Positions 1 through 64,000 of a stretch of DNA of 64,000 nt are shown here, piece after piece. The notes under the pieces were generated by a model. That model had not been told where the DNA came from and did not search any database. It worked only from the letters and a program-made list of their open reading frames with translations. Every line of letters starts with the position of its first letter. The stretch's first letter is position 1. This DNA comes from an uncultured Eggerthellaceae bacterium. GTDB taxonomy: Bacteria; Actinomycetota; Coriobacteriia; Coriobacteriales; Eggerthellaceae. The position numbers were made by a program, and so were the translations under genes. The stretch is from positions 62,001 through 126,000 of the forward strand of contig CANSWY010000003.1 of NCBI GenBank assembly GCA_947650915.1, in the 5' to 3' direction.

Positions 1-1
1 T

Positions 2-601
2 GAGACCGTGACGGCTGATTTCCGTCTGGGCATCGACACGCGCCAGGCAGACCAGCAGCTCCGCGGCACGGTCAGCCTGCCGAATGGCTCTGGCAAGACC
101 GTTCGCGTGGCCGTGTTCGCTGAAGGAGAAGCTGCGAAAGCCGCTGAAGAGGCCGGGGCAGACCTGGTGGGCACCGATGACATCATCGAACAGATCAACG
201 CCGGCAACATCGATTTCGATGCAGCTGTGGCCACTCCTGACCAGATGGGCAAGGTGGGCCGCCTGGGCAAGATCCTTGGCCCCCGCAACCTCATGCCGAA
301 TCCGAAGCTGGGCACTGTCACCAATGATGTGGCGAAGGCCATCTCTGACCTGAAGGGCGGCCGTGTGGAGTATCGTGCCGACCGCTATGGCATCTGCCAT
401 GTCATCTTGGGCAAGGAGAGCTTCACCCCTGAGGCGCTGGCTGAGAACTATGGCGCGGTCTATGATGAGATCTTGCGCATGAAGCCAGCGGCAGCCAAGG
501 GCAAGTACGTGAAGTCCATCACCGTGTCTTCTACCATGAGCCCGGGCGTTCCGGTTGACCCGGCAGTGCAGCGCAACTATACCGGCGCTGCAGAAGAATA
601 A
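2..601 (+). CDS. rplA: 50S ribosomal protein L1, 5' end missing
   Basis: Binds 23S rRNA at the L1 stalk of the large subunit and helps eject deacylated tRNA; in many bacteria it also represses its own operon. The frame is open from the left edge, and the visible 199 residues match the family from the stretch before [13 protein letters not shown]-like sequence to the C-terminus, including the hallmark [18 protein letters not shown] segment. L1 proteins are usually about 230 residues, so roughly 30 N-terminal residues lie outside the window. The internal GTG at 8 is not a sensible start because homology continues upstream of it. A strong hairpin follows the stop, so this is the last gene of its transcription unit (probably rplK-rplA, inferred). 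Confidence 0.95.
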
Positions 602-623
602 CCGGGATTTTCTGTATATCTTG

Positions 624-659
624 AAAGAGCGCTGCGCCGTATGAGGTGCAGCGCTCTTT
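624..659 (+). terminator. Intrinsic terminator after rplA
   Basis: A perfect 12-bp stem, AAAGAGCGCTGC at 624-635 pairing with GCAGCGCTCTTT at 648-659, encloses a 12-nt loop 22 bases after the rplA stop. The 3' side ends in CTTTCG, so the T tract is short but the position and stem strength fit an intrinsic terminator. Confidence 0.75.
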
Positions 660-689
660 CGTATCAGAGGCCCTGACGAGGATGTTCGG

Positions 690-830
690 ATGTGCGAAAG
701 GGACGTCCCAAATCGCACCCGTGAGGTTGCCGGATGTGCAAAAGGGACGTCCCAAATCGCACATAGGAATGCACTTTCTGTGCTCATTCTCTTTTGCTAT
801 GTACGATTTGGAACGTCCCTTTTGCACATC
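690..830. repeat. Palindromic repeat family R1, cluster A (three copies)
   Basis: Three copies of a roughly 30-bp element with core GGGACGTCCC (GGAACGTCCC in the inverted copy) bounded by GTGC and GCAC ends: 690-718 and 734-768 in direct orientation, 797-830 inverted. The second and third copies face each other across about 28 bp, so a transcript could fold into a long hairpin. The cluster fills the gap between the rplA terminator and nadK. Related clusters sit at 19206-19604 and 24801-24954. No transposase is nearby, so it resembles REP or BIME-type elements. Confidence 0.85.
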
Positions 831-881
831 CCAAAGGGTCGCATCGAATGGGATGATGCTTCATCGGAAAGGAAGAAGCCC

Positions 882-1730
882 ATGCGCGTGCTCATCGTGC
901 GGAACCAAGCCAACAGCGAAGCGTCCGAAGCTGCGTTCATGCTGTGCGCCTATCTTGATTCCGAGGGGCACGAGCGCCAGATGTTCGATGCGACGGCCTT
1001 TGAAGGCATCGTTCGGCGCGAAAGCCTTGCTGATCGCGTGGATGGAGTGGACCTGGTGGTGGTGTTGGGAGGCGATGGCACCATCATCCGCACGGCATCT
1101 GTGGTGCGCGATTCTGCTCCCATCCTGGGCATCAACTTCGGTCACCTGGGATTCTTGGCCAATGACAGCCACGAGGGGGTCATCTCATTGGTGAGCCGCG
1201 CGCTGGCTGATGAGCTGCATCGCTCTCGGCGCTCTTGCTTGGAGGTCAAGCTCCGAGATGAGCAAGGGCAAGTGGCGGGTAGCTGCTTCGCTGTGAACGA
1301 GGTGGCCATCACCCGTGGCGTGTCGGGCAGATCGTTGGAGTTCGCTTTCAGTATCTCAGATGTGCCCATGGCATCCCTCAAAGGGGACGGGCTCATCGTG
1401 TCCACGGCCACAGGATCCACGGGCTATTCGCTTGCAGCGGGTGGGCCGCTGGTGACGCCTGGGTTCCCAGGTATGGTGGTCCAGCCTCTGGCGCCTCATG
1501 CGCTGCGCTCTCGCGCATTGCTGACGGATGCGAATGACGTGGTGGAGGTCCGTCTCTCTCGGGATGAGGACGAGCGCTGTGCGCTCATCTTGGTGGATGG
1601 GGATGCGGTGCCACTGGAGGGTCCCATCACGTCTGTAGAGGTGGTGCGCGCATCTGAGAGCATCACGCTCTTGTACGTGCAGCAGGATCATTTCTTGAGC
1701 TATTCGGCTGAGAAGTTCTTCGGTGCCTGA
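882..1730 (+). CDS. nadK: NAD kinase
   Basis: ATP-dependent phosphorylation of NAD to NADP, the cytoplasmic source of NADP(H). The 282-residue product has the family GGDGT motif at about residues 63-67, the NE pair at 139-140 and the conserved TGSTGYSLAAGGP segment at 177-189. The frame is open further upstream to 690, but that part is only read-through of the R1 repeats, while the ATG at 882 begins the typical beta-strand (MRVLIVRN) and has GGAAGAAG in front of it, so 882 is chosen. It stands alone between the R1 cluster and a convergent minus-strand gene. Confidence 0.93.
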   Translation: MRVLIVRNQANSEASEAAFMLCAYLDSEGHERQMFDATAFEGIVRRESLADRVDGVDLVVVLGGDGTIIRTASVVRDSAPILGINFGHLGFLANDSHEGVISLVSRALADELHRSRRSCLEVKLRDEQGQVAGSCFAVNEVAITRGVSGRSLEFAFSISDVPMASLKGDGLIVSTATGSTGYSLAAGGPLVTPGFPGMVVQPLAPHALRSRALLTDANDVVEVRLSRDEDERCALILVDGDAVPLEGPITSVEVVRASESITLLYVQQDHFLSYSAEKFFGA

Positions 1731-1749
1731 TCTCAGGTGGGGCCGTGCG

Positions 1750-3231
1750 TCATTTATGGTAATACCGATGGGATTCGAACCGCGGTTCGCAACAGACGTT
1801 CACGCCCAACGTGCGGTAGAGCTTCTCATCCGTGCCGGAGATGATGACGGAGAAATACGCGTCGCAGCCCTTCAGCTTGTCCGCGTTGTCGATCAACTGC
1901 TCTGCCAGTGGGTTGGAAGCGGAGCTCACCGAAAGCGCCAGCAGCGTCTCATCGGAATGCAGCCGCGGGTTCGAATTGCCCAAATGCTCTGATTTCAGAT
2001 GGCAGATGGGCTCCAGCACGTCATCCGAGATGACGTCCACGTCATCGTCCACGCCGGATACGCCCTTGAGCGCGTTCATCAGAAGCGCTGATGCGGCACC
2101 CAGAAGATTCCCCGTCTTGCCGGTGACCACCGAACCGTCCGGCAACACCATGGCACCTGCCGGGCCGCCGGTCATCTCCGCCTTCAGCAGGCAGGCTGAG
2201 CGTGCGGGGGAGAGGTTCGTGGTGATGTCCGCCTGGTTCATCAGGATCTCTATCTTCTCCAGCGCGCGCTGGCCGGATCCGGTGCGCTTCACCTCCGTGG
2301 CTGCCGCGAAGTAGCGGCGCACGATCTCTGCCTCGCCGGCAGCACGGCAGGCGTCGTCATCTTCGATGGCATACCCGGCCATGTTGACGCCCATGTCCGT
2401 AGGGCTCTTGTAGGGGCATTCGCCCATGATCCGTTCCATGGTGGAACGCAGCACTGGGAAGATGTCCACGTCCCGGTTGTAGTTCACCGTGGTCTGGCCG
2501 TAGGCTTCCAGATGGAACGGGTCGATGATGTTGTTGTCATCCAGGTCAGCTGTGGCGGCTTCGTAGGCGATGTTCACCGGATGGGTGAGCGGGAGGTTCC
2601 AGACCGGGAACGTTTCGTATTTCGCGTATCCCGCCACCACGCCGCGCTTGAATTCGTGATACAGCTGGGACAGGCACGTGGCCATCTTGCCGGACCCGGG
2701 CCCTGGGGCCGTCACCACCACCAGCGGCCGTGACGTTTCGATGAACTCGTTCTTGCCGAAGCCCTCTTCGCTGACGATATGGTCTATGTCATGGGGGTAG
2801 CCCGCGATGGGATAGTGCAGATAGCTCACGATGCCCATGTCCGTGATGCGACGGCGGAACGCATCCGCATCCGGTTGGTTCTCATAGCGGGTGATCACCA
2901 CGCTGCCCACCATGAAGCCCAAAGAACGGAAGATGTCCATGAGGCGCAGCACGTCTTCGTCGTAGGTGATCCCCAGATCCCCGCGCACCTTGGATTTTTC
3001 GATGTCGTTCGCGTTGATGGCGATGACGATCTCCACTTGGTCGGACATGGATTGCAGCATGCGGATCTTCGTGTCCGGCTCGAATCCGGGGAGCACGCGG
3101 GAGGCGTGATAGTCATCGAAGAGCTTGCCGCCGAATTCCAGATAGAGCTTGCCGCCGAAGCGGCTGATGCGCTCCTTGATGTGCTCTGCTTGCAGTTCGA
3201 TGTACTTCGCGTTGTCGAACCCGGCTTCCAT
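1750..3231 (-). CDS. DUF1846 family protein
   Basis: A 493-residue protein of the DUF1846 (UPF0371) family, widespread in Firmicutes and Actinobacteria; its physiological role is not established. Near-full-length family sequence begins GFDNAKYI close to the N-terminus. A P-loop-like GPGSGK lies at about residues 177-182, which would fit nucleotide binding, but this is an inference. The start at 3231 is preceded by a strong AGGAGG; upstream in-frame ATG codons lack one. It converges on nadK with only 19 bases between the stops and no obvious terminator there. Confidence 0.88.
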   Translation of the reverse strand: MEAGFDNAKYIELQAEHIKERISRFGGKLYLEFGGKLFDDYHASRVLPGFEPDTKIRMLQSMSDQVEIVIAINANDIEKSKVRGDLGITYDEDVLRLMDIFRSLGFMVGSVVITRYENQPDADAFRRRITDMGIVSYLHYPIAGYPHDIDHIVSEEGFGKNEFIETSRPLVVVTAPGPGSGKMATCLSQLYHEFKRGVVAGYAKYETFPVWNLPLTHPVNIAYEAATADLDDNNIIDPFHLEAYGQTTVNYNRDVDIFPVLRSTMERIMGECPYKSPTDMGVNMAGYAIEDDDACRAAGEAEIVRRYFAAATEVKRTGSGQRALEKIEILMNQADITTNLSPARSACLLKAEMTGGPAGAMVLPDGSVVTGKTGNLLGAASALLMNALKGVSGVDDDVDVISDDVLEPICHLKSEHLGNSNPRLHSDETLLALSVSSASNPLAEQLIDNADKLKGCDAYFSVIISGTDEKLYRTLGVNVCCEPRFESHRYYHK

Positions 3232-3271
3232 CGGCCCTCCTGGATCATCAGTTGAGTGCATGCCGTCTCTG

Positions 3272-3277
3272 ATTATA
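3272..3277 (-). promoter_or_regulatory. Candidate -10 box for the DUF1846 gene
   Basis: The minus strand reads TATAAT exactly, 41 bases upstream of the chosen start of the DUF1846 gene. No -35 hexamer at standard spacing is convincing. Confidence 0.4.
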
Positions 3278-3428
3278 AGGGCGTGCGTGCGGCAGTGCGG
3301 CAAGAAGCGGCGTGTTTCGGCGGTGTTAAAGCACGCGGAAGCGCCCCTGGCGAAGAATGCGGCCGCGCTAGACTGATGCCAGGCGGAATGGGTGGCCGCA
3401 GGGATTCGTGCGGCTGGAAGGAGGGGGC

Positions 3429-5066
3429 ATGACCAGGTACGTGTTCGTCACCGGAGGCGTGGTGTCTTCGCTGGGCAAGGGCATCACGGCGGCTTCTTTG
3501 GGGCATCTTCTGAAAGCGCGCGGCTACCGGGTGACCATGCAGAAGATGGACCCGTACCTGAACGTGGACCCGGGCACCATGAGCCCTTTCCAGCACGGCG
3601 AGGTGTTCGTCACCGAAGACGGCCATGAGGGGGATCTGGACCTGGGCCATTACGAACGCTTCATAGACGAGAACCTCTCCCGGCGCTCCAACTTCACGCA
3701 GGGGTCGGTCTACCAGAGCCTCATCCAAGCGGAGCGCCATGGGGATTTCCTAGGCGGCACCGTGCAGGTCATCCCCCATGTGACCGAGGCCATCAAGGAG
3801 CGCCTGCGCCTCATCGCGGAAGAGTCAGCCGCGGACATCGTGATATCTGAGATCGGCGGCACCATCGGAGACATCGAATCCCTGCCCTTCATCGAAGCGG
3901 CGCGCCAGTTCAAAAAGGAGCACGGGGCGGGCGAGGTCATCTTCGTGCACGTGACGCTGGTGCCCTACATCGCCGCCGCTCACGAGGTGAAGACCAAGCC
4001 CACCCAGCATTCCGTGAAGGAGCTGCGGAGCTTGGGCGTCCAGCCGGATTTCATCGTCTGCCGCTCGGATCATGAGATATCCAAAGGCGTGCGGGACAAG
4101 ATCGCGCTGTTCTGCGACGTGTCCTGTGAGGAGGTCATCGCGTGCACGGATGCGCCTTCCATCTATGAAGTGCCCATCATGCTGTACGAGCAGGGATTCG
4201 ATGCCATGGTGCTGAACCGCATGGGGCTGCCGCCGATGAGGGCCGACCTGGCACCGCTTCGCGCGTTCCTGCATGCCATGGAGACCTGTGAAGAGGGCGT
4301 GCGCATCGCGGTGGTGGGCAAGTACACGCAGCTGCCGGATGCGTACCTGTCCGTGATAGAGGCCATCCACCATGCGGGCGTGGCTGAGGGGCGCAAGGCC
4401 CACGTGGAGCTGGTGAACGGGGAGGAGCTGGACGCTTCGAATGCCCGTGATGCGCTTGAGCGCTTTGACGGCATCCTGGTGCCGGGCGGCTTCGGAGAGC
4501 GCGCGTTTCTGGGCAAGATGGAGGCGGTGCGCACGGCCCGCGAAGAGGGCATCCCGTATCTGGGCATCTGTCTGGGGCTGCAGGCGGCGGTCTGTGAATT
4601 CGCACGGAACGTGGCGGGTCTGGAAGGGGCCACCTCCGCTGAGTTCAATGAGGCGGCCGAACACCCGGTGATCGCGCTCATGCCGTCGCAAGAGGGCGTG
4701 GCGGACAAGGGCGCCACCATGCGGCTGGGCGCGTGCCCATGCCGGCTGGAAAAGGGGAGCCTGGTGGAGGCGGCCTACGGGCAGCAACAGATATCCGAGC
4801 GTCACCGGCACCGGTTCGAGGTGAACAACGCCTACCGGGAACGTTTGGAGGCGGCGGGGCTTTCCATCTCCGGCACGTCACCGGATGGACAGTTGGTGGA
4901 GATGGTGGAGCTGCCGGGACATCCTTGGTTCGTGGCCACCCAGGCCCACCCCGAATTCAAGAGCCGTCCCACGCGCCCCCACCCTCTGTTCCGCGCATTC
5001 GTCCATGCGGCGGTTCTCCGCGCGGAGGGCGCCGGACGCGGGGAGGACGTGCGCGAAGGGGCTTGA
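3429..5066 (+). CDS. pyrG: CTP synthase
   Basis: Converts UTP to CTP with ATP and glutamine-derived ammonia, the last step of pyrimidine nucleotide synthesis. At 545 residues it has the usual length. The N-terminal synthetase domain shows GGVVSSLGKG (residues 9-18) and DPYLNVDPGTMSPFQHGEVF; the C-terminal class I glutaminase domain shows PGGFGERA (352-359), the nucleophile Cys381 in GICLGLQ, and a C-terminal HPEF for the His-Glu pair. The ATG at 3429 directly follows GGAAGGAGGGGG and matches the family start (MTRYVFVTGG). xerD follows after 18 bases, so the two are probably cotranscribed. Confidence 0.97.
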   Translation: MTRYVFVTGGVVSSLGKGITAASLGHLLKARGYRVTMQKMDPYLNVDPGTMSPFQHGEVFVTEDGHEGDLDLGHYERFIDENLSRRSNFTQGSVYQSLIQAERHGDFLGGTVQVIPHVTEAIKERLRLIAEESAADIVISEIGGTIGDIESLPFIEAARQFKKEHGAGEVIFVHVTLVPYIAAAHEVKTKPTQHSVKELRSLGVQPDFIVCRSDHEISKGVRDKIALFCDVSCEEVIACTDAPSIYEVPIMLYEQGFDAMVLNRMGLPPMRADLAPLRAFLHAMETCEEGVRIAVVGKYTQLPDAYLSVIEAIHHAGVAEGRKAHVELVNGEELDASNARDALERFDGILVPGGFGERAFLGKMEAVRTAREEGIPYLGICLGLQAAVCEFARNVAGLEGATSAEFNEAAEHPVIALMPSQEGVADKGATMRLGACPCRLEKGSLVEAAYGQQQISERHRHRFEVNNAYRERLEAAGLSISGTSPDGQLVEMVELPGHPWFVATQAHPEFKSRPTRPHPLFRAFVHAAVLRAEGAGRGEDVREGA

Positions 5067-5084
5067 TGCGCTACTGTGGGCGCC

Positions 5085-6005
5085 ATGAAGCTTGAGGCGG
5101 CATATGCGGAATATCTGCTCCATTTGAGGATAGAGCGCGGCTTGGCGGCCAGCACGCTCGAAGGATACGAGCGCGATCTGGCGCTCTACGGGGATCATCT
5201 GGATGCAGCGGGCGCGCACGAGGTGGACGACGTTGCCTCAGATGACGTCTCTGCGTTCCAGCAGCAGCTCTTCAAGGAAGGGGCTGCTGCTTCAACGGTG
5301 CGCCGGCGGATGTCGGCCGTGAAGGGGTTCCATCGGTTCTGCGTGCAGGAAGGCTTCACTGAACGCAACCCGACCGTTCCTGTGCGCAGCCCGAAGATGC
5401 CCGAGAAGCTGCCGGATGTGGTGTCGGTGGAGGATGCGTGCGCGCTTCTGGACAGCATCACCGGCACGCGTCCGCAGGATATGCGCGACCGGGCGCTTCT
5501 GGAGGTGCTCTACGGCTGCGGCGTGCGCGCCAGCGAGGCCTGCGGGTTGGATGTCACGGACGTCTTCCTGGCCGAGGGCTTCTTGCGCGTGTTCGGCAAG
5601 AGCTCCAAAGAGCGCATGGTGCCCATCTCCGGCACGGCAGCTGTGGCCTTGGCAGAGTATCTGGGACCTCCGCGGGCAGAACTGTCCCTGCGCGCGAAGA
5701 AGGTGGTCCCGGCAGACTTGGGCGCGGTCTTCCTGAACGCACGCGGCGGCCGCCTTTCGCGCCAAGGGCTCTTCAAGATCGTGGGAGCTGCGGGGGCGGC
5801 CATCGGCATGGAGGGGTTGCATCCCCACACCCTGCGCCATTCGTTCGCCACGCACATGCTGAACGGCGGCGCTGACTTGCGCGTCATCCAGGAGATCCTG
5901 GGCCACGCGGATATCTCCACCACCCAGATCTACACCCACGTGGACCGCCAGCATCTGACCGAAGAATACCTGGCAGCCCATCCGCGCGCGAAGGCAGGTG
6001 CTTGA
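5085..6005 (+). CDS. xerD: Site-specific tyrosine recombinase XerD-type
   Basis: Resolves chromosome dimers at dif with a partner recombinase. The 306-residue protein has an N-terminal SAM-like core-binding domain (about 1-90) and a C-terminal catalytic domain with the Arg of GVRASEACGL, the HTLRHSFATH box, the GHADIST box and the nucleophile Tyr in TQIYTHV. Length and motif order are those of XerC/XerD rather than phage integrases. The ATG at 5085 is preferred to a GTG nine bases upstream because it gives the typical short N-terminus. Whether it is XerD or the XerC partner cannot be settled here. Confidence 0.92.
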   Translation: MKLEAAYAEYLLHLRIERGLAASTLEGYERDLALYGDHLDAAGAHEVDDVASDDVSAFQQQLFKEGAAASTVRRRMSAVKGFHRFCVQEGFTERNPTVPVRSPKMPEKLPDVVSVEDACALLDSITGTRPQDMRDRALLEVLYGCGVRASEACGLDVTDVFLAEGFLRVFGKSSKERMVPISGTAAVALAEYLGPPRAELSLRAKKVVPADLGAVFLNARGGRLSRQGLFKIVGAAGAAIGMEGLHPHTLRHSFATHMLNGGADLRVIQEILGHADISTTQIYTHVDRQHLTEEYLAAHPRAKAGA

Positions 6006-6013
6006 GGCGGCTG

Positions 6014-6022
6014 TGCTACAAT
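6014..6022 (+). promoter_or_regulatory. Extended -10 promoter element before mreB
   Basis: TGCTACAAT, a TGn-extended -10, lies 41 bases before the mreB start and just after xerD ends. Similar TGnTAnAAT elements precede other transcription units in this chromosome (31,027, 31,048 and 32,260), so it probably drives the mre operon. Confidence 0.55.
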
Positions 6023-6063
6023 TCTCTGACGTATGTACGCAGAGAACGAGAGGGCATACCCGC

Positions 6064-7119
6064 ATGTCGTTTCTTGACCGGTTCACAGACTTCGGAGGCA
6101 ACATGGCCACTGACATGGCCATCGACCTCGGTACTGCGAACACGCTCGTCGCCATCACCGGCGAAGGCATCGTCATCAACGAACCTTCCGTGGTGGCCAT
6201 AGAGAAGAGCACGCATCGTGTTCTGGCGGTGGGCCATGAGGCCAAGAACATGATCAACCACACGCCGGATGCGTTCAGCGCCGAACATCCGCTGAAAGAC
6301 GGCGTGATCGCTGACTATGACGTGACGGAAGCCATGCTCTCCGCCTTCATCAACAAGGCCTCTGAGCGCAAGTATCCTTGGCAGGCGAAGCCGCGCATCG
6401 TCATCTGCATCCCCTGCGGCGCCACCTCCGTTGAGAAGCGCGCCGTGTTCGAAGCCGCCATCCAGGCCGGCGCGAAGCAGGCCTACCTCATCGAAGAGCC
6501 CATGGCCGCTGCCATGGGCGCTGACCTTCCGGTCACCGAACCCACCGGTTCCATGGTGGTGGACATCGGTGGCGGCACCACGGAAGTGGCCGTCATCTCC
6601 TTGGGCGGCATCGTGTCCTCTTCCAGCTTGCGTCTGGCGGGCAACCGCTTGGACGAGGCCATCGCCATGCACTTGCGGGATCTTCTGGGCATCAAGATCG
6701 GAGAGCGCACGGCCGAGGTCATCAAGATCAAGATCGGCAGCGTGCTTCCCTTCGAAGACGGCCGCGAACGCGACATGATCATCTCCGGGCAGGACGTCTA
6801 CACCGAACAGCCCAAAGAGGTCACCATCCAGTCCGAAGACGTGCGCGCGGCCCTGCAGGCGCCCATCGAAGAGATGGTGCTGCACATCAAGGACACCTTC
6901 AAGACCACCAATCCTGACCTTGCCTCTGACATCATCCAGAACGGCATCCTGCTCACGGGCGGCGGCGGCCTGCTCTCAGGCCTTGACCGTTACCTGACCG
7001 ATCAGCTGGAGATCCCCGTCTGGGTCAGCGAAACGGCGCTCACCAACGTGGTGTCCGGCTGCCTCAAGGTGCTGGAGACGCCCACGGCGCTGCGCCAGAC
7101 GCTCATGAGGTCCAAGTAG
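6064..7119 (+). CDS. mreB: Rod-shape determining protein MreB
   Basis: Bacterial actin homologue that forms membrane-bound filaments and directs lateral cell-wall synthesis with MreC, MreD, RodA and PBP2. The 351-residue product shows the actin-fold phosphate-1 motif DLGTANTLV near residue 20, phosphate-2 VVDIGGGTTEVAVISLGG, and the adenosine motif LTGGGGLL near the C-terminus. The ATG at 6064 is chosen because it gives the typical short leader ahead of DMAIDLGTANT. mreC starts 28 bases after the stop. Its presence predicts a rod-shaped host. Confidence 0.96.
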   Translation: MSFLDRFTDFGGNMATDMAIDLGTANTLVAITGEGIVINEPSVVAIEKSTHRVLAVGHEAKNMINHTPDAFSAEHPLKDGVIADYDVTEAMLSAFINKASERKYPWQAKPRIVICIPCGATSVEKRAVFEAAIQAGAKQAYLIEEPMAAAMGADLPVTEPTGSMVVDIGGGTTEVAVISLGGIVSSSSLRLAGNRLDEAIAMHLRDLLGIKIGERTAEVIKIKIGSVLPFEDGRERDMIISGQDVYTEQPKEVTIQSEDVRAALQAPIEEMVLHIKDTFKTTNPDLASDIIQNGILLTGGGGLLSGLDRYLTDQLEIPVWVSETALTNVVSGCLKVLETPTALRQTLMRSK

Positions 7120-7147
7120 GCGCCTGAAGGCGCGCCTGACGCATCCT

Positions 7148-8122
7148 GTGCAGCTCAGCTTCCAAGACACCGACCACCGCATCTCGCGCATCATCGCCGG
7201 CGTGCTCATCGCGGCGGGCATCATCATGATCGCGGTGTACGCCATCGAAGGCTCCTCAGGTCCGCTGCATCGGTTGCAGCAGGGGATGCATGCGGTCATG
7301 GCGCCGGTGGAGACGGTGGGCTCGGGGATAGGCGCGGCAGCGGACGCGGCTGAAGAGGCCGTGGCGGACGCGACGGCGGATGAGGCCACCTTGACCGCCC
7401 TGCGTGACCGCAATGCAGAGCTCACCCAGCTGCTCACCCAAGCGGAAGAGTACCGCCTTGAGTCAGAGCGGCTGCGAGAGCTTCTAGAGCTCAAGGACAT
7501 CTACAAGCTGGAAGGCGTGAGCGCACGCGTGATCGGGCGCTCCACGGACGCGTGGAACCAGACCATCACGCTGGACGTGGGGGAGGAGGACGGCGTCACC
7601 CCCGGACTCACGGTCATGGGGCCGGCCGGCGTGATCGGCCAGGTGATGGAGGCGTCTCCTTCGTCTTGTCTGGTGCGCCTTCTGACCGATCCGAACTCAG
7701 GGGTGGCGGCCCAGGTGCAGTCCAGCCGCGTGGAAGGAATCGTCCGCGGCTCCCTCACCGGTGCGCTGGAGCTTGAGAACGTCAGCGCGGACGCGGAAGT
7801 GGTGCAGGGGGACGTGGTGCTCACCAGCGGCCTGGGCGGCAGCTTCACCAAAGGGCTGCTCATCGGCACGGTGGTGCGCGTAGAGGGCAACGCCAAGGAC
7901 GGCACGCGCGTCATCGTGGTGGCGCCGAACCAGGACGTGTCCTCGCTGGAAGAGGTCACCGTGGTCTTCAGCGCCAGCGAATCGGCGCGCATCATCCGCA
8001 AGGACATGTTGGATGGCGGAGCGTCGGATGCTACGCAGGCCGACGGCGGCTCGCAGGATGGGGGCGGATCCTCTGACGGTGCGGATGCGGGCACGGACGC
8101 ACAAGGCGGTGAGGACGCATGA
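7148..8122 (+). CDS. mreC: Rod-shape determining protein MreC
   Basis: Bitopic membrane protein that links MreB to the periplasmic part of the elongation machinery. The 324 residues comprise a short cytoplasmic tail, one transmembrane helix (about residues 14-34), an alpha-helical coiled-coil segment (about 70-120) and the beta-rich MreC domain (about 120-280) with ARVIGRSTDAWNQTITLDVG and the GVIGQV turn. An unusual Gly/Ser/Asp-rich low-complexity tail closes the protein (about 290-324). It starts with GTG and overlaps mreD by four bases (ATGA). Confidence 0.9.
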   Translation: MQLSFQDTDHRISRIIAGVLIAAGIIMIAVYAIEGSSGPLHRLQQGMHAVMAPVETVGSGIGAAADAAEEAVADATADEATLTALRDRNAELTQLLTQAEEYRLESERLRELLELKDIYKLEGVSARVIGRSTDAWNQTITLDVGEEDGVTPGLTVMGPAGVIGQVMEASPSSCLVRLLTDPNSGVAAQVQSSRVEGIVRGSLTGALELENVSADAEVVQGDVVLTSGLGGSFTKGLLIGTVVRVEGNAKDGTRVIVVAPNQDVSSLEEVTVVFSASESARIIRKDMLDGGASDATQADGGSQDGGGSSDGADAGTDAQGGEDA

Positions 8123-8634
8123 TGGCTGTGTTCGGCATGGAGACGGCAGGAGCGGTCATCGCGGTGCTCTTGCAGGCCATCGTGGCACCGTATCTGGCCA
8201 TCGGGCCTGCGCTGCCGAACATCGCGCTGGCGTTCGCGCTGGCCTATGCGGCGGCATCGCAGCGCACGAACGTGGTGATCATGCCGTTTCTGGTGGGACT
8301 GGCCTACGACCTTCTGGGGTCTGGCCCGGTGGGCGGCATGGCGCTTTTGGCCCTGTTGGCCGCCATCCTGATCCAGGCGCTCATCGCGCGCTTCGGCAAC
8401 GGAACGTTCTTCGTGCCGGTGGCATCCATCGTCATCGCGCTGTTCCTGGTGAACGTCCTGTACGCGTTGGTCTGCACCACCTGCGGTGCGGATGTTGGTT
8501 TGGGGGAGGCGCTCTTGTACCGGTCGCTTCCTGCGTGGGCTTATGATACGGTGGCTGCATTGGTGATCTATCCGCTCATCCGGTTCTTTTTGCGGCCGAA
8601 GCCCCAGGAGCTGGATCTGACATCCATCAGCTAG
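8119..8634 (+). CDS. mreD: Rod-shape determining protein MreD
   Basis: A 171-residue hydrophobic protein with about five predicted transmembrane helices, placed between mreC and the PBP2 gene as MreD normally is. Sequence conservation in MreD is low, so the call rests on length, topology and operon position; the segment with YDLLGSGPVGGMALLAL is typical. Translationally coupled to mreC by a 4-base overlap. Confidence 0.88.
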   Translation: MMAVFGMETAGAVIAVLLQAIVAPYLAIGPALPNIALAFALAYAAASQRTNVVIMPFLVGLAYDLLGSGPVGGMALLALLAAILIQALIARFGNGTFFVPVASIVIALFLVNVLYALVCTTCGADVGLGEALLYRSLPAWAYDTVAALVIYPLIRFFLRPKPQELDLTSIS

Positions 8635-8656
8635 GAGACTGACCTCAAGCGCGCCC

Positions 8657-10801
8657 ATGACCATCGCTCTAGTCGCAGGAATCATCACCGCCATCGTCAT
8701 CGTCGGGCTGGTGCTCGTCTATTTCGTCATGCGCGATAAAGACGATGTGCCGGGCACGGATGCGGCGCTCGGGTCCGAGCTCACGAACATCAAGGTGGGC
8801 TTCGACGAAGCGGAAGGGGAGCGCGGCAAAGACGTCAAGGTGAGCGCTTCTGACGATTCTTCGAAAGCCCCGGATTCGTTCACGAAACGGTTCTTGGCGC
8901 TGGGCGCTCTGGCGGCGGCCGTGTTCGGATCCTTGGCGACGCGCATCTGGCAGCTGCAGGTGCAGAGCGGCCAGGGCTACCAGCAAGAGGCGGAGGAGAA
9001 CCTCTCCACCAGCGTGTCCACCCCGGCCCCCCGCGGCTGCATCTTCGATGTGCGCGGCCGTGAACTGGTGGCCAACAAGGCGAACCAGACGGTGCTGGCC
9101 GATCCTTCCGTGGCGACGGATGCTGACACCATCCTGCGCCTGTCAGCAGTGCTGGGCATTCCCGCGCCCATCGTGCGCCAGCGCATCCAGGACGCCTCCA
9201 CCGGCGCGCAGAGCCAGCGCGTGGTGGCCGATGACGTGCGCTTGCGGGACATCGCCGTCATCTCGGAGCATCCGGACGCCTTTCCCGGCATCACCACGGA
9301 GACGCGCACCGTGCGCGAATACCCGTACGGCGCTCTGGCGGCTCACGTGCTGGGCTACACGGGCACGCCCACTGATGACGAGCTGTCCCAGGCGGGCTTC
9401 GGCCGCAAGGTGGAGAGCACGGATACGGTGGGCAAGAGCGGGGTGGAGCGCAGCTATGACGGCGTCTTGTCGGGGGATCAAGGAGAGCGCCGCATGATGG
9501 TGGACGCGAAAGGGGACGTGGTGGCCGTGGTGGCGGAGACGCTGCCGAAGAAGGGCTCGGACATCACGCTCACCATCGATGCCTATGCCCAAGGCGTGGC
9601 CGATGAGGCATTGGCATCCCAGATCGCGCCGCTGGGTGACATCGGCACGGGCAAGGGGGTGGCCGGGGCCGTGGTGGCCATGAACGTGCAGGACGGCTCC
9701 ATCCCCGTCATGGCCAGCTACCCCACCTTCGATCCCACCTACTTCACCGGTGGCATCCCCCAGGACATCTGGGACCTGTACAACACCGAAGAATCCAACG
9801 CGCCCATGGTCAATCGCGTGGTGAATGGCCAGTACGCGCCCGCATCCACGTTCAAAGCGTTCACGTCCATGGCGGGGCTGCATTTCGGATTCGCGGACTA
9901 CGACAGCGAATGGGAATGCGGCGGCTCCTGGGACGGTTTCGGGTCGGGGGATGTGCAGAAGTGCTGGCTCCATTCGGGGCATGGGACCATGGACCTGCAT
10001 GACGGCATCGTGAATTCGTGTGACGTGGTCTTCTATGAGATCGCGAAGGCGTTCTATGACCACGGCCCTGAAGGCACGGGCGAACTCTCTGACACGGCGC
10101 TCCAGGAATACCTTCAGAGCTACCGGTTCGGCAGTCCCACGGGGGTCGATCTGCCGGATGAATCCGCAGGGCGCGTGCCCACGCCTGAATGGAAGGCCGA
10201 ACAATGGAAGAACGTCCCCTCTGAGGCCTACTGGCGCGGCGGTGACTATACGAACATGATCATCGGCCAGGGAGACGTGCTCATCACGCCGTTGCAGCTG
10301 GTGGCGGCCTATGGGGCCATCGCCACGGGGCGGATCATGAAGCCGCATCTGTTGGAAGAGGTGCGCAACGGCCAAGGAGAGGTGGTCTTCAAGGCTGAGG
10401 CTGAAGTGGTGGCCGAGCCGGACGTGAACCAGGAACATCTGGAATACGTCCGCGAATCCCTGCATGACATGATCGACCAGAGCCGGGATGCGGGGCCGTC
10501 CTTCTATCAGCGCGGGCTTGATGCGGCGGGCAAATCCGGCACGTCAGAGCATACGGACCGCCAGGATGATGCGTGGTTCGTGGCCTATGCTCCCTACGAT
10601 GATCCCAAGTACGTGGTGGCCTGCATCATCGAAGAGGGCGTGAGCGGCGCAAAGACCGCCGGTCCCATCGTGGCGCGCGTGTTGGCAGCGCTCTTCAGAG
10701 GAGAGGCGGAAGACTCAGCTGAGCTGGAGATCCCGCGCATGTCGGGTTCGTCCGGCAGGTCGGTGGCCGTGAAAGTGGCCGGCGGATCCCGAGAGGACTG
10801 A
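8657..10801 (+). CDS. mrdA: Penicillin-binding protein 2 (class B transpeptidase)
   Basis: Transpeptidase that cross-links lateral peptidoglycan together with RodA. The 714-residue product has the class B dimerisation domain (about 120-300) followed by the transpeptidase domain with catalytic STFK at 397-400, SCD at 454-456 (the SxN position, here ending in Asp as in other PBP2 enzymes) and KSGT at 626-629. Odd feature: a first transmembrane helix at about 3-25 and a roughly 55-residue polar linker precede the usual membrane anchor at about 78-97. Two membrane helices are not typical of PBP2, so either the N-terminus is a lineage-specific extension or translation starts further in. Gene order with mreBCD and rodA makes the role secure. 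Confidence 0.93.
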   Translation: MTIALVAGIITAIVIVGLVLVYFVMRDKDDVPGTDAALGSELTNIKVGFDEAEGERGKDVKVSASDDSSKAPDSFTKRFLALGALAAAVFGSLATRIWQLQVQSGQGYQQEAEENLSTSVSTPAPRGCIFDVRGRELVANKANQTVLADPSVATDADTILRLSAVLGIPAPIVRQRIQDASTGAQSQRVVADDVRLRDIAVISEHPDAFPGITTETRTVREYPYGALAAHVLGYTGTPTDDELSQAGFGRKVESTDTVGKSGVERSYDGVLSGDQGERRMMVDAKGDVVAVVAETLPKKGSDITLTIDAYAQGVADEALASQIAPLGDIGTGKGVAGAVVAMNVQDGSIPVMASYPTFDPTYFTGGIPQDIWDLYNTEESNAPMVNRVVNGQYAPASTFKAFTSMAGLHFGFADYDSEWECGGSWDGFGSGDVQKCWLHSGHGTMDLHDGIVNSCDVVFYEIAKAFYDHGPEGTGELSDTALQEYLQSYRFGSPTGVDLPDESAGRVPTPEWKAEQWKNVPSEAYWRGGDYTNMIIGQGDVLITPLQLVAAYGAIATGRIMKPHLLEEVRNGQGEVVFKAEAEVVAEPDVNQEHLEYVRESLHDMIDQSRDAGPSFYQRGLDAAGKSGTSEHTDRQDDAWFVAYAPYDDPKYVVACIIEEGVSGAKTAGPIVARVLAALFRGEAEDSAELEIPRMSGSSGRSVAVKVAGGSRED

Positions 10802-10806
10802 CGCCT

Positions 10807-12042
10807 ATGCCGCTGCCTCAGATCCAGTCCGTGCATGCTGCTGCCACGCCCGCCACAGCCGGGCGCGCACGCCGCCGCTCCAAGCTCTCCGCCATCATCT
10901 GCTGGCCCCTGCTCATCGTGTGCCTGGCGCTCATCTCCTTCGGGCTCCTGGTCTGTTGGTCAGCCGTGCAGTCGGACGCGGACTACAGCTTCTCGCGCCA
11001 GCTCATGGGCGTCGCCATGGGGATGGTGGCCTGCATGGTGCTCTGGACGTTCGACTACCGCAAGTTCGGTGCGCTGACCTATCCGCTGCTCATCGTGAGC
11101 GTCATCCTGATCTTGTCCCCGCACCTGCCGGTGATCGGACGCACGGTCATGGGCGCCACCTCCTGGATCTACATCGGCATGCAGGTGCAGCCGGGCGAAT
11201 TCGCGAAGGTGACCGTGGTGCTGTTCGCGGCCAGCCTGCTGGCGCGCTACAACGGGCGCCTGTGGGACGTGCGCGAATACTGCAAGTGCGTGGCGCTCTT
11301 GTTGGTGCCGTTCTTGGCCATCATGACCCAGCCCGACCTGGGCACGGGGCTGGTGTATCTGTTCATCTCCGCCACCACCATGGTGATGGGGGGCGCCCGT
11401 CCGCGATACCTGTTGATCTCCTTGGCGCTGTTCGTGGGCGTCATCGCCTGCGTCTTCGCGCTGGATGAGGTGCTCAAATACCAGTTGGAGGACGGCACCT
11501 GGGAATACAAGCTGCTCAAGAACTACCAGCGCAGCCGCTTGTTCGTGTTCATGAATCAGGATTCGCTGGCTTCCACGGATGAGGGCTACAACTTGCAGCA
11601 GGCCATGATCGCCATCGGGTCGGGCGGCCTCACGGGCAAGGGGTTGGGCTCTTCCACCCAGTCATCCTTGGGCTTTCTGCCCGAAGCTCCCACGGATTTC
11701 ATCTTCTGCGTGCTGGCAGAGGAGCTGGGCTTTCTGGGCGTGCTCCTGCTCTTGGGCCTGTATGCGGCGCTGGTGGCCGTCGCCATCCATATCGCGCGCA
11801 CCTGCGGGAACCTCTTCGGCATGCTCATCATCTGCGCCATCGTGGGGATGTGGCTGTTCCAGATCCTGGAGAACATCGGGATGTGCTGCGGGCTCATGCC
11901 CATCACGGGCATCCCTCTGCCATTTGTCAGTTACGGATCGTCTTTCATGATGGTGAATTTCGCCATGCTGGGACTGATATCATCTGTCTACTCACATGAG
12001 GTGGCACCGACGACAGGAGTTGGATATGGGTCTTCCCGTTGA
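10807..12042 (+). CDS. rodA: Peptidoglycan polymerase RodA (SEDS family)
   Basis: Lipid II-dependent glycan polymerase of the elongation machinery, partner of the adjacent PBP2. The 411-residue protein has about ten membrane helices and SEDS hallmarks: QPGEFAKV, QPDLGTGLVY (containing the essential Asp), the QSSLGFLPEAPTDFIFCVLAEELG segment, and the C-terminal GIPLPFVSYGSS motif. An Ala/Arg-rich cytoplasmic tail of about 28 residues precedes the first helix. The next gene starts 17 bases before its stop. Confidence 0.95.
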   Translation: MPLPQIQSVHAAATPATAGRARRRSKLSAIICWPLLIVCLALISFGLLVCWSAVQSDADYSFSRQLMGVAMGMVACMVLWTFDYRKFGALTYPLLIVSVILILSPHLPVIGRTVMGATSWIYIGMQVQPGEFAKVTVVLFAASLLARYNGRLWDVREYCKCVALLLVPFLAIMTQPDLGTGLVYLFISATTMVMGGARPRYLLISLALFVGVIACVFALDEVLKYQLEDGTWEYKLLKNYQRSRLFVFMNQDSLASTDEGYNLQQAMIAIGSGGLTGKGLGSSTQSSLGFLPEAPTDFIFCVLAEELGFLGVLLLLGLYAALVAVAIHIARTCGNLFGMLIICAIVGMWLFQILENIGMCCGLMPITGIPLPFVSYGSSFMMVNFAMLGLISSVYSHEVAPTTGVGYGSSR

Positions 12043-13108
12043 TTTCGGCGAGGTCTTCCGCATCGCCAAGGACATGAAGGACGTGGCCAGCGTGCCGGTG
12101 TCCGTGTCCGTCATCATAGACGACACCGCAGATGCCGAACTGGCCGCGCACGTGCGGTCCGCGTTCGCGTCCACCAACGCGCACACGCGGGTGACGGTGA
12201 CGTATCTGGACGCGGGCTGGGAAGCGGGGGCCGTGCGTGAGGATTTCGCGGTCATCGTGGCCGGCGCTTCTGCTGAGGTGGGGCGCTTGGCGGCGAAGAT
12301 CCGCGGCGCGGGCACGCCCGTCATGGTGGCCACCGATGACGCGGGCGCGGTGCATGCCGCATCCGTGGAGGCGGGAAATCCCCTCTCTGTGGCAGACATC
12401 GTGGCACCGGTGAAGCTCAAAAGCTCCTTGGAAGAGAAAGCGGCTGCGCTGGTGCCGGCGCTGCGCGCCCGGGTGGATGATGTCACGGATGCGGGGCGCA
12501 TCCCGCTGGATGAGGAGGCGTTCAAGCTCCTGTATCAGAGGATGGGGGAGTGGATCATCACCACCTGCCCTGAGAAGAAGCTCACGCTCGCGCTGTCGTT
12601 CCCGTTCGTGCGCAGGCCGCTGGCCATGGATGCCATCTCCGCCACGTCCTTGCAGAACGCGGCGGTGGGCTTCGTGCCCATCTTGCCGGGGGCTGACATG
12701 CCCATCATGACCCTGAACCAGATGAAGATGGTCCTGCAGATCGCCACGGCCTACGGCCAGCCCTTGGATGCGAACCGCGTGAAGGAGCTGGCCTGCGTGC
12801 TGGGCGGCGCCTTCGTGGCGCGCAACATCGCGCGTTCCGGCGCCAAGCTCATCCCGTTCGCGGGCTGGGCCATATCCGGCGCGGTGGGCTTCGCGGCCAC
12901 GGAGGCCATGGGCCGCGCGGCAGTGGAGTATTTCGAAGCCGGGGGAGACATCGTGGGCGTGGCTCAGGTGGTGCAGACGGCGCGCGACGGCGCGGTGGAA
13001 GCGGCAGGCGCGGCATCCAGGACGCCGTTGGGCCGCAGGGCGGCGCGGGCGGTGGCCGATGCCGTGCCCGCGGCCGGACGCATCCTAGGCATCAGACAAG
13101 ACGCATGA
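12026..13108 (+). CDS. DUF697-type (YcjF-like) membrane-associated protein
   Basis: A 360-residue protein of unknown role. The C-terminal half (about 240-320) contains the DUF697 pattern LGGAFVARNIARSGAKLIPFAGW with two hydrophobic segments; DUF697 domains often accompany GTPases or sit in envelope proteins. The N-terminal half is alpha/beta and not recognised. The ATG at 12026 follows ACAGGAGT and lies inside the end of rodA, so translation is probably coupled to the cell-shape operon. A role in envelope growth is plausible only from context. Confidence 0.7.
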   Translation: MGLPVDFGEVFRIAKDMKDVASVPVSVSVIIDDTADAELAAHVRSAFASTNAHTRVTVTYLDAGWEAGAVREDFAVIVAGASAEVGRLAAKIRGAGTPVMVATDDAGAVHAASVEAGNPLSVADIVAPVKLKSSLEEKAAALVPALRARVDDVTDAGRIPLDEEAFKLLYQRMGEWIITTCPEKKLTLALSFPFVRRPLAMDAISATSLQNAAVGFVPILPGADMPIMTLNQMKMVLQIATAYGQPLDANRVKELACVLGGAFVARNIARSGAKLIPFAGWAISGAVGFAATEAMGRAAVEYFEAGGDIVGVAQVVQTARDGAVEAAGAASRTPLGRRAARAVADAVPAAGRILGIRQDA

Positions 13109-13117
13109 CGGATCGTC

Positions 13118-14950
13118 ATGGCACGCTCTGACATCTGGAGCCAGGTGGCTCCGCTCTTGCGGGAAGTGGAGCGCCCCGGGCGCTATGCGGGCAGCGAATG
13201 GGGCGCCGTCCGTCCCAGCCGCGAGGGGTTCGCGTTCTGCATGGTGTATCCGGACACCTATGAGCTGGGGCAGGCGAACCAGGCGGTGCGCATCCTGGTG
13301 AACCGCGTGAACGCGCAGGACGACATGGCGGCCGAACGGGCGTATCTGCCGGGCGCTGACATGGCGGACGCCATGCGGGCGGCCGGGGTGCCGCTCTTCT
13401 CCCTTGAGAACACGACGCCGCTCTCGGAGTTCGACGTGGTGGGCATCACGCTGCCCCATGAGCTGTGCGCCACCAACGTGCTGGAAGTGCTGGACCTTGC
13501 GGGCATCCCCGTGACGGCCGAGGACCGCGCAGAAGATGACCCCGTGGTGATCGGCGGCGGTCCCTGCGCGTTCAACCCGGAACCCTATGCGCGCGCCTTC
13601 GATGCCATCCTCATCGGGGAGGGGGAGGAATCCGTGCCGGAGGTGCTGGCGGCAGTGCGCGAAGGGCGCACAGCAGGGCTTTCGCGCAGGGACATCTTGG
13701 AGGCGCTCACCCAAGTGGAGGGCGTCTACGTGCCTCTTCTGCAGGACCCGGCAGCTGACGCGCGGATCTCCATCCGCAAGCGCGTGTTCTCTGGCTTTTC
13801 AGATGCGGACGCGTGGGAGCCCATGGTGGTGCCTTTCGTGGAATGCGTGCATGACCGGTTGAACGTGGAGGTGCTGCGCGGCTGTTCGCGCGGGTGCCGG
13901 TTCTGCCAGGCGGGCATGATCTATCGGCCGGTGCGCGAGCGCAGCGCAGAGGCCATCATCTCTGCCGTGGAGCGCGGCATCCATGAGACGGGCTATGAGG
14001 AAGTGAGCCTCACGTCGCTCTCCACCACGGACCATTCTCAGATCGCGGACATCCTGGGAGCGCTGAACGCGCGTTTCGCGGACACGGGCGTGCGCGTTTC
14101 CATACCATCCCAGCGCTTGGATTCCTTTGGCGTGCAGATGGCGGACGCGGTGGCGGGCCAGAAGCGCGGCGGCCTCACGTTCGCGCCGGAAGCGGGCAGC
14201 CAGCGTTTGCGGGACGTCATCAACAAGAACGTCACCGAAGAGGACCTGATGGCTGCGGTGGATGCGGCCATGGAAGCGGGCTGGCAGCGCGTGAAACTGT
14301 ACTTCATGATCGGGCTGCCCACGGAAACGGATGAGGACGTGGCTGAGATCGGCCGGTTGGCATCGGACGCGTTCGCGCGCATGCGGGAGGCAACGCCGCC
14401 GGAAGCGCGCGGGCGCCTCAAGATGACGGTGGCAGTGGCCGTCTTCGTGCCGAAGGCGCATACCCCCTTCCAGTGGGAGGGTCAGATCCCGGCGGAGGAG
14501 GCGCGGCGGCGCGTGGGGATCATCCGGGATGCGGTGCGGTTCCGCGCTGTGCGCGTGGACTATCACGAACCGAAGACCAGCTTCTTGGAAGCGGTCATGA
14601 GCCGCGGGGGACGCGAGGTCTCCCTGCTGGTGGAAGAGGCGTGGAAGCGCGGCGCGCGCTTCGATGCTTGGACGGAGCATTTTTCAGAAGAGGCCTGGGT
14701 GGATGCGGCGCGCGCGGTGGGCGTGGACATGGACGCCCTGGCCCATGAGGCGCACCCGGTTGATGCGCCGCTGCCCTGGGACCATGTGGATGCCGGCGTG
14801 TCCAAGCGCTTCTTGATGAAAGAGCGGGAACGGGCCTTTGCGGGCGCGCTCACGGAGGACTGCACCTTCGGCGCGTGCACGGCCTGCGGCATCTGCGAAA
14901 GCGCGCATTCCGGCATCATCGTGCAGGAGGAGAGGGGCAGCCATGGCTGA
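13118..14950 (+). CDS. B12-binding-like radical SAM protein (TIGR03960 family)
   Basis: The 610-residue product has an N-terminal cobalamin-binding-like fold (about 30-200), the radical SAM core with CX3CX2C cysteines at 256, 260 and 263 (CSRGCRFC), a GxIxGxE-like region, and a C-terminal segment rich in cysteines (CTFGACTACGIC) that may hold another iron-sulfur centre. Members are typically followed by a DUF2344 partner, as here (8-base overlap), and in many genomes by RNase G and rplU-rpmA. The substrate is not known; a link to RNA or ribosome modification is only inferred from that recurrent neighbourhood. Confidence 0.88.
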   Translation: MARSDIWSQVAPLLREVERPGRYAGSEWGAVRPSREGFAFCMVYPDTYELGQANQAVRILVNRVNAQDDMAAERAYLPGADMADAMRAAGVPLFSLENTTPLSEFDVVGITLPHELCATNVLEVLDLAGIPVTAEDRAEDDPVVIGGGPCAFNPEPYARAFDAILIGEGEESVPEVLAAVREGRTAGLSRRDILEALTQVEGVYVPLLQDPAADARISIRKRVFSGFSDADAWEPMVVPFVECVHDRLNVEVLRGCSRGCRFCQAGMIYRPVRERSAEAIISAVERGIHETGYEEVSLTSLSTTDHSQIADILGALNARFADTGVRVSIPSQRLDSFGVQMADAVAGQKRGGLTFAPEAGSQRLRDVINKNVTEEDLMAAVDAAMEAGWQRVKLYFMIGLPTETDEDVAEIGRLASDAFARMREATPPEARGRLKMTVAVAVFVPKAHTPFQWEGQIPAEEARRRVGIIRDAVRFRAVRVDYHEPKTSFLEAVMSRGGREVSLLVEEAWKRGARFDAWTEHFSEEAWVDAARAVGVDMDALAHEAHPVDAPLPWDHVDAGVSKRFLMKERERAFAGALTEDCTFGACTACGICESAHSGIIVQEERGSHG

Positions 14951-15572
14951 TCCGCGCAGGTTCCGGCTCCGCGTGCGCTACCGGAAAGCGGGACGGCTGG
15001 CGATGCTGTCCCATCTGGAGATCACGCACGCCCTTGAGCGCATCGTGCGGCGCAGCGGGCTTCCGTTCGCCTTGTCTGAGGGGTTCTCTCCGCATATGAA
15101 GATGGCGTTCGGGCCCGCTTTGCCGGTGGGCGTGGGCGGCGAACAGGAGGTGTTCGACGTCCTGCTCACCTCCTACGTGGCGCCTGATCGCGCATTCGGT
15201 GCGCTCGTCGAGGCGGCACCGGAGGGGCTTGCTCCTGTCCAGGCCGCCTATGTGGAACCGTCTGCCCCGGCTGCATCCGTCGCGTTCTCTGACAGCACCT
15301 ATGAGGTCGTGTTGGATTCACCGCTCGCTTGCCTCCGTGTGCCTGATGAGGTGACGGTCACGCGCAAGGGCAAGGAGAAGTCGCTCATCACCGCGGATTT
15401 CCTGGTGGGGGAGCCCCAGTTGGACGGGTGCGGCTTCACGTTCGCGCTGCGTGCGCGGGAGACGGGCAGCATGCGGGCGGACGCGTTCGCTGACGCGTGC
15501 CTTGCGGCCAGCGCGCCTGCGGGCACGGTGCTGCCGCGCATCGTCTCGTTCACGCGGAGCGCGCTCGCCTGA
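14943..15572 (+). CDS. DUF2344 (TIGR03936) radical SAM-associated protein
   Basis: A 209-residue protein matching the DUF2344 family, with the characteristic RVRYRKAGRLAMLSHLE start and the SEGFSPHMKMAFGPALPVG block at about 44-62. Family members are found next to, or fused with, the TIGR03960 radical SAM protein, exactly as here with an 8-base overlap. The function is unknown; the conserved basic block suggests nucleic acid contact, which is an inference. Confidence 0.85.
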   Translation: MADPRRFRLRVRYRKAGRLAMLSHLEITHALERIVRRSGLPFALSEGFSPHMKMAFGPALPVGVGGEQEVFDVLLTSYVAPDRAFGALVEAAPEGLAPVQAAYVEPSAPAASVAFSDSTYEVVLDSPLACLRVPDEVTVTRKGKEKSLITADFLVGEPQLDGCGFTFALRARETGSMRADAFADACLAASAPAGTVLPRIVSFTRSALA

Positions 15573-15579
15573 GCAGCTG

Positions 15580-18500
15580 ATGGACCAGACAGACCTCAAG
15601 GGCATCCCGGGGATCGGCCGTGCGCGCATCGTGAGCGCGGCGTTCGCGCTGGCGGCAGCGGCGCTCATCATCGTGCAGTCCACATGCCTGGCCTGGGCGG
15701 TAACCGCGCTTTGGGGCGGCGCGTCCTTGGGCGAAGCCGGGGGCGCGGTGATCGGGTTCTTCGCAGCCTATGCATGCCGTTTGGGCGTTGCGGCCCTCCA
15801 AGAGCGCGCTGCGGCGCGCTTCGCTGAGAATGCTTCGGCAGAGCTGCGCCGCGCGTACCTGGACGCGCTCGGGTCGGCCGGTCCTGAGCTGTCGCACCGT
15901 CTCGGCCTTGCCGCCTGCGTGCTGAACGCCACGGAAGGCATCGCTTCGGTGCGGGACTACCTGGCGGATGCCGTGCCGAAGAAGGCGTCGTTGATGGTGG
16001 TGCCGCTCTGTCTTGCGGTGGCCATCTGCTGCTTCGATGTGCTGAGCGGCATCATCGCGTTCATCTGCCTTCCGCTCATCATGGTCTTCATGCAGCTCAT
16101 CGGCCACACCGCAAGCGATGATGCGGCCCGGCGCCATGCCGGCTTCACCCAGATGTCGAACCACTTTTTGGATGCGCTGCGAGGCTTGTCCACGCTGCGG
16201 GCATTCGGACGGGCTGCCACCTACGGCAAGACGGTGTTCGCCGCTTCTGAGGGGTACCGGCGCCACGTCATGCGCACGCTGCGCACGGCCACGCTCTCAA
16301 GCACCGTGCTGGACATCTTCGCCACCTGTGGACTGGCGGCGGTGGCCATCATGCTGGGATTCCGCATGGTGGACGGGGAGGTGCTGTTCTTTCCGGCACT
16401 GGCGGTGCTCTTGCTGGTTCCGGAGTTCTTCATGCCCATCCGCGCCTATGCGCGGGGCTACCACGCCACGCTGGAAGGCGCGTCCGCGCTGGGCGCTCTT
16501 GAGCGCGCGCTTCTGTTAGCGGATGAGCAGGCCGCTTTGGAAGTGGAGTATGAGAGCATGGAGAGCGAGCTGGCGTTGGATCGCGCCATCAGCACGCCGG
16601 GCGTGCCGAAGCTTCGGCTGGATGGCGTGAGCATCGCGCACGGGCGGCATCATCATGTGCTCTCCAAGGTGGGATTCAGCCTTGCGGGTGCGCACTTGGT
16701 GGTGGTGACGGGACCATCCGGTGCCGGGAAGTCTTCGCTTCTGGATGTGCTGGCCGGGTTCGCTGATCCTTCCAGCGGGCGCATCTTCGTGAACGGCGAA
16801 GAGGCGGAGACGTTGCGCCGACCGGACTGGCACGCGCGCGTGTCCTACATCCCGCAGCGGCCACATCTGTTCAACGCCACCTTGAAGGAGAACGTGGCGT
16901 TCTATCGGCCTGATGCCACAGACGATGAGGTGATGTCAGCGCTGCGTGAGGTGGGCCTCGGCTGGCTTGCTGAAGGGGAGCACGGGCTTGATCTCATGTT
17001 GGGAGAGGGCGGCCGTGGGCTTTCCGGGGGCGAGGCGCACCGCATCGCGCTGGCGCGGTCGTTGGTGGACCCGGCGCGCGACGTCATCGTGCTGGATGAG
17101 CCCACGGCGCACGTGGACATTGAAACGGAGCTGCAGCTCAAGAAGGTGCTCTTGCGCGCGTTCGAGGGCAAGCTGGTCATCATGGCCACGCACAATATGC
17201 ATTGGGTGCGCGCAGCGGACATGCATCTGGCGGTGGGAGAGGGCATGGTGGAGGTGCGATGCACGGAGGCGGCGTTGCGGCAGGAAGAGAACGCTGCTTC
17301 TGCGCACCCGTCAGAGCGGCAGCGGCATGCGCATGTGCTGCCGCAGGCGGCATCTGATGTCGAAAGGGGTGAAGATGCGCGCATCGCCGCTGCGCCCGAA
17401 CTGCATGACGCGCGCGCGGCGGGAACGCGTTTGATCCGTTCGCTCCTCAGGACGAACGCGCCGCTCATCGTGTGCGCCATGGTGCTGGCGTTCGCAGCAG
17501 CGCTGTTCGCGGGCGGTCTGATGTTCACCTCTGGCTACATGATATCGGTGGCGGCGTCGTTGCCGGTGACGGTGCTGGCGTTGCACCTGCCCTCCATCTT
17601 CGTGCGCATCTTCGGCGTGGGAAAGCCGCTTTTGGACTACGTCCAGCGCCTGTTGAGCCACGATTGGATCCTTCGTGCCACCAGCGCTTTGCGAGAAAAG
17701 CTCTTCGAAGCTGCGCGGCGCGCGTTCGAATGTGCGCGGCCGGAGCGCCTGAGCGAGATGCTGGCCACTCTGTCCGATGACATCGCGCGCACCCAAGACC
17801 TCTTCATCCGCTGCGCTCTGCCTTATGTGCTGGCGCTGCTGCTGGTGGTGGTGGCATCATGTGCGGCAGGGGCGTTCTCCCTTCCGTTCGGGATCGCGCT
17901 CTTCGTTCTGCTGGCCATGGCCACCGTGGGCTTGTCCGTTGCAGCCCTGGTGACGGATGGCCGATTGAAGGATGAGGAAGCGGCAGGGGAACGCGCGCTC
18001 TATGCGGTGCTGACCGATGACGTGATGGGCTTGCGTGACATCGTTCTGGCCGGGCGCGGTCGCGAACGTGCGCAGCAGGTGCTCAAGGCGCACGCCATGT
18101 GCGAACGCATCCGTGCGAAGCTGGGAGCGCGCAGGCGGGCGCGCAGCTTCGTCTGTCAGCTGTTGGCTGGATGCGCCATCCTCCTCTGCCTCATCTGGGC
18201 GGCCGCGGCGTTCACGCCTTCGGTGCCCACGCCGCAGAGCTTGAGCCCGGCAGCGCACGCGCTGGCTGGCTTCGCGGTGCAGAACGAGTCTCCCTGCCCT
18301 CAGAACTGGATCACGGCGTTCGCCATCTGCCTGTTCCCGCTGATCGAATTCCTGCTGCCGGCCACAGAGGCGCTGCTGGACGGATCGGTCATGCGCAAGG
18401 GCGCTGATCGCATCGGGTCTCTGCTGGAATCCGCTCCTCCATCGTTCGATGCCACCGCCGCCAACGCTCCCGTAGCGCAGGCTTCAGCCTGCGACCGCAT

Positions 18501-19206
18501 CCCCCAGGATGCGGCCAACGCCGTGGAGGCATGCATTCCCTCCCTCCGCTATCCGGATACCGCCCATGATGTCCTGACCGGCGTCATGATCAACATCCCG
18601 CGCGGGTCGCGCACGGCCATCATCGGCCCCAGCGGTGCCGGCAAGACCACGCTCGTGCGGGCCATCGCCCACGATCTTTCTTTTGCGGTGCCGGGCGTGC
18701 GTGCTGACGGCAGCGTGGGCTTGATCGAACAGGAATCCTACCTTTTCAACAAGTCCTTGCGCGAGAACCTCCTCATCGCGAACGGCGAGGCGGATGATGC
18801 TGAGCTTGAGGAGGCGCTGCGCCGGGTGGGGCTTTCCGGTCTTTTGGAGCGGCTGCCGAAGGGGTTGGACACCGTGCTGGCGTCAGGTGGAGAAGACGTG
18901 TCTGGCGGCGAGGCCACGCGCATCGCGGTGGCTCGGGCGCTTCTGGCCGGCTTCAGCACCATCGTGTTGGATGAGCCGTTCTGTGCGTTGGATGCGGACA
19001 CGGAGGCAGAGGTGATGGCCACCATCGAAGAGGCGTTGGCGGGCAAGACGGTCATCGTGGTCACGCACCATCTGCAAGGCGTGAGCGCGTTCGATCACGT
19101 CGTCTTCGTCGAAGGCGGCCGCATCACCATGCAAGGCACCCCGAATGACCTGGCCGCCTCGGACCCCCGTTTCCGCGCCCTCCTGGAGTGCGCGGAAACC
19201 TCCTGA
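15580..19206 (+). CDS. cydDC: Fused CydD-CydC heterodimeric ABC transporter
   Basis: Exports thiols or moves heme-related cargo needed to assemble cytochrome bd; normally two subunits, here one chain of 1208 residues, as in several actinobacteria. Order: membrane domain 1 (about 10-300); ATPase 1 with Walker A GPSGAGKS (378-385), LSGGEAHR signature (about 481) and VIVLDEP Walker B (about 502); linker; membrane domain 2 (about 625-940); ATPase 2 with Walker A GPSGAGKT (about 1016), SGGEATR (about 1108) and IVLDEP (about 1127). The ATG at 15580 is chosen over an upstream open frame that overlaps the previous gene. A palindromic repeat (R2) lies in frame at 18470-18496 in the linker before ATPase 2. 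No cydAB genes are in the window. The stop codon overlaps the first R1 repeat. Confidence 0.9.
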   Translation: MDQTDLKGIPGIGRARIVSAAFALAAAALIIVQSTCLAWAVTALWGGASLGEAGGAVIGFFAAYACRLGVAALQERAAARFAENASAELRRAYLDALGSAGPELSHRLGLAACVLNATEGIASVRDYLADAVPKKASLMVVPLCLAVAICCFDVLSGIIAFICLPLIMVFMQLIGHTASDDAARRHAGFTQMSNHFLDALRGLSTLRAFGRAATYGKTVFAASEGYRRHVMRTLRTATLSSTVLDIFATCGLAAVAIMLGFRMVDGEVLFFPALAVLLLVPEFFMPIRAYARGYHATLEGASALGALERALLLADEQAALEVEYESMESELALDRAISTPGVPKLRLDGVSIAHGRHHHVLSKVGFSLAGAHLVVVTGPSGAGKSSLLDVLAGFADPSSGRIFVNGEEAETLRRPDWHARVSYIPQRPHLFNATLKENVAFYRPDATDDEVMSALREVGLGWLAEGEHGLDLMLGEGGRGLSGGEAHRIALARSLVDPARDVIVLDEPTAHVDIETELQLKKVLLRAFEGKLVIMATHNMHWVRAADMHLAVGEGMVEVRCTEAALRQEENAASAHPSERQRHAHVLPQAASDVERGEDARIAAAPELHDARAAGTRLIRSLLRTNAPLIVCAMVLAFAAALFAGGLMFTSGYMISVAASLPVTVLALHLPSIFVRIFGVGKPLLDYVQRLLSHDWILRATSALREKLFEAARRAFECARPERLSEMLATLSDDIARTQDLFIRCALPYVLALLLVVVASCAAGAFSLPFGIALFVLLAMATVGLSVAALVTDGRLKDEEAAGERALYAVLTDDVMGLRDIVLAGRGRERAQQVLKAHAMCERIRAKLGARRRARSFVCQLLAGCAILLCLIWAAAAFTPSVPTPQSLSPAAHALAGFAVQNESPCPQNWITAFAICLFPLIEFLLPATEALLDGSVMRKGADRIGSLLESAPPSFDATAANAPVAQASACDRIPQDAANAVEACIPSLRYPDTAHDVLTGVMINIPRGSRTAIIGPSGAGKTTLVRAIAHDLSFAVPGVRADGSVGLIEQESYLFNKSLRENLLIANGEADDAELEEALRRVGLSGLLERLPKGLDTVLASGGEDVSGGEATRIAVARALLAGFSTIVLDEPFCALDADTEAEVMATIEEALAGKTVIVVTHHLQGVSAFDHVVFVEGGRITMQGTPNDLAASDPRFRALLECAETS
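18470..18496. repeat. Palindromic repeat family R2, copy inside cydDC
   Basis: CGTAGCGCAGGCTTCAGCCT with a perfect 8-bp stem (CGCAGGCT at 18476-18483, AGCCTGCG at 18486-18493) and a 2-base loop. It is in frame and encodes a short VAQASACD stretch in the linker between the second membrane domain and the second ATPase domain. Its relatives lie at 38077-38146 (two copies) and 39111-39141. Confidence 0.8.
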
Positions 19207-19604
19207 TGTGCAAAAGGAACGTCCCAAATCGCACCTGCAGGATGTGCAAAAGGGACGTCCCAAATTGCACATAGGATAAGAGCATGAGGAACGGAAGATA
19301 TCTGCTATGTGCAATTTGGAACGTCCCTTTCGCACATCAGGTGACATTCTCGCACGGGGGGGGCTCGTCTCTGTTCGCAATAAGACCACGAAAGAGCGGA
19401 GAAAACGTGGCCTCTCGGCTGATGTGCAGAAGGGACGTCCTGAATCGCACCTGCAAGGTTGCCCGATGTGCAAAAGGGACGTCCCAAATTGCACATAGGA
19501 CCGTTCTTTCAGTGCTCATGCTCTTATCCTATGTGCGATTTGGAACGTCCCTTTCGCACATCAGACCATCCCCATGCGATTTGGAACATCACCTTCTGCG
19601 CATC
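19206..19604. repeat. Palindromic repeat family R1, cluster B (seven copies)
   Basis: Direct copies at 19206-19234, 19242-19276, 19422-19450 and 19466-19500; inverted copies at 19305-19338 and 19527-19562; and a degraded inverted copy at about 19572-19604. Direct-inverted pairs face each other over 28-30 bp spacers (partly alike: CTCATGCTCTTATCC), giving two potential long hairpins. The cluster fills the gap between convergent cydDC and the MGMT-like gene, and both genes' TGA stops are formed by the repeat's TGATG(T/C)GC edge. No other gene is credible in this stretch. Confidence 0.85.
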
Positions 19605-20034
19605 ACGCTTCCAGAGTGCGCAGGTGGTGGGAGAAAGGGTCGCCCAAGGAGGTGATGCGGTGCACGGGGATCAGGGGCGCGCAGGGGCAGGCGGTTGCGG
19701 CGCGGCCCACCTGACGGCGCGAATCCGGACGCCCGATGGCATCCGCGATGTCCGTGCACGTGCGCGTCTGTCCGTAGGGGATGCCCTCTGCTGCCTGCCA
19801 GACGGCCTCTTGGAATGCGCTTCCGCGCGGACGGCACGGCGCGCTGAACACCCGTCGTTTGCCAGCCAGGTATTCCAAAAGCTCGTTGGCGCAGGCGTTC
19901 GTGAGAGCGCTGGGGGAATCTTGCCCCGGCCTCTCAGATGCGCCCCAGGCAAGGCGCGTGATGGCGCCGTCCGTCTCTTCGATGAGCACCGGCCCGGCGG
20001 ACGTGGCGTAGACATGGGCATGGCAGGTGGTCAT
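19603..20034 (-). CDS. Degenerate O6-alkylguanine-DNA alkyltransferase-like protein
   Basis: A 143-residue protein with the MGMT/Ogt DNA-binding fold: SAFQEAVWQAAEGIPYGQT (72-90) and the arginine-finger region RQVGRA (107-112). The active-site motif, normally PCHR, reads PVHR (123-126), so the methyl-accepting cysteine is valine; the conserved tyrosine after the IPYGxT box is also replaced (Cys93). The C-terminus is short and lacks the usual glycine-rich YGGGLxxKxxLL element. Alkyltransferase-like (ATL) proteins also lack the cysteine but usually have tryptophan there. It may therefore bind alkylated DNA without repair, or be a decaying gene. Divergent from rpe. Confidence 0.75.
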   Translation of the reverse strand: MTTCHAHVYATSAGPVLIEETDGAITRLAWGASERPGQDSPSALTNACANELLEYLAGKRRVFSAPCRPRGSAFQEAVWQAAEGIPYGQTRTCTDIADAIGRPDSRRQVGRAATACPCAPLIPVHRITSLGDPFSHHLRTLEA

Positions 20035-20072
20035 CTTCGCCTCCGCTCCTCAAGTCCTGCGCGCTTTGACGC

Positions 20073-20078
20073 TATCAT
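20073..20078 (+). promoter_or_regulatory. Candidate -10 box before rpe
   Basis: TATCAT lies about 65 bases ahead of the rpe start in the short gap between the divergent MGMT-like gene and rpe. A -35 box is not clear. Confidence 0.35.
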
Positions 20079-20142
20079 AGAGGACATCACGCCGTCTGCT
20101 GGGTGCAGGCGGAAACTCGCAGGTGAACTGAAGGAGGGAACG

Positions 20143-20835
20143 GTGCCTGATCGTCTGTTGGTGGCTCCGTCGATTCTGTCCGCTGACTTCCGGGACCTGG
20201 GGGGTGCGGTGCGCCTCATCGAGGATGCGGGAGCGGACTGGGTGCATATAGATGTGATGGATGGCCATTTCGTGCCGAACATCACCATGGGCGTGCCGCT
20301 TTTGAAAGCGCTCCGCCCGGCCACGGATCTGGTGCTGGATGCGCATCTCATGGTATCCAATCCGCTCCGGCAGATCCCGTGGTTCTTAGATGCGGGGGCG
20401 GACGTGGTCACGTTCCATCTGGAGGCGGTGGATGACGATGAGGCGCGCACGGCCATCGCCGACATCAAGGCGGCCGGGGCGAAGGCGGGCGTGTCCGTGA
20501 AGCCGAACACCGGCCTTGAGAGGCTGGATCCCCTTTTGCCAGAAGCTGACATGGTGCTCATCATGAGCGTTGAGCCGGGCTTTTCCGGGCAATCCTTCAT
20601 CGAGGGATCGGACGCGCGCGTCTCTGAGGTGAAGCGGCGCGCCCAAGAGGCGGGCACGGAGGTGCTCGTGCAAGTGGATGGCGGCATCGGAGAGGCCACG
20701 GTGGGATGCGTGGTGGCTGCGGGGGCTGATTGCGTGGTCTGCGGCAACGCGTTCTTCAAGGCGCCTGACCCGCTCCAGGTGCCGCGTCTGCTGCGCCAGG
20801 CGGCGGAGAAGGCAGAAAAGGGGGCAGTACAGTGA
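20143..20835 (+). CDS. rpe: Ribulose-phosphate 3-epimerase
   Basis: Interconverts ribulose 5-phosphate and xylulose 5-phosphate in the pentose phosphate pathway. The 230-residue TIM barrel shows the family blocks APSILSADF, HIDVMDGHFVPNIT, DAHLMV and VEPGFSGQSF, with the metal-binding His and Asp residues in place. Translation starts at GTG 20143 after AAGGAGGGA; the frame is open far upstream but that part covers the R1 repeats and the opposite-strand gene. Its stop overlaps the start of the cysteine desulfurase gene. Confidence 0.94.
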   Translation: MPDRLLVAPSILSADFRDLGGAVRLIEDAGADWVHIDVMDGHFVPNITMGVPLLKALRPATDLVLDAHLMVSNPLRQIPWFLDAGADVVTFHLEAVDDDEARTAIADIKAAGAKAGVSVKPNTGLERLDPLLPEADMVLIMSVEPGFSGQSFIEGSDARVSEVKRRAQEAGTEVLVQVDGGIGEATVGCVVAAGADCVVCGNAFFKAPDPLQVPRLLRQAAEKAEKGAVQ

Positions 20836-22043
20836 GCGAATGCGTGGAAGAGGCTTATGTCTACTTGGACTATGCGGCCACGGCGCCCTTGGTGCCTGAA
20901 GCCTTGGAGGCCATGCAGCCACACTTTCAACCGGGACCGGCCGGCATCCTGCAGGACGCGAACCCCAATTCGCTCTCAGCGCCCGGACGGACGGCGTTCA
21001 AGGCGCTGGAGGCGGCGCGCCGCAGCTTGGCGGCATCCTTGGGCGCCAGCCGGCCGGATGAGATCATCTTCACCTCGGGTGCCACAGAGGCGGACAACGC
21101 GGCGCTTTCCGGCATCGCCCATGCGGCCTTCGCTGAACGCCTGCGCGCGCAGACCGGTTCGTTCACGCCGCAGGTCATCACCACCCAGATAGAGCACGAT
21201 GCTGTGCTCCTGCCCGCGAAGCGTCTGGAGGCGGAGGGCTTCCAGGTGGCCTATCTGAAGCCTGACCGGGACGGATTCATCAGCGTGCAGCAGCTGGAAG
21301 AGGCGCTCAGTCCGGAAACGGTGCTGGTCAGCATCCAGCTGGCGAATTCTGAAGTGGGATCTGTGCAGGCCATCCGCCAGCTGGCGGATGCGGCCCATGA
21401 GGCGGGTGCGCTCTTCCACACGGATGCGGTGCAAGGCCTGGGCAAGGTGCCTGCGAACGTGGCGGATCTGGGCGTGGACGCAGCGTCGTTCTCCGCCCAC
21501 AAGGTGGGCGGTCCCTATGGCGTGGGCGCGCTGTACCTGCGCCGTCGCACGCCCTTCGAGCCGCTCCTCCTGGGCGGCGGCCAAGAATCCGCCCGGCGCA
21601 GCGGCACGCAGAACGTCTGCGGCGCGGTGGGCTTCGCCGCCGCTGCCAGCGTGGCCACGGCGGATGTGGAGGCGGAATCCGCGCGCCTCCGGCAGATCCG
21701 GGATGCGCTGTATGCGCGCCTGTCCGCTTTCGACCCGATCCAGCCCACGGTGGCGTGCCCGGAAGGCAGCCAGGATTTCCTGCCGAACGTGGTGAACGTC
21801 CTCATCAGGGACATGGAGAGCCAGACGGCGGTGCTGCGCTTCGACGCGCTGGGATTCGCCGTGTCCGGCGGCAGCGCCTGTTCCTCCGCGTCCTTGGATG
21901 CCAGCCATGTGCTCACGGCCTGCGGCATCTCCTCTGATGAAGCGCAGACGGAGCTGCGCGTCTCCTTCGGCCGCTATACGGACATGGACCAAGCTGAAGC
22001 GTTTCTGCGCGCGGTGCCGCAGGCGCTGGATTGGAGGCGTTGA
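20832..22043 (+). CDS. Cysteine desulfurase (NifS/IscS class V aminotransferase)
   Basis: PLP enzyme that takes sulfur from cysteine for iron-sulfur clusters or thiolated tRNA. The 403-residue protein has the YLDYAATAP start, the PLP lysine at about 224 in SFSAHKVGGPYG, and the catalytic cysteine at about 350 in SGGSACSSAS. The substrate-arm loop around the cysteine (SACSSASLDASHVL) is of the IscS-like longer type. It starts with GTG overlapping the rpe stop and its own stop overlaps the next start, so the three genes are translationally coupled. No iscU is next to it. Confidence 0.9.
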   Translation: MSECVEEAYVYLDYAATAPLVPEALEAMQPHFQPGPAGILQDANPNSLSAPGRTAFKALEAARRSLAASLGASRPDEIIFTSGATEADNAALSGIAHAAFAERLRAQTGSFTPQVITTQIEHDAVLLPAKRLEAEGFQVAYLKPDRDGFISVQQLEEALSPETVLVSIQLANSEVGSVQAIRQLADAAHEAGALFHTDAVQGLGKVPANVADLGVDAASFSAHKVGGPYGVGALYLRRRTPFEPLLLGGGQESARRSGTQNVCGAVGFAAAASVATADVEAESARLRQIRDALYARLSAFDPIQPTVACPEGSQDFLPNVVNVLIRDMESQTAVLRFDALGFAVSGGSACSSASLDASHVLTACGISSDEAQTELRVSFGRYTDMDQAEAFLRAVPQALDWRR

Positions 22044-22861
22044 TGGAACTGGTCAACACCCATTGTCACACCGGCTACTGCGGGCATGCCGAAGGGTCGG
22101 TGGAGGAGTACGTGCGCGCGGCGGAGGCTGCGGGGATATCCACGTTGGCGTTCACGGATCATTTCCCCCTGACGCCCGCGTTCGATCCGGATGATTACCT
22201 CTCTGTCCCGCGTTCCAGCATGGAGGTCTATCGCCAGGACGTCATGCGCGCCCGGGAGGAGCATCCGGAGATGGAGATTCTCTTCGGCGTTGAGATGGAT
22301 TACCTGGGCCATCATGAGGACCGCACGTTCAGCCAGGCGGAATTGGATTCGTTCGATCTGGTCTTGGGGTCGGTGCACTTCGTGGACGCGTGGCCCTTCG
22401 ATGATCCGGCGCAGCGCGGGAGATGGGATGAGCCGGGTGCGCCGGACGCCATCTGGCGGCGCTATGGGGAGCTGTGGTGCGCAGCTGCTGCGGACGCCGC
22501 TCTGCGCTTCGACGTCATGTCCCACCCCGATCTGGCGAAGAAGTTCGGCTACCTGCCTTCTTTCAACCTGCAGCCGCTCTACGGGCAGATGGCGGAGGCT
22601 GCGCGGGAGGGCGGCCGCATGGTGGAGGTGAACACATCGGGTGCCTATTACGCCTGCGCGGAAGCCTTCCCGGCACCGGCGCTTTTGCATGAGTTCGCGC
22701 GGGCGGGCGTTCCCTGCACGGTGGGGACGGATGCCCATGCGCCGGAGAACGTGGCGCGGGACATCCTGGCGGGATACCGTCTCATGAAAGAGGCAGGTTA
22801 CAGATCCCTCACCGTGCCCACCTCCTCCGGAGACAGGCGTACCATCGCACTGGACATTTGA
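22043..22861 (+). CDS. PHP-domain phosphatase (histidinol-phosphatase-like)
   Basis: A 272-residue PHP phosphoesterase resembling HisJ-type histidinol phosphatases. Metal-binding histidines appear in NTHCHTGYCGHAEG (about 5-18), FTDHFPLT, GVEMDY, GSVHFVD, MSHPDL and the C-terminal VGTDAHAPENV. The ATG at 22043 overlaps the preceding stop codon. Without other his genes nearby the substrate is uncertain: histidinol phosphate is the best family-based guess. Confidence 0.82.
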   Translation: MELVNTHCHTGYCGHAEGSVEEYVRAAEAAGISTLAFTDHFPLTPAFDPDDYLSVPRSSMEVYRQDVMRAREEHPEMEILFGVEMDYLGHHEDRTFSQAELDSFDLVLGSVHFVDAWPFDDPAQRGRWDEPGAPDAIWRRYGELWCAAAADAALRFDVMSHPDLAKKFGYLPSFNLQPLYGQMAEAAREGGRMVEVNTSGAYYACAEAFPAPALLHEFARAGVPCTVGTDAHAPENVARDILAGYRLMKEAGYRSLTVPTSSGDRRTIALDI

Positions 22862-22889
22862 TATGGGCGCATGCCTTTGAGATGAGGGG

Positions 22890-23909
22890 ATGACCATGGC
22901 GAAGACGGGCAAGAAGACGAAGAAAGACAAGAAGGGCGCGAGCGGCGCGGCTGACGGAGCTGCGCGCGCGGCCCAGGAAGCGGCCGCGAAGGCTGCCGGG
23001 GTTGCCGCCAACGCTGCTGCCAGCGCGGCGGCCGCTGTCACGGAGGCCATCGTGAAGCGCGGCGCGAAGCTGCTCTCCAAGACGGATGCGCACCGCACGG
23101 TGGGAGGCTTGGAAGCGCACCTGCTGAAACTCTTCCCGGCTGGCACGGCGGAGGAGTGGGACCGCACGGGCGTGCTGGTGGGGGAGCGCGCGATGCCGCT
23201 CTCCAAGGTGGCCATCACGTTGGATCCCACGGTGCCGGCCATCGAAGAAGCGGCGCGCGCAGGGGCGGATGTGCTGCTCACGCACCATCCGGCCTACCTT
23301 TCGGCGCCCGGATCCTTCGCACCGGCCCGTTCGGTGGCGCAGAACGCTGGGGCGGGCGTGTGGGCCGCCATCAAGAGCGGCGTCGCGCTCATGTGCTTCC
23401 ATACGGCGCTGGACGTCAGCCGTCAAGCCCAAGGTGTTCTGCCGGAGCTTTTGGGACTTGAGGCCACGGGAAAGGTGCTGTCCCCGCTCCCCTCTGATCC
23501 GGCCCTCGGGTATGGGCAGGTCTGCACGGTGCCGCAGGGGGAGGTTCTTTCCCTGGCGCACCTGGCGGCACGGTGCACCTCGGTCTTCGGGCGCGCGCCG
23601 CGCGTCTGGGGGCGCATGGACGCGCAGGTGCGCACGGCGGCCACGGCCACGGGCAGCGCGTCGAACGTGGGAGGGTTGGCGCTCGCGGCGGGCATGGATT
23701 GCCTGGTCTGCGGAGAGGTGCGCTACCATGACGCGCTGGATCTGTCGCAAGCGGGGCTTTGCATCATCGAACTGGGCCATGACGTGAGCGAATTCCCGCT
23801 CACGGCGGTGCTGGCGGATGCCGTGGCAAGCTATGGCGTAGGCACTGACCGCATCGTCATCCTGGACCAGACGGCGAACTGGGCATATCCGGAGAGCATC
23901 CGTCTGTAG
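22890..23909 (+). CDS. Nif3-like dinuclear metal-centre protein
   Basis: The 339-residue protein carries the NIF3/YqfO/DUF34 fold from about residue 70, with metal-ligand motifs LLTHHPAYL (about 130), CFHTALD and the C-terminal ELGHDVSE. Some relatives act as GTP cyclohydrolase-like or regulatory proteins, but the role remains poorly defined. The first 65 residues are an unusual Lys-rich then Ala-rich low-complexity helix, absent from typical members. GATGAGGGG just before the start serves as the ribosome site; a second ATG two codons in is possible. Confidence 0.83.
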   Translation: MTMAKTGKKTKKDKKGASGAADGAARAAQEAAAKAAGVAANAAASAAAAVTEAIVKRGAKLLSKTDAHRTVGGLEAHLLKLFPAGTAEEWDRTGVLVGERAMPLSKVAITLDPTVPAIEEAARAGADVLLTHHPAYLSAPGSFAPARSVAQNAGAGVWAAIKSGVALMCFHTALDVSRQAQGVLPELLGLEATGKVLSPLPSDPALGYGQVCTVPQGEVLSLAHLAARCTSVFGRAPRVWGRMDAQVRTAATATGSASNVGGLALAAGMDCLVCGEVRYHDALDLSQAGLCIIELGHDVSEFPLTAVLADAVASYGVGTDRIVILDQTANWAYPESIRL

Positions 23910-23955
23910 AAGCCGTGCTGCGTCCGCGCGCCCTCCGCATCCGGCTCAACTGAGA

Positions 23956-23961
23956 TAGAAT
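23956..23961 (+). promoter_or_regulatory. Candidate -10 box before the zinc-ribbon coiled-coil gene
   Basis: TAGAAT, identical to the -10 boxes seen before the genes at 31,123 and 32,345, lies 36 bases before the start codon at 23997. No clear -35. Confidence 0.4.
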
Positions 23962-23996
23962 GCAGGGAGCGGACACGTTTCGGCGAAAGGCGGACC

Positions 23997-24716
23997 ATGC
24001 AGGCCACACCCTTTGACATCGAATCCTTGCTGGCTGCCCAACAGGCCGATTTCGACATCATGCACATGATGCGCAGCTTGGAAGAGCTGCCGCAGCGCGC
24101 CATCATCCTCAGCTGCCGCCAAAAGCGCGAGGCCATGCAGCAGAAGGTGGCCAAGATCGAGGCGCTGAAGAAAGAGACGGCGAAGAAGCGTTCGCGCATG
24201 AACGATGAAGATGCTTCGCTCCAGAAGAAAGAGGCGGGCGTCCAGGCGGCCATCGAAGCAGCCGGGAACGATTACCGCAACGCTGAAGCGCGCACGAAAG
24301 AGCTGGACGGCATCTTCCGCCGCCGCACCGCCTTGGCTGAAGAGATGGCCCAGCTGGATGCTGAACTGGCGAAGATCGGCCAGCTGGAGGATCAAGCCGC
24401 TGCTGCTTTGGCTGAGGTGGACGCCCAGGAGGCGGCGGCCACGGAATCCTTCAAACAAGAGGGCGGGCGTTTGAAAGCGGGCATCGCTGATGCCGAACGG
24501 CGCCGAGAAGAACGTCTGGGCGCGGTCACGGCGGAATTGGCGGATGCCTACCGCACCACTTCGAAGCATATGGGCACGGTGGTCATCGGCCGTTTGGAAG
24601 AGGGAAGATGCGGGGTCTGCCGCGCCGGAATAGATCCAGGCCGTCAGATAGAGCTGCGCTCCCAAGCGCCGGTCACGTTCTGCCCCATTTGCAAGCGTCT
24701 GCTGATCGTGGAGTGA
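23997..24716 (+). CDS. Coiled-coil protein with C-terminal C4 zinc ribbon
   Basis: A 239-residue protein, mostly a long coiled coil (about 25-190, rich in Lys, Glu, Ala and Gln) ending in a zinc ribbon with two cysteine pairs, CGVC and CPIC. This is the CT398-like / zf-RING_7 architecture, found in most bacteria and often next to Nif3-like genes, as here (88 bases between). Its role is not established; in chlamydia CT398 has been tied to secretion and sigma-54, which need not apply here. Confidence 0.82.
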   Translation: MQATPFDIESLLAAQQADFDIMHMMRSLEELPQRAIILSCRQKREAMQQKVAKIEALKKETAKKRSRMNDEDASLQKKEAGVQAAIEAAGNDYRNAEARTKELDGIFRRRTALAEEMAQLDAELAKIGQLEDQAAAALAEVDAQEAAATESFKQEGGRLKAGIADAERRREERLGAVTAELADAYRTTSKHMGTVVIGRLEEGRCGVCRAGIDPGRQIELRSQAPVTFCPICKRLLIVE

Positions 24717-24800
24717 TCCGCTCTCAACAATGCGCGGAAGCCGCAAAAGCGCCCGCCTGAGCGTGCAAAAACCACTCACCCGGAATGTGCAGAAGGGGCT

Positions 24801-24954
24801 GCCTGAGCGTACAGAAAGGGCTGTCCGGAATGTGCAGAAGGGACGTCCCAAATTGCACATAGGAATAGTCTGACTTCTATGCAGTCACTTCCTCTATGTG
24901 CGATTTGGAACGTCCCTTCTGCACATTCCGGACAGCCCTTTCTGTACGCTCAGG
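24801..24954. repeat. R1 repeat cluster C, long inverted repeat
   Basis: Two R1 cores face each other (24829-24863 and about 24893-24927), and similarity extends outward through CGGACAGCCC-type and GCCTGAGCGTAC sequence to give near-perfect arms of about 60 bp (24801-24863 versus 24893-24954) around a 29-bp loop. Further relatives of the half-unit GTGCAGAAGGGGCTG lie upstream at about 24760-24800. The cluster sits between the convergent zinc-ribbon gene and marR-like gene. Confidence 0.85.
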
Positions 24955-24988
24955 CAGGCGGACAGCGGGAGGTCCCGCTGTCCGCCTG
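24955..24988. terminator. 16-bp perfect hairpin between convergent genes
   Basis: CAGGCGGACAGCGGGA at 24955-24970 pairs perfectly with 24973-24988 across a GG loop. It lies 17 bases beyond the stop of the minus-strand MarR-like gene and abuts the R1 long inverted repeat. There is no T tract on either strand, so termination is only inferred from position. Confidence 0.5.
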
Positions 24989-25004
24989 ATGGGGCCGATG
25001 AGCG

Positions 25005-25565
25005 CTACTTGATGACGATGACGGCCTTCGCACCGTGGCCGTGGCGGCGTCCGTGTCCGCAGCAGCCTTTGCGGCCGCCTTCGCGCTTCTGCTTGCGGCA
25101 GCCTTTGCCGCCCTTGCACTCCTTGATCTGGGAGTAATCCACGCCCAGCTCTTCGCAGGTCTTGCATATCTTCTCCGTGATGTTCTGCAGCTGCTGGCGC
25201 TCTTCGGCGCTCAGCGCTTCCAAGATGGCGTCCGCTGCGCGGTCCTCCGCCTTCATGCGCTTCTGGATGACCTGCTTGCCTTTGTCCGTGAGGGATACCA
25301 GGAACTTGTATTCGGGGTCTTGGATGGTCACATAGCCGTTGCGCTCCGCCTTTTCGGCCACGTGGCGCACGTCCTTGCCTCTCCAGCCCAGCACGCGCTC
25401 CAGCTTCTCCTTGCAGACGGTGCTGTCCTCAGAGAACTTGTAGACCACCTTGATGAGCGCGCCTTGTCCCTTCTTGAAGCTGCGGGGGCCAAGGTCCCGC
25501 ATGCCCAGCTTCGCGTAGTTCGCAGCGTGTTTGAGGTCGTGGATGAGCTTCGATGAATCTGCCAT
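25005..25565 (-). CDS. MarR-like winged-helix regulator with Cys/His-rich tail
   Basis: A 186-residue protein. Residues about 20-110 look like a MarR-type winged helix (helices plus a WRGKDVRHVAEKAERNGYV recognition segment and a wing near DPEYKFLVSLTDKGK). The last 45 residues are rich in cysteine, histidine, lysine and glycine (CKTC, ECKGGKGC, GCCGHGRRHGHG), a composition expected to bind metal. This suggests a metal- or redox-sensing regulator, but no target operator was identified. The ATG at 25565 follows AGAAGG; upstream in-frame codons have no ribosome site. Confidence 0.68.
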   Translation of the reverse strand: MADSSKLIHDLKHAANYAKLGMRDLGPRSFKKGQGALIKVVYKFSEDSTVCKEKLERVLGWRGKDVRHVAEKAERNGYVTIQDPEYKFLVSLTDKGKQVIQKRMKAEDRAADAILEALSAEERQQLQNITEKICKTCEELGVDYSQIKECKGGKGCRKQKREGGRKGCCGHGRRHGHGAKAVIVIK

Positions 25566-25693
25566 GGGATGTGCCTTCTTTCTTGAGGGGTGTTCGTCTT
25601 TCCGGATGTGGATTCTAGGGGCTGCGCGCGAATGCAGGCGCAAGGTCTGGCGGAGATGGAACCGAAACGTGAACGGGATGATGCGCAGGCGCA

Positions 25694-25717
25694 AGAAAAG
25701 AGGCCCCGCAGGGCCTC
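25694..25717 (-). terminator. Intrinsic terminator of rpmB
   Basis: On the minus strand a 7-bp stem (GAGGCCC with GGGCCTC, loop TGCG) is followed by TTTTCT, 31 bases after the rpmB stop. Confidence 0.8.
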
Positions 25718-25747
25718 CGTGAAGATGCTGTGCTCAGCAAGGAAGGG

Positions 25748-25939
25748 CTATGCGCGCTCCACCTTGCCGGCTTTCATGCAGCGGGTGCACACGCGCGCCT
25801 TGCGCACGTGGCCCTTGGAATCCTTGATGGTGATCTTCTGCACGTTGGGACGGAAGACGCGGTTCGTCACACGGTGGGAATGGCTGACATTGTGGCCGAA
25901 GGAAGGGTGCTTCCCGCAGATTTCGCATACTTGAGACAT
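25748..25939 (-). CDS. rpmB: 50S ribosomal protein L28
   Basis: A 63-residue large-subunit protein. It is the zinc-binding (C+) form: cysteine pairs CEIC near the N-terminus and CTRC near the C-terminus flank the conserved GHNVSHSHRVTNRVFRPNVQ core. The zinc form suggests a paralogue regulated by zinc could exist elsewhere, which is inference. It is monocistronic, with its own promoter element and terminator, and is divergent from asp23. Confidence 0.96.
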   Translation of the reverse strand: MSQVCEICGKHPSFGHNVSHSHRVTNRVFRPNVQKITIKDSKGHVRKARVCTRCMKAGKVERA

Positions 25940-25996
25940 CGTTCACTCCTGTTTGGTTCTCAGGTGTTCCCTGTTTGTTTGCAACAGCAGCAGCAA

Positions 25997-26005
25997 ACTA
26001 TACCA
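25997..26005 (-). promoter_or_regulatory. Extended -10 element for rpmB
   Basis: The minus strand reads TGGTATAGT, a TGn-extended -10 box, about 58 bases before the rpmB start codon. Confidence 0.5.
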
Positions 26006-26078
26006 CAGATATCCAACGGTTCCGGTGAGTTTTCGAATGGCGGAGCGCCCAGGCGCCATCGGCGCAGATGCTATGCGC

Positions 26079-26084
26079 TATACT
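26079..26084 (+). promoter_or_regulatory. Candidate -10 box for asp23-fakA
   Basis: TATACT in the divergent gap between rpmB and asp23, about 100 bases before the asp23 start, is the best -10 match on this strand. Confidence 0.4.
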
Positions 26085-26182
26085 ACCTGATGCTGCCAGC
26101 AGGGGCATCCCCCCGCTGCGGCTGGAATCCGAACATCATCCCGGCGTGCCGTCACGGCGCGTTGCTCGAGAGGAGGATCATC

Positions 26183-26527
26183 ATGGCAGAGAAAGTCGCA
26201 GGAGAGCTGCACGTTGCCAATGATGTCCTGGCCGATATCGTGGGATATGCGGCGCTGGAATGCTATGGCGTGGTGGGAATGACGGCACCGAACGCGGCGG
26301 ACGGCATCGCGAAGCTGCTGCCGGCGTCCCGTCTGCGCCGCGGCATCGTGGTCACGCCGGAAGATGAGGGCATCAAGGTGGAGCTGTACGTCGTCATCGA
26401 ATACGGCACCAACATCTCCACCGTGTCGCAGAACCTGACGGACCAGGTCCGGTTCGCCCTCAATGAATACGCGCGCGTCCCCATCACGGACGTGGCGATC
26501 CATGTGCAGGACATCCGGGTGCGCTGA
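26183..26527 (+). CDS. Asp23/Gls24 family envelope stress protein
   Basis: A 114-residue Asp23-domain protein, with the family pattern of GELHVANDVLADIVGYAALECYGVVGM at the start and a DVAIHVQDIRV end. Members associate with the membrane or envelope, and this short form commonly precedes the fatty acid kinase gene fakA (yloV), as here. The ATG at 26183 follows GAGAGGAGGATC, a strong ribosome site. Confidence 0.9.
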   Translation: MAEKVAGELHVANDVLADIVGYAALECYGVVGMTAPNAADGIAKLLPASRLRRGIVVTPEDEGIKVELYVVIEYGTNISTVSQNLTDQVRFALNEYARVPITDVAIHVQDIRVR

Positions 26528-26601
26528 GCCAAGCCGCCCGTTGAAGACCGTCTGAGAACAAGAAGAAGCGCCCACGCGCCTTACGAGGAGAGCCGCCCAC
26601 C

Positions 26602-28233
26602 ATGCCGAAAACATACGCTGCAGCACAGGTCATGAATGCCATCGCCAGCGCCTCTGCTGCCCTGACGCAGCGCAAAGAGGAGATCAACCGCTTGAACGTC
26701 TTCCCCGTGCCTGACGGGGACACGGGCACGAACATGTCGCTCACCATAGAGAGCGTGGTGAAGAACCTGCGCGGCCTGTCCACGGATGCCAGCGCGCAAG
26801 AGACGCGCCGGGCCATCGTGCAAGGCGCTCTCATGGGGGCGCGCGGCAACTCCGGCGTCATCACCTCTCAGATCCTGCGCGGCCTCTGCGAAGGCAGCGA
26901 AGGGCTGGAGCACCTGGACGCGCAGGGCCTTGCCACCACCTTCGCCCGGGCGGAGGAAGTGGCGTTCCAGGCCGTGCGCAAGCCGGTTGAGGGCACCATC
27001 CTGACGGTGCTCCGGGACATGGCGAAGGCCGCGCGCTCCGCGTCCGAGGCGGGCCTTGACACGGATGCGGCCATGGAGGCCATCGTCACTGAAGGCTATG
27101 CCTCCGTGCAGCGCACCCCGGATCTCCTGCCCGTCCTCAAGGAGAACGGCGTGGTGGACGCGGGCGGCTTCGGGCTGGCCATCTTGGTGGACGCGTTCGC
27201 CGCAGCGCTCCTGGGCAAGGCGGCCATCGTGGTGGAGGACATCGCCATGGGAAGCGCGTTCGGCCCCAAGGTGGAGATAGAGCAGGTGGATGACTGGGAG
27301 GGGTCCGAATACCGCTACTGCAATGAGTTCCTGGTGGATTCGGACGACCTGGACACCGAAGCGGCGCTGGATTTCCTCCAGACCATGGGGGACTGCGAAC
27401 TGTGCGTGGGTTCTGCCCCCAAGTTCAAGGTACATGTGCACTCCAACACGCCCGACCAGGTGTTGAAGTACTTCTTGGACCGCGGGCAGATCTCTGAAGT
27501 GCACATCCACAACATGGACTTGCAGTCCCAGGAACGCGCGCAGAAGATATCCGAAGAAGCCCAGCAGGAGACGAAGCCCTTGGGGTTCGTGGCGGTGGCC
27601 GCGGGCAAAGGCAACGCGAAGATCCTCAAGAGCCTGGGGGTGGACGTGGTGGTCTCCGGCGGCCAGACCATGAACCCCTCCACGAAGGACCTGTTGGATG
27701 CCGCGGAGAGCGTGAAGGCGGATGCCGTCATCATCCTGCCGAACAACTCCAACATCATCCTGGCGGCTGAGAGCGCCTGCGGCCTGTCTGAGAAGGACTG
27801 CGGCGTGGTGCCCACCAAGAGCGTGCCCCAATCCTTCGCGGCGCTGTTCGCGGCTGATCCGGACGCCTCTCTGGAAGACAACGTGGAAGCCATGATGGAG
27901 GCCGCCCAGGAGGTCAAGACGGGCGAGGTCACCACCGCCATCAAGGATTCCAAGGACGCTGCGGGCAACCCCATCAAGGACGGGGATGTGATCGGCATCG
28001 CGGACGGGTCCATCGAAGCGGTGGGTTCCACGGTGTCTGATGTGGTCATGGACCTGCTGGCCAAGATGGATGCCGATGGCGCTGACACCTTGACGTTCCT
28101 GGCCGGGGAGGACCTGGCGGCGGACGTCTCAGAGGCTCTGCAGGCGCGCATCGAAGAGGCCTACCCTGACCTTGAGCTGGACGTGCAGGACGGCGGTCAG
28201 CCGCTCTACCCGGTGGTCTTCTCGCTTGAGTAA
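26602..28233 (+). CDS. fakA: DAK2-domain fatty acid kinase catalytic subunit (FakA/YloV)
   Basis: Phosphorylates fatty acids presented by a FakB-type DegV protein, feeding PlsX/PlsY phospholipid synthesis. The 543-residue chain has the DhaL-like nucleotide-binding domain with the magnesium-binding NVFPVPDGDTGTNMSLT segment (about 32-48), an ARGNSGVITSQ loop, a central FakA domain, and a C-terminal domain with VSGGQTMNPSTKDLL, which resembles a DegV-like fold. asp23 upstream and plsX 4.3 kb downstream fit this role. Its stop codon overlaps the recG start region. Confidence 0.9.
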   Translation: MPKTYAAAQVMNAIASASAALTQRKEEINRLNVFPVPDGDTGTNMSLTIESVVKNLRGLSTDASAQETRRAIVQGALMGARGNSGVITSQILRGLCEGSEGLEHLDAQGLATTFARAEEVAFQAVRKPVEGTILTVLRDMAKAARSASEAGLDTDAAMEAIVTEGYASVQRTPDLLPVLKENGVVDAGGFGLAILVDAFAAALLGKAAIVVEDIAMGSAFGPKVEIEQVDDWEGSEYRYCNEFLVDSDDLDTEAALDFLQTMGDCELCVGSAPKFKVHVHSNTPDQVLKYFLDRGQISEVHIHNMDLQSQERAQKISEEAQQETKPLGFVAVAAGKGNAKILKSLGVDVVVSGGQTMNPSTKDLLDAAESVKADAVIILPNNSNIILAAESACGLSEKDCGVVPTKSVPQSFAALFAADPDASLEDNVEAMMEAAQEVKTGEVTTAIKDSKDAAGNPIKDGDVIGIADGSIEAVGSTVSDVVMDLLAKMDADGADTLTFLAGEDLAADVSEALQARIEEAYPDLELDVQDGGQPLYPVVFSLE

Positions 28234-30424
28234 GGCGGCTGCCTCTTCTGCGGCTCCTCTTGACCGCGTGGCGGACACGCTGCTCCTTGATTCCAAAGTG
28301 GATGCGGTGCGCGGCGTGACGCCTGCGCGCGCCAAAGTGCTGGAAAAGCTCAAAGTGCGCACCGTGCGCGATCTGCTCACGCACTTCCCGCGCCGCTATC
28401 TTGACCTGTCCCGGATCTGCACCATCGCGGAGGCCCCCATCGGGGAGACCTGCACCATATCCGGCCAGATCCATGACGTGAAGCTCAAGCGTCCGCGTCC
28501 GCGGATGCCCATCGTGGAGGTGTCCTTGCGGGACGCCACGGGCATCATGATCGTGTCCTTCTTCCATATGCCGTGGTTGGAACGGCGCTTGAAGCCGGGC
28601 GCGCGCCTGGCCGTGTCCGGCAAACTGGCCTTCGATTACGGGTTCAAGCGCATGACGAACCCCTATTTCGAAGAGCTGGGGGAAGAGGATGTGGAAGGCA
28701 AGCTCTTGGCGGTGCATCCGGCCACGGAGAAGCTCCCTGCCGGCGTGGTGCGCCGTCTGGTGTTCACAGCGCTGGATCAGACGCGCGGGATGTTCGACCC
28801 GGTCCCGGCGGCTCTGCGGGTGCGGCGGCACCTCATTTCCCGCGGGGCGGCCCTGGAGACCATCCATCGGCCGCTGGATGCGCAGGAGGCGGCGGAAGCC
28901 CGGCGCCGGCTGGTCTATGACGAGCTTTTGCTGTTGCAGCTCTTCTTGATGCAGCAGGGGGATGAGCGGTCGCGCCATGCAGGCGCCTGCGCGCACACCG
29001 TGGACGGTCCGGCCGTCCAGGCGCTGCACGGCGCGCTGCCGTTCCAGCTGACGGAGGACCAGCTGCATGCGGTGGATGACCTCTTCGCGGTCATGGCGTC
29101 CGGGCGCGTGGCGGATCATATGGTCTTGGGGGACGTGGGCACGGGCAAGACCATGGTGGCCGCGTTCGGCGTGGCGGCCGCGAAGGATTCCGGCGGACAG
29201 GCGCTCATCATGGCGCCCACGGAGATCCTGGCCGAACAGCATGCGCGCACCCTGGCCCCCCTCTTCGACGCGGCGGGCATCCGCCATGGACTGCTCACCG
29301 GGTCCGTTCCCGAACGGGAGCGCGTGCCCATTCTGGAGGCGTTCGCGCAAGGGGATGTGGACGTGCTCATCGGCACCCATGCGCTCATCGAAGACGACGT
29401 GCGCCCGCGCCGCTTGACGCTGGCGGTGATAGACGAACAGCAGCGATTCGGCGTGGATCAGCGCTCCCGCCTGTTGGAGAAAGGCGACGCGCCCGATGCG
29501 CTCTACATGACGGCCACGCCCATCCCGCGGAGCCTCGCGCTCACGCTCTTCGGCAACTTGACCCATTCCTATCTCAAGCAGAAGCCGCGCAAGGGCGCGG
29601 CGCGCGTGACCCATGCGCTGGACAAGAGCGCGCGCGGCGTGGCCTACGACGCGGCCCGCGCTGCGGTGGCGCGCGGCGAGCGGGTGTATGTGGTGTGCCC
29701 CTTGGTGGGGAACCCCGCGCATGCTTCCAGCAGCGCGGATGAGAAGGCCGTGCGCGAAGACGAAGAGGCCTACCATCCTCAGGTGGCCATCGAAGACGAA
29801 GCGGATTTCAACCTGGCCGACCCTGCCTCGGCCACGAAGGAGGCCTCGCGCCTTGCCCGCACGGTGTTCGCGGATGCCCAGGTGGGGCTGCTCCATGGGG
29901 GCTTGCCCGCTGACGAGAAGCGCCGCGTGATGGATGATTTCGCCGCCGGGCGCGTGCAGGTGCTGGTCACCACCACGGTCATCGAGGTGGGCGTGGACGT
30001 GCCGGAGGCCACGGTGATGATCGTGGAGGACGCGGACCGCTTCGGGCTGTCCCAGCTGCACCAGCTGCGCGGGCGCGTGGGGCGCGGGAGCCTGGACGCG
30101 GAGGTGTTCCTCATCTCCTCCTCCAAGCTGCCGAACGCGGTGAAGCGCCTGGAGGCCCTGGTGGACAGCGATGACGGCTTCCAGATCGCTTCCTATGACC
30201 TGTCCCTGCGCCGCGAAGGCGACATCCTGGGCAACAAGCAGGCGGGCGTGAGCTCCCTCAAGCTGGTGAACATCGCGTTGGATGCAGAAGAGATAGAGCA
30301 GGCCCATGCGGATGCGCGCCGGATCCTGGATGCGGATCCTGAGCTCGCGCTTCCCGAACACGCAGCCTTGGCGCGCGAGCTGCGGCAGGCGTTCTCGGAA
30401 GAGCTGCAGGTGAGCGGCGGATGA
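28226..30424 (+). CDS. recG: ATP-dependent DNA helicase RecG
   Basis: Remodels stalled replication forks and Holliday junctions. About 732 residues: N-terminal wedge OB domain (about 20-180) with THFPRRYLDLS, then SF2 motor with Walker A GDVGTGKT (about 305), DEQQRFGV (motif II, DEQQ rather than the common DEQH), TATPIPRS (motif III), and the C-terminal TTVIEVGVDVPEATVM and QLRGRVGRG (motifs V and VI). The start is uncertain: TTG at 28226 overlapping the fakA end gives the expected N-terminus; GTG at 28268 is the alternative. The end overlaps rsmD by four bases. Confidence 0.93.
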   Translation: MSKAAASSAAPLDRVADTLLLDSKVDAVRGVTPARAKVLEKLKVRTVRDLLTHFPRRYLDLSRICTIAEAPIGETCTISGQIHDVKLKRPRPRMPIVEVSLRDATGIMIVSFFHMPWLERRLKPGARLAVSGKLAFDYGFKRMTNPYFEELGEEDVEGKLLAVHPATEKLPAGVVRRLVFTALDQTRGMFDPVPAALRVRRHLISRGAALETIHRPLDAQEAAEARRRLVYDELLLLQLFLMQQGDERSRHAGACAHTVDGPAVQALHGALPFQLTEDQLHAVDDLFAVMASGRVADHMVLGDVGTGKTMVAAFGVAAAKDSGGQALIMAPTEILAEQHARTLAPLFDAAGIRHGLLTGSVPERERVPILEAFAQGDVDVLIGTHALIEDDVRPRRLTLAVIDEQQRFGVDQRSRLLEKGDAPDALYMTATPIPRSLALTLFGNLTHSYLKQKPRKGAARVTHALDKSARGVAYDAARAAVARGERVYVVCPLVGNPAHASSSADEKAVREDEEAYHPQVAIEDEADFNLADPASATKEASRLARTVFADAQVGLLHGGLPADEKRRVMDDFAAGRVQVLVTTTVIEVGVDVPEATVMIVEDADRFGLSQLHQLRGRVGRGSLDAEVFLISSSKLPNAVKRLEALVDSDDGFQIASYDLSLRREGDILGNKQAGVSSLKLVNIALDAEEIEQAHADARRILDADPELALPEHAALARELRQAFSEELQVSGG

Positions 30425-30990
30425 CGGGCAAGCTGCGCATCGTGGCGGGGGAGTTCGGCGGGCGTCTGATCGAATGCCCGCGCGCCGTTTCGCGCCCTAC
30501 CACCGACCGTGTGCGCGAAGCGCTGTTCAGCGCCCTGGTGAGCGCGGCGGGCGGCTTCGAGGGCATCACGGTGTGCGACGCGTTCGCCGGATCGGGCGCG
30601 CTGGGGCTGGAGGCGGTGTCAAGGGGAGCGGCGCGCGCACAGCTCTTCGACGCGGACGCAGGGGCGGTGCAGTGCGTGCGGCGCAACGTGGCGGCGCTGG
30701 GGCTTGCTGATCGCGTGCACGTGGCGCGCGCGGATGTGCTGGCCTCAGGCATCGCGGGCGCGGCGGCGCCCTACGGGTTGGTGCTGCTGGATCCGCCCTA
30801 TGTCACGGAGGCCGAGCGCGTGGGAGGTCTTCTGGCGCGCGCGGCGGAGGCGGGCCAGCTGGCAGAAGGGTGCCTGGTGGCCTACGAACGGGCGGCGGAT
30901 GCGTCCGCGCTGCCGGAGCTTGCCGGATTCCAGGTGCTCAAGCAGAAACGCTACGGAAAGACCGCCGTCGATCTCTTGCGCTGGCGGTGA
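30421..30990 (+). CDS. rsmD: 16S rRNA (guanine-966-N2) methyltransferase
   Basis: SAM-dependent methyltransferase acting on 16S rRNA in assembled 30S subunits. The 189-residue protein has the family start KLRIVAGEFGGRLIECP, the SAM-binding DAFAGSGALGLEAVSRGA loop at about 57-74 and the catalytic DPPY near 123. ATGA overlap with recG gives translational coupling. rsmD is usually followed by coaD; here the next gene is a coiled-coil protein with its own promoter. Confidence 0.94.
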   Translation: MTGKLRIVAGEFGGRLIECPRAVSRPTTDRVREALFSALVSAAGGFEGITVCDAFAGSGALGLEAVSRGAARAQLFDADAGAVQCVRRNVAALGLADRVHVARADVLASGIAGAAAPYGLVLLDPPYVTEAERVGGLLARAAEAGQLAEGCLVAYERAADASALPELAGFQVLKQKRYGKTAVDLLRWR

Positions 30991-31026
30991 TGCGCCTTCG
31001 GATCAGAGCCGTCCGGCGTGAGGTCA

Positions 31027-31056
31027 TGCTAGAATGGCAGTTCTGTCTGTTAGAAT
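31027..31056 (+). promoter_or_regulatory. Tandem extended -10 elements
   Basis: TGCTAGAAT at 31027-31035 and TGTTAGAAT at 31048-31056, 21 bases apart, both TGn-extended -10 boxes ahead of the coiled-coil gene at 31123. They mark a new transcription unit after rsmD. Confidence 0.55.
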
Positions 31057-31122
31057 CTGCGGACGAATGCGAAGAAGCGGCATCCGTCTGCCTTGGGATG
31101 CGGCTTTTGAGGAAGGACTGAC

Positions 31123-31593
31123 ATGGACGAAACAGGAGTATTGGGACTGCTGGAAGAGCTGTCCATACTGCTGGAAGATTCGAAGACGGTCTTCGGTAAA
31201 AGCAACATGAGGCAGGTGGACATCTCGGCCGCCTTTGAGATCATGGATGAGATTCGCGACATCTTCCCGGGCGAGTTCGCCCAGGCGCGCCAGATCGTGC
31301 GCGAGCGCCAGGCGCTTCTGGAGGATGCGGAGGATGAAGCGAACCGCCTCATCGAAGACGCGCGCAGCCAGGCCATGACCATCGCGTCCGAGCAGGAGAT
31401 CGTCCGCATCTCCCAGCAGCAGGCTGAGACCATCATGGCGGACGCGCGCGAATTGGAACGCGAAACGCGCGCGGGCGCGGAGGATTACGCGGACGAGGTC
31501 TTTGGGCATGTGGAACAGAGCCTGGACAACGTCTTGTCCCAGGTGCGCCGCGTGCGCGACCGCTTGAACGCGAATGCCATGAACGGCCGCTAG
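31123..31593 (+). CDS. Coiled-coil protein of unknown function
   Basis: A 156-residue, strongly helical protein: residues about 45-150 form a charged coiled coil with the repeated pattern EDARSQAM...ADARELERETRAGAEDYAD, reminiscent of DivIVA-like or ATP synthase b-type stalks. It has no membrane segment. Related small coiled-coil proteins are found in this position beside rsmD/yceD in Coriobacteriia-type genomes, but no function is assigned. A role in polar or septal scaffolding would be guesswork. Confidence 0.7.
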   Translation: MDETGVLGLLEELSILLEDSKTVFGKSNMRQVDISAAFEIMDEIRDIFPGEFAQARQIVRERQALLEDAEDEANRLIEDARSQAMTIASEQEIVRISQQQAETIMADARELERETRAGAEDYADEVFGHVEQSLDNVLSQVRRVRDRLNANAMNGR

Positions 31594-31671
31594 GGCCGCA
31601 GAACCGGTATCGGGAACTTGGCCGCCTGCGCGTCTGCGCGGGCGGCTTTCGCATAGGAAGGGGGCCAGATC

Positions 31672-32205
31672 ATGGAACCGGTCAAGATCCATGTCCCGAA
31701 CGAATTGATGGAACCGGCGGAGATGCAGGAGTTCGAGGGAACCTGCCAGCTGGGCCGTCTGTCCATGAACGGGGATGACTACGCGTTCTCGGAGCCCTGC
31801 ACCTGGCGCGTGCAGGTCACGAACACGGGCGGAGCGCTCCTGGTGCGCGGGGCGGCCCAGGCTGAGGGCGTGTGCGCTTGCGCCCGCTGTTTGGAAGACG
31901 CGCGCATCCCGCTCACCGGGGAGGTGGAAGGCTATTTCGTCATCAGCCCGGAAGGGGAGGATGATGACATGGAGGGCGACGAATTCGATGCGTTGCCGGA
32001 AAGCCATGACATCGATCTGGCCCCGCTCATCGTCCAAGGGCTCATGCTGGACGCGCCGGCGCGACCGCTTTGCCGGGAAGATTGCGCGGGCCTCTGCCCC
32101 CGATGCGGGCAGGACCTGAACCAGGGAACGTGTTCGTGCGCTTCGGAGGAGGACGCGGATGCGGGGAACCCCTTCGCGGTGCTGCGCGGCCTCACGTTCG
32201 ACTGA
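31672..32205 (+). CDS. yceD: DUF177 (YceD) family protein
   Basis: A 177-residue member of DUF177, the family that almost always precedes rpmF and, in E. coli and plants, supports 23S rRNA accumulation. Visible signatures are CARCLED in the middle and a C-terminal cysteine cluster, CREDCAGLCPRCGQDLNQGTC, that probably binds zinc. Its position just before rpmF agrees, though a promoter for rpmF lies between them. Confidence 0.88.
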   Translation: MEPVKIHVPNELMEPAEMQEFEGTCQLGRLSMNGDDYAFSEPCTWRVQVTNTGGALLVRGAAQAEGVCACARCLEDARIPLTGEVEGYFVISPEGEDDDMEGDEFDALPESHDIDLAPLIVQGLMLDAPARPLCREDCAGLCPRCGQDLNQGTCSCASEEDADAGNPFAVLRGLTFD

Positions 32206-32239
32206 GCGCGCCCTGGCGTTGCGTCCGCAGAACTGACCC

Positions 32240-32268
32240 TTGTGCGGGCATCAGCGCTTTGTTAGAAT
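32240..32268 (+). promoter_or_regulatory. Sigma-70-type promoter before rpmF
   Basis: TTGTGC (32240-32245), a 17-bp spacer, and TAGAAT (32263-32268) with TG at 32260-32261 form the best promoter in the chromosomal part. It lies 77 bases before rpmF and would drive rpmF-plsX-rnc-smc. Confidence 0.65.
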
Positions 32269-32344
32269 CAAACGTCGCGTGTGACAGCTGACAAGAGCGG
32301 CTGCTTCCAAGGGAAGCCCGCTTTGAGGAAGAAGGAGCAGCAAA

Positions 32345-32524
32345 GTGGCAGTACCTAAGCAGAAGATGGGCCGCATCCGCACCCACCGTCGTCGTAGCCT
32401 CCATGACAAGGTCGCGGCGCCGTCCCGTTCCACCTGCCCTCAGTGCGGGGAAGTGAAACTCCCGCACCGCGTCTGCGGCAACTGCGGGTTCTACAAGGAC
32501 CGCGAAGTCATCGAGACGGATTAG
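32345..32524 (+). CDS. rpmF: 50S ribosomal protein L32
   Basis: A 59-residue large-subunit protein starting at GTG 32345 after AGGAAGAAGGAGCAGCAAA. It has the family N-terminus AVPKQKMGRIRTHRRRS and a zinc ribbon with CPQC and CGNC pairs (the C+ form). The rpmF-plsX order, linking ribosome and lipid synthesis, is widely conserved. Confidence 0.96.
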   Translation: MAVPKQKMGRIRTHRRRSLHDKVAAPSRSTCPQCGEVKLPHRVCGNCGFYKDREVIETD

Positions 32525-32564
32525 TCTTTTCAGTTCACGGAAGACCGGGGACGAACCGCGGACA

Positions 32565-33587
32565 TTGGATACGACCGTCACATTGGCCGTTGATGCGATG
32601 GGGGGCGATCACGCCCCCGCCGTCGTTATAGAAGGGGCTGCGCGCGCCCTTGAGGCTGACCCTGCCCTGAAGATCCTTCTCTGCGGCGCCAAAGAGGTAG
32701 TGGCTCCCTTGGCCCAGCAGACGGACAGATGCATCGCCATCCCCACCACGGAAGTGATCGGGATGGCGGAGCATCCGGCCAACGCCGTGCGCCAGAAGAA
32801 GGATTCCTCCATCGTGCGCGGATGCGCGCTGGTCAAGGACGGCCGGGCGGATGGTTTCTTCTCTGCCGGTTCCACGGGTGCGTGCCTGGCCGCGGCAACG
32901 TTGGTCATGGGGCGTGCCAAGGGCGTGAAGCGCCCCGCGCTGGGCGTCATCCTGCCCGCCTACGGGCGGCCTGCCTTCTTGGTGGACGTGGGCGCGAACG
33001 CTGACTGCAAGCCGGAATACCTGGTGCAGTTCGCGAAGATGGGCGCCATCTACATGCATTCGGTCATGGGCGTGGAGACGCCGTGCGTGGGCCTGCTCAA
33101 CATCGGTGAAGAGGACACGAAAGGCTCTGCCTTCGCGCAGGAGGCCCATGGTCTCCTCGCCTCGGAGGTCCCGGAGTTCGCGGGCAACTGCGAGGGCGGG
33201 GATCTGATGGCAGGCGCGTTCGATGTGGTGGTGACGGACGGCTTCACCGGCAACGTCTGCCTGAAGACCATCGAAGGCACGGCAAAAGCGCTGTTCAGAT
33301 ACGTGAAAGACGCGCTCACCTCCTCTGCGACGGCGAAGCTGGGGGCGGCGCTGGTGCGGGGCAGCTTGTCGGAGATGAAGGGCAAGCTGGATCCTGACCG
33401 CTACGGCGGCACGCCGCTTCTGGGCGTCAAGGGCACGTGCATCGTGGGCCATGGCTCTTCCAACGCCGAAGCGGTGATGAACGGAATCCTGGCCGGGTGC
33501 GTGCAAGTGCGCGAAGGCGTGTCGGACAAGATCGCTGCCGCGTTCGCGCCAGCTGCGGCACCGAAGGACGGTGCCCCATGCAGCTGA
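32565..33587 (+). CDS. plsX: Phosphate acyltransferase PlsX
   Basis: Makes acyl-phosphate from acyl-ACP for PlsY in membrane phospholipid synthesis. The 340-residue chain has the TLAVDAMGGDHAP start, GFFSAGSTGA and the VVTDGFTGNVCLKTIEG block typical of PlsX. It starts at TTG 32565, with no ATG in the family's N-terminal region and only a weak ribosome site, so translation may depend on rpmF. Its last 10 bases overlap rnc. Confidence 0.94.
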   Translation: MDTTVTLAVDAMGGDHAPAVVIEGAARALEADPALKILLCGAKEVVAPLAQQTDRCIAIPTTEVIGMAEHPANAVRQKKDSSIVRGCALVKDGRADGFFSAGSTGACLAAATLVMGRAKGVKRPALGVILPAYGRPAFLVDVGANADCKPEYLVQFAKMGAIYMHSVMGVETPCVGLLNIGEEDTKGSAFAQEAHGLLASEVPEFAGNCEGGDLMAGAFDVVVTDGFTGNVCLKTIEGTAKALFRYVKDALTSSATAKLGAALVRGSLSEMKGKLDPDRYGGTPLLGVKGTCIVGHGSSNAEAVMNGILAGCVQVREGVSDKIAAAFAPAAAPKDGAPCS

Positions 33588-34462
33588 CGGCCGAACAGGA
33601 AGAGAAGCTCAAATCAGCGGAGGCGGCCATCGGGCATGCCTTCGCAGATCAGCAGCTTTTGCTCTCCGCCATCACGCATCCTTCCGCCACGGAAGGGAAA
33701 TCCGTCAAGTTCTCCTATGAGCGTCTGGAGTTCTTGGGAGACTCCATCCTGGGCGCCATCGTGGCGTCCGAGGCGTTCCACCGTTATCCGAACCTGGATG
33801 AGGGCGGCCTCACACGCATCAAGGTCTCCCTGGTCTCCGGCACCAGCCTCTCCAAGACGGCTGATGAGCTGGGATTCGCGGACATCATCGTGTTCGGCTC
33901 CTCTGAGACGGGCACGGGGCGGCGCGGGCTGCATTCGGCGCTGGAGAACGTGTACGAGGCCGTGGTGGCCGCGCTCTATCTGGACGGCGGCATCGAAGCG
34001 GCCCAGGAGTTCGTCGGGCGCACGCTCATCCCGCAGATGTCCATCGATCTGGCGAAAGAGCCGGAGAACCCGAAGAGCGCGCTGCAGGAGAAACTCCAGG
34101 TGGACGGCATCACGCCCACCTACAAGCTGATAGAGACCCAAGGTCCTCCGCATGACCGCACGTTCATCTCCCAGGTGTATGCGGGAGACCACGCGCTCGC
34201 GCAGGGCAGCGGCCGCACGAAGAAGGAGGCGGAGAGCCAGGCTGCGAAGTCCACTCTGGCGCGCCTGGGCGAATTCTTCGGGCTGGGGCTGGATGAAGAT
34301 GCGCGCAAGGCGAAGGATGCCGCGGCGAAGCGCGCGAAGGCGGACAAAGCCGCAGCCAAAGCAGAGCGGGATGAAGCGTACCGACGGGCGCGGGAAGCGC
34401 GGGCGGCCGAGCGCAAGGAACAGAAGCTGGCCAAAGAAGCCGCGAAGAAGAAGCAGAGCTAG
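33578..34462 (+). CDS. rnc: Ribonuclease III
   Basis: Double-strand RNA endonuclease for rRNA and mRNA processing. Residues 1-150 form the catalytic domain with the signature ERLEFLGDSILG and a second acidic cluster LENVYEAVVAALYLDGG; residues about 165-235 form the dsRNA-binding domain (PKSALQEKLQ, AEGSGRTKKEAESQAAKSTL-type). A further 60 residues of Lys/Arg/Ala/Glu-rich helix extend the C-terminus beyond the usual family end. The start at 33578 lies inside the plsX end. Confidence 0.94.
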   Translation: MQLTAEQEEKLKSAEAAIGHAFADQQLLLSAITHPSATEGKSVKFSYERLEFLGDSILGAIVASEAFHRYPNLDEGGLTRIKVSLVSGTSLSKTADELGFADIIVFGSSETGTGRRGLHSALENVYEAVVAALYLDGGIEAAQEFVGRTLIPQMSIDLAKEPENPKSALQEKLQVDGITPTYKLIETQGPPHDRTFISQVYAGDHALAQGSGRTKKEAESQAAKSTLARLGEFFGLGLDEDARKAKDAAAKRAKADKAAAKAERDEAYRRAREARAAERKEQKLAKEAAKKKQS

Positions 34463-34466
34463 CCCC

Positions 34467-37400
34467 ATGTACTTGAGATCGCTCGTCCTGCGCGGATTCA
34501 AATCCTTCGCTGACAAGGTCACGCTCAAACTGGAGCCCGGCATCACGGCCGTGGTGGGCCCCAATGGTTCAGGCAAATCCAACATCTCTGATGCGGTGCT
34601 CTGGGTGCTGGGGGAGCGCAACGCGAAGAACCTGCGCGGCCAGGCCATGGAAGACGTCATCTTCTCGGGGTCTTCCGCTCGCAAGGCCACGTCCGTGGCC
34701 GAAGTGGAACTGGTGCTGGACAATTCGGACGGCACGTTGCCCATCGATTTCCAAGAGGTGTCCGTGGCGCGGCGGATGTACCGCAGCGGCGAGAGCGAAT
34801 ATCTCATCAACGGCGCGGTGGCGCGCCGCATGGACGTGCTGGAGATCCTGCATGATTCGGGGCTGGGGTCCGGCACGCATTCCATCATCTCCCAGGGATC
34901 CCTCGATTCGGTCCTGCAATCCAAGCCGGAGGATAGGCGTGCGCTCATCGAAGAGGCCGCGGGCGTGCTCAAGCACAAGCAGCGCATGGCGAAGAGCGCC
35001 CGCAAGCTGGAGCGCATGGAAGCGCACGTGGATCGCGTGAGCGACGTGGCGAACGAAGTGGCCCGTCAGCTGGGGCCGCTGGAGCGCAAGGCCAAGCGCG
35101 CCTTGAAGCATGCGGAGCTGGCAGAAGAGCTGGCCCAGGTCAAGCTGGTGCTGGCGGTGGACGACCTGCGCACCCTGCGCACGGAACACGCCCGCATCAC
35201 CGAAAAAGAGCGTCAGGCCCAGGAGGCGTGCGATGCGCGCCGCGCGGAGGCGGAAGGCGTGGACGCGCAGATATCCCAGCTGCAAGAGAAGATCCGCGAG
35301 GACAGCCAGGATGCGAACGTGCTGTCGCGCAGCTATCAACAGGCCACGGCCGCAGCCGAGCGGCTGGATTCCACCAGCTTGCTCATCCGTGACCGCCGCC
35401 GTTCGGCCCTGGCGCGCGCAACGGAGCTGGAGGTGCACATCCAGCAGGCATCCGCTTCCGTGGAACGCGCACAGGCGAAGCTCACTGAAGCGCGGGCGCA
35501 GTCTGACGCGGATGCGGAAGCCAGCGCTCAAAGCTCAGCGCGCGTTGAGCGCCTGACCCAGGCAGAAGCGGAGGCGGCCTCCGCCTTGACGGAGGCTGAG
35601 CAGCGCCACGGCCAGCTGGCCCAAGAGGTGCGCACTGCAGAGGCGGAGACGTCCCGGGTGCGGGAGGAGCTGGCCCAGGCCAAGGAGCTGCTCACCAACA
35701 GCATGGCCCAGATCAAGGTAATCGAAGGCCACAAGGCCGAGCTCTCCTTGCAGGTGGGGCGCCTGACCGCTGATGCTCAAGCCGCCCAGACGGAGGCCCA
35801 GGCGGCTGAAGAGGCCTTGGCCGCGCTGGATGAACAGGAGCGGGGCGCGCGCAACTTGGTGGGCACGTGCATGCAGGCGCGCGAAGAGACGCGCCGCGCT
35901 GCAGACGATGCGGCATCCCAGGAAAGATCTTTGGAGGCCCAGGTCAAGGCCTTGGAAGAGATAGAGGAGACGGAGAGCCGCAACGCTGAGGCGAGCGCGC
36001 AGTCGGCCATCAGCGCCTTGGAAGAGGCAGGCTCTGACGTCACGCCCTTGTCGCGTGCCGTGAAAGCGCCCGCGCATCTGGAAGGGCTCACCGAAGCGCT
36101 CCTGGGCGCTGATCTGGCGGCGCTCATCGTGAAGGGCGCAGGAGAGGTGGAGCTGGCTTGCCGCACCCTCTCAGCCGAGGATGGCGCCTCCGGCACGTTC
36201 GTCATGGCGGAGGACGCCTCCCGTGCGCGCCAAGCGTTCACGGACGGCTCCGATGCGGGCGTCTTTGCCGCCCAGGGCACGCGCCTGATGGACGCATTGG
36301 AATATCCGGAGCGCTTCGAAGCGGCTGTGTTCGCCCTGTTGGGGGATGTGATCGTGTGCTCAACGCTGGCCGAGGCGCTCTCCGCCCATGCGGCAGATGC
36401 CCACGGGCGCCGGTTCGCCACACCGGCCGGGGACGTGGTGTTCCCTAGCGGGAAGGTGGAGCTGGGGGCGCATGCCTCGGGAGCGGTCTCCGGCGTGCTC
36501 TCGCGCTTGCGGCGCATTTCAGAGCTGAAGGGCATGCTGGAGCAGGCCCGCACCTCCACGGTGCGCGCGGCAGAGGAGGCGAAGAAGGCGGAGGATGCGC
36601 TCATGCGGGCGCAGACGGAGAGCCTGGCTTTGAAAGAGCAGCTGGCCAGCCTCAAGGGCAGCGCCCAGAGCGCCCGCCAGGCGGCTGACGACGTGGCGCA
36701 GAAGCTGGCTTCCGCCACGCGAGAGCTGGAAGGCCTGGATGAGGTCTTGGCGCGGGAGAGCGGCACGGCAGAAGCCGCGCGCCCCAACATCCAGGAGCTG
36801 GAAGCACGCTTGGAAGGGCTTTCGGTGCGCTCTGTGCAGGCGAAGGCGGGCGCGGAGGAGCTTTCCCAGCAGCTGGAGCCGCTGCGCCAGACGCACGAAG
36901 AGGTGCGGGGGCAGCTGGCCGAGGCGCGCCTTGAGGCCGCCAAGCTGGCCGAGCGCAGCACCTATTCGGAACGCGTGATCGCAGGTGCCCTCACGGAATT
37001 GGAGGGGCTGCAGGCCTCGCGCGAAGAGGACGCGCGCGTGCTGGCCGTGAAGCGCGCGAGCGCCGCCCGTCTGGAGCCGTTGCTGGCCCTCATGGACGTC
37101 ATCGTGGCATCGGCGCGCCGTGCCATGCGGCAGTTGGAGGACGCCTCCGCGTCGGCCAAGAGCTCCACAGAAGGGCTGCACGAGCAGATGCAGCAGCTGC
37201 GCGAACGGTCGCGTCAGCTGCAGGACGGCTACGACGGCGCACAGGAGCTGCTTGCATCCGTCCGTGTGGACAAGGCGAAGGCGGAGATGCAGGTCCAGGC
37301 TGCGGTGGCCGTTATCACGGAGGACTGCGGCGAGCCGCTGGAGCGCGCGCTCACGTTGCCGTCCCCGGCTGACCGGGCGCTGGTGGAGGAGGAATCCTTC

Positions 37401-38042
37401 CGGCTCACGAAGCGCATCGCGAACCTGGGCACCATCAACCCGGATGCGGCCCAGGAATACGAAGAGCTGAGAAGCCGCCACGAATATCTGGCCTCCCAGC
37501 TGGCCGACCTGCGCCAGGCCGCGCGTTCGCTCATGCGCATCAATGGTGTCATCGAAGAGCGCATGAAGGATGATTTCGCACGCACGTTCGAACAGGTGAA
37601 CGAGAACTTCCAGCAGATCTTCTCCACGCTGTTCCCGGGCGGGAACGCGCGCTTGTCCCTGGTGGACCCGGATGACGTGGAACAGTCCGGCGTGGAAGTG
37701 CACGCGCAGCCCGCGGGCAAGCGCATCTCCAAGATGTCGCTCATGTCCGGCGGCGAGAAATCCCTGACGGCGCTGGCGCTCCTGTTCGCGCTGTACAAGA
37801 CGCGCGCCACGCCGTTCTATATCCTGGACGAGGTGGAGGCGGCGCTGGATGATTCCAATCTGCGCCGGTTGGTGGCCTACATCCAGCAGATGCGCGAGGA
37901 CACGCAGCTCATCATGATCACGCACCAGCGGCGCACCATGGAGATGGCGGACGTGCTGTTCGGCGTGTCCATGCAAGCGGACGGCGTGACGAAGGTGCTG
38001 TCGCAGAAACTGGAGGACGCGCTCCGTACGAAGGCCTCCTGA
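34467..38042 (+). CDS. smc: Chromosome segregation ATPase SMC
   Basis: Condensin ATPase that organises and separates chromosomes with ScpA and ScpB. The 1191-residue chain has the N-terminal ABC half with Walker A GPNGSGKSN (about 32-40), two long coiled-coil arms rich in Glu, Ala and Gln, a hinge at about 520-680, and the C-terminal ABC half with the signature LMSGGEKSLTALALLFA and Walker B FYILDEVEAALDD. The ATG at 34467 begins MYLRSLVLRGFKSFADK, the family start; it lies four bases after rnc. Confidence 0.97.
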   Translation: MYLRSLVLRGFKSFADKVTLKLEPGITAVVGPNGSGKSNISDAVLWVLGERNAKNLRGQAMEDVIFSGSSARKATSVAEVELVLDNSDGTLPIDFQEVSVARRMYRSGESEYLINGAVARRMDVLEILHDSGLGSGTHSIISQGSLDSVLQSKPEDRRALIEEAAGVLKHKQRMAKSARKLERMEAHVDRVSDVANEVARQLGPLERKAKRALKHAELAEELAQVKLVLAVDDLRTLRTEHARITEKERQAQEACDARRAEAEGVDAQISQLQEKIREDSQDANVLSRSYQQATAAAERLDSTSLLIRDRRRSALARATELEVHIQQASASVERAQAKLTEARAQSDADAEASAQSSARVERLTQAEAEAASALTEAEQRHGQLAQEVRTAEAETSRVREELAQAKELLTNSMAQIKVIEGHKAELSLQVGRLTADAQAAQTEAQAAEEALAALDEQERGARNLVGTCMQAREETRRAADDAASQERSLEAQVKALEEIEETESRNAEASAQSAISALEEAGSDVTPLSRAVKAPAHLEGLTEALLGADLAALIVKGAGEVELACRTLSAEDGASGTFVMAEDASRARQAFTDGSDAGVFAAQGTRLMDALEYPERFEAAVFALLGDVIVCSTLAEALSAHAADAHGRRFATPAGDVVFPSGKVELGAHASGAVSGVLSRLRRISELKGMLEQARTSTVRAAEEAKKAEDALMRAQTESLALKEQLASLKGSAQSARQAADDVAQKLASATRELEGLDEVLARESGTAEAARPNIQELEARLEGLSVRSVQAKAGAEELSQQLEPLRQTHEEVRGQLAEARLEAAKLAERSTYSERVIAGALTELEGLQASREEDARVLAVKRASAARLEPLLALMDVIVASARRAMRQLEDASASAKSSTEGLHEQMQQLRERSRQLQDGYDGAQELLASVRVDKAKAEMQVQAAVAVITEDCGEPLERALTLPSPADRALVEEESFRLTKRIANLGTINPDAAQEYEELRSRHEYLASQLADLRQAARSLMRINGVIEERMKDDFARTFEQVNENFQQIFSTLFPGGNARLSLVDPDDVEQSGVEVHAQPAGKRISKMSLMSGGEKSLTALALLFALYKTRATPFYILDEVEAALDDSNLRRLVAYIQQMREDTQLIMITHQRRTMEMADVLFGVSMQADGVTKVLSQKLEDALRTKAS

Positions 38043-38076
38043 CGCGTCATCGAATAGAATGTGACAGCACTGGCAT

Positions 38077-38146
38077 CCGTAGCAAAGGCTTCAGCCTTTG
38101 CCCCGAGGCCGAAAAGACCGTAGCAAAGGCTCCAGCCTTTGTCCTC
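38077..38146. repeat. Palindromic repeat family R2, two copies before ftsY
   Basis: Copies at 38077-38107 and 38117-38146 read CCGTAGCAAAGGCTTCAGCC and CCGTAGCAAAGGCTCCAGCC and continue as inverted complements (CAAAGGCT pairing with AGCCTTTG, 2-base loop). The first also shares a CCCGAGG-type tail with the copy inside ftsY. They fill the 120-bp gap between smc and ftsY along with a TAGAAT -10-like box at 38055-38060. Confidence 0.8.
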
Positions 38147-38163
38147 GTTCTCAAGGAGGACCC

Positions 38164-39270
38164 ATGAGCGTCTTCGAGAAGATGACCACGGGACTCGCGA
38201 AGTCCCGCGACAAATTCAAAGAATCCATGAACGTCCTCCTGGGCCGCGGGCCTGAACTGGATGAAGAGTTCTGGGAAGACCTGGAAGAGGCGCTGATCTT
38301 GAGCGATATCGGCGGTGCGGCTTCCATGGACATCGTAGAGAATCTGCGCGGCAAGGCCACGCGCCAAGCGTTGCCGGACGCCTACGCGGTATTGGATCTT
38401 CTGAGCGAGGAGATCCAAAGCGCGTTCGCTGAAGGCGGCCAGGACATCCTGGACGGCGGCCCGGCCATCGTGCTCTTCGTGGGCATCAACGGCACCGGAA
38501 AAACCACCACGGTGGGCAAGCTGGCGAACGAGGCCGCGAAGGCTGGGCGCACCGTCATCTTGGGATCTGCTGACACGTTCCGCGCCGCCGCCATCGAGCA
38601 GCTGGAGGAGTGGGCGCGGCGGGCGGATGTGCCCATCGTGACGCGCGAGCGGGGTTCTGACCCTGCCAGCGTCTGTTTCGACACCATCGAGAGGGCAGAG
38701 GAGTCCGGGGCTGACCTGGTGCTCATCGACACCGCGGGGCGCCTGCACACTTCCGATGACCTCATGCGCGAACTGGAGAAGGTGGTGGCCGTCACCAAGA
38801 AGCGCGCGAAGGCGCCCGTCCACACGGTGCTGGTGATAGACGCCACCACCGGCCAGAACGGCTTGCAACAGGCGCGCGAGTTCGACAAAGCGCTGGATCT
38901 GGACGCGCTCATCGTCACCAAGCTGGACGGCAGCGCGAAGGGCGGCATCTCCCTTGCCATCTCCCATGAGCTGGGGCTGCCCATCATCAAGTGCGGCGTG
39001 GGAGAGGCCATCGAAGACCTGCGTGACTTCAGCCCCGAACAGTTCGTCCGCGCCCTCATCGGCGATTTCGAAGAGATGGACCTCCAAGAAGAATCCGAGC
39101 TCCCAGGCGACCGTAGCGCAGGCTCTAGCCTGCGTCCCGAGGAAACGCCCACTGCATCCTCTGAAGAACCCGCCCGCGCCCTGTCCTGGGCCGAATTCGT
39201 TGAACTGGACGACGCCCGCAAGGCCGAAGAGGCCGCGAAGCCCAAAAAGCACTTCTGGGACAAGTGGTAA
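38164..39270 (+). CDS. ftsY: Signal recognition particle receptor FtsY
   Basis: SRP GTPase that docks ribosome-nascent chain complexes to SecYEG at the membrane. The 368-residue chain has the N domain (1-90) and G domain with P-loop GINGTGKTTT, DTFRAAAIEQLEEWA, DTAGRL, TKLDGSAKGG and the closing GVGEAIEDLRDFSPEQFV. It lacks the long acidic N-terminal A domain. A 45-residue acidic extension follows the G domain, and an R2 palindrome at 39111-39141 encodes part of it (DRSAGSSLRPE). AAGGAGGA precedes the ATG. Confidence 0.96.
   Translation: MSVFEKMTTGLAKSRDKFKESMNVLLGRGPELDEEFWEDLEEALILSDIGGAASMDIVENLRGKATRQALPDAYAVLDLLSEEIQSAFAEGGQDILDGGPAIVLFVGINGTGKTTTVGKLANEAAKAGRTVILGSADTFRAAAIEQLEEWARRADVPIVTRERGSDPASVCFDTIERAEESGADLVLIDTAGRLHTSDDLMRELEKVVAVTKKRAKAPVHTVLVIDATTGQNGLQQAREFDKALDLDALIVTKLDGSAKGGISLAISHELGLPIIKCGVGEAIEDLRDFSPEQFVRALIGDFEEMDLQEESELPGDRSAGSSLRPEETPTASSEEPARALSWAEFVELDDARKAEEAAKPKKHFWDKW
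39111..39141. repeat. Palindromic repeat family R2, copy inside ftsY
   Basis: CCGTAGCGCAGGCTCTAGCC followed by TGCGTCCCGAGG: stem CGCAGGCT (39117-39124) with AGCCTGCG (39127-39134). It is in frame within the C-terminal acidic tail of FtsY, after the conserved G domain, so it adds residues where they are tolerated. Confidence 0.8.
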
Positions 39271-39286
39271 CGGGCAAAACTCTACA

Positions 39287-39388
39287 ATGCCCTATGATTC
39301 AAGCACCGCCGTGAAAGTCCATGAAACCCCAGCGTATGGCGGTCATTCTGATTATCCGGACAACGTAGTGCTTTGCGGGACTTTGTGA
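39287..39388 (+). other. Chromosome-prophage junction with a short open frame
   Basis: Between ftsY and the integrase lie 137 bases. A TACAAT box (39283-39288) resembling the chromosome's -10 elements overlaps an ATG at 39287 that opens a 33-codon frame ending at 39388. It has no ribosome site and no recognisable homology. It may be chance, or the remnant of a host gene cut by integration. This stretch should contain the left attachment site. Confidence 0.3.
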
Positions 39389-39407
39389 CCGGAGCGCGAC
39401 CATTCGG

Positions 39408-40544
39408 TCAGCATTCGGGCACGTCCCACGCATCTTCGAGGATGCTCACAGCCTCCAGAGGCTCCCTCATGAAGTCCAGATCCTGATGCAGATACACCGC
39501 TTCGGTTATCTTGGTGTTGGAGTGTCTCATGAGGGCGGATATGACCTCGATGGGCACCCTCCTCCGCAGCAGCACGTTCGCCCATCCATGGCGCAGATCG
39601 TGCGAGCGCGCATCCGGAAGCCCGAGCCTTTCCCGGTTGGCCCTCCACCATGCCTGGAGACGCGCCTTGGATATCCGCCTGCCCAGTTCGTCAGCCACTA
39701 TGGGCGTGTCATCAGCGGGGGAGAGGCCATGGCCTTGCAGCTGGCCATCCTGCCAGTCGAAGTACGCTGCCAGGAAGCGCGTGAGGTCGCGGCAGATGGG
39801 TATGGTGCCCCAGCTCTTCTTGGTCTTGGTTCCCCTCACCAGCATAGCCTCTTCAAGCAGGCTCACATCGCCCCTGTTGGCCTTCACGGCCTCTCCGACG
39901 CGAAGGCCCGCCATCATCTCCAGCGCGATGCCGGCATGGAACGGATCATCTGGCGTGAGTGCCTTCGCCAACGTCGCGACCTGTTGCTCAGTGGGGGCAA
40001 CGCGTTCCTCAGTGTCGCTCTTCGGTTTCTTCGCCTGCAGGAAAGGGTTGTCTGCGCAGTAGCCTTCCTTCTTCCCGTAGTCGAATGCGAGCTTCATCTT
40101 CGCGAAATATCCAGACACCGTGGAATGTTTCGTTCCGCCGTCTATGATCCTGGCGGTGGCCGCATCTATCATCTGGTGCGTCACATCCGATGCGAGAGCC
40201 TTGCCTATCAGCGGGCAGTACGCCTTCTTGGCCGAGCGGTCCGATTCGAGCGTCTTTTCTCTGACTTCGCCCGATGCCACCCGGTGGGCATAGTATTCGT
40301 TGAACAGCTCCTCGACGGTGATGCCCTTCTTCTTGGGCTGGATGCGCATGTCGGCGACTTCGGCGTTCAGCTTCTCAAGCTCTTCTTCGGCGTCGCTGTA
40401 CGTCCCGCAGACGATGCGATTGCGCTCACTGTAGTTGCCAGTGGCAGGGTTCCTGCCCGTGCGCTTCCTCACCCGCCATTTCCGACATCGTTTCCTCGGC
40501 TTGTCCTCCAATGGCAGGATGGTCCCTTTGGTAGGTGCTGGCAT
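39408..40544 (-). CDS. int: Phage tyrosine integrase
   Basis: Integrates and, with an excisionase, excises the prophage. The 378-residue protein has an N-terminal Lys/Arg-rich arm-binding region (about 1-55), a SAM-like core-binding domain (about 80-180), and the catalytic domain with Arg in MAGLRVGEAVKA, SHDLRHGWANVLL, and ALMRHSNTKITEAVYLH carrying the His and nucleophilic Tyr. The ATG at 40544 follows AAGGAGGATT. It reads outward toward ftsY, the usual position next to attL. Confidence 0.94.
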   Translation of the reverse strand: MPAPTKGTILPLEDKPRKRCRKWRVRKRTGRNPATGNYSERNRIVCGTYSDAEEELEKLNAEVADMRIQPKKKGITVEELFNEYYAHRVASGEVREKTLESDRSAKKAYCPLIGKALASDVTHQMIDAATARIIDGGTKHSTVSGYFAKMKLAFDYGKKEGYCADNPFLQAKKPKSDTEERVAPTEQQVATLAKALTPDDPFHAGIALEMMAGLRVGEAVKANRGDVSLLEEAMLVRGTKTKKSWGTIPICRDLTRFLAAYFDWQDGQLQGHGLSPADDTPIVADELGRRISKARLQAWWRANRERLGLPDARSHDLRHGWANVLLRRRVPIEVISALMRHSNTKITEAVYLHQDLDFMREPLEAVSILEDAWDVPEC

Positions 40545-40661
40545 GAGATAGAATCCTCCTTGCAGACAGACGCCCCGCAAAGGCGTGTCCGTCTTGTGTC
40601 CTGAAGCCCTGCGCCTGTCGCCAAACTAGAGCGGGGCTTCTCCTTTTTTCCTGTAACGGGA

Positions 40662-40853
40662 TCACTGTTTGTAGAAGCGAGAGCCTTCTTCTACCTCCAT
40701 GACAGAACGCAGCTTCTCTTGCGCTGCATCGGCCACCTCTACCGCAAGGTCATGCTCGTATCCGCGCGCCTCCAGGAAGCCTTCGATGTCGCAGAACAGG
40801 TCCTCACCATCTTTGATGATTGCATCGATGTTTTCTTGAGACAGCTTGCTCAT
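40662..40853 (-). CDS. Small acidic phage protein, unknown
   Basis: A 63-residue, helical, acidic protein (starts SKLSQENIDAIIKDGEDLF) with no recognised domain. It has a good GAGGAGA ribosome site ten bases before its ATG and lies in the lysogeny arm between int and hicB, so expression in the lysogen is expected. Confidence 0.6.
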   Translation of the reverse strand: MSKLSQENIDAIIKDGEDLFCDIEGFLEARGYEHDLAVEVADAAQEKLRSVMEVEEGSRFYKQ

Positions 40854-40954
40854 GAATCTCCTCTTCTCTCTTTATTCCTAAGCCCAACGATCCTCTTGAA
40901 CTCTGTGAACCCCCGCACGCGACCGCCAAGAAGCAGCGGGGGCTCTCCCTTCCT

Positions 40955-41413
40955 TTATGCTGTGACGGCCTTCTTAGGGCGTCCTGCGGCGCGGGGAGAG
41001 GCGAGGCGAGCATCTATGGACTTTTGGGTCACGTAAGTGCGTCTGCCACTCCTGTAGCCGTCCAGGAGGCCTGCTTTCAGCATATGGGAGACGCGCCCAG
41101 GGCTGACGTCCAGGTCACGCGCGGCCTGAGCTGCAGAGACCACGGGGCCGTCCACGATGTAGGATTCATCAGTCTCGAAGAACACCCAGGCTTCTCGATC
41201 GCCTTCAGGAACCGCGCGCACGGTGGCTCCCGGGATGCTGTCCCCGTCCTTCATGAGCGCGGCGATGTAGGTCTTCCCAGCATCGGCCGCCATCTCCACC
41301 GCTTCTTTGATGTCGTCACCTTGCGAATAGCATCCTGGAAGATCGGGGATCTCCGTTGAGAATCCTCCGCCCTCTTCAGGAGTGAGGAACACCTGGTATG
41401 CAAAGCTTTCCAT
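40955..41413 (-). CDS. hicB: HicB-type antitoxin
   Basis: Antitoxin and autorepressor of the HicAB system. The 152 residues include the partially degraded RNase H-like HicB domain (about 5-60, with YQVFLTPEEGGGFSTEIPDLPGCYSQGD) and a C-terminal DNA-binding segment with a helix-turn-helix (VSAAQAARDLDVSPGRVSHMLKAGLLDG, about 92-120). It follows hicA by 37 bases. The longer C-terminal binding domain implies operator binding at the promoter upstream of hicA. Confidence 0.88.
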   Translation of the reverse strand: MESFAYQVFLTPEEGGGFSTEIPDLPGCYSQGDDIKEAVEMAADAGKTYIAALMKDGDSIPGATVRAVPEGDREAWVFFETDESYIVDGPVVSAAQAARDLDVSPGRVSHMLKAGLLDGYRSGRRTYVTQKSIDARLASPRAAGRPKKAVTA

Positions 41414-41450
41414 CTTGCTCCATCCTTTCTATCTGCTGAGCGGATGCGGG

Positions 41451-41639
41451 TCAGTTCCAACCCGCATCCCTCTTGATCTTCCTGAAGGTTCCGTTCGCCA
41501 CTTCTTTGCTCGATGTCGGGACGCTTATCGTGACTCCGGCCCTTTTGAACACCCGGTGGCTTCCTTTGCCGGACCTCTCTGTCCATCCCTCCTTCCGCAG
41601 CCTCTTGATGACTTCCCTTACCTCTTGTTCCTTCGGCAT
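41451..41639 (-). CDS. hicA: HicA-type mRNA interferase toxin
   Basis: A 62-residue toxin with the dsRBD-like fold of HicA. The catalytic histidine lies in the KGSHRVFKRAGVTISVP segment (about 25-41), matching the GSHxxF motif. HicA cleaves mRNA and is neutralised by HicB. Located first in the operon, directly after a strong promoter. In a prophage such a pair may stabilise lysogeny or defend against other phages, which is inference. Confidence 0.86.
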   Translation of the reverse strand: MPKEQEVREVIKRLRKEGWTERSGKGSHRVFKRAGVTISVPTSSKEVANGTFRKIKRDAGWN

Positions 41640-41669
41640 CGGACTTCCTTTCCCTCAACCGATAGGTTA

Positions 41670-41699
41670 ATTATAAACTATTGATAATTAGATATCAAT
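41670..41699 (-). promoter_or_regulatory. hicAB promoter with overlapping operator-like palindrome
   Basis: The minus strand carries TTGATA (41698-41693), a 17-bp spacer and TATAAT (41675-41670), a near-consensus promoter 31 bases before hicA. An inverted repeat ATTGATA (41680-41686) / TATCAAT (41693-41699) covers the -35 and part of the spacer, as expected of an autorepressor operator bound by HicB. The surrounding 41,660-41,740 is markedly AT-rich. Confidence 0.8.
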
Positions 41700-41772
41700 A
41701 GAAAATAGCAAGTATTTATAAATTTAGTCTCATGATCGAATGGTGTGACAGCGTAGACCACCTTGCCTCATG

Positions 41773-42654
41773 TCAGTCTTCGTCATCTTCATTCATCAAT
41801 GCGAGAATATCCGAATAGATCTTCTCATCAGTTGCATCAGGGATCTCTAGTTCATCTAACAGAGCAGGATGAGCCTCGAAGAGCTCGCATGTTCCGTATC
41901 TGGGGATGTAGATATACCCCATCTCTGCATCGTGGATCTCTTTGACCAACTCGCTGTAATGGAGCTCATAGCTGGGGGCTTCTGGAAAATATGAGCCTTC
42001 ATCTGAATCATCCTCTAGGCATGCCAGGTAGGTTATGAGCCTATGTATGCGACTAGCCTTGCGCCAAGCGATGAGCAGCTCATCCGTTCGTCGTGCGTCT
42101 CCTTGCTCGTCGTTGCGGGCGGCTCCCGCTTTGATTCCATCGAGCACATCTTGATGCGCATCCAGATACTCGCGGGCGGCCCTTCTGGCTGCCCACATGG
42201 CGCGTTCCCGTTCGCTTATGCTTGGCAATATCGTGACAAGTCCTCTGCTCCTGAGGATCTGCAGGCATTGATGCGGGTTCTCATACAAGAAGCAGCGCGG
42301 AGGCTCTGCGAAACAGTCGGGGCTCTCATATGCCATGAGCAAGAGCGCCATGCACTCATCAGAGAGCCCATCGAAGCTGCGCTTGTCGATCCGCGCACCC
42401 AAGCGAGAGGCTGCCTCTTCGATCGTCATGCCGAGGAGCAGGGATGTTCGCCATTTCTTGAGTTGCCACCCTGCGAAGATGCCGAGCGCCACCAAAGCAA
42501 CGGGCCAGAGAAAAGCGACGGTAGGGAAGAACGCGCCAAGGACGGATTCTCCGTACTGGGAGAACAGCCAGCTTCCCAGAAAACCGCACGCGATGCTTGC
42601 TATCGCCCAGTTCCTTGAACTATTGCCGGTCTTCGCTTCGCGCTCTTCGCTCAC
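41773..42654 (-). CDS. Lysogeny-arm membrane protein, unknown
   Basis: A 293-residue protein with two N-terminal transmembrane helices (about 15-35 and 42-65) followed by a long soluble, acidic cytoplasmic domain with no recognised fold. It overlaps the repressor gene by four bases, so it is cotranscribed with the repressor and made in the lysogen. Membrane proteins in this position often give superinfection exclusion or phage defence; this is a context-based inference only. Confidence 0.65.
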   Translation of the reverse strand: MSEEREAKTGNSSRNWAIASIACGFLGSWLFSQYGESVLGAFFPTVAFLWPVALVALGIFAGWQLKKWRTSLLLGMTIEEAASRLGARIDKRSFDGLSDECMALLLMAYESPDCFAEPPRCFLYENPHQCLQILRSRGLVTILPSISERERAMWAARRAAREYLDAHQDVLDGIKAGAARNDEQGDARRTDELLIAWRKASRIHRLITYLACLEDDSDEGSYFPEAPSYELHYSELVKEIHDAEMGYIYIPRYGTCELFEAHPALLDELEIPDATDEKIYSDILALMNEDDED

Positions 42655-43025
42655 GCTACGTCCTCCTTTGATCCAGTTTCCACAGTCCTGGGCTGATTTT
42701 TTGCTATGCGGTTCGCCGCATCGCGCTCCATGGACTGAGCCACCGATACGAGCGTTTCCTTGCCGCGTTCGTTCATGGATTCGTAGCAGATGTTGATGAT
42801 CTCCTGTCCCGCATCCGTGTATTCCCGAGTGACCTTGCGCCCCACCAGTTCATCGAGCGTGCAGTCAAGGGCGTCGCATACCAAGCAGGCTTGCTCCAGG
42901 TTCATAGTTGCCTCCTGACGCTCCCAAGACTGATAGCGCCTTTCGGGGACGCCGATTTTGTTCGCAAATGCGCCCTGAGTCTTGTATCCAGCGAGCTTCC
43001 GGAGTCGTTTTAGTTGGAGATTCAT
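42651..43025 (-). CDS. XRE-family phage repressor
   Basis: A 124-residue DNA-binding protein. Residues about 5-60 are a lambda/434-type helix-turn-helix (LRKLAGYKTQGAFANKIGVPERRYQSWE), and the rest is a short helical dimerisation region without a LexA-like cleavage domain. It is the divergent gene facing the early genes, so it is the probable lysogeny repressor. The ATG at 43025 is used; an upstream in-frame ATG at 43079 would run through the promoter. Confidence 0.8.
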   Translation of the reverse strand: MNLQLKRLRKLAGYKTQGAFANKIGVPERRYQSWERQEATMNLEQACLVCDALDCTLDELVGRKVTREYTDAGQEIINICYESMNERGKETLVSVAQSMERDAANRIAKNQPRTVETGSKEDVA

Positions 43026-43052
43026 TGCGTATCCCTTCGCTTTAACGCGGTA

Positions 43053-43158
43053 ATAGTACAACCAAAACGTATAAAGCACAACTTAATTGCTGATTTCTGC
43101 TTGACACAACAATTTACTCGCGCTAATGTTCAAAAAAGAACAATTAAATTGCGGATTT
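43053..43158. promoter_or_regulatory. Lysogeny switch: divergent promoters and operator-like repeats
   Basis: Leftward promoter: TTGTGC (43081-43076), 17-bp spacer, TACTAT (43058-43053) on the minus strand. Rightward promoter: TTGACA (43101-43106), 17-bp spacer, TAATGT (43124-43129). Two direct 19-bp repeats, matching at 16 positions (43078-43096 and 43140-43158, sharing TTGCnGATTT), flank the rightward promoter, one abutting the leftward -35. They are good candidates for binding sites of the repressor or the Cro-like protein. Confidence 0.7.
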
Positions 43159-43175
43159 ATCAGAAAGGAGCACCG

Positions 43176-43331
43176 ATGGGCAAATCATTGCCGATAACCC
43201 TTGCAGTCATCGCTCTTGTGAACGGGGCGCTGATGCCGCGAGGGCCGCTCACCACCTTCATCGGATGGGCGTGCATCTTCGGCTGCTCTCTCTTCGCCGG
43301 GTGGGCTTCGTGCAAGAAAGGAGACCGGTAG
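43176..43331 (+). CDS. Small phage membrane protein
   Basis: A 51-residue protein with two short hydrophobic segments separated by a PRGPLTT turn, and a basic end (CKKGDR). First rightward early gene, with AAAGGAG before its ATG. No homology recognised. Confidence 0.6.
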   Translation: MGKSLPITLAVIALVNGALMPRGPLTTFIGWACIFGCSLFAGWASCKKGDR

Positions 43332-43574
43332 ATGTCTGAGAAGGAGCTTCGCTATGACGGGGAGCGCATGGCGCGTCGCGTCAAGAGCCTGCGGGCGGAT
43401 CTGGGTTGGGATCAGGAGAAGCTCGCCGAAGAGGCGGGCGTTTCCAAGGATACCGTGTGCTCTGTGGAGTGCGGCCGTCGCGGCGTGACGCTGAACACCA
43501 TCGTGGCCCTGGCCGATGCGCTCGGGTGCGAAAGCGTGGACGAGCTGGTCTTCCGCTCCGCCCCGGCAGCGTAG
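43332..43574 (+). CDS. Cro-like XRE helix-turn-helix protein
   Basis: An 80-residue DNA-binding protein with a classic XRE helix-turn-helix (LGWDQEKLAEEAGVSKDTVCSVECGRRGVTLNTIVALADAL, about 24-64). Its ATG directly follows the preceding gene, with a GAAAGGAG site. As the first rightward DNA-binding gene, opposite the repressor, it is the best Cro candidate. Confidence 0.78.
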   Translation: MSEKELRYDGERMARRVKSLRADLGWDQEKLAEEAGVSKDTVCSVECGRRGVTLNTIVALADALGCESVDELVFRSAPAA

Positions 43575-43586
43575 GCGGGCTGGGGC

Positions 43587-43757
43587 ATGGACCATCTGGC
43601 GATCCCGGTGTTCGTTTTCATCGTCATCGAGGCAGTGGCTTACGCCCAAGGGCTGTCCGCGCTGGCCACGCTCGCGCTCGCTGGCGCGTTCCTGTGCTGG
43701 GGGATGTGGGTGGGGGCGAAGGCGTGGGATCGTGCGAATCGGAAGGAGGAGAAGTAG
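43587..43757 (+). CDS. Small phage membrane protein
   Basis: A 56-residue protein (starts MDHLAIPVFVFIVIEAVAYA) with two hydrophobic helices and a basic C-terminus (WDRANRKEEK). No strong ribosome site is visible (GGCTGGGGC before the ATG), so translation may be coupled to the gene ending 12 bases upstream. Confidence 0.55.
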   Translation: MDHLAIPVFVFIVIEAVAYAQGLSALATLALAGAFLCWGMWVGAKAWDRANRKEEK

Positions 43758-43770
43758 ATGGCTTACTCAC

Positions 43771-43977
43771 GTGAGCATCTGGCGCGAGATGCGCGTCAAG
43801 CGCGCGGAGCGCAAGTGGTCACAAGACGAGCTTGCCGAGCGCATGGGGGTCTCGAAGGACTCCGTGAAGGGCTGGGAGGCGGAGCGCACCGACCCTGGAT
43901 TCCCGCAGATCTGCAAGATGGCCGATGCATTCGGCTGCCCTGTGGAGGACTTCGCCATGACGCAGCCAGCGGCATGA
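43771..43977 (+). CDS. XRE helix-turn-helix protein, start uncertain
   Basis: About 68 residues with a clear helix-turn-helix (RKWSQDELAERMGVSKDSVKGWEAERTDPGFPQICKMADAFG). The in-frame starts (GTG 43771 or ATG 43789) have no ribosome site at normal distance. A well-placed ATG at 43758, eight bases after GGAGGAG, is in another frame and encodes MAYSREHLARDAR, which leaves the HTH frame. Either the distal GTG is used or a frameshift (natural or a sequencing error) separates start and domain. Confidence 0.6.
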   Translation: MSIWREMRVKRAERKWSQDELAERMGVSKDSVKGWEAERTDPGFPQICKMADAFGCPVEDFAMTQPAA

Positions 43978-44009
43978 GCGAACCCGACGAACGCAAAGGA
44001 GCGCACCGA

Positions 44010-44174
44010 ATGAACCTCACCACTGTGGCGGCCATCGGCGTCCTGTTCGTCGCCTACGCGCTCATCAGCTGGGCACTGGGTATGGCAGGAACGTACGAGA
44101 TGGCCTGCTTCTTCGGTGGGGTATTCGCTATAGGGCTTGCCGCAGGGATCCGCTTGGGTCTCGGCAAGCAGTAA
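44010..44174 (+). CDS. Small phage membrane protein
   Basis: A 54-residue protein with two hydrophobic helices (TTVAAIGVLFVAYALISWAL and a second from about 33 to 50). AAAGGAG precedes its ATG. Third small membrane protein in the early operon; function unknown. Confidence 0.6.
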   Translation: MNLTTVAAIGVLFVAYALISWALGMAGTYEMACFFGGVFAIGLAAGIRLGLGKQ

Positions 44175-44191
44175 GGGAAGTGAATCGGACT

Positions 44192-44458
44192 ATGAACATC
44201 GAGTTTTCCGATGACGTGCAGCGCGAGCTACAAGAGCTTCGCGAGGACATGGAGGAGCAGCACGATGGCATCAAGGGCCAGCTCTATTTCATCTTCGCCT
44301 TCTTGCTGCTGATCCGGTCGTGGCAGACGGATGATGGACTTCTGTTCGTGCTGGCGGTGTTCGCTGGAATCCTCGCAGTGGTGATGAACGCGGTCCATTT
44401 CTTTCAGTCGTGGAAGAGATTCAAGAGCAAGTCCGACAAATCAAAGACCAAAGCGTAG
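44192..44458 (+). CDS. Small phage protein with coiled coil and two membrane helices
   Basis: An 88-residue protein: acidic helical start (FSDDVQRELQELREDMEEQHDG), two hydrophobic segments (about 31-45 and 51-70) and a Lys/Ser-rich basic tail. An alternative GTG start lies 12 bases upstream. No homology recognised. Confidence 0.58.
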   Translation: MNIEFSDDVQRELQELREDMEEQHDGIKGQLYFIFAFLLLIRSWQTDDGLLFVLAVFAGILAVVMNAVHFFQSWKRFKSKSDKSKTKA

Positions 44459-44468
44459 AGGAGGAATC

Positions 44469-44987
44469 ATGACGTACAGGAGCACGATAACACCGAGGGA
44501 TCCGAACGATGTGCTCACGCCGTCGCACCAGCGCCTCATAGATGAGATCCATGGCTACGATGATGAAAGCGTGCTCAACAATCCATTCAGGAGCGCAGAC
44601 TTCCGCGTGGTGAAGAGGTTCATGGATCTGCTCAAGCGGCACCACGGAGTGGACCTCACCGATGACACGCTCGCAAGCTTATGGGGATGGGCTGCGAGGC
44701 GCGAGATCGGTGAGCACGCATACCTGAACGTACCTTATTCCGTGTACAACCGATGCAGCACTGTCCACAATGCGGATTCCAATGCACAGCAGATGTCACC
44801 GACCATTGGCGTATCGTCCTCCTGCACGCATGATGATTCAAACGTACCACGTGCATCTGACACGGCGTCCCGAATGACGGCTGACAGTTCATCTCCTGAT
44901 ATCTCACTTCGGATCTTCATCGACATCACCTCCTCTCCGGACGTGAGTGTATCAGTTGCTGCTTCGGGGGATATGCCCCATGTCTAG
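44469..44987 (+). CDS. Hypothetical early phage protein
   Basis: A 172-residue frame with a strong GAGGAGGAATC ribosome site. Residues 1-95 look like genuine protein (DVLTPSHQRLIDEIHGYDDESV, WGWAARREIGEHAYLNVPYSVY), but the rest is Ser/Thr/Asp-rich and lies antisense to a small minus-strand frame with its own ribosome site (44735-44920). The true protein may be shorter or its end extended by a lost stop. Confidence 0.5.
   Translation: MTYRSTITPRDPNDVLTPSHQRLIDEIHGYDDESVLNNPFRSADFRVVKRFMDLLKRHHGVDLTDDTLASLWGWAARREIGEHAYLNVPYSVYNRCSTVHNADSNAQQMSPTIGVSSSCTHDDSNVPRASDTASRMTADSSSPDISLRIFIDITSSPDVSVSVAASGDMPHV
44735..44920 (-). CDS. Small antisense phage protein, possible
   Basis: A 61-residue frame (starts MKIRSEISGDELSAVIRDAV) with a perfect AGGAGG eight bases before its ATG and balanced composition. 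It lies wholly within the opposite-strand frame of the 44469 gene. At most one of the two overlapping ends is likely to be conserved. Confidence 0.45.
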   Translation of the reverse strand: MKIRSEISGDELSAVIRDAVSDARGTFESSCVQEDDTPMVGDICCALESALWTVLHRLYTE

Positions 44988-45270
44988 GGAGTCCATCACC
45001 TATGAGGAAGCCATCGAGCACATCGCGCTCCAAGAGATCGAAGAGCTCAAGATCATCTGCTCGTTCAATGGACTCGATGCTGCCATCGGAGAGGCTAACG
45101 CGAAAGACCTCCAGCAGAACGTTAGGAATGCTTTCGAAGCTGAAGCCAAGCAGCGCATCAAGGCTGTTTCCGGCCTGTTCTGCGAGCAAGTGGAAGAGGT
45201 CACGAGCGATGTCAGACGTAGGCGCAGGGAGATCACGGGCGAGATCGCAGAGAAGGGGAGGCCGGCATGA
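44980..45270 (+). CDS. Hypothetical early phage protein
   Basis: A 96-residue, mostly helical, charged protein (ITYEEAIEHIALQEIEELK at the start, a basic RRRRREI run near the end). It has no recognised domain. It overlaps the next gene by four bases. The start codon follows only a weak GGGGGAT site. Confidence 0.55.
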   Translation: MSRESITYEEAIEHIALQEIEELKIICSFNGLDAAIGEANAKDLQQNVRNAFEAEAKQRIKAVSGLFCEQVEEVTSDVRRRRREITGEIAEKGRPA

Positions 45271-45476
45271 AGCGCAATGTCAAACAAAGACCTTCGCCTG
45301 GGGCGATTGCATGGGGCTTTCTCGTGTTTGCGGGTTTTTGGCTGATGGTCGGAACGATTGCAAGCGCTGCTGGGTTTTGTTGTCTTCGAGTGGCTCTCGT
45401 GTCGGCCATAGGGTGCCTGTGTTTCTCTGCCGTGTTTGGGTTGCTGCAGCGGATCTTGAACAGCATCGACGAGTAG
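45267..45476 (+). CDS. Small phage membrane protein
   Basis: A 69-residue protein with a basic N-terminus (KRNVKQRPS) and two transmembrane helices (about 14-34 and 40-60). Coupled to the preceding gene by a 4-base overlap. Unknown function; it immediately precedes the structured noncoding stretch. Confidence 0.58.
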   Translation: MKRNVKQRPSPGAIAWGFLVFAGFWLMVGTIASAAGFCCLRVALVSAIGCLCFSAVFGLLQRILNSIDE

Positions 45477-45479
45477 CAG

Positions 45480-45825
45480 CTTCCTCTGCCGGCGCACTGG
45501 CCTGCGCGCAAGTCCCTTCAGGCCAGGGCAGCGACGTGCGCCGGTTGAGGAGCCTGCTGGCTCCGCACCTCCTCTCTTTGCTGGGCAGGCCGTCAACTAA
45601 CTCGGACGGCCTGCCGGAAGAGGGATGCACTTTGACAACCAAGAGGTGGCTTCGTTCCTTGGAAAAACGAGCATTGAATCCAGGAGGTGCCGCATGGCCA
45701 TAGCCTGCGGCACCCGCCATCAGATCCCTGCGCAGGCGCACGCGCCAGCGTTTCTCTTTGGTCTGAGCCTGTTGCACGCGTGTCGAGGGGTTGTTCTGCT
45801 CCTGCGTTGCGTGCGCCTGCATGGG
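45480..45825. ncRNA. Candidate structured RNA, unknown class
   Basis: The 394 bases between 45,477 and 45,870 hold no credible gene, but many long perfect helices: 45489-45497 with 45536-45544 (9 bp, extended by TCCTC/GAGGA after a 2-nt internal loop) enclosing 45498-45504 with 45519-45525 (7 bp); 45549-45554 with 45559-45564 (6 bp, exclusive with the TCCTC pairing); 45584-45594 with 45605-45615 (11 bp); 45686-45694 with 45706-45714 (9 bp plus 3 inside); and 45732-45743 with 45809-45820 (12 bp enclosing 65 nt). Strand, promoter and exact ends are undetermined; the downstream gene reads plus. It could be a trans-acting phage RNA or a long structured leader. Confidence 0.55.
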
Positions 45826-45870
45826 GGCCTGATGGCAGAAGGCGAAGGAAGAAGGAAGGAGGTGGTGCGC

Positions 45871-46152
45871 ATGGCGGGCGAAGACTTGAAATGGCTCTCG
45901 GTGCCTGAATACGCCGAGATGATGGGCAAAGACCCACAGCACATCCGCGACTTGTGCCTGCAAGGCGAGATAGAGGCGCGGAAGATCGGACGCTGCTGGG
46001 CGATCCCGTACATGGAGCCTGAGAGCGTGCGGGCAGAGCAGCGTGTGCAAGAGGCCGTGAATGGCATCGTTGGAGCATGCGTCGCATTCATAGACGCTTC
46101 GATCGTGCAGCTGACAGAGGTGCGCGAGACATTGAAGGAGGTCGCTCGATGA
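45871..46152 (+). CDS. Excisionase-like helix-turn-helix protein
   Basis: A 93-residue protein whose first 50 residues form a MerR/HTH_17-type DNA-binding domain (WLSVPEYAEMMGKDPQHIRDLCLQGEIEARKIGRCWAIP), the form used by phage excisionases, followed by a helix with an EAVNGIVGACVAFIDA stretch. A strong AAGGAGGTG precedes the ATG at 45871; an open frame further up is structured noncoding sequence. The excisionase role is inferred from fold and context. Confidence 0.7.
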   Translation: MAGEDLKWLSVPEYAEMMGKDPQHIRDLCLQGEIEARKIGRCWAIPYMEPESVRAEQRVQEAVNGIVGACVAFIDASIVQLTEVRETLKEVAR

Positions 46153-46496
46153 GCGCACAGACAAAAGAAACGCGCCTCGATGCTTGGCGGCTGAGGCGCG
46201 AAACGGTTTCGGGCGAAACCGGGAAACATTGTAGCACGGCCGCTGATGCGATCGTGACCATCTACGCGCTGAACCGCGAGGTGGACAGGTGGGACGCGCG
46301 CAACCAGCGCGCTGAGCGCGAACGCGGCTGCGGCATCCCGAACATTGTGCGCGCGCACGGAGGCACATGGCTGGCCGACATGGCCACGCTGCTGGGCGTG
46401 CGGGTGCGGTCGGTCAAGGTCGCGGGCGCTCCGCGGCCGGCGGTCAAGTACCGCGGAATCTGGTTCGTGAACTTCGAGAAAGGGGCCAGAGCATGA
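46149..46496 (+). CDS. Hypothetical phage protein
   Basis: A 115-residue protein with no recognised domain. The C-terminal half (GGTWLADMATLLGVRVRSVKVAG) resembles a helix-turn-helix, so DNA binding is possible. It overlaps both neighbours by four bases, placing it inside the excisionase-like/ParB-like operon. Confidence 0.55.
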   Translation: MSAQTKETRLDAWRLRRETVSGETGKHCSTAADAIVTIYALNREVDRWDARNQRAERERGCGIPNIVRAHGGTWLADMATLLGVRVRSVKVAGAPRPAVKYRGIWFVNFEKGARA

Positions 46497-47794
46497 TCTT
46501 GAAGACCATCGATCTGGCCGATATGCGGCCAGATCCGAACAACCCACGCGAAGACTTCGGAGATCTGGAAGCGATGATCCGCGGGTTCGAGCTCAACCCG
46601 ACGTATCCAGGAGAGCCGTTGAACCCTCCCATCACCGTGAAGGATGGGAACGTCTACCGCATCGTGGATGGGGAGCGCCGTTACCGCGCCATGCAGGAAG
46701 CGAGACGCAAGATGTGCCACGCCATCGTCTGCGATGATTTCGACGAGGCGGACGTGATCGTGGCCATGATGGCCACGGATGACAAGAAGCAGCTGTCTGA
46801 GGTGGAACGTTCTCGCGGCGTCCAGCGGATGCTGAAACTGGACGTGGACGAGGACACCATCGAAGAGATCACTGCCATCCCCATGAAGACGGTGCGCCAG
46901 GTGCGCGCTGGCATGAGGAAGGCGGGCGAGAAGGCCGAGCAGCTGACCACGGATTGGCTGGCCGCCGTGGGTGAAGCGGAAGAGCGCGGAGACATGGAAG
47001 CGGCCGAGGCCATCATGAACGTCAAAGAAGATCCGTGGGGTGGGAAGAATTGGGAGAACGTCAAGCGACGGTTCGATGAGCTCCGTGCATATGAAGCAGG
47101 CTACGAGATGCTGCGCCAGGCGTGCGCCGACCTGGAGGTGCCCTTCCAGGCGAGCAAGCCGAAGAAAGCCGTCTTCGAAGACACGTGCTACCGTCTTGGC
47201 AAAGGTGGAGAAGAGATTCGCGCGTGGGTGCAGGAACAGGCGGACAGGGGCTTTTCCATCTGGTGCCCGGCACCTACAGAACGCCACACATATGTGAACC
47301 CCGAATCCTTCTCTGCGCCAGCCATGCTCACAGAGGAGGAGGCGAAGACCAAAAGCAACCAGAACCAGGCGAAAGCGGCCATGACGAACGCCAAGAAGCG
47401 GCGCGCGCAGTGGGTGGGCGAGCGCATCGCCAACGCCGATGCGCTGAAGCACACGCTCCAGTTCTTCGTGGAGGGACGCCGGTCCATGAACGCGCGCGAT
47501 TTCGCTGCGAAAGCAGGGGTCGAGTGCGAGGACATCCCCTGCCCGCCATCTCCGTTCCTTTTGGCATGTGATTGGCCATGGACGGACGACATGACCCAGG
47601 CGATGCTCTTGGCCATCCTGTTCGACAAAGAGGATCCGTGCGGGGGCATAGGTCCCCGCGCCAAGCACGATGCGGCGGATGGATTCGTCAGATTCATGGC
47701 GGCGCTCCAGGGCGATGGCTACATCTGGAACGAACACGAGACAGAACTCTATGCCGCGTGCTGCGACATCCTGGATGACAAGGAAGACGCGTGA
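46493..47794 (+). CDS. ParB-like nuclease-domain protein
   Basis: A 433-residue protein. The N-terminal 90 residues form a ParB/Srx-type domain (DLADMRPDPNNPREDFGDLEA, then the DGERRYRAM motif), followed by a helix-turn-helix region (about 110-150, IEEITAIPMKTVRQVRAGM). The rest is an unrecognised helical region. Phage ParB-like proteins act in partition, DNA binding or as nucleases; which applies is unknown. Its position ahead of the recombination genes argues for DNA metabolism. Confidence 0.8.
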   Translation: MILKTIDLADMRPDPNNPREDFGDLEAMIRGFELNPTYPGEPLNPPITVKDGNVYRIVDGERRYRAMQEARRKMCHAIVCDDFDEADVIVAMMATDDKKQLSEVERSRGVQRMLKLDVDEDTIEEITAIPMKTVRQVRAGMRKAGEKAEQLTTDWLAAVGEAEERGDMEAAEAIMNVKEDPWGGKNWENVKRRFDELRAYEAGYEMLRQACADLEVPFQASKPKKAVFEDTCYRLGKGGEEIRAWVQEQADRGFSIWCPAPTERHTYVNPESFSAPAMLTEEEAKTKSNQNQAKAAMTNAKKRRAQWVGERIANADALKHTLQFFVEGRRSMNARDFAAKAGVECEDIPCPPSPFLLACDWPWTDDMTQAMLLAILFDKEDPCGGIGPRAKHDAADGFVRFMAALQGDGYIWNEHETELYAACCDILDDKEDA

Positions 47795-48360
47795 TGGCTG
47801 AGCATGGCACGCGTGCCCGCTATAGCGCAGGCTGCCATTGCGATGAATGCCGGAAGGCCAACCGCGACTACGAACGGGCGCGCACGATGCGCAAGGTCGC
47901 AGAAGAATGCGGTGCGCCAGCAGCGTTGGTAGATGCGGATCCTGTTCGGAAGAAGCTCATGCAGCTGCGCCGACGCGGGTGCACGGAGCGCGAGATATGC
48001 AGGATCACGGGACTGTCGCGCTCGTGCCTCAACAACATCATGCGCGCACATCCGCGCACAGGAACCCCCGTGAAGAAGGTGCGGCGAGAGACGCGGGATG
48101 CCATCTTCAGCATCGAGAGCAAGCGGATGCCATCGGCCGGCCAGAACATCGGAGCGGAATGGATGGCGGAATGGATCCGCGAATACAGAACACGTGGTCT
48201 GAGCGTCGCTTGCATGTCCCGCATCAGCGGCATCGACAGGCAGGTCCTCGATGGGCTCTTGCATGGGTCACGGCGCGCCGTGAAGGGAAAGACGTTCCAC
48301 AGGTTCTTGATGAGCAAGCCCGCGCTCGACAAGCGGACAGGAAGGAATTCTGATGACTGA
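47794..48360 (+). CDS. Phage DNA-binding protein with N-terminal Cys cluster
   Basis: A 188-residue basic protein. The start has a GCHCDEC knuckle (HGTRARYSAGCHCDECRKANRDY), typical of actinophage HTH proteins, followed by a helix-turn-helix (CTEREICRITGLSRSCLNNIM, about 62-82) and a second possible one near 140. The ATG at 47794 is favoured over GTG 47791 by its spacing from AAGGAAG. It overlaps the next gene by 8 bases. Confidence 0.65.
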   Translation: MAEHGTRARYSAGCHCDECRKANRDYERARTMRKVAEECGAPAALVDADPVRKKLMQLRRRGCTEREICRITGLSRSCLNNIMRAHPRTGTPVKKVRRETRDAIFSIESKRMPSAGQNIGAEWMAEWIREYRTRGLSVACMSRISGIDRQVLDGLLHGSRRAVKGKTFHRFLMSKPALDKRTGRNSDD

Positions 48361-49681
48361 ACCAGTGAAGATCAACAGCCTTGACGTTGAGAACGTCAAG
48401 CGCGTGAAGACCGTGGCGTTGACGCCCACGAAAGAGGGCCTCACCGTCATCGGCGGCAAGAACGGCCAGGGCAAGACGAGCGTCATCGACGCCATCGCGT
48501 GGGCGCTGGGAGGCGACCGGATGCGTCCGGATGTCCCGAAGCGCGAGGGCGCGGCAGGCGACCCGTACATGAAGGTGGAGCTTTCGAATGGTGTGGTGGT
48601 CGAGCGCAAGGGGCCGAAGTCGAACCTCAAGGTCATCGACCCGGAGGGCAACAAAGCGGGTCAGCAGCTGCTCAATGCCTTCGTGAGCGCGTTCGCTTTG
48701 GATTTGCCGCGCTTCATGGGAGGTTCTGACAAGGAGAAAGCTGACGCGCTCCTGCAGATCATCGGCGTGGGGGACCAGTTGGCGGAACTGGACCGCTCGG
48801 CAGACGACCTCTACAACAAGCGCCTGGCGGTCGGTCAGATGGAGCGCCAGAAGCGCGGAGCCGCCAACGAGATGCAGCACTACCCGGATGCGCCGGGCGC
48901 GCCGATCAGCGCCAGTGAGCTGATCCAAGAACAGCAGGCCATCCTGGCGCGCAACGGCGAGAATCAGAAGCTGCGGCAGAAGGTGGAAGAGATCGCCCAG
49001 AGCTGCGAAGGGGTCAATGACAGCCTTGCGGCCATGGGTGCGCAGCGCGATACCATCAAGCGCCAGCTCGCGGACATCGATGCGAAGATCAGCGAGGCGA
49101 AAGAGCGGAGGGGGAATCTGGAAGCAGACCTCGTGATCGCGCGCAAGACAGCCGAGCAGCTGCAGGATGAATCCACCGAAGAGGTGGAAGAGAAGCTCAA
49201 AGAGATCGACGCCATCAACGAGAAGGTGCGCACGAACCAGGCGAAAGACGCCGCGACCGAAGAAGCGGACGCGCTCCTGGAAGAGTATGAAGACCTCTCG
49301 CGCCAGCTCGAATCGGTCCGTTCCCGCCGCATGGCGTTGCTCAAGGATGCGGACCTGCCGCTGGCAGAGCTCTCCATCGACCATGGATGCCTCACCTACA
49401 AAGGCGCGCACTGGAACGACATGAGCGGATCCGAGCAGCTGAAGGTGGCCACCGCGATCGTGCGCCGGCTCAACCCATCATGCGGCTTCGTGCTGGTGGA
49501 CAAGCTGGAGCAGATGGACATGGACACGCTGAGGGATTTTGGTGCGTGGGCTGAAGGGGAGGACCTCCAGATCATCGGCACCAGGGTGAGCAGCGGCGAT
49601 GAGTGCTCCGTCATCATCGAGGACGGGCTTGCCGAGAGCGCGCCGGAGGCAGAGAAACCCGCGCAAGAGTGGGTGATGTAG
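48353..49681 (+). CDS. SMC/RecF-type AAA ATPase
   Basis: A 442-residue ABC-type ATPase: Walker A GGKNGQGKTS near residue 35, a central coiled coil (about 180-320), a signature-like MSGSEQLKVA and a divergent Walker B (FVLVDKLEQMD) in which Asp-Lys replaces Asp-Glu. The layout is that of a miniature SbcC/RecF/RecN protein. In phages such ATPases sit with recombination genes, as here. The lysine at the catalytic-glutamate position suggests altered hydrolysis. Confidence 0.78.
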   Translation: MTEPVKINSLDVENVKRVKTVALTPTKEGLTVIGGKNGQGKTSVIDAIAWALGGDRMRPDVPKREGAAGDPYMKVELSNGVVVERKGPKSNLKVIDPEGNKAGQQLLNAFVSAFALDLPRFMGGSDKEKADALLQIIGVGDQLAELDRSADDLYNKRLAVGQMERQKRGAANEMQHYPDAPGAPISASELIQEQQAILARNGENQKLRQKVEEIAQSCEGVNDSLAAMGAQRDTIKRQLADIDAKISEAKERRGNLEADLVIARKTAEQLQDESTEEVEEKLKEIDAINEKVRTNQAKDAATEEADALLEEYEDLSRQLESVRSRRMALLKDADLPLAELSIDHGCLTYKGAHWNDMSGSEQLKVATAIVRRLNPSCGFVLVDKLEQMDMDTLRDFGAWAEGEDLQIIGTRVSSGDECSVIIEDGLAESAPEAEKPAQEWVM

Positions 49682-50827
49682 ATGGCGCTGCAGATATCGC
49701 GGGGCATCGTTCCGAGCGCCCAGAAGGTCGTGATCTATGGCGTGGAGGGCATCGGCAAATCCACGTTCGCGTCGAACTTCCCGGATCCGCTCTTCATCGA
49801 CACCGAAGGATCGACGAAGCACATGGACGTGGCGCGTCTGGCGGCTCCCAAGAGCTGGAGCGAACTCCTGCAGCAGATCGCATCCGTGAAGGCGGAGCGT
49901 CCCTGCAAGACGCTCGTGGTGGATACCATCGACTGGGCGGAGCGGCTGGCTGCATCCCACATCGTGGCCGGAGCCGAGAACGCGAAGATCAGATCCATCG
50001 AAGACTTCGGATACGGAACGGGGTACACGAAGCTGGTAGAGGAGTTCTCGCGGATGCTCGACCGCTTGTCCGATGTGGCGGACGCGGGCATCAACGTCGT
50101 GCTGGTGGCCCATGCGGACATCCGCAAGTTCGAGCAGCCGGAAGAGGTCTCCAGCTATGACCGCTGGGAGCTGAAGCTCTCTAAGAGCGGCCAGAAGAAG
50201 GTGGCACCGGTCGTGAAGGAGTGGGCGGATGCGGTCCTGTTCCTGAACTATGAGACGGTGGTGGAATCGGTCAGCTCCGGCATGGGCGCTTCCAAGGGAA
50301 AGGCCCGCGGCGGTCAGAAGCGCGCCATGTATTGCACGCACAACGCGTGCTGGGACGCGAAGAACCGCTGGGGCCTTCCGGACAAGGTGCCCATGGAATA
50401 TGAGCAGATCGCAGAGCACATCCCCGCCGATCTTGGAAGTGCCTCGCCGGCCGCAGATCCTGTAGAGGCGACCGGAGGCTCGGGCATCTCCACAGCGATG
50501 GCGAGAGCCGCAGAAGCCGATGTCCAGCTCAAGGAGATCCGAGAGCGGCAGGAAGCGACGAAGCCCGTTCAGGCTGATGGCCCTGCTGCTGCAAAAAGGC
50601 CAGAAGCTGCAGCGCGCCTCCCAGACATGTGGAAGCCCGTGCTGCAGCTCGCTGAGAGCGCGGGCGTGAGCGTGGATGAGATCAAGGCGTATGCGGTGCG
50701 GCGCGGCCATTTCACCGAAGACACGCCGCTTGAGAATTACCCGGAGAACTACGTGGCAGGAGCGCTCGTCACTTCATGGGACGCGGTGCTGAAGAACATC
50801 ATGGAAGAGCGAGAGATCCCGTTCTAG
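49682..50827 (+). CDS. Sak4-like AAA ATPase (phage recombinase)
   Basis: A 381-residue P-loop protein of the AAA_24 / Sak4 type: Walker A YGVEGIGKST near residue 25, LFIDTEGST, Walker B TLVVDTIDW (about 79-87) and NVVLVAHAD. Sak4 proteins are RecA/Rad51-related single-strand annealing or exchange proteins. A long Ala/Glu-rich linker leads to a C-terminal helical domain (about 300-375), which is unusual for the minimal family. One base separates it from the preceding stop, and a DUF669 gene follows. Confidence 0.8.
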   Translation: MALQISRGIVPSAQKVVIYGVEGIGKSTFASNFPDPLFIDTEGSTKHMDVARLAAPKSWSELLQQIASVKAERPCKTLVVDTIDWAERLAASHIVAGAENAKIRSIEDFGYGTGYTKLVEEFSRMLDRLSDVADAGINVVLVAHADIRKFEQPEEVSSYDRWELKLSKSGQKKVAPVVKEWADAVLFLNYETVVESVSSGMGASKGKARGGQKRAMYCTHNACWDAKNRWGLPDKVPMEYEQIAEHIPADLGSASPAADPVEATGGSGISTAMARAAEADVQLKEIRERQEATKPVQADGPAAAKRPEAAARLPDMWKPVLQLAESAGVSVDEIKAYAVRRGHFTEDTPLENYPENYVAGALVTSWDAVLKNIMEEREIPF

Positions 50828-50839
50828 GAAGGAGAGGAC

Positions 50840-51358
50840 ATGGCAGAACAGGATATGGGCCAGGCGCTCGATTGGGACATGACGGAGGTCGATGATTCGG
50901 ATGGGTATGTCCTCATCGAGCCTGGCGTGTACGGCTTCATCGTGACCGACCTCAAGAAAGAGCGCTTCGAGGGGTCCGAGAAGATGGCACCATGCCCGAA
51001 AGCGGTGGTCACGCTCTCCGTGGTCACTGACGCGGGAATGGTCCCTGTCACTGAGAACCTGATGTTGAACACGAAGATGATGTTCAAGATCAGCCAGTTC
51101 TTCAAGGCGCTGGGCGCGAAGCCTGACCCGGAGACCGGCAAGGTGCCCGTGGATTGGTCGAACGTCCTCAGCAAGGAAGGCGTCCTGGAGATCGAGCGCC
51201 GCACCTACACCAAGAGGGACGGCAGCCAGGGAGAAGCGAACAGCGTGAAACGCTTCCTGGCGCCTGAAGATGCGCCGGCGCAGATGCCCATCCCCGTGCC
51301 CGACCAACCCGCAGCTGCGAAGACCAGCGAAGTCTCGCAGTACGGGTACGCGATGTGA
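50840..51358 (+). CDS. DUF669-type phage protein
   Basis: A 172-residue protein that matches the DUF669 pattern, found next to Sak4-like ATPases and helicases in many phages (DYVLIEPGVYGFIVTDLKKERFEG-like core, then KMMFKISQFFKALG). DUF669 proteins are thought to bind single-stranded DNA or help the recombinase; experimental support is limited. AGGAGAGGAC precedes the ATG. Confidence 0.75.
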   Translation: MAEQDMGQALDWDMTEVDDSDGYVLIEPGVYGFIVTDLKKERFEGSEKMAPCPKAVVTLSVVTDAGMVPVTENLMLNTKMMFKISQFFKALGAKPDPETGKVPVDWSNVLSKEGVLEIERRTYTKRDGSQGEANSVKRFLAPEDAPAQMPIPVPDQPAAAKTSEVSQYGYAM

Positions 51359-51360
51359 CC

Positions 51361-54045
51361 ATGGAGCTGAGACCATACCAGGAGAGCGCGCGGACGGCCA
51401 TAGAAGCGGAATGGGAGCAAGGGCGGCGCAAGACGCTGCTCGTGCTCCCGACCGGCACTGGCAAGACCGTCGTGTTCTCCATGGTGGCCAAGGACGTGGT
51501 GGACAAGGGCGGCCGGGTGCTCATCCTGGCGCACAGAGGCGAGCTGCTGCAGCAGGCGGCGGACAAGCTGCGGGCGGTGACGGGGCTCGGCTGCAGCGTC
51601 GAGAAAGCGGAGCAGACCTGCATGGGAGAGTGGTTCCGCGTGGTCGTCGGGTCGGTCCAGACGCTCATGCGGGAGAAGCGGCTCTCGCGCTTCCCACGGG
51701 ATTACTTCGATGCGATCATCGTGGATGAGGCGCACCATGCGCTCTCCACCAGCTATCTGGCCGTGCTGGACCATTTCAACCAGGCGGACGTGCTGGGCGT
51801 CACCGCGACGCCCGACCGCGCCGACCGGAAGAACCTGGGCGAGTACTTCGATTCCACAGCGTATGAGTACACGCTCCCGCGCGCCATCAAGGATGGCTTC
51901 CTCTGTCCCATCAAGGCGCAGACGATCCCGCTCAAGATAGACATCACCCAGGTGGGCATGTCGAGCGGAGACTTCGCGTTGAACGGGCTGGGGACTGCGC
52001 TCGACCCCTACCTGGACCAGATAGCGGATGAGATGGTGGCCGCCGGCTGCAAGGAGCGCAGGACCGTGGTGTTCCTGCCGCTCGTGGCCACGTCGAAGAA
52101 GTTCTGCCAGATCCTGAACGCGAAAGGGTTGCGCGCGGTCGAAGTGAACGGAGAGAGCGCGGACCGTGCTGAGATGCTGGCAGCGTTCGACGCCGGAGAG
52201 TACGACGTCTTGTGCAACAGCATGCTGCTCTGTCTTGATAAAGAGACAGAGGTTTTGACCTCGCGAGGCTTCGTGGGTATCGAGGAAATATCTGAAGACG
52301 ACGAGGTCGCAAATTGGAACTTCGACGGGAGCGTGTTCTTCGAAAAGCCGAAAGAGATCGTCAGGAGGCCGCTGGGACTTGATGAGCACATGGTTTCCAT
52401 CGATTCGAAGACCATCAACCTTCGCGTGACCAACACTCATCGGATGATCGTCAGCTGCGGGGAGGATGGGAAGAAGTGGAAGAAGGTGCCTGCTGAAACA
52501 CTACGGAACGGCCATCATCTCCCATCGTCTGGCCATGCTGCTCCCATTGCATTCGAGATGCCCGAGCCTCCATATGAGCGCCTGACGCATAAGAGGATCG
52601 AATCGGGCGAGCTTTCATACAAGAGGCCAGAGGATCTGACGATCGATGAATGCAGGTTCATCGGGTTCTTCCTTGCTGAAGGCACTAGAACCGAATTGAG
52701 GTCTGGAGGCATCGAATACAAGGTATCACAGGTGACAGACAAGTATCCTGCCATAGTCGCATGGTTTGACGATGTGGTGAAAGCCGTCGGATTCAGTTGC
52801 GTCCGAAAAGAGCGGTATCAGCGAAACGTTGGCAGGAACGTGACCTATTGGTCTTTCCCGAGAGGGACCGGGCATTCCAGCCAGAAGAGAGATGGTCTCT
52901 TCTGCATCGAACCGTATCTTGATAAAGATGACCCTCGCTTCCTCTGGTCGCTCGATGAAGAGCACTTCGATGCATTTGTCGAAGGCTTCTGGTTCGGAGA
53001 TGGATGGCACGGTTCCGGAGAAGATGGGATGCCCGATTCGGTGTATCTGTCTGGATGCTATGGTGCTCTTTTCGATGCGATGTGCGCGGTAGGGAGCGTC
53101 AGGGGTTGGCGCTGCAGCATTTTCGAACGTCCGCAGAAGAATCCACTGCACTCGATGCAATATGGACTACGAATGATAAAGGGTCGCGATCTCATGATCT
53201 CCTGCAAGACGAAGATCGCCCATGAACCATATCAAGAAGAAGAGGTTTGGTGCGTCCGCACTTCCACGAAGAACATCATCACTAGGCGAAAAGGGCGCGT
53301 GTGCATCATGGGTAACACCGAAGGCTGGGACTGCCCGGCCGTGGATTGCATCGTGGTGCTCAGGGCCACGAAGAGCCGCCCTCTTTACTGCCAGATGGTA
53401 GGACGCGGCACGCGCCTCTCTCCGGAGACCGGCAAGGACCATCTGCTGCTCTTGGACTTCCTCTGGCAGACGAACGTGCATGAGCTTTGCCGGCCGGCGC
53501 ACCTGGTGAGCGGAAGCGATGACGTGGCGCGCTGCATGACGCAAGCGCTTGAAGCTTCCGGATGCCCGGAGGACCTTGAGACGGTGGAGCACCAAGCGCA
53601 GCAGGACGTGGTGCGCGAGCGCGAGGAGGCGCTGGCCGAGAAGCTGGCGGCATCGCGCAAGCGCAAGCGCGCGCTCGTTGACCCGCTGCAGTTCGAGATG
53701 TCCATCATGGCCGAGGACCTCTCAGGATATGTCCCTGCTTTCGCGTGGGAGATGGCACCGGCATCCGACAAGCAGAAGGCGGCGCTTGAAAAGGCCGGCA
53801 TCTTCCCGGATGAAATCTCATGCGCCGGCAAAGCATCCATGATCTTGGACCGTCTGGCGAAGCGCAATGCTGAAGGGCTTTCGACGCCCAAGCAGATCCG
53901 CCTGCTGGAGAACAAGGGCTTCAAGGACGTCGGCACGTGGAGCCGCGAGGATGCTTCGAAGATGATCAGCCGCATCTCCGCGAACAGCTGGCGCACGCCG
54001 CGCTCGGTCGACCCGGCGACATACAGGCCCGGTGATGCCGCATGA
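51361..54045 (+). CDS. SF2 DEAD/DEAH-type helicase interrupted by an intein
   Basis: An 894-residue precursor. The helicase (extein) has RPYQ, Walker A LPTGTGKT (about 30-37), motif II VDEAHH (about 121-126), motif III TATPDR, motif V split as NSMLL | TEGWD, and motif VI QMVGRGTRL, with a helical tail. An intein of 362 residues (about 291-652) splits motif V exactly, so the helicase works only after splicing, giving about 532 residues. It lies among replication genes and probably unwinds DNA at the phage origin or fork. Start at ATG 51361 or the GTG two codons upstream. Confidence 0.92.
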   Translation: MELRPYQESARTAIEAEWEQGRRKTLLVLPTGTGKTVVFSMVAKDVVDKGGRVLILAHRGELLQQAADKLRAVTGLGCSVEKAEQTCMGEWFRVVVGSVQTLMREKRLSRFPRDYFDAIIVDEAHHALSTSYLAVLDHFNQADVLGVTATPDRADRKNLGEYFDSTAYEYTLPRAIKDGFLCPIKAQTIPLKIDITQVGMSSGDFALNGLGTALDPYLDQIADEMVAAGCKERRTVVFLPLVATSKKFCQILNAKGLRAVEVNGESADRAEMLAAFDAGEYDVLCNSMLLCLDKETEVLTSRGFVGIEEISEDDEVANWNFDGSVFFEKPKEIVRRPLGLDEHMVSIDSKTINLRVTNTHRMIVSCGEDGKKWKKVPAETLRNGHHLPSSGHAAPIAFEMPEPPYERLTHKRIESGELSYKRPEDLTIDECRFIGFFLAEGTRTELRSGGIEYKVSQVTDKYPAIVAWFDDVVKAVGFSCVRKERYQRNVGRNVTYWSFPRGTGHSSQKRDGLFCIEPYLDKDDPRFLWSLDEEHFDAFVEGFWFGDGWHGSGEDGMPDSVYLSGCYGALFDAMCAVGSVRGWRCSIFERPQKNPLHSMQYGLRMIKGRDLMISCKTKIAHEPYQEEEVWCVRTSTKNIITRRKGRVCIMGNTEGWDCPAVDCIVVLRATKSRPLYCQMVGRGTRLSPETGKDHLLLLDFLWQTNVHELCRPAHLVSGSDDVARCMTQALEASGCPEDLETVEHQAQQDVVREREEALAEKLAASRKRKRALVDPLQFEMSIMAEDLSGYVPAFAWEMAPASDKQKAALEKAGIFPDEISCAGKASMILDRLAKRNAEGLSTPKQIRLLENKGFKDVGTWSREDASKMISRISANSWRTPRSVDPATYRPGDAA
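52231..53316 (+). mobile_element. Intein with LAGLIDADG homing endonuclease domain
   Basis: Begins with Cys (CLDKETEVLTSRGFVGI, block A), has block B with the TNTH motif (about residue 363 of the precursor), endonuclease blocks FIGFFLAEG and FVEGFWFGDGW (LAGLIDADG blocks C and E), block F (VWCVRTSTKNIITRRKG) and ends ICIMG-like VCIMGN before a Thr +1 residue. The penultimate residue is Gly instead of the usual His, a known variant in phage inteins. DNA here is visibly richer in AAA, GAT and CTT codons than the surrounding helicase, suggesting later acquisition. Confidence 0.9.
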
Positions 54046-54314
54046 ACCTGCGGAAATGGAACAGAGCTGCTCATGCATACGAGCCGTATGAGGTCCCGGA
54101 TGACTGGGACGTGCGCTGCTTCGAAACGGACATGTCCGCAGAGGTGAACTGCTGCCAGTGCGGACGCGCGGTAGCGTTCGGGGAGACCTACACGTCCTGC
54201 GAGGTTCACACGCCGGTCGGCTTCGGCTATGTCGTCTGCTACGACTGCCATGTGGCCGAGATCGCGCGAGAAAAGACGTGGAGGGAGGAGCGAGATGGAA
54301 AGACGCGGCTATGA
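54042..54314 (+). CDS. Small phage zinc-binding-like protein
   Basis: A 90-residue protein with cysteine pairs CCQC (about 37-40) and CYDC (about 66-69), a likely single zinc ribbon, and a charged C-terminal helix. It overlaps the helicase gene by four bases and the next gene by 20. Unknown function; associated with the replication genes. Confidence 0.6.
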   Translation: MNLRKWNRAAHAYEPYEVPDDWDVRCFETDMSAEVNCCQCGRAVAFGETYTSCEVHTPVGFGYVVCYDCHVAEIAREKTWREERDGKTRL

Positions 54315-56523
54315 CCTTTCGGAATGCCTGAGCGCGATGGACCCGTCTGGCCTCAGCTATGAGGAGTGGGTGTCGGTGGGCATGGCGCTCCACGCTGAGG
54401 GGCACGCGTGCGAGGAATGGGACGCGTGGAGCCGAAGGGATGCCGCACGGTACCACCCGGGCGAGTGCGAGGCCAAGTGGAGGTCGTTCGGAAGCTCGCC
54501 CGTGGAGGTCACAGGGGGCACCATCGTGCAGATGGCGCGCGATCGGGGCTGGGAACCCAGAGGATGGACGGATGACCCCGGAGAAGCGCTCTCATGGGAC
54601 ATGACGGAGGTCTCGGACGATGTGGACCCGGCATGGATCGAGAGCGTGGAGGTGTCCGAGCCTGCAGATGGTGCATGGGACGGCGCGAAGGACCTCACGG
54701 ATTATCTGAACGCGCTCTTCGAGCCGAACGAGGTGGTCGGATACGTCACTGACGTCTGGCAGAAGGACGGCAAGTGGATGCCCAAGAGCGGCTCCTACAC
54801 CATGACGGCTGGCGAGATCATCGAGCGCCTGGCGAAGCACAAGGGGGACATGGGCGCGGCGATCGGTCAGCCCAATGAAGAAGCAGGAGCCTGGATCAGG
54901 TTCAATCCACTCGACGGAAGCGGAGTCAGGAACGACAACGTGGTCGAGTTTCGGTACGCGCTCGTCGAATCGGACGAGCTGGAAGTGGACAAGCAAAGGG
55001 GAATCATCGACGAGATGGAGCTCCCAGTGGCGGCACTGGTGCATAGCGGCAACAAGAGCCTGCATGCAATCGTTAGAGTCGATGCCCGAGATCTGGACGA
55101 ATACCGCAAAAGAGTGGATTACCTGTACAAGGCCTGCGAGCGCTATGGGTTGAAGCCGGACACGCAGAACAAGAACCCTTCGCGCCTGTCCAGGATGCCT
55201 GGCGTCTGGCGCAACGGCCAGAAGCAGTTCCTCGTGGCCACGGACATCGGGCGCGCGTCCTGGAGCGAATGGCAGGAGTGGATAGAGTCGGTGAACGACG
55301 ATCTGCCGGACCCAGAGCCTTTGAGCAACGTCTGGGATGACCTGCCCGAACTGTCAGAGCCGCTCATAGACGGAGTGCTGCGCCAAGGGCACAAAATGCT
55401 CCTGGCGGGTCCATCCAAGGCCGGCAAGTCCTTCGCGCTCATAGAGCTGTGCGTGGCCATAGCTGAAGGAGCGCCATGGCTGGGTTTCGACTGCACGCAG
55501 GGACGCGTCCTCTACGTGAATCTGGAGCTGGACCGTGCGAGCTGCCTGCATCGCTTCAAAGACGTGTATGTTGCGTCCGGCATCGCGCCTGAGAGCCTGC
55601 GCAACATCGATGTATGGAACCTGCGCGGCAAGAGCAAGCCCATGGACGAGCTGGCCGCGCCGCTCATCAGGCGCGCCCTCAAGACGCGGCCGATCGCCAT
55701 CGTGATAGATCCCATCTACAAGGTCATCACGGGAGACGAGAACTCGGCCGACCAGATGGCGCGCTTCTGCAACCAGTTCGACCGGGTGTGCACAGAGGTG
55801 GGTTGCGCTGTGATCTACTGCCACCACCACAGCAAAGGCGCTCAGGGCGGCAAGCGCGCGATGGACCGCGCATCCGGATCCGGCGTGTTCGCGCGAGACC
55901 CGGATGCGCAGCTGGACATGATCGAGCTGGAGCTGTCCGATGCCATCGTGAAGCAGCAGGAGAACGATGCGGTCTGCCAGGCGTGCGCGGACGTCCTGGA
56001 CACGCTGGGCATCGCCTGGCGGGAGCACATCCCCTATGACGACCAGGTGATGGAGTCGCGCATGGTGAAGGCCGCCAGGGAGCGCACGTGCCCTCTGGGG
56101 AGCCGTGAGCCGGATGAGAGGCTCACGCGCGCGATCGAGGCCGCACGGGCGGCAGCGCGGGCGCAGAGCGCGTGGCGCATCGAGGGGACGCTGCGCGAGT
56201 TCCCGAGGTTCGAACCGCTGAACCTCTGGTTCCGCTATCCGGTGCACCGAAAGGATGAGAACGGCATCCTGGCGGACATCAAGACCGATGCGAATGATTG
56301 GCGGGGGTCGGGCAAGGACAGGCGGAAGAAGTCCCCTGAGGAGCGCGCAGAGGACCGCAAGAACGCTCTCACGGACGCTTTCAAAGCTTGCTCGATGGAT
56401 GGCAGGAAGGCGGCCGTCAAAGACGTCGCTGAGTTCATGGAGCGATCGGAGAAGACCGTCAGGAGGTACCTCAAAGAGCATGGCGGCTTCTGGGTCGAAG
56501 GGTCAGAAACCGGCTTGAAGTGA
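54295..56523 (+). CDS. PriCT_2 / RepA-type ATPase replication protein
   Basis: A 742-residue replication protein. Residues about 5-75 match the primase C-terminal PriCT_2 pattern (SYEEWVSVGMALHAEG, WDAWSRR, GECEAKWRSF). A DUF3854/primase-like stretch follows (AALVHSGNKSLHAIVRVDA), then an AAA_25/RepA hexameric ATPase with Walker A GPSKAGKS (about 372-379) and Walker B IAIVIDPIYKV. A helix-turn-helix closes the protein (about 700-735, VAEFMERSEKTVRRYLKEHG). It probably recognises and opens the origin just downstream (iteron region). ATG at 54295 follows GGAGGAG. Confidence 0.82.
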   Translation: MERRGYDLSECLSAMDPSGLSYEEWVSVGMALHAEGHACEEWDAWSRRDAARYHPGECEAKWRSFGSSPVEVTGGTIVQMARDRGWEPRGWTDDPGEALSWDMTEVSDDVDPAWIESVEVSEPADGAWDGAKDLTDYLNALFEPNEVVGYVTDVWQKDGKWMPKSGSYTMTAGEIIERLAKHKGDMGAAIGQPNEEAGAWIRFNPLDGSGVRNDNVVEFRYALVESDELEVDKQRGIIDEMELPVAALVHSGNKSLHAIVRVDARDLDEYRKRVDYLYKACERYGLKPDTQNKNPSRLSRMPGVWRNGQKQFLVATDIGRASWSEWQEWIESVNDDLPDPEPLSNVWDDLPELSEPLIDGVLRQGHKMLLAGPSKAGKSFALIELCVAIAEGAPWLGFDCTQGRVLYVNLELDRASCLHRFKDVYVASGIAPESLRNIDVWNLRGKSKPMDELAAPLIRRALKTRPIAIVIDPIYKVITGDENSADQMARFCNQFDRVCTEVGCAVIYCHHHSKGAQGGKRAMDRASGSGVFARDPDAQLDMIELELSDAIVKQQENDAVCQACADVLDTLGIAWREHIPYDDQVMESRMVKAARERTCPLGSREPDERLTRAIEAARAAARAQSAWRIEGTLREFPRFEPLNLWFRYPVHRKDENGILADIKTDANDWRGSGKDRRKKSPEERAEDRKNALTDAFKACSMDGRKAAVKDVAEFMERSEKTVRRYLKEHGGFWVEGSETGLK

Positions 56524-56730
56524 CGTCTGGGACGGACAGACAAAAGCGGGTTTTGTCCTTTTGTCCCTCCGTTTTGGACAGGGACAAAAGCGGGTTTTGT
56601 CCTTTGTCCCTGGGACGGACAAAAGCGAGAATCTCCGCTTTTGTCCCTCGGACGGACAAAAGCCCGTTTTTCCGCTTTTGTCCTTGGGACAGACAAACCT
56701 AGTACTACGTACATAAAGGATTTTGTCCCT
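56524..56730. other. Putative phage replication origin (iteron-like repeats)
   Basis: Noncoding stretch right after the replication protein gene. GACAAAAGC occurs at 56539, 56583, 56618 and 56655; its complement GCTTTTGTC at 56637 and 56674; TTTTGTCC also at 56551, 56559, 56595 and 56721. The facing pairs make two hairpins (56618-56645 and 56655-56682). Repeats next to a Rep-type gene with an HTH are the usual form of a theta origin. A GTACTACGTAC palindrome-like stretch follows at 56702-56712. Confidence 0.65.
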
Positions 56731-56735
56731 CCCTG

Positions 56736-56805
56736 TCGGTCGTGGGGGTGGGGAAAGGGGGTCGAAGGCTCCCCCTTTCCTCCCGCCCCGACGCGACCGG
56801 CGCGC
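56736..56805. other. Large G/C hairpin beside the putative origin
   Basis: A 10-bp perfect stem GGAAAGGGGG (56752-56761) / CCCCCTTTCC (56771-56780) with outer pairing CGGTCG...CGACCG. It ends the 308-base gap between the replication gene and the next gene. It may be part of the origin or a terminator without a T tract. Confidence 0.45.
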
Positions 56806-56831
56806 GTGGGAGGAGAAGGAAGGTTCAAGTT

Positions 56832-57062
56832 TTGGGAAAGATCAGACTGAGCAGAAAATTCATCGACGCTGCCAGGAGGATGCCAGAGCTTCCTCATGCG
56901 AACGGCAGTGCGTTCGACATCCAGAAGAGCGAAGCGGCGAAGTGGCTTTGCTCTCAGCCCGGGATCATGCAGTACGTGTTCGACAAGGCGAAGGGGAACG
57001 GCCTCATCGAATTCGATGCGGAGCGCGGAACGTGGCAGGGGTCAGACCATGGTCTCGCGTGA
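56832..57062 (+). CDS. Small phage protein, unknown
   Basis: A 76-residue protein, from TTG 56832 with AAGGAAGG upstream, to 57062. A GKIRLSRKFIDAARRMPELPHA start and a winged-helix-like segment (AFDIQKSEAAKWLCSQPGIMQYVFDKAKGNGLIEF) hint at DNA binding. It overlaps rusA by 14 bases. Confidence 0.55.
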   Translation: MGKIRLSRKFIDAARRMPELPHANGSAFDIQKSEAAKWLCSQPGIMQYVFDKAKGNGLIEFDAERGTWQGSDHGLA

Positions 57063-57483
57063 TCCGAGGAGCATCCAAGGCTTCATCCCGATGCGGATCC
57101 CGACGGTGACGCACAACGCCTTGGAGCCTGGGATGCGCAAGGGCAAGCCGTGCATCCGCAAGAGCGCGCGGCTCAAGGACGCCGAAGCGCATTGGGAGGC
57201 GCACCTCGCGAAACTCGCAGAGCAGCTGGATGGGCACGCGCTCTCCGGAGCGCTCATGGTCCAGGTGCGGTTCGCGTTCCAGGCCGATGAGAGGCACCCT
57301 GCTGGCACTCCGCATATCGACAAGCCGGATTCGGACAACTTGGAGAAGACGCTGTGGGACGTGCTGCAGAGGCTCGGGATCATTGAGGACGACCGCACGA
57401 TCTTCGACAAGCGCGTCTCGAAGCTCTACGCGGACGTGCCGGGGGTGTACGTGCGGATCGAGGAGGTGACGCTGGATGACTGA
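57049..57483 (+). CDS. rusA: RusA-type Holliday junction resolvase
   Basis: A 144-residue endonuclease that cuts four-way DNA junctions. The RusA signature is clear in the conserved acidic core: HIDKPDSDNLEKTLWDVLQ (about 86-104) and IEDDRTIFD, which supply the catalytic aspartates. Start ATG 57049. In tailed phages RusA clears branches before packaging. It overlaps both neighbours. Confidence 0.9.
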   Translation: MVSRDPRSIQGFIPMRIPTVTHNALEPGMRKGKPCIRKSARLKDAEAHWEAHLAKLAEQLDGHALSGALMVQVRFAFQADERHPAGTPHIDKPDSDNLEKTLWDVLQRLGIIEDDRTIFDKRVSKLYADVPGVYVRIEEVTLDD

Positions 57484-58012
57484 CGAACTGAAACCGTGCC
57501 CGTTCTGCGGTGGCGAGGCAGAAAGAACCAATCAGCAAGACCCTGATGCAGTTGTTCATTCTGTTCGATGCTTGCGATGTGGAACAAAGACCGTCCCATT
57601 CTTGCGTGAAGAAGATGCCGTAATGCGCTGGAACACCCGCTATGAGCGGACGTGCGGGTATGTGCCATCTGAAACGCAACTCGTGCACGCTGCCACAGTT
57701 ATAGAGAACGGGACGGTAGTTTCCGTTTGCGAGATAGAGCGCATTGACGGGGCATTTAACATGTCGGTGTCTACCATCGCTCCATATGAGAACCGAGGCT
57801 ATGCAAGCGACTGCGTTCGCAGGGCTGTGCTGTGGTGGAGCCAAAGCGTTTTTCATCTTGCAAATGACCTCAACTGGTGGGCGCGAAGAAACAATGGGGC
57901 GTCTATCAGAATCGCAGAGAAAAACGGCTTCGTGTTGTGCGGTGAGAATGGCTGCTCCCCTGGATTCGTAAAGCGCATCATTCCTGCGGAGGTCGTGGAT
58001 GATGAAGATTGA
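57476..58012 (+). CDS. Lar-like zinc ribbon fused to GNAT acetyltransferase
   Basis: A 178-residue protein in two parts. Residues 1-60 match Lar/restriction-alleviation-type zinc ribbons (LKPCPFCGGEAE, then CLRCGTKT, then EDAVMRWNTR). Residues about 65-170 resemble an N-acetyltransferase of the GNAT fold (ENRGYASDCVRRAVLWW, followed by NNGASIRIAEKNGFVL). The codon usage is visibly less GC-rich than neighbours, a sign of recent transfer. What it acetylates is unknown; Lar relaxes type I restriction in E. coli, so anti-host defence is a possibility, inferred. Confidence 0.72.
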   Translation: MTDELKPCPFCGGEAERTNQQDPDAVVHSVRCLRCGTKTVPFLREEDAVMRWNTRYERTCGYVPSETQLVHAATVIENGTVVSVCEIERIDGAFNMSVSTIAPYENRGYASDCVRRAVLWWSQSVFHLANDLNWWARRNNGASIRIAEKNGFVLCGENGCSPGFVKRIIPAEVVDDED

Positions 58013-58193
58013 TCAGACTACCGCAAGCGCGAGCCTCCCTGCATCCGAGAGATCTTTCACGCGCAAGGCTCAAGCCATCCAGGAGGCTATCGAATCAGGG
58101 CAGGACGTGAACGCGGTCATAAAGCGCGAAGAGGCCATCGAGCGAGCAGAGCGTGAGCGGAGGATGCGGTATTTGGAGCTTGCGAGTTGGTGA
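57999..58193 (+). CDS. Small phage protein, unknown
   Basis: A 64-residue, helical, charged protein (a Glu/Arg-rich coiled-coil-like REEAIERAERERRMRYLEL end). It overlaps the preceding gene by 14 bases. Two adjacent ATG codons are possible starts; GGAGGT at 57988-57993 suits the second (58002) slightly better. Confidence 0.5.
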   Translation: MMKIDQTTASASLPASERSFTRKAQAIQEAIESGQDVNAVIKREEAIERAERERRMRYLELASW

Positions 58194-58212
58194 GGAGAAG
58201 CGTGGCATAAGA

Positions 58213-58282
58213 AAAGCCGCCCGACTAGCGAACGGCCCTGACCTGCCGTTAATCGTAACACATCAAGCTAGGAGGCGGCTTT
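58213..58282 (+). promoter_or_regulatory. Structured leader that can hide the start of the next gene
   Basis: AAAGCCGCC (58213-58221) is exactly complementary to GGCGGCTTT (58274-58282), which overlaps the last two bases of the AGGAGG ribosome site (58270-58275) and the TT of the TTG start at 58281. Inside lies a second hairpin, AACGGC (58231-58236) with GCCGTT (58245-58250). Such a fold could gate translation of the late-regulator candidate. On the minus strand the outer stem ends in TTTTC, so a terminator for the opposite strand is an alternative. Confidence 0.55.
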
Positions 58283-58790
58283 GAACGAGGATTTGTGGAA
58301 AGAGGCAGCGTGGGACGGCGCAGGGGCGGCACCTGAATTCGCGAAAGAGGTCGCGACGCGGTATCTGGAGCATATCCGGCAGCTCGTCCATGCAATGCGC
58401 GCAGCCCAGGACAGGATCACGGAATGCATGGGCAAGCTCGAACTTCTCGGCATCGATCCGGCCAAGGAGAGCGCAGGGGGCATTGCGCCGTCAGTTGCCG
58501 ATGGGGTGGCCAAGCTCGAAGAGCTGCGCGAGGATCTGGCGACCCGCATCATCCACGATTCCGAGGAGATCCAGCTGGCGCACGACAGGTGCATGAAGGA
58601 CAAGATCACGCACGCGCTCTGGCTGCATCATGTGCAGGGCATGACATGGGGCAAAGCCGGAAGAGCAGTTGACTACAGTGCTGATCACCTGCGTGGCAAA
58701 GGGGGTTTGAAAGGATATCAGGCGATCTACGATGAGCTCTCTTTCATCGAGGTATGCGAGCTCATAGCGATCCCCGATGCAGAGGCGTGA
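58281..58790 (+). CDS. Sigma-70 region 4-like phage regulator (late regulator candidate)
   Basis: A 169-residue helical protein. The C-terminal part has a sigma-like helix-turn-helix (ITHALWLHHVQGMTWGKAGRAVDYSADHLRGKGG, about 107-140), as in DUF1492/ArpU/RinA-type regulators that activate phage late operons. Its place just before a terminator and the packaging genes supports this. Starts at TTG 58281 with AGGAGG; the start region lies inside an inverted repeat. Confidence 0.68.
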   Translation: MNEDLWKEAAWDGAGAAPEFAKEVATRYLEHIRQLVHAMRAAQDRITECMGKLELLGIDPAKESAGGIAPSVADGVAKLEELREDLATRIIHDSEEIQLAHDRCMKDKITHALWLHHVQGMTWGKAGRAVDYSADHLRGKGGLKGYQAIYDELSFIEVCELIAIPDAEA

Positions 58791-58820
58791 TAGAATCGAA
58801 GTCAAGAGAGGAGCGGCACG

Positions 58821-59198
58821 ATGAGCAACCTGATCTACATCTTGAGGAGCATCCTCGATGCGCTCTGCTCGCCCTCTTGGTCGGTGTGCGAGCAGCGCGG
58901 AGGCGCGGAGGCTTCCTGTCGCATCATCGCTCACCGCGATGCGCTTGTCCTGCAGCGTGGTAGCGATGCGATCTCCTCTGAGCGCTATCCCCTTGTGTCC
59001 ATCTTCTCGCGCCTCGGCAAAGGCGTCGACCTCAAAGGTTCTCAGAATCGCGTGTGGTTCGTGTCTTTCGCAGGGCACACTCTGAGATGCAGGAGCCGTC
59101 AAGACGCTCTGGCCATCAAGCGCAAAGCCGATGGGATCTGCGCGAGAGTTGTCAAGGAGCTGGATGGCAAGCCTCTGTCCGCTTTGGGAGATTTCTGA
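58821..59198 (+). CDS. Hypothetical phage protein
   Basis: A 125-residue protein (starts SNLIYILRSILDALCSPSWS) with no recognised domain; mostly beta/alpha, rich in Arg and Ser. GAGAGGAG precedes the ATG. Last gene before the terminator that separates early from packaging genes. Confidence 0.55.
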   Translation: MSNLIYILRSILDALCSPSWSVCEQRGGAEASCRIIAHRDALVLQRGSDAISSERYPLVSIFSRLGKGVDLKGSQNRVWFVSFAGHTLRCRSRQDALAIKRKADGICARVVKELDGKPLSALGDF

Positions 59199-59260
59199 AA
59201 AGAGAACACAAAAGAAACGCTTCAAACGTGTTATCGTGTAATCAGTCAAAAGTTGCGAGA

Positions 59261-59286
59261 AGCCGTCCGAGAGGGCGGCTTTTTTG
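59261..59286 (+). terminator. Intrinsic terminator before the packaging genes
   Basis: AGCCGTCC (59261-59268), GAGA loop, GGGCGGCT (59273-59280) and a TTTTTT run (59280-59285): a textbook rho-independent terminator. It splits the early module from the HNH-terminase-head genes, so late expression needs its own promoter or antitermination. Confidence 0.9.
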
Positions 59287-59307
59287 TTGCCCTGAAGGAG
59301 GTGCGCC

Positions 59308-59514
59308 ATGCACCGAGGCTACTGCTTCTCATGTCGCAAGAGCCGGATGCTCTACGCTTGCGGATAGTGCGAACAGTGCCTGGCGGATGAGGATGTGCGC
59401 AGGGGCGTGACCTGGAGGCGTGCGCATGAGGATCCCGACAGACCGGAGCTTGCGCACGTGGATCAGGGATCTCATCAAGGGGAACCAGCTCTACCGGTTC
59501 TACAAGACCGATGA
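59308..59514 (+). pseudogene. Zinc-finger protein frame with an in-frame amber codon
   Basis: AAGGAGG precedes ATG 59308. The frame begins MHRGYCFSCRKSRMLYACG, stops at TAG 59365-59367, and continues CEQCLADEDVRRGVTWRRA after it, so that CxxC and CxxC pairs of one zinc knuckle lie on both sides of the stop. Without it the frame would run to 59514, overlapping the HNH gene. Small CxxC...CxxC proteins commonly precede HNH genes in actinophages. It is either inactivated or read through. Confidence 0.55.
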
Positions 59515-59788
59515 GTGGAGAGGCCTCCGGGCAGACATCCTGGAAGAGCATCACAACGAATGCCAGAGGTGCAAAGCGCGGGGCAAGTACAGCCGTGCGA
59601 CCGTCGTCCACCACGTGATGGAGGTCAAAGCAAGACCGGACTTGGCCCTGAGCCGAACGTACATCGATTCTCAGGGCATGGTTTGTGTCCAACTGGAGCC
59701 ACTATGCTTCGCGTGTCATAACGAGGTGCACGAGCGATTTGGTGGCTTCGCATCCACGAAGCAGCCCTTGACCGAAGAGCGGTGGTGA
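59426..59788 (+). CDS. HNH endonuclease (packaging-associated)
   Basis: A 120-residue HNH nuclease next to the terminase genes: CQRCKARGK knuckle, VVHHVMEV (H-H of the HNH motif) and CFACHNEVHERFG with the N and final H. In phages with cohesive ends, an HNH protein next to terminase is required for specific cos cleavage. ATG 59426 follows TGGAGGCG; a GTG two codons upstream is less well spaced. Confidence 0.88.
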   Translation: MRIPTDRSLRTWIRDLIKGNQLYRFYKTDEWRGLRADILEEHHNECQRCKARGKYSRATVVHHVMEVKARPDLALSRTYIDSQGMVCVQLEPLCFACHNEVHERFGGFASTKQPLTEERW

Positions 59789-59810
59789 CCCCCCCGACCC
59801 CCATAGGGGT
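59789..59810. other. Candidate cos region
   Basis: Immediately after the HNH stop, a C-run and CCCCC/GGGG mini-palindrome (ACCCCCCCGACCCCCATAGG) interrupts the coding sequence. In several HNH-dependent phages the cos site is in the HNH-terS gap and is C-rich, so this is a plausible but unproven cos. The 112-base gap up to terS holds nothing else recognisable. Confidence 0.3.
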
Positions 59811-59900
59811 GCTCAAAGGGAGGACGGGCAACGGAGGAGGGTACCTGCCGCTTCAGAAATTCTTCCCCGAATCATATTTTGCGAAACGAGGTGAGATCCT

Positions 59901-60398
59901 GTGGCTTCGAAGACCAAAAACCCAAGAGGAGCGGGGAGGAAGAAGGAACCGTCAGCTCTCACGGAAGCGCGTGGGAACAAGCACCTGACGAAGGATGAAA
60001 AGGCCAAGGCGGCCTGTGATGAGACCTATGCTGCATCGGGTGACATCCAGGTGCCTGCGGCGGTCATCGATGAACCCACGAGAGCGCTCTTTGAGAAGGA
60101 AGCCAGGTACATGCTCCGTGTGAACAATCTGACCGGGCGGCCGGTGTACGGAGATGAGGACATCGAGCTTTTGACAGCCATGTGCCTTGCGTATCAGAGA
60201 GCCATCGAATACAGCGGGCGCGAATCCAAGGCCCGCTCTTTGGATTCGCGTGAGAAGTACAACCGGATGAAGAACAAGGAGCTGGCGACCTATGAGAGGT
60301 TCTTGAAGACGTTGAAGCTCGACCCGTCCTCTCGCGTTCAGCGCCCTGGGCTAGGCGGTGGGGATGATGGCCAAAGCGACATCATCGACTGCATGTGA
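59901..60398 (+). CDS. terS: Terminase small subunit (P27 family)
   Basis: DNA-recognition subunit of the packaging motor. The 165-residue protein has the P27 family pattern: a basic NPRGAGRKKEPSALTEARGN start, a helical core, and the RVQRPGLGGGDD C-terminus. Start GTG 59901 with GAGGTGAG upstream. It overlaps the large-subunit start. Confidence 0.85.
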   Translation: MASKTKNPRGAGRKKEPSALTEARGNKHLTKDEKAKAACDETYAASGDIQVPAAVIDEPTRALFEKEARYMLRVNNLTGRPVYGDEDIELLTAMCLAYQRAIEYSGRESKARSLDSREKYNRMKNKELATYERFLKTLKLDPSSRVQRPGLGGGDDGQSDIIDCM

Positions 60399-62034
60399 GG
60401 CCATCGACTGTCCGGAGATCACCGATTACCTTGAGATCGTGGAGCAGGGGAAGGTCAGGACCTGCGAACGCCAGAAGAAGCTCTGCCGCTACATCCGCAA
60501 GACCTTCGATGAGGAAGACCTCTTCATCGACAAGGAGCGCCTCTCGAAGTACGAAAAACTGGTCAAGTTCTTTCCTTTCAAGAGGTTGTTTCCGTGGGAG
60601 TTTTTCCTCATAGCGCTGTTCTTGTGCACGTTCCGCTCTGATGGGATGCCTCGATGGAACAAGCTCGTCTGCTTCATCGGACGTGGCTCTGGCAAGACGG
60701 GCTTCATCGCGTTCATCGCTTTCTGCGTGCTCACAGCGATAAACGGCATCATGAACTACAACGTCGACGTCATAGCGAACACAGAGCCACAAGCGCGCCT
60801 TTCGTTCAAGGCCGTGTTCAAGACGTTGGAGAGGAATGCGAAGGACTTCCGCAAGAAGGTCTTCGACTGGAACAAGAAGGTGATCACCTCTCTCACCACC
60901 GACTCCGAGATGGCTGCATGGTCGTCGAACAGCGGCGGTCTGGATGGTCTCGCATCGGGCCTTTTCATCTGTGATGAGGTCCATTACATGGAGAACTATA
61001 CGAACATCACAACGCTGAAGACCGGCCAAGGGAAGTGCGACCATCCCAGGCGTGCCTACATATCCTCGAACGGCAATGTTCGTGATGGCGTGTATGACAA
61101 GGAGGTCGAGCGTTGCGACAAGATACTCGACGGGGTCATCCCCGATAATGGATATCTGCCCTTCATCTGCACGCTCGATGATCCTGATGAAGTTCATGAT
61201 CCCAACAACTGGGAGAAGGCATGCCCGTCATTGCCGTATGACGAGACGCTGTTCAAGCAGACCATGGATGACTACAACGACTGGCTGGAGAACCCTGCCG
61301 GTAACCCGGACTTCATGACGAAGAGGATGGGCTGTCCTGTAGGCGATATCGAGCATCAGGTTGCACCTTGGGAGCTTCTCGTGGATGCGAGCCGGGGCCT
61401 TCCCGACCTCACGGGCCGCTCATGCGTTTTAGGGATAGATTTCGCCAACAAGAACGATTTCTTGAGCGCGGTGCTGTTGTTCCGCGATGAGAACCAATAC
61501 TACACGCTGCACCATTCCTGGTTCTGCTTGCAGTCAAGGTGGCGGTCGCGCATCAAGGCACCGCTCGATGAGTGGGCGAAAGCGGGCATTCTCACGCTCG
61601 TGGATGATGTGGAGATCCCAACATCTGCTCTCATGGACTGGATCCATGAAATGCGTCGGGTCTATGACGTCCGCGGCGTCGCGCTGGATGACTACCGTTA
61701 TGACATCGTCAGGAAGGGCCTTGAGGGTGAAGGCTTCTCCGCTGATGCGAAGACGGTCGAGCGGATCCGGCCTTCGAACCATATGCGCGTGCAGCCGATC
61801 ATCAATTCAGCGTTCCTGACCAAGTCGATCATCTGGGGCGAGGACCCCATGATGCGATGGTGCACGAACAACACGAAGCTGGTCCCGTTCGCAAATGGGA
61901 ACTACAAGTACGAGAAGATCGAGCCGAAAGGCCGCAAAACGGATGCCTTCATGGCATTGGTCGCGGCGTTCTGCATCGAGGACATGATCCCTGAAAGGTC
62001 GGACCTGGTGTTCCTTCCGCCATTGCGCTTCTAG
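60364..62034 (+). CDS. terL: Terminase large subunit
   Basis: Packaging ATPase and nuclease. About 556 residues: Walker A-like FIGRGSGKTGF (about 104-114), Walker B GLFICDEVHYM (about 200-210), then the RNase H-like nuclease with acidic residues in VLGIDFANKND and VALDDYRYD. The start is one of two adjacent ATG codons (60364, 60367) or GTG 60358. Clear HK97/P27-type terminase. No intein is present here. Confidence 0.93.
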   Translation: MMAKATSSTACEAIDCPEITDYLEIVEQGKVRTCERQKKLCRYIRKTFDEEDLFIDKERLSKYEKLVKFFPFKRLFPWEFFLIALFLCTFRSDGMPRWNKLVCFIGRGSGKTGFIAFIAFCVLTAINGIMNYNVDVIANTEPQARLSFKAVFKTLERNAKDFRKKVFDWNKKVITSLTTDSEMAAWSSNSGGLDGLASGLFICDEVHYMENYTNITTLKTGQGKCDHPRRAYISSNGNVRDGVYDKEVERCDKILDGVIPDNGYLPFICTLDDPDEVHDPNNWEKACPSLPYDETLFKQTMDDYNDWLENPAGNPDFMTKRMGCPVGDIEHQVAPWELLVDASRGLPDLTGRSCVLGIDFANKNDFLSAVLLFRDENQYYTLHHSWFCLQSRWRSRIKAPLDEWAKAGILTLVDDVEIPTSALMDWIHEMRRVYDVRGVALDDYRYDIVRKGLEGEGFSADAKTVERIRPSNHMRVQPIINSAFLTKSIIWGEDPMMRWCTNNTKLVPFANGNYKYEKIEPKGRKTDAFMALVAAFCIEDMIPERSDLVFLPPLRF

Positions 62035-62048
62035 CAGAGAGGAAAAGA

Positions 62049-63194
62049 ATGGGAATCTTCAATTTCAACTTCCTCTCACGGAAGCTGACCGAGAGGGAGA
62101 TGTCGGTCATCATCGGCAACTTCATGGAGAAGCGGAAGTTCATGGAGCTCGCGATCTGCATCGCCGTGACCTATATCTCGAACGCCCTGTCCAAATGCAA
62201 GGTCCGGGTGTATGAAGGTGGAAAAGAGGTCGAGAACGATCTCAGTTATAGGCTGAATGTGAGTCCGAACCAGAACCAGAGCTCTTCCGAGTTCATGAAC
62301 ACGCTGGTGAAGCGGATGTGCCACGATGGGGAAGCCCTGGTCTATCCGTACCAGAGCCGAGAGCTTTTCGTGGCCCGCAGCTACCATCGGCAGCCGAACG
62401 CGCCTGATGAGGATTACTTCGAGGACATCGTCCTATCGGATAGGTGCACGCTCAAAAAGGCGTACATCTCTCGCCTCTATTTCTTCAAGCTGAACAATCC
62501 GAACGTCCAGGCTCTGGTCTCAGGCGTCATGAAAGACTACGGAACCTTGATGGATGCGGCGATGCGCGGATTCAAGCAGACGCGCGGCCGCAAGTTCAAG
62601 CTGAGCATGGACTCGATGAAAGCGGATGATCCGGTCTTCCAGAAGCAATATGAGGGGGTCGTCAAGAAGAACATCAAGGAGTTCATCGAGAGCGATACCG
62701 CGGTCTTCCCGGAGTTCCAAGGGTACGACCTGTCTGCGATGCCGAACGAATCCGCAGGCGGCTCTTCGGACATCATCGACATGCGCAAAGAGATATTCGA
62801 CGTGGTGGCCCAGGCGTGGAAGATACCCACTTCAATGATGTACGGGAACATGACCAACACGGCAGAGATCGTGAAGCAGTTCCTGACGTTCGCCGTGGAT
62901 CCGGTCGCATCGGTCATCTCGCGCGAGTTCACACGGAAATCGTTCACGCAGCGCGAGTGGGCGCAGGGTTCGCACGTGCAGCTCGACACGAAGACCATCA
63001 ATCACATCGACATCCTGGATGTTGCCGACAAGGTAGAGAAGCTCATCTCATCCGGGACGTTCTCCATCGACATGGTGCTCGATGAGCTCGGGTATCAGAA
63101 GCTCAACACCGAATTCTCTCAGGCTCACTGGATCACCAAGAACTACAGCCTGATTGAAGAAGCCATGAAGCGTCTAGTTGATGACGGGAGGTGA
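62049..63194 (+). CDS. HK97-type portal protein
   Basis: A 381-residue portal: forms the dodecameric DNA gateway of the capsid. The start GIFNFNFLSRKLTERE, an IAVTYISNALSKCKVRVYE core and a DPVASVISREFTRKSF segment match the phage_portal family, and the WKIPTSMMYGN loop is typical. Located between terL and protease, with AGAGAGGAAAAG before the ATG. Confidence 0.92.
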   Translation: MGIFNFNFLSRKLTEREMSVIIGNFMEKRKFMELAICIAVTYISNALSKCKVRVYEGGKEVENDLSYRLNVSPNQNQSSSEFMNTLVKRMCHDGEALVYPYQSRELFVARSYHRQPNAPDEDYFEDIVLSDRCTLKKAYISRLYFFKLNNPNVQALVSGVMKDYGTLMDAAMRGFKQTRGRKFKLSMDSMKADDPVFQKQYEGVVKKNIKEFIESDTAVFPEFQGYDLSAMPNESAGGSSDIIDMRKEIFDVVAQAWKIPTSMMYGNMTNTAEIVKQFLTFAVDPVASVISREFTRKSFTQREWAQGSHVQLDTKTINHIDILDVADKVEKLISSGTFSIDMVLDELGYQKLNTEFSQAHWITKNYSLIEEAMKRLVDDGR

Positions 63195-63199
63195 TTTAC

Positions 63200-64000
63200 A
63201 TGGAAAGCTACTACATGATCATGCAGGCCGGTTCGACAGCGAACATCGACATCTACGGTGACATCGTGAGCGACAGCGGATGGTTCAGCCGTGAATCGGA
63301 CTGTTCGTCCTATCAGCTGGTCAAGGAGATCGAAGAGTTTGAGGACGTCGATGTCATCTACGTGAACATCAACAGCTATGGCGGCGAGGTGAAAGAGGGT
63401 CTTGCCATCGCGAACGCGCTCAAGCGCCATCCGGCGAAGGTGGTGACGCGTTGCGATGGATTCGCCTGCTCCATCGCGTCCGTCGTGTTCATGGCGGGAG
63501 ATGAGCGCGTGATGCACGGACCGTCGCTGCTCATGATCCACAACGCGCTCTACAGCTGGACGTCCGGCAATGCGAATGAACTGCGCAAGCAGGCCGAGGA
63601 TCTGGACGTGATCACAGATGCGTGCAAGCACGCTTACCTGGAACGCATCAACATCGACGAGGAGGAGCTCACAACCCTCATGGATGCTGAGACATGGATC
63701 AGCGCTGCAGATGCTCTTTCGATGGGGTTCGCCACGAAGGTTGAAGACTATTCGAAGGATGCCCATCCAACTCAGCGCGCTCGCGCATCCATCTCTCGGC
63801 ACATCCTCCATGAGCTGGGATTGCCCGGCACCGTTCTCGCTGCCCAGGAGGATCCAGGCATCACTGGGGCTGGCGATCCTCCTGGAGAAGGCGATGCCAA
63901 GCAACCTGGTCCGGACGAATCTGGCGACGGTGACCTTGTCGATGAGGAATCGCCAGGCATCGTCACAGATGAAGCAGATGCACAGATCGACGAAGGCGCT
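63200..64000 (+). CDS. ClpP-type prohead (head maturation) protease, 3' end missing
   Basis: Cleaves scaffold and capsid protein during head maturation. The frame runs to the right edge (267 codons). The ClpP fold is clear: YVNINSYGGEVKEGLAIANALK, the catalytic Ser region CDGFACSIASVVFMAG, the His region LLMIHNALYS, and a later ETWISAADALSMGFAT. The 3' part (about residue 210 on) is an acidic, Pro/Gly-rich linker; a scaffold or capsid region may follow outside the window. AGGTG lies 8 bases before ATG 63200. Confidence 0.9.
   Translation, partial: MESYYMIMQAGSTANIDIYGDIVSDSGWFSRESDCSSYQLVKEIEEFEDVDVIYVNINSYGGEVKEGLAIANALKRHPAKVVTRCDGFACSIASVVFMAGDERVMHGPSLLMIHNALYSWTSGNANELRKQAEDLDVITDACKHAYLERINIDEEELTTLMDAETWISAADALSMGFATKVEDYSKDAHPTQRARASISRHILHELGLPGTVLAAQEDPGITGAGDPPGEGDAKQPGPDESGDGDLVDEESPGIVTDEADAQIDEGA

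Follow-up and report, generated by a model that had tools for sequence, protein, structure and literature searches.

The best-known cases of boxA antitermination are rRNA operons, lambdoid phages and CRISPR arrays, for the most part in Proteobacteria. In these three settings the recruitment of NusB and S10 by boxA and its role against Rho are established (PMC5725501, PMC10250234, PMC12691694). The window (the whole 64 kb stretch of DNA that was analysed) carries a noncoding region which we read, giving this reading roughly even chances, as a structured untranslated leader of about 390 nt belonging to a prophage early operon and containing a boxA antitermination site. Host-type boxA sites in prophage early operons of another bacterial group, in part with a boxA leader-trailer helix like that of rRNA, would suggest that phages widely copy the rRNA leader and thereby shield their untranslated early RNA. 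In the window itself, what was an anonymous structured gap becomes a specific and testable leader.

Compared with an rRNA operon leader, on which the NusB/S10/SuhB complex assembles, the window has a boxA core at most one base away from the rRNA boxA of the bacterial family, strong hairpins before boxA, and structured untranslated RNA with a long helix after it. It differs in that the flanks of boxA diverge, trailer pairing and rRNA are lacking, and the role of the site is one that we infer. As in lambda nutR, boxA is on the sense strand of an early operon, ahead of delayed-early or replication genes, and a small hairpin overlaps its end (hairpin C, 45639-45662, plus strand, 5 bp, CCAAG/CTTGG, read off the sequence); in distinction to nutR, the site is about 2.5 kb into the operon and inside a large structured leader. 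No N-like protein was identified among the prophage early genes tested. The likeness to the HK022 put RNA and to leaders of the Tn916 type is that of an untranslated structured leader of a mobile-element operon, proposed to sustain transcription; put, however, works solely through its RNA structure and needs neither boxA nor Nus proteins. The first-pass annotation had pointed to the phage RNAs ROOL and GOLLD, with which the region shares phage context and structured noncoding RNA, tRNA genes being found in the same slot of some related prophages. This link is not supported, as there are no Rfam matches above the gathering cut-off in the 64 kb, and the window leader is shorter, differently located, in another context and without common sequence. 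A regulatory leader is more probable than a new giant RNA. An Rfam search at loose threshold gave chance hits to eukaryotic families only.

The early operon and its boxA-like site

The prophage is marked by an integrase gene (39408-40580, minus strand), a repressor gene (42651-43079, minus strand) and an HTH regulator gene at 43332, followed by small genes and then by the leader. Immediately 5' of the leader is the ORF of a putative small membrane protein with weak coding signal (45267-45476, plus strand). That the region stands ahead of an excisionase-like/ParB operon, as had been proposed, is borne out by the gene map: the noncoding stretch lies directly 5' of the genes for an excisionase/MerR-like HTH_17 protein of 93 aa (45871-46152, plus strand; Pfam PF12728, E 4e-7; Shine-Dalgarno sequence AAGGAGGT at 45856-45863, plus strand) and, in the same operon, for a 115-aa protein with no family assigned (46149-46496, plus strand) and a ParB-like protein of 433 aa (46493-47794, plus strand; Pfam PF02195, PHROG 18056). 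The gene order 3' of the leader is HTH_17, 115-aa protein, ParB, ATPase, Sak4-like, helicase, primase, terminase and portal, the replication genes reaching 56.5 kb and the terminase being at 60 kb. The leader forms part of a rightward early operon, on the same strand as the flanking genes. A TTGACA sequence was considered as a sigma-70 -35 box and discarded, since an acceptable -10 box is missing and the scanner detects no promoter. In the phage DNA helicase ORF (51355-54045) an intein-like insertion, from about residue 290 on, apparently interrupts the reading frame and has a weak PHROG match to a thymidylate synthase profile. Immediately 3' of the primase gene, an intergenic phage array in which GGACAAAAGCGGGTTTTGTCC-type repeats occur in direct and inverted orientation (56524-56720) looks like a replication origin.

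The boxA-like site is GCACTTTGACAACC (45627-45640, plus strand), which matches the rRNA-leader boxA of the relative L097 at 13/14 bases and is 14/14 identical to a site in L079, an integrative element from the same family of bacteria. This site, in the middle of the region, does not appear in the first-pass annotation and is the best clue to a mechanism. The identity with L079 extends over 15 bases (GCACTTTGACAACCA), and the L079 site is within the early operon of the mobile element. The core at 45631-45640 reads TTTGACAACC, whereas the majority of 23 rRNA leader loci have CTTGANAACC. The assembly lacks the rRNA leader of the host itself. In the window the site is intergenic, in the untranslated leader and on the operon strand. 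It was found through comparison rather than by prior prediction; a match of at least 13/14 in 394 nt has p near 6e-5 under equal base frequencies, for a comparison made after the motif was seen. The pattern YTTGANAACC occurs at this site and nowhere else in the 64 kb, where 0.53 occurrences are expected by chance. With a full 22-nt weight matrix of the rRNA leaders the site reaches 3.7, owing to its differing flanks, while chance alone should give a top score of 8.5 in 64 kb; the extended context GGATACTG 3' of the core is also not found at this site. In predicted folds the core is mostly unpaired, its exposure exceeding that of about 90% of the leader; at simulated transcript ends it is 0.65-0.88 unpaired. 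Stem and duplex-energy searches detected no trailer pairing with the window boxA within 1.5 kb, and its best boxA-anchored helix of 11 bp is at shuffle level. From its sequence the site is probably a boxA, though not proven to be one, because the boxA-anchored helix is absent and the flanks diverge.

Elements of the leader and the start of the HTH_17 gene

The five helices listed in the first-pass annotation are all present, at the positions given or at most one base off. Its span of 45480-45825 is too short; the real extent is about 45475-45846, because two stems had been overlooked (45565-45573/45682-45690, 9 bp; 45716-45723/45829-45836, 8 bp), the second of which closes the 12-bp domain beyond the former end point. 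All elements are on the plus strand. Domain A (45475-45558) is a two-tier hairpin with outer arms 45475-45497/45536-45558 that are 83% complementary, a perfect 9-bp stem (45489-45497/45536-45544, pairing probability 0.98) and an inner stem of 8 bp (45497-45504/45519-45526). The helices cannot all form together: the inner 45497/45526 stem has a pairing probability of 0.12, and the remaining four stems listed earlier have at least 0.98. The 5-bp two-state switch suggested at 45547-45551 is possible and, at the same time, unremarkable.

Downstream of domain A, hairpin B (45584-45615) has an 11-bp perfect stem (45584-45594/45605-45615, pairing probability 0.99) with a 10-nt loop, and no U-tract 3' of the stem. 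Past boxA and hairpin C there is an internal Shine-Dalgarno sequence AGGAGGTG with ATG 45694 (45682-45696), partly within hairpin D (45686-45714; arms 45686-45694/45706-45714, 9-bp perfect stem, pairing probability 0.99). Domain E, a long hairpin at 45716-45836, starts about 76 nt 3' of boxA and comprises the 8-bp base already mentioned and a perfect 12-bp helix (45732-45743/45809-45820), with pairing probabilities of at least 0.99. Extended with one or two mismatches, this helix reaches at least 17 bp, a length that no other helix with a span of 60-800 nt attains in window positions 40001-64000. A weak intrinsic-terminator-like hairpin, CGCAGGCG-CACG-CGCCAGCG followed by TTTCTCTTT (45731-45759, -9.5 kcal/mol), and the 12-bp helix are mutually exclusive. 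A terminator/antiterminator switch at this place was rejected, since such hairpins are equally frequent in shuffled DNA and not significant, and so was the 12-bp helix as a classical antiterminator, the long helix forming too late.

That the region holds no credible gene, as first annotated, agrees with codon scores near zero in every frame over 45480-45870 and with the absence of PHROG or Pfam family matches for any leader frame tested. A protein search of related genomes returned the own locus plus one chance match, a lone hit of E=6e-5 that turned out to be antisense to an unrelated gene. From 45625 or 45694 the frame is open into the HTH_17 gene. ATG 45694 is in frame with that gene, was picked as start by the crude gene caller and would yield a 152-aa form; since the frame is open and a good Shine-Dalgarno sequence precedes this ATG, a longer form of the HTH_17 protein may be conceivable from the sequence. 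No relatives of the corresponding N-terminal extension were found.

In the mechanism that we propose, the leader strand would be transcribed as part of the early operon, and host NusB and S10 (NusE) would bind boxA on the nascent leader and join RNA polymerase. The polymerase modified in this way would cross the untranslated structured stretch, chiefly by resisting Rho, and would then reach the HTH_17, ParB and replication genes. Downstream helices would fold the leader, and the global fold would mask the ribosome-binding site of HTH_17. Because the predicted fold hides its Shine-Dalgarno sequence, translation of HTH_17 may also be controlled by the leader.

Control of translation has to be taken seriously, as a rival of the boxA reading or as a partner to it. 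As an explanation by itself it takes the region as a structured 5' leader acting on HTH_17 translation, or as an element of riboswitch or protein-operator type, and the TTGACAACC match as chance, which we consider rather unlikely. The predicted fold speaks for it: in the minimum-energy structure 45565-45573 pairs with the HTH_17 Shine-Dalgarno sequence, GCACCTCC (45565 on) being the strand involved, closes a domain of about 305 nt and leaves the sequence with an unpaired probability of 0.15-0.24. Hairpin D locks away the second strong Shine-Dalgarno sequence (45682) and its ATG 45694, and the mismatching boxA flanks point the same way. Complementarity to Shine-Dalgarno sequences is, however, common in GC-rich DNA of purine- and pyrimidine-rich composition. 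No relatives were found that would show the pairing to be conserved, and why related prophages have the same boxA signal in equivalent places is left unexplained. The anti-Shine-Dalgarno-like stretch GCACCTCCT (45565-45573) is also a perfect 9-bp complement of AGGAGGTGC in the internal Shine-Dalgarno sequence (45682-45690), the two having a pairing probability of 0.0. The stretch at 45565-45573 resembles the 3' end of 16S rRNA.

The boxA signal in related elements

No DNA relatives of the leader came out of 100 related genomes, the phage records or its own genome, where the only matches were the locus itself and short chance ones; searches anchored on proteins yielded ParB, ATPase and HTH relatives that are all distant and all lack this leader. 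In distant prophage relatives found by ParB or ATPase anchors, a GC-rich structured gap is often present in the corresponding part of the early operon, and comparison of these gaps yielded the common TTGACAACC. The same core is found on the sense strand between early-operon genes in L039 (twice), L042 and L072; in L072, which has the ATPase and Sak4-like genes, it is directly 3' of the repressor operators, where the early transcript begins. Several related elements have, like the window, an HTH_17-like gene 3' of boxA. Weaker boxA copies with long helices are seen in L041 and L044. A scan of IMG/VR with an 18-nt phage form of boxA gave 59 matches, against none for the reversed pattern, and on contigs of at least 45% GC all matches but one are outside called genes, the intergenic count being restricted to these contigs as the gene caller is crude and fails on AT-rich ones. 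On one IMG/VR phage contig a pemK RNA (RF02913, L150:5787-5866, minus strand) was observed about 140 nt downstream of boxA.

In the rRNA leaders of the bacterial family (23 loci) boxA is, with few exceptions, [ga][ac]acCTTGANAACCggatactg, located about 137-204 nt 5' of 16S, and in most of the 16S operons tested it pairs with the 16S trailer. With the pattern used, no boxA was found in the 16S-23S spacer. In 7/35 non-redundant phage sites, as opposed to 0/175 shuffles, boxA supplies the 5' arm of a long-range helix of 17-27 bp, with trailers about 100-740 nt downstream, and a boxA-anchored helix is also present in the family loci L039, L041, L042, L044 and L079. Its length is 24 bp in L042 (1200-1560, minus strand), 23 bp in L125 (6758-7124, minus strand), 24 bp in L039 (reverse-complement 3398) and in L041 (reverse-complement 4150), 27 bp in L044 (2643), 23 bp in L151 and 25 bp in L157, and an 18-bp helix starts in boxA in L079. 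The further loci with such helices are L120, L121, L145 and L173. The helix arms vary between phages, as is expected for a helix under selection. L042 and L125 have in common a 350-nt RNA closed by the boxA helix, in which six pairs have changed on both sides and none is broken.

These data suggest a wider proposal, possible though doubtful at present, according to which the prophages of this group (Coriobacteria-like, to judge by a relative in Olsenella) generally use rRNA-type leaders in their early operons, that is, a host-type boxA followed by a long-range leader-trailer helix that encloses either a variable RNA or a small gene, in imitation of pre-16S rRNA. The window leader would then be a divergent member in which domain E is separated from boxA; that domain E and boxA represent the same design with its parts moved apart is speculation.

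The occupants of the equivalent slot bear on another explanation, a stand-alone structured phage noncoding RNA that is released from the operon transcript by processing, as a tRNA or pre-rRNA is. A tRNA-Arg(CCU) is in or beside this slot in three related prophages (L039:1980-2054, minus strand; L042:1124-1198, minus strand; L046:3928-4003, plus strand), the compensated RNA of L042 and L125 occupies it as well, and domain E is unique in its helix length in 24 kb of phage DNA. We still regard such an RNA as unlikely, given that no sequence relative, Rfam family or own promoter was found for the leader and no tRNA in the 64 kb window.

Statistics of the helices

The region 45475-45846 contains seven perfect stems of 8-12 bp. 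Counting perfect stems of at least 8 bp with a span of at most 130 nt, these seven compare with a mean of 0.97 in dinucleotide shuffles, and 0/1000 shuffles reach seven. Over the 346 nt first annotated, folding energy is better than that of shuffled sequence (MFE z -3.3 on the plus and -4.3 on the minus strand, with 0/100 shuffles as good on each), and the 372-nt region folds 28 kcal/mol better than its own shuffles. None of the 150-nt windows across the region is extreme singly (z -0.4 to -2.5), and the signal thus arises from several helices together. The structure signal of the leader is real and beyond chance. It is strand-neutral, and the sense strand was taken from the operon direction.

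Helices of comparable strength on both strands would also suit an element acting as DNA instead of as RNA structure, with palindromes that serve as an operator or in replication or partition (parS-like), and so would the ParB gene shortly downstream, palindromes being typical of protein sites. The stems, however, differ in sequence and length and do not make up a repeated site, loops of up to 65 nt are atypical of protein-binding palindromes, and the array at 56524-56720 is far more origin-like, which makes this explanation very improbable for the leader.

Least probable of all, to the point of deserving hardly any weight, is GC-rich intergenic filler or decayed coding sequence with functionless helices, for which it may be said that GC-rich DNA folds well, that three other places of the window fold as well or better and that no leader homologue was found to show conservation, and against which stand the stem count with dinucleotide content preserved and the lack of homologues in any frame to suggest decay.

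The three places are 3/103 windows sampled over the 64 kb that equal or beat the 372-nt region in folding gain, near 721, 19321 and 56521, and are obvious repeat arrays. A dispersed palindromic repeat of the host, GATGTGCAAAAGGGACGTCCCAAATTGCACATAGGA / TCCTATGTGCGATTTGGAACGTCCCTTTTGCACATC, is found at 690-840, 19210-19570 and 24790-24950, with folding z down to -17, and is possibly a MITE/REP-like element.
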